Assembly: GCA_026415985.1 (NCBI GenBank)
Contig: JAOAGA010000070.1
Coordinates: 1 to 8,166, forward strand
DNA length: 8,166 nucleotides
DNA from: Pseudomonadota bacterium
GTDB taxonomy: Bacteria > CALINM01
Reading direction: 5' to 3'
Positions 1 through 8,166 of this stretch are shown here, piece by piece. Under the pieces are notes generated by a model. That model was not told the origin of the DNA. It searched no databases and saw nothing but the letters and a program-made list of their open reading frames with translations. The position numbers were made by a program, and so were the translations under genes. Each line of letters begins with the position of its first letter. Position 1 is the stretch's first letter.

Positions 1-734
1 TGCCAGAAGGTGGTGTAATAACCATCGAGACTTCTAATTATTATCTTGATAGAAGTTTTATTAAAATACACAAATATGGTCATGTCGGTGAATACGTAAG
101 AATAAGTATCTCCGATACAGGGTATGGAATACCTAAAGATATACAGGATAAAATTTTTGACCCCTTTTTTACTACTAAAGAACAAGGTAAAGGAACGGGG
201 CTCGGGCTTTCAATAGTATATAATATTATAAAGCAACACAACGGATATATTAATGTTTATAGCGAAGAAGGCATCGGAACAACCTTTAATATTTACCTGC
301 CTATATCCCAAGAAGAAGAGGTTAACAATTTTAATAGTGAAAAGGATTCAAGCTTTGTTTCTAAACTAAATATTAATATCCTCGTTGTAGATGACGACGA
401 GATGGTACTACATAGCCTTAAAAATTATCTTGAAACATTAGGTGCTCAGGTATTTACCGCAAGAAGCGGAAAGGAAGCCTTAGACTTTTTTGAAAAAAAT
501 TATAATAACACAGATTTATTAATATTAGATATAATTTTGCCTGATATAAACGGGCTTATTCTTTACAAAAAGATAAGGGAGATAAAGGAAGACATAAAGA
601 TAATCTTTATCAGCGGATACAATATCTCAGTTATCAAAGAGATTGAAGATATTGATTTTGATGTTCCTTTTATACAAAAGCCCTTGTCTATGACAAAGCT
701 CGTTGAACTGATTAATAAAATTACCTCTCAATAA
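1..734 (+). CDS. Hybrid sensor histidine kinase with C-terminal receiver (3' part, 5' end outside window)
   Basis: The reading frame is open from the left edge (first full codon at base 3) to the TAA at 732-734 and shows 243 residues. Visible residues 1-100 are the end of a HATPase_c domain: the strand after the missing N box ([10 protein letters not shown]), G1 box DTGYGIP (38-44), F box IFDPFFTTK (51-59) and G2 box GKGTGLGLS (62-70). A polar linker (about 101-123) leads to a CheY-like receiver with the acidic cluster DDD (130-132), phospho-acceptor Asp 176 (ILDIILPD), Ser 204 and Lys 226 (QKP). A start at the internal Met (base 402) would cut the receiver after its first strand, so the single fused frame is preferred. 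The sensor and DHp/His-box regions are not in the window, so the signal is unknown. It converges on the hydrogenase operon; a role in controlling it is only a positional guess. Confidence 0.93.
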
Positions 735-1170
735 TTTCTATGATCTTTTTCACGCAGGGTAAAACCAACTTTTCTAATCTTTCCGACAAATTCAGGGAGA
801 TATTGAAGTTATAACCCTTTGTTCCGACCACAAAACCTTTGACCTCCTTTTCATTAAGTCTTAATAAATCTATTACCTGATTGATATTTATATCATGAAC
901 TGTTTTGAATTTACCGCTTCCCTTTGAAAGTTCAGAAAGGGGGAAAACTTCGATAATACCATCAGTTCCCTTCTCAAATACATCAACAATAATAAAATCC
1001 CCTCCCCCAAGAAGCACTTCATATATCTGCCATGGAGAAGGGGTTGGAAGATAGTATAGCGTTACCTTCTTTTTAAAATCTATTTTTTTGAGCTCTTCTA
1101 AAACAAATAACCCAAAGGCATCATCGCCCATCAGGGGGTTGCCAAGTCCAACAACTTTATAGTTCATCAT
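721..1170 (-). CDS. hyaD: [NiFe] hydrogenase maturation protease (HyaD/HybD family, peptidase M52)
   Basis: 149 residues, a normal length for the family. These nickel-sensing endopeptidases act in the cytoplasm and remove the C-terminal tail of the hydrogenase large subunit once Ni is inserted, allowing the active site to close. The N-terminal signature [13 protein letters not shown] (8-20) is intact. The three residues matching the Ni/Cd ligands of E. coli HybD (Glu16, Asp62, His93) appear to be Asp17, Asp63 (IIVDVF) and His92 (TVHDIN). The start overlaps the cytochrome b stop in an ATGA arrangement, implying translational coupling; a second Met directly follows the first. It is the last gene of the hydrogenase operon, and its 3' end overlaps the convergent sensor kinase gene by 14 bases. 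The presumed substrate in this operon has an unusually short tail (see findings). Confidence 0.93.
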
Positions 1171-1862
1171 TTTTTCTTTAGAAACTTGTGCCCGCTAAAT
1201 ACTATTGAAATATCTCCTTCTTTCCAGAAAACCTCCCGCCAGATCTCGATGTAGATGTGAATTATTACAAAGAATATCATTAACCAAGCAATAAGGTGAT
1301 GGGCAATTCTTATATTGACGAGATTACCAAAGATTATGTAGGCTATCTGACCTGTATAATAAAAAACATACTGCCCGCCCGGAATGGCTGTATTTTCCGC
1401 ATTGATTTGGGGAGACAACATGGCAAATCCTGTAATCAGCATCAATGCCTTAAAAACTATGATAAACAAAAAGATACCCCATGCATTCAAGGCATCCATT
1501 CTGTCTTCATCACTTTCGGGTCTGTCCTTCATATCAAGAGTAAAATAGTGTTTAAGCATCTGTAATGCCTCTTTTCCTCTTTCTCTTAGGGGGAAGATGA
1601 ACTTAAAATATGGATGCCTACCGAAAAAGAAAAGATATATCCAGATTATTAAAATCACATCAAGAACTATTGCTCCCAAATAATGAATGAGCCTTACATA
1701 GCCCATAACATAGGAGTCAATAACCTCACCTGTTTCAAATACAAGAAAGGGGTGAGCTATATAAAAACCGGTAACAGCACAGGCGATAAAGGCAACAAAC
1801 ATTGCCCAATGGTTGAATCTTAAAAGCCCGTTCATTCTATATACACGTTTGAACTCTGACAT
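1167..1862 (-). CDS. hyaC: Ni/Fe-hydrogenase b-type cytochrome subunit
   Basis: 231 residues. This is the membrane diheme cytochrome b that anchors the hydrogenase dimer and passes electrons from its Fe-S chain to quinone. Four hydrophobic helices are visible at about 20-38, 60-80, 128-150 and 185-207. Histidines in or beside helices suit heme binding: His18 (RFNHW), His60 (RLIHY), His188/189 (RIAHH) and His202 (IIHIY). The loop at 81-127 is charged and presumably cytoplasmic. The start is supported by a strong ribosome-binding site, AGGAGG, six bases or so before the ATG. It lies 135 bases downstream of the large subunit gene, a larger gap than elsewhere in the operon, and overlaps the protease gene by 4 bases. 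The order small-large-cytochrome-protease matches known uptake hydrogenase operons such as those of Wolinella and E. coli hya. Confidence 0.95.
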   Translation of the reverse strand: MSEFKRVYRMNGLLRFNHWAMFVAFIACAVTGFYIAHPFLVFETGEVIDSYVMGYVRLIHYLGAIVLDVILIIWIYLFFFGRHPYFKFIFPLRERGKEALQMLKHYFTLDMKDRPESDEDRMDALNAWGIFLFIIVFKALMLITGFAMLSPQINAENTAIPGGQYVFYYTGQIAYIIFGNLVNIRIAHHLIAWLMIFFVIIHIYIEIWREVFWKEGDISIVFSGHKFLKKK

Positions 1863-1997
1863 TTAATACCTCCTGTTGTAAAAAATTATTCAGGTTAGGT
1901 TGTACCATGCAAGTGATAAATGACTATTAAATTGCTTAATTACGCCGTCATTTCCCTCTTATGAACGAATCAATTTCAATACCCATGATAAATAACA
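1863..1997. other. Intergenic gap inside the hydrogenase operon
   Basis: 135 bases between the large subunit stop and the cytochrome b start. I see the cytochrome ribosome-binding site at its left end, no convincing terminator or hairpin, and no credible small gene; only runs of about 12-20 codons are open here. With the operon's other gaps at 10 and -4 bases, this one is comparatively long. It would be where the rest of a normal large-subunit C-terminal tail might be sought if a frameshift were involved. Confidence 0.6.
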
Positions 1998-3644
1998 TCA
2001 TCTCCTTACAATATGGATAGCACAGGCAAGACATGGATCAAAGGAGTGGACAGTTCTTAGAACCTCAAGGGGCTGATCTTTGTTCACACAGGGATTTCCA
2101 ATCAAACTCTGTTCGCAGGGGCCTCTCTGACCCAAAGCATCCTTGGGAGAAAAATTCCATGTAGAGGGAACAATACATTGATAATTTTTAATCTTATAAT
2201 TTTCAATACTTACCCAATGACCTAAACCACCCCTTGGTGCTTCTATCAAGCCATAACCCATGGCCTCTTTTGGCATTGAATATTTGGTAAAGGTTTCCTC
2301 ATTAACCTTCAGATTGGCAACTAACTCACCAACCCATTTTTCCGCTGTATCGGCAAGCCATTTTGTCTCTATGCATCTTGCAGCAGTTCTGCCCAATGTT
2401 CCGAAAAGTGCTGATGCAGGTGCGTTTAGTGTCTTTAATGCGTAATCTACCAGAGCCTTTACTTCTTTATTACCGCTTGCATAGGCTATTAAAACTCTTG
2501 AGAGGGGGCCTACTTCCATAGGTTTATTGTCATATCTTGGTGCCTTTACCCAGCTATACTTATCGTTTTCTTTGCAAGATCCGTCATCATTTAGTCCTGT
2601 ATAGTTGGGCTCGGTAACACCATCTTTTGGATGGATTCCTTTGGTTTCATCTGAGTATTTATACCAAGAATGTTTAACATGTTCGGTAATCTTTTCAGGA
2701 TCAAACTTATGAACCTTTGATAAATCACCATTCAAGATTACGCCTGCAGGGAAGAATAAATTACTTCTGTCGGTATCATCGGAAAGTCTGAAATCACCAT
2801 ATGATAAATAATTTTTGTGTCCTGCTCCTACATTTTGAAGACCATACTCTTTGTAAACCTGTCCTGCAAGTAACAGATCGGGCAGATATGCGGTATCCAC
2901 AAACTCTTTCAGCTTTCTGAATCTAAACAAGATATCACCTATCCTCTTAGGATCCAATAAATCTTTAACACAGGTGACACCACCTACCACAAGACCCTGT
3001 GTATGTGGTTCCTTTCCGCCTAAGATTGCCATTATCTGTCCGCCGTATCTCTGAACCTCAAGGGCATCCAGATAGTGGGAAACAATTAAAAGCACCGCTT
3101 CTGGCGGAACTTTATAGGCACCATGTCCCCAGTAACCATTTGCAAAAGGTCCTAACTGACCGCTTTTAACAAGATTTTCAACCTTCTTTTTAACTTCGGC
3201 AAATCTTGCTCTACCCGCATTATAAGTTGAGCCAACAGAAAAGGCTAAATCTTCTGCCTTTTTCGGATCTGCCTGTAAAACCTTTGTTATATCAACCCAG
3301 TCAAGACCATGCAATATATAAAAATGAACAATGTGATCCATAATATACTGAGCTGATTTTATTAGGTTCCTGACAATTCTTGCGTTTTTTGGCGGAACAA
3401 TTTTAATGGCATTCTCAACAGCATGAATAGAAGCATCATAGTGAACATGAGTGCAGACACCACAAATCCTTTGGGTGAACATTCCTGCATCCCTCGGATC
3501 TCTTCCCTTTAAAATTATTTCAAATCCTCTGAACAAAGTCCCCGATGATAAAGCTTCTTTAACCTTACCGCCTTCCACCTCTACCTCAACTCTTAAATGT
3601 CCTTCTATTCTTGTAATTGGATCTATTATTGTTCTCTTAGCCAT
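1998..3644 (-). CDS. hyaB: [NiFe] hydrogenase large (catalytic) subunit, group 1 uptake type
   Basis: 548 residues. It carries the Ni-Fe(CN)2CO active site that splits H2; it is exported folded with the Tat-tagged small subunit. The N-terminal RIEGHLRVE motif (12-20) is present. The L1 motif RICGVCTHVH (59-68) supplies Cys61 and Cys64, and the L2 motif DPCLACAIH (536-544) supplies Cys538, Cys541 and His544. The conserved APRGGLGHW segment is also present. The start is clear: GGAGG lies 6 bases before the ATG and overlaps the small subunit's stop codon region. Cys rather than selenocysteine is encoded at the first L2 position. The oddity is the C-terminus: only IVRR follows His544, whereas proteolytically matured family members usually carry roughly 15 or more residues there. 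Otherwise the length and motifs look normal and the enzyme should be functional. Confidence 0.97.
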   Translation of the reverse strand: MAKRTIIDPITRIEGHLRVEVEVEGGKVKEALSSGTLFRGFEIILKGRDPRDAGMFTQRICGVCTHVHYDASIHAVENAIKIVPPKNARIVRNLIKSAQYIMDHIVHFYILHGLDWVDITKVLQADPKKAEDLAFSVGSTYNAGRARFAEVKKKVENLVKSGQLGPFANGYWGHGAYKVPPEAVLLIVSHYLDALEVQRYGGQIMAILGGKEPHTQGLVVGGVTCVKDLLDPKRIGDILFRFRKLKEFVDTAYLPDLLLAGQVYKEYGLQNVGAGHKNYLSYGDFRLSDDTDRSNLFFPAGVILNGDLSKVHKFDPEKITEHVKHSWYKYSDETKGIHPKDGVTEPNYTGLNDDGSCKENDKYSWVKAPRYDNKPMEVGPLSRVLIAYASGNKEVKALVDYALKTLNAPASALFGTLGRTAARCIETKWLADTAEKWVGELVANLKVNEETFTKYSMPKEAMGYGLIEAPRGGLGHWVSIENYKIKNYQCIVPSTWNFSPKDALGQRGPCEQSLIGNPCVNKDQPLEVLRTVHSFDPCLACAIHIVRR

Positions 3645-3654
3645 TTATGACCTC

Positions 3655-4839
3655 CTACTCTTCTTTTTCATGCTCGCTACAACACTCTTTGTTGTAGCCC
3701 TTTTTCTTGCCTTTAAAGTAACTATAAAAGGCATGAACGCCCATACCAACAGCGCTTATACCAATGAGAGTCCAACCAACATGGTCTGCTGTTGACTCAA
3801 CACCCGGTAGTATTCTTGCTTCTATTGGCTTTTCCAGGGGAGCCATTCTGTCCCAGAAGGCGGGTTCGCTACAGCCGATACAACCATGGCCAGCCTTAAT
3901 TGGTGATGCTATATCATCGTTCCAGCCCTGAATATTGCAGTTGTTATAGGTAAGAGGGCCTTTGCATCCAACTTTATATAAACAAAATCCCTTTTTTGCT
4001 CCCTCATCTCCCCACTCTCTGACAAACTCACCTGCATCAAAATGTGCCCTCCTTGGACAGGTATCGTGAATTCTTTTACCGTAAGCAAACAGAGGTCTTC
4101 CGCCCTTCGTTGTCGGGATCTTTCCGAAAAGTATAAAATAAAGTATTGTTCCAACAAGGCTTGCGCTGTTATAGGGGCATCCTGGAATTATAACCGAGTT
4201 TATGCCCAACGCATCGTTTATAGATTTTGACCCTGTAGGGTTTGGATAAGAGGCTTGGGGGCCACCATAGGATGCACAATGGCCAATTGATATTACCGCT
4301 GCGGCATCTTTTGTAACTTCCTTTGCCTTTTCTAAGCCTGTTACCGCTTTGCTTCCTACTCTTAAAAACTTACCATCCATTTTAGTGGGAATGGAACCTT
4401 CACAAATACAGATATATTTTCCTTTGTATTTTGCCATTGTATCTTTTAAGCTCTTTTCCGCTGACTCACCGGAAGGTGCCATAACAGTATCGTGGTAATC
4501 AAGAGACAGATACTGTAAAATTATCTCCGCAACACCGGGATTATTGGAACGAAGCAAAGATTCTGTGCAACCTGTACATTCTGCAAAATGAAGCCAGATA
4601 ACGGGAATTCGGCTGGCAATTTCTGCTGCCCTTGCCACTCTTTGTTCAAAAACAGGTGGTAGCATCATAGTAGCGCTCATAATAGCAGACCATTTAAGAA
4701 AACCTCTTCTGCTTATACCAGAAAAACTTAACCATTCCATAAAGCCCTTTCTCTCAGGATATTCTGCTTCAAGTTCTTCAAGGCGGGCATCGCATTTTTT
4801 CAGCAGGGACTTTAACTCTTTTTTGATTTTTTCCTCCAT
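3655..4839 (-). CDS. hyaA: [NiFe] hydrogenase small subunit, Tat-exported and membrane-anchored
   Basis: 394 residues. It relays electrons from the active site through three Fe-S clusters to cytochrome b. A twin-arginine signal SRRGFLK (43-49) sits after an unusually long charged N-region and is followed by a hydrophobic stretch, with likely cleavage near VARAA (68-72). Proximal cluster ligands are Cys88, Cys91 (ECTGC), Cys188 and Cys221. Distal ligands are His258, Cys261, Cys286 and Cys292. Medial ligands are Cys301, Cys320 and Cys323, with Pro313 in the usual non-ligand place, so a [3Fe-4S] cluster. Gly occupies both positions (90 and 193) that hold the two extra Cys of oxygen-tolerant enzymes, predicting a standard [4Fe-4S] proximal cluster. 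One helix at about 353-374 anchors the C-terminus, followed by a Lys/Cys/Glu-rich tail. A purine-rich GGGAGGG precedes the start. First gene of its operon. Confidence 0.97.
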   Translation of the reverse strand: MEEKIKKELKSLLKKCDARLEELEAEYPERKGFMEWLSFSGISRRGFLKWSAIMSATMMLPPVFEQRVARAAEIASRIPVIWLHFAECTGCTESLLRSNNPGVAEIILQYLSLDYHDTVMAPSGESAEKSLKDTMAKYKGKYICICEGSIPTKMDGKFLRVGSKAVTGLEKAKEVTKDAAAVISIGHCASYGGPQASYPNPTGSKSINDALGINSVIIPGCPYNSASLVGTILYFILFGKIPTTKGGRPLFAYGKRIHDTCPRRAHFDAGEFVREWGDEGAKKGFCLYKVGCKGPLTYNNCNIQGWNDDIASPIKAGHGCIGCSEPAFWDRMAPLEKPIEARILPGVESTADHVGWTLIGISAVGMGVHAFYSYFKGKKKGYNKECCSEHEKEE

Positions 4840-4863
4840 AATCCCTCCCCTTTTTTAAAGTAT

Positions 4864-4899
4864 TATTTTGAATAAATCACAAAAAAAACAAAAAGTCAA
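4864..4899 (-). promoter_or_regulatory. Candidate sigma-70-type promoter for the hydrogenase operon
   Basis: Reading the minus strand, TTGACT (4899-4894) is followed 17 bases later by TTTATT (4876-4871). That gives a five of six match at -35 and four of six at -10, with ideal spacing. Transcription would begin near 4864, leaving a leader of about 25 bases that holds the GGGAGGG ribosome-binding site. The whole gap is very AT-rich, so chance matches are likely. I saw no clear sigma-54 (GG-N10-GC) element here. Confidence 0.4.
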
Positions 4900-4900
4900 G

Positions 4901-5060
4901 TTAAATATAAAACATTGTTTTTTATTTAATTATTTTTTTTTAGGATAATAACTATCTGAAAAAATGAACTTTAATAAATTATAAAACCTGATTGTTCTAT
5001 AGTTACATTAGAAAAAATTATTATAAATAAAATAGTGTTTTGTTTATTATTTTGGTTACA
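4901..5060. other. AT-rich intergenic DNA upstream of the hydrogenase promoter
   Basis: About 160 bases of very AT-rich sequence with several A and T runs and no credible open reading frame. Regulator binding sites for the hydrogenase operon would be expected here, but I could not identify a convincing dyad or repeat. Confidence 0.5.
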
Positions 5061-5088
5061 AAAAAAGAGGGAGATACCCCTCTTTTTT
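5061..5088 (-). terminator. Intrinsic terminator of the flavoprotein operon
   Basis: An 11-base-pair perfect stem (5061-5071 with 5078-5088) encloses a 6-base loop. The core is GAGGG/CCCTC flanked by A and T runs. On the minus strand this gives a stable hairpin ending in a run of six U, starting about 40 bases after the flavoprotein stop codon. The A/T symmetry means it could also act in the other direction. It separates the flavoprotein operon from the hydrogenase operon. Confidence 0.9.
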
Positions 5089-5128
5089 AATACTTAATAT
5101 GATAAGCATTTAGCTAATTTTTAAGATA

Positions 5129-6799
5129 CTATCTCAGTGTTCCGAAATATTTTGAGGTTTTTTCTTTAGCCTTTACCTCATCTCTTATATAATCAGGAAG
5201 GATCATCGGCGATATCCTGTCAGTAACAATGCCTGCATCGGAGATTTCCTTTTCGTATTTTTCAACGTGACTTAAGGTTAAATCTGCAAGTTTTATGTCT
5301 CTTATATATTGAGATGCCGAAAGTCCCGCCCTTCTTCCAAAGACAAGTATATCAAGAAGTGAGTTACCCATAAGTCTGTTTCTTCCATGAACACCACCTG
5401 AAACCTCTCCTGCACTGTATAGTCCCGGTATCTCAGTCATGGCATTTTCATCCATCCAGAGACCTCCGTTTTGGTAATGAACAGTTGGGAATATTAGCAT
5501 AGGCTCTTTAGATATATCAATGCCATGTCTTATAAACTGAATGTATTTTGCAGGTAGCTCTCTTTTTACTGTTCCTTCCCCTTCCAACATATCAATCATC
5601 GGTGAGTCTAACCAAACTCCTACTCTGCCTGTTGGAGTGATAATGCCGTTACCTCTCTCTGTGCACTCTCTGATAATACAGGCAGATTCTACATCTCTTG
5701 GCTCTAGGGGAAATACAAACTCTTCTCCCTTAACATTCAAAAGCGTTGCCCCAAGCCCTCTGACCTTTTCAGTTATTAGAAGACCGACATTTTGTTCAGG
5801 ATAGACGACGCCTGTTGGATGATACTGAACAGAATCCATATATCTTAATTTAACGCCTGCCCTATAAGCCATAACTATTCCGTCTGCGGTAGCACCGTAA
5901 TGGTTTGTGCATGGAAAGCCGTTAAAATGTAATCTGCCAAAGCCACCTGTCGCCATAATTACTGCCTTGGCTTTAACAATATAATACTCTTCTGTCTCAA
6001 GATTATACAAAATGGCACCTGCACATCTGCCGTTTGAGTCAAGAACAAGCTCAACCGCGGGAGAAAACTCAATAACATCAATATTATCTGAGAGGTTTCT
6101 TACCTCATCTCTTAAAACTCTCATTATCTCTGAACCGGTCATATCTCCACAGGAGTGCATTCTTTTTCTGCAGGTTCCGCCACCGTGTCTAACCTTCATC
6201 CTGCCATCGGGATATTTATCAAACATCATGCCTAAGCTCTCAAGCCAATGGGCGATAATTGGAGCATCTTTGGTAAGGGCCGATACAATCTTTCGGTCAT
6301 TTAGAAAATGACCACCACCCATGGTATCAAGAAAATGGTAGTAGGGAGAGTCTACTTCTTGGTCGGCAGCCTGAATTCCACCTTCTGCCATGACCGTATT
6401 GGCATCACCATGTCTTAATTTAGTTGCAAGTATTACCTTACAACCTTCTTTGGCAGACATAATAGCTGCCGATGAACCTGCACCACCACCGCCGATCACA
6501 AGAACATCGGTTTCCATGTCGGGATTTTTTAAATCAAAGTCCTTTGGGTTAATCCTGCTGTGGGCCTCTAACAAATCTGCTAATTCATTGGGAAAATACT
6601 GACCTTTGTCGGGACCAACATTTACAACCCTTTTAGTGCCTTCCATATAGTCGGGATGAAATTTTGATAAAACTTCCTTTCTCTGATCCATAGTAAGGGG
6701 CTTAAAAGTTTCTCCTCTTCTTACCCTTTCTACTCTTTCTGCCCTTGACTTTTCAACCAATTTTATAGACTCTCTTAAACTTTCAGGATAGCCAGACAT
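5129..6799 (-). CDS. frdA: Fumarate reductase/succinate dehydrogenase-family flavoprotein (atypical)
   Basis: 556 residues. The family interconverts fumarate and succinate with FAD. A Rossmann FAD motif (IGGGGAGSS, 102-110) is followed by ANTVMAEGGIQ (133-143), which aligns with the covalent-FAD segment SHTVxAxGG but has Asn134 where the FAD-linked His is expected. Counterparts of the E. coli FrdA active-site residues are present: His327 (YHPTG), Glu344 and Arg347 (TEKVRG), Arg368 (PRD, the proton donor), His441 (PTVHY) and Arg475 (GRNRL). A charged extension of about 95 residues precedes the FAD domain, and only about 65 residues follow GRRAG (488-492), so the C-terminal domain of the 600-residue FrdA/SdhA proteins is largely missing. 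No Tat or Sec signal is seen, so it is probably cytoplasmic. AAGGAG lies 7 bases before the ATG. Last gene before the terminator. The exact substrate is unproven; another unsaturated acid cannot be excluded. Confidence 0.88.
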   Translation of the reverse strand: MSGYPESLRESIKLVEKSRAERVERVRRGETFKPLTMDQRKEVLSKFHPDYMEGTKRVVNVGPDKGQYFPNELADLLEAHSRINPKDFDLKNPDMETDVLVIGGGGAGSSAAIMSAKEGCKVILATKLRHGDANTVMAEGGIQAADQEVDSPYYHFLDTMGGGHFLNDRKIVSALTKDAPIIAHWLESLGMMFDKYPDGRMKVRHGGGTCRKRMHSCGDMTGSEIMRVLRDEVRNLSDNIDVIEFSPAVELVLDSNGRCAGAILYNLETEEYYIVKAKAVIMATGGFGRLHFNGFPCTNHYGATADGIVMAYRAGVKLRYMDSVQYHPTGVVYPEQNVGLLITEKVRGLGATLLNVKGEEFVFPLEPRDVESACIIRECTERGNGIITPTGRVGVWLDSPMIDMLEGEGTVKRELPAKYIQFIRHGIDISKEPMLIFPTVHYQNGGLWMDENAMTEIPGLYSAGEVSGGVHGRNRLMGNSLLDILVFGRRAGLSASQYIRDIKLADLTLSHVEKYEKEISDAGIVTDRISPMILPDYIRDEVKAKEKTSKYFGTLR

Positions 6800-6880
6800 C
6801 TTATCACTCCTTCTATTTTTATTTATTAGGTTAGTGCAGTTTTTTCATTATTTCAGCATCTCTTTGGAGTAACCTATAAT
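6800..6880 (-). other. Spacer between the Fe-S subunit and flavoprotein genes, with a short inverted repeat
   Basis: The 81-base gap holds the flavoprotein ribosome-binding site (AAGGAG near 6807-6812) and a 7-base inverted repeat, TAGGTTA at 6827-6833 and TAACCTA at 6870-6876, with 36 bases between the arms. The stem would be weak, with no U run after it, so it does not look like a terminator. The two genes are most likely cotranscribed. Confidence 0.45.
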
Positions 6881-7651
6881 CTATAAAAACCTTTCATCTT
6901 GAGGCTTCCAGCCAATATCTCTTGAGTTTAAAGGTTCCCATTCTCTCTCTTCAACATATCTTCTCTTTAACTCTTCGTCACTTAACTCAGTGAGTTCTTT
7001 CATAAACTTATCGTATTTTCCTGAATTAATTTCCTGAACCCTTGCTTTTAGATGATTAGCCCTTTTATATATTTTTGCTCCTGTAAGTCTCCTTGCAAAC
7101 ATCGCCACATTATAATGGGTAATCTGTGCAGGACAGCGAGATGTACAAAGACCACACATGATACAATCAAGAGAAAGTTTTGCACACCTTTCAATATCCC
7201 CTCTTATGGCACAGTTAATGTAATCCATAACCTTAATATCCATAGGACATGCTCTTGTGCAGGTGTTACAGCCAACACATTTCAAAATCTCAGGATAGTT
7301 TGCAATCATAGTTTCTGCGGTAGGTTCAGAATTCTCTACATCATGGTATTTTCTTTTATAAGGATAAAATGGTATCTGAGCAAGAACCATATCTTCTTTT
7401 ACTACTGTCTGACAGGCAAGACCGAAATACAACTTATGGTCGCCCATTATTCTGTAAACGGTAGCACAGGCACCACATATGCCGCCTCTGCATCCACAGC
7501 CTCTAATCCACTGATAGCCTGCATACTCAAAGGCTTTCTGAATAGTTAGTGTCTCTGGAACCATATACCTTTTACCCATTATATAAACGGGTATCATCTT
7601 TGTATTTTCCGGTATAACCGGCTTATCTCCCGTAAGCAAAATTCCCTTCAT
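6881..7651 (-). CDS. frdB: Fumarate reductase/succinate dehydrogenase-like iron-sulfur subunit, 2Fe-2S plus two 4Fe-4S
   Basis: 256 residues, close to the usual FrdB/SdhB length. The N-terminal half is a ferredoxin-like fold with a [2Fe-2S] set Cys54, Cys59, Cys62 and Cys80 (GCRGGICGAC), plus an additional Cys52. The C-terminal half has two full four-Cys motifs, CVGCNTCTRACP (125-136) and CIMCGLCTSRCP (163-174), so two [4Fe-4S] clusters are predicted rather than the [4Fe-4S] plus [3Fe-4S] pair of canonical SdhB/FrdB. A charged tail (about 190-256) follows. No HdrB-like CCG domain is fused, unlike TfrB of methanogens. GGAGG precedes the start by 9 bases; Met19 is a weaker alternative. It sits 81 bases upstream of the flavoprotein gene and should pass electrons between the flavin and an upstream partner, perhaps the Fe-S protein encoded before it. 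Subunit identity is firm; the redox partner is inferred. Confidence 0.88.
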   Translation of the reverse strand: MKGILLTGDKPVIPENTKMIPVYIMGKRYMVPETLTIQKAFEYAGYQWIRGCGCRGGICGACATVYRIMGDHKLYFGLACQTVVKEDMVLAQIPFYPYKRKYHDVENSEPTAETMIANYPEILKCVGCNTCTRACPMDIKVMDYINCAIRGDIERCAKLSLDCIMCGLCTSRCPAQITHYNVAMFARRLTGAKIYKRANHLKARVQEINSGKYDKFMKELTELSDEELKRRYVEEREWEPLNSRDIGWKPQDERFL

Positions 7652-7687
7652 TTCCGATAACCTCCATATATTTTATAAAAATTAAAT

Positions 7688-7754
7688 AAGTAAGAGATTG
7701 GTTTGCCAGCCAATAAGTGGTATATTAAACTAAACTTGCCTTCATCTCTTACTT
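7688..7754 (-). repeat. Perfect 11-base inverted repeat between the two Fe-S genes
   Basis: AAGTAAGAGAT (7688-7698) is the exact reverse complement of ATCTCTTACTT (7744-7754), with 45 bases between. A second small hairpin, ATTGG/CCAAT (7697-7701 with 7710-7714), overlaps the left arm by two bases. In minus-strand RNA the element starts about 30 bases after the upstream gene's stop and is followed by AUUUAAUUUUUAU, then the ribosome-binding site of the next gene. It could be a leaky terminator, an RNA stability or processing stem, or a paired regulator site. The long loop argues against a plain intrinsic terminator. Confidence 0.6.
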
Positions 7755-7783
7755 TTTTACTGTTTAGCATTTTCTATTATAAA

Positions 7784-8166
7784 TTATATTTTATCCAGTT
7801 CCTTCTCTCTGAACGTTGCAACGGGCAATTCTTCCTCGAAGCTTCTTCCAGCTTCATAATCAAATATTTTCTGTGTTTCCTCGCCTATAAATGCAAAAAT
7901 CCTTGTGAGTTTTATCTTTGAAGGACAAGAGCTTTCACACATACCGCAGGAGACACAAGAAGTGCTCATATGATTTAGTCTTGTCAGATGAAAGATTAAG
8001 GTATCTGAAGGCAATCTAACCTCCCCTTTTCTCTCGAGCCAGATGTTATAACTATCTGAAGGATTATCAAACACAGGTGACCTGAAGACACATTCTTTAC
8101 AATAATCCATTGGGCAGTTGACCATACAGTTATGACATCTGATACACCCGTCAAGTTCCCTTATAA
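7784..8166 (-). CDS. FdhB/FrhB-like ferredoxin-type iron-sulfur protein (C-terminal part, 5' end outside window)
   Basis: The frame is open to the right edge and ends in TAA at 7786-7784, showing 126 residues. A start at the Met encoded at 8125-8123 would cut through a cluster motif, because the frame continues upstream with CIRCHNCMVNCP (visible 7-18); the gene therefore begins beyond the window. That motif gives one [4Fe-4S] cluster and is closely followed by YCKEC (Cys22, Cys25). A second motif, CVSCGMCESSCP (70-81), gives another. The spacing, the intervening FHLTRLNHMSTSC segment and the tail with FDYEAGR recall the C-terminal half of the FdhB/FrhB-type subunits of formate dehydrogenases and F420 hydrogenases, and HdrC/RnfC-like modules. 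Lying upstream on the same strand as the FrdB-like gene, with a 132-base gap, it is a candidate electron-transfer partner of the flavoprotein. The family call is by pattern only. Confidence 0.75.
   Translation of the reverse strand, partial: IRELDGCIRCHNCMVNCPMDYCKECVFRSPVFDNPSDSYNIWLERKGEVRLPSDTLIFHLTRLNHMSTSCVSCGMCESSCPSKIKLTRIFAFIGEETQKIFDYEAGRSFEEELPVATFREKELDKI

Follow-up and report, generated by a model that had tools for sequence, protein, structure and literature searches.

The joining of a soluble fumarate reductase to an Hdr-type complex is not a new idea. An HdrABC–FlxABCD–KorABCD–TfrAB complex had already been put forward in 2019 (PMC6315080), a proposal extended in 2021 and 2024. 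A TFR–OGOR–fumarase–SCS–Mvh(3c)–Hdr cluster is known from Ca. Celaenobacter of the Cloacimonadota (PMC8542988; L067 in our survey), and expression of such a cluster has been reported for Endoriftia (PMC11636981). A literature search found no biochemistry and no purified complex of this Tfr–Hdr type. A 2023 paper termed the source of low-potential ferredoxin in reductive-TCA bacteria unresolved (PMC10052474). For the locus described here, we put at roughly 65% the probability that TfrB–TfrA forms the fumarate-reducing arm of a soluble Hdr-type complex coupling fumarate reduction to ferredoxin reduction.

The window, the 8,166-bp stretch that was analyzed, is an entire contig (G000:C129:1-8166), so genes past position 8166 are unreadable from C129; the missing upstream genes were read from the sister genome G002, whose flavoprotein is 89% identical. 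Every feature of a preliminary description of this DNA was recovered in place, all on the minus strand, bearing out its order of FdhB/FrhB-like Fe-S protein, 2Fe-2S/2x4Fe-4S protein, flavoprotein and terminator. A chance or artefactual origin was rejected, as frames, motifs and synteny are all conserved. First come the last 126 codons of the frhB/fdhB-like gene (7784..8164), its 5′ part being lost at the contig end. This fragment bears two FdhB-type 4Fe-4S sets, and its best solved relatives, 9t1s_M (E=4.8e-14) and 7bkb_E (2.6e-10), are FdhB chains of FdhAB–HdrABC complexes. A full-length FrhB homologue (L016:8014-9120; 368 aa, PF04432 plus a 4Fe-4S dicluster) matches 9t1s_M at E=1.3e-31 (phmmer), and its structure model matches 7bkb_E with a TMq of 0.75. 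FrhB has the clusters of FdhB and, as the model suggests, its fold; the cluster cysteines are unchanged in 41 sequences. Between frhB and tfrB lies a 132-bp spacer (7652..7783) with a long imperfect hairpin that is not significant (z −1.5). This gap 5′ of tfrB measures about 20 bp in two sister genomes; its 132 bp here leave room for a separate transcript, a point against the Tfr–Hdr reading, which, together with the non-significant hairpin, makes frhB–tfrB co-transcription uncertain in this genome. The hairpin was set aside as an element, being neither significant nor repeated (the spacer has one copy in its own genome). The tfrB-like gene (6881..7651) encodes 256 aa with cysteine sets for [2Fe-2S] and 2x[4Fe-4S], and the tfrA-like gene (5129..6799) a 556-aa FrdA-type FAD flavoprotein (PF00890, 271 bits). 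Located 3′ of tfrA is a terminator-like hairpin with a U tract (5061..5088), whose 89-nt region reaches −20 kcal/mol (z −4.2) and is unlisted by a simple promoter/terminator scan, which returned nothing exceeding chance. An Rfam scan of the 8,166 bp gave no match.

The upstream genes place this trio at the end of a long array. In the sister genome, the order is mdh-fumAB-sdhCAB-hdrC-hdrB-hdrA-hdrC-hdrB-hdrA2-mvhD-frhB-tfrB-tfrA. In the window's own genome, the array is in two pieces, C84 and C129, with an assembly gap between them: C84 carries mdh-fumAB-sdhCAB-hdrC-hdrB-hdrA up to its end, and the assembled part of the Hdr set comprises HdrC, HdrB and the beginning of HdrA alone. By synteny with the sister genome, the middle of the operon, from the rest of hdrA to frhB, is presumably the same. 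A search of the own genome for HdrA2 gave only a different Hdr locus, on C93, and we ascribe the absence of HdrA2 to the assembly gap. In the sister genome, tfrBA is preceded by a full HdrABC–MvhD set, so that tfrAB, hdrABC and mvhD share one array (L016/L096). There, HdrA1 matches the bifurcating archaeal HdrA 5ODC_A over its full length (686 bits), and the ligand cysteines of MvhD and HdrC are conserved. The marks of a bifurcating module, namely the HdrA FAD domain and cluster ligands, two CCG motifs in HdrB and the MvhD cysteines, are present in the sister genome and in relatives, a context that fits the bifurcation envisaged in the preliminary description. Its statement that cytochrome b and CCG-type subunits are absent holds next to tfrBA, where neither the contig nor the sister genome has an adjoining membrane anchor, but not further upstream in the sister array, which contains sdhC and two hdrB genes. 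Reading beyond 8166 through the sister genome, the check it had proposed, thus yielded the Hdr set and MvhD but also sdhC. Anchor genes upstream in the same operon had been named there as evidence against a soluble enzyme; sdhC is literally such a gene, but it adjoins its own sdhA and sdhB.

The two Tfr proteins carry features that hold across their family. The twelve ligand cysteines of TfrB are invariant (79/79), and its 256 residues gave no match to a CCG (HdrB-like) domain. TfrA has the FrdA fold and the catalytic His/Arg/Glu set of the fumarate reductase/succinate dehydrogenase flavoprotein superfamily: equivalents of FrdA H232, E245, R248, R287, H355 and R390 are invariant in 82/82 sequences, and in a structure comparison that barely covered residues 1–74 it came closest, by Z, to flavocytochrome c3 fumarate reductases and to E. 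coli FrdA (Z 36–38). Three marks separate the TfrA family from SdhA. Codon 134 (6398..6400) aligns with the FAD-linking His of SdhA/FrdA and encodes Asn, as in 82 of 82 TfrA sequences, whereas all three SdhA paralogues have His. Codons 1–93 (6521..6799) form a conserved N-terminal extension, with L44, H48, P49, D50, G62 and E78 invariant in 46 sequences, which the SdhA paralogues lack. The C-terminus is shortened. None of the three encoded proteins has a hydrophobic segment (maximal KD19 0.59, 0.96 and 1.18, the reference being 2.64 for a hydrogenase cytochrome b). The earlier suggestion of a soluble enzyme of fumarate-reductase type, partnered by an FdhB/FrhB-like protein, is supported.

In the proposed mechanism, electrons of a cytosolic donor would enter through FrhB/MvhD/HdrA2, and electron pairs would be split at an HdrA FAD. 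One branch would run through HdrC/HdrB and TfrB, Fe-S centers throughout, to TfrA with its non-covalent FAD, where fumarate would be reduced to succinate, while the remaining electrons would reduce ferredoxin. By such splitting, fumarate reduction could help charge ferredoxin, and the complex would couple ferredoxin reduction to the reductive TCA branch oxaloacetate–malate–fumarate–succinate, to which mdh and fumAB of this operon belong. The subunit make-up of the sister genome, the conserved active site, the cluster ligands and the gene linkage are supported at the sequence level; that the subunits sit in one complex, that HdrA bifurcates, and the direction and donor are what we infer. NAD(P)H is the most likely donor. 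Standard-potential arithmetic for 2 NADH to fumarate plus ferredoxin (−500 mV) gives −33 kJ per fumarate. Against NADH stands the absence of a HydG gene: the L016/L096 cluster has no HydB/HydG (the FlxA/FlxB-type NAD(P)H module), with weak 29–31% matches elsewhere. That cluster likewise has no KorABCD, distant 2-oxoacid oxidoreductases being encoded elsewhere in the genome. F420, entertained earlier as a donor, is unlikely, since F420 ligase (PF01996) was not found in G000, G001 or G002 (84–92% complete), a search in which three archaeal controls matched; in a search for ATP-citrate lyase, no control matched. A further point against the proposed complex is that, in the Riftia symbiont, tfrAB expression is unlike that of the rest of its cluster (PMC11636981). 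If the proposal is true, a fumarate reductase paying for ferredoxin reduction is one answer to the ferredoxin question, and two steps of the same pathway are coupled.

The association extends well beyond this lineage. Across 80 related loci, spread over about 14 phyla, the tfrBA pair usually occurs with HdrABC–MvhD and interchangeable donor modules, which are of NAD(P)H type, a group-3c NiFe hydrogenase, or FrhB-like alone. Nearby on the same strand in the 37 loci with wide flanks are HdrA (34), HdrB (33), MvhD (33) and KorABC (26), 2-oxoglutarate:ferredoxin oxidoreductase often being close to tfrBA. The comparison of neighborhoods suggested earlier finds tfrBA linked with Hdr genes in almost every wide-flank relative. 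HydB/HydG accompanies 39 of the 80 loci, VhuG/VhuA 8, and an FrhB-like protein without either 9, with at least six module swaps on the tree. The remaining 24 have no visible module; many lie on contigs ending near tfrBA, and donor-less systems were for that reason not counted. At L042, a NuoF-like gene adjoins HdrA. This breadth and the family-wide features make the proposal testable in cultivated hosts, one of which, Thioflavicoccus mobilis, carries tfrAB in a cluster of this kind (PMC6315080).

The alternative that survives best, though unlikely, is that the complex runs in reverse by confurcation, oxidizing succinate and reduced ferredoxin together onto NAD+, protons or another carrier and so permitting succinate oxidation within an oxidative TCA cycle. 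The gene set would be identical, the Kor and SucCD of the clusters are bidirectional, and H2 release is thinkable given the hydrogenase in Cloacimonadota clusters. However, quinol:fumarate reductase lacking the covalent FAD link keeps fumarate reduction and loses succinate oxidation, and the universal Asn at this site argues for the reductive direction. So does the nearest structure, as flavocytochrome c3 is unidirectional, and a separate, His-bearing SdhCAB in the same operon could oxidize succinate. Also doubtful is a thiol-type fumarate reductase without bifurcation, in which HdrB would oxidize a thiol pair of a small thiol or DsrC-like protein to feed TfrBA, HdrA–MvhD serving another purpose. 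Both CCG motifs, the disulfide site of archaeal HdrB, are kept (52/52 HdrB1, 4/4 HdrB2), and Rubin-Blum et al. mention DsrC as an alternative route; yet bacteria are not expected to have CoM/CoB, and HdrA, linked to tfrBA in 34/37 wide-flank loci, retains both its FAD domain and its cluster ligands.

The sdhCAB genes invite two further readings. Rather speculatively, Tfr–Hdr and SdhCAB may work as a pair, SdhCAB re-oxidizing succinate with menaquinone and Tfr–Hdr reducing fumarate with NAD(P)H; this fumarate/succinate electron shuttle would make the quinone pool the high-potential sink for ferredoxin reduction. It is very improbable that TfrBA is instead anchored to the membrane by SdhC or a different quinone subunit, as a second quinol:fumarate reductase: sdhC does lie upstream in the same array, but it has its own partners beside it, sdh genes occur near tfrBA in 1 of 80 loci (the window's lineage only), TfrB has two full [4Fe-4S] sets, unlike the [3Fe-4S] pattern of quinone-facing FrdB, and membrane segments are missing. 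Hardly credible is an L-aspartate oxidase or other enoate reductase, which the non-covalent FAD site and the similar scores of the flavoprotein to L-aspartate oxidase and SdhA would allow; but the neighboring genes encode TCA enzymes (mdh, fumAB, sucCD, kor), and L-aspartate oxidase includes neither the Fe-S partner nor Hdr subunits.

The preferred reading, a soluble Tfr–Hdr complex, can be set against known systems, and what is new is the arrangement, which has neither an NADH module nor an H2 module and lies in one operon with membrane SdhCAB. Like the complex proposed in 2019 (PMC6315080), it unites TfrAB, HdrABC and MvhD/FlxD in a reductive-TCA cluster, with the same proposed fumarate/ferredoxin split; unlike it, this lineage lacks FlxA/B (HydG/HydB) and KorABCD in the cluster, and its operon includes mdh-fumAB-sdhCAB and an additional HdrCB pair. 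Its HdrA2 is 860 aa long and has two FAD domains, and its FdhB-type FrhB belongs to a different subclass. The Ca. Celaenobacter cluster shares TfrAB of the same flavoprotein family, HdrABC, MvhD and TCA genes, but its donor is a group-3c NiFe hydrogenase, of which there is none here. Methanogen thiol:fumarate reductase TfrAB (NF004900, NF004898) is likewise soluble and linked to CCG chemistry, and TfrA is the top NCBIfam match of our flavoprotein, but the present proteins do not reach the curated cut-offs (TfrA 359.6 of 718 bits, TfrB 27 of 385), leave the CCG domain to a separate HdrB, and add the N-terminal extension. With methanogen MvhADG–HdrABC and FdhAB–HdrABC are shared HdrA, HdrB, HdrC, MvhD and the FdhB-type subunit, but not FdhA or a hydrogenase, and fumarate would replace heterodisulfide as the high-potential sink. 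The NADH-dependent FrdABCDE of Hydrogenobacter/Aquifex is also soluble, of FrdA/FrdB type, and serves the reductive TCA cycle, but a published table of the Aquifex subunits gives FrdD as nox and contains no Hdr subunits (PMC10052474). Membrane quinol:fumarate reductase/succinate dehydrogenase differs in its covalent FAD histidine and in its anchor, neither of which accompanies tfrBA.

The minus strand of the window carries, in transcription order, the 3′ end of an frhB-like gene left open at the contig end (7784-8164), tfrB, encoding a 256-aa Fe-S protein (6881-7651), and tfrA, encoding a 556-aa flavoprotein (5129-6799), followed by a terminator-like hairpin on the same strand (5061-5088). Pfam matches of the window proteins comprise Fer4, Fer2 and FAD_binding_2 (271 bits), and the partial FrhB-like protein best matches the FdhB chains of archaeal FdhAB-HdrABC complexes. 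A hydrophobicity check found no hydrophobic segment in the FrhB-like fragment, TfrB or TfrA. Gene order, domain matches and this lack of hydrophobic segments thus bear out, as far as the window goes, the gene set of the preliminary description: an FdhB/FrhB-like protein, an Fe-S protein, a flavoprotein and a terminator. Directly after the hairpin lies a separate minus-strand NiFe hydrogenase cluster (721-4839) comprising small subunit, large subunit, its own cytochrome b and a maturation protease; the small subunit bears a Tat-like motif behind ~40 extra N-terminal residues. Beside tfrA in the sister genome, the cluster's place is taken by a 456-aa fumarase/aspartase-like gene. A partial plus-strand gene (3-734), convergent to the cluster, encodes the final part of a hybrid histidine kinase, including a receiver domain.

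Orthologues of tfrA at 88-89% identity occur in two further genomes of the family. On the sister contig JAOABK010000002.1 (loci L016, L096) the genes stand in the order mdh, fumA, fumB, sdhC, sdhA, sdhB, hdrC, hdrB, hdrA (649 aa), hdrC, hdrB, hdrA2 (860 aa), mvhD, frhB (368 aa), tfrB, tfrA. Contig C84 of the window's own genome runs from mdh into hdrA, breaking off after codon 134, and the window, which is the whole of contig C129, picks up inside frhB; as the hdrA-frhB stretch is unassembled there, we infer it from sister synteny, which predicts ~6.7 kb between the two contigs. A cytochrome b gene, sdhC, does therefore lie upstream, where membrane anchor genes had been sought, but it precedes its own sdhA and sdhB, the SdhA retaining the FAD-linking histidine, and eight genes (two hdrCB pairs, hdrA, hdrA2, mvhD and frhB) separate sdhCAB from tfrBA. 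The apparent lack of a CCG-type subunit did not hold beyond the window, where two HdrB genes supply the CCG domain.

Over its full length, HdrA aligns at 686 bits with 5ODC_A, the bifurcating HdrA from Methanothermococcus. HdrA2 (L016:4979-7561) combines two FAD-domain halves with a single C-terminal ferredoxin domain and matches archaeal HdrA only in separate stretches, hence an unusual flavin layout. The own genome has a second HdrA and MvhD place on contig C93 (L109:2000-2560, 5383-5850), in which in-frame TGA codons coincide exactly with conserved cysteines (ECSI-U-ILSP in HdrA, CYW-U in MvhD), the pattern expected of selenocysteine versions.

TfrA relatives (56-89% identity) occur at 80 loci from named genomes, labelled as ~14 phyla, a count that is approximate because the labels are MAG labels. 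Among the 37 loci flanked by 8 kb or more upstream and 5 kb or more downstream, tfrB adjoins tfrA in 36, with HdrA (34/37), HdrB (33/37), MvhD (33/37) and KorABC (26/37) nearby. SucCD, FumAB and Mdh genes neighbour the loci and so point to fumarate/succinate as the substrate. The donor module is an NAD(P)H-binding HydB/HydG pair of the sulfhydrogenase type in 39/80 loci, a VhuG/VhuA group-3c-type hydrogenase in 8/80 and FrhB-like without either in 9/80; none is seen in 24/80, many of these at contig ends, and a NuoF-like gene is present at one locus (L042). The donor states change at least six times on a quick tree. Gallionella/Sideroxydans-group MAGs (L087, L073, L079 and further Gallionellaceae loci) have the complete tfrBA-hdrCB-korDABC-hdrA-mvhD-frhB-hydBG set, in which a gene for a 177-aa protein separates tfrA from hdrC. 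Downstream of tfrA, two loci have malic-enzyme-like genes (L051 11827-13278; L064 15203-16657) and a Spirochaetaceae MAG has an aldehyde ferredoxin oxidoreductase-like gene (L076 11681-13441), these identities being assigned by eye from sequence only.

Equivalents of FrdA H232, E245, R248, R287, H355 and R390 are kept in all 82 TfrA family members. All 82 also have Asn at the FAD-linking His site of SdhA/FrdA, where three of three SdhA paralogues have His; PDB alignments agree on both the catalytic residues and the Asn site. The family further differs from SdhA in its ~100 residues before the FAD motif (13 in SdhA) and ~81 after the last catalytic Arg (192 in SdhA). Ranked by Z, the structures closest to the predicted model of window TfrA (pLDDT 85.7) are those of flavocytochrome c3 fumarate reductases and of E. 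coli FrdA. Fumarate reduction is favoured over succinate oxidation when the covalent FAD link is missing, and window TfrA, with Asn at the linking site, probably shares this preference. The four [2Fe-2S] and eight [4Fe-4S] cysteines of TfrB are kept in 79/79, the two CCG motifs of HdrB in 52/52 and 4/4 (two HdrB sets), and the HdrC, MvhD, HdrA and FrhB ligands in nearly all relatives.

The cluster is best read as a soluble Hdr complex that splits donor electrons between ferredoxin and fumarate, though it is we who infer direction, complex formation and bifurcation. A cytosolic two-electron donor would be split at HdrA, one branch passing to ferredoxin and the other through HdrC/HdrB and TfrB to fumarate at TfrA. 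FrhB falls into two subclasses, the window type (~31-37% identity to L016) and the HydB/HydG-cluster type (22-26%), and the predicted structure of the former matches FdhB of archaeal complexes (TMq 0.75). F420 is an unlikely donor, since no F420 ligase was found in three genomes of the window's family while three archaeal controls were positive; our best guess for this lineage is NAD(P)H. With NADH as donor, the net energy at standard potentials is -33 to -48 kJ per fumarate; with H2 it is -69 to -85 kJ per fumarate.

Such clusters have precedents. An HdrABC-FlxABCD-KorABCD-TfrAB complex with the same electron flow was proposed for tubeworm symbionts and Thioflavicoccus (Rubin-Blum et al., 2019; PMC6315080), and a 2024 study found that cluster co-expressed except for tfrAB (PMC11636981). 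A hydrogenase version was described in Cloacimonadota in 2021 (PMC8542988), and a Thiomargarita paper had reported hdrA and mvhD next to a frdA/sdhA gene (PMC4914600). No purified Hdr-Tfr complex was found in the open-access literature searched. In light of these proposals, the window's cluster is a variant of an already proposed kind of complex: unlike that of Rubin-Blum et al., it lacks Flx and Kor, contains HdrCB twice, includes a large HdrA2 and shares its operon with SdhCAB.
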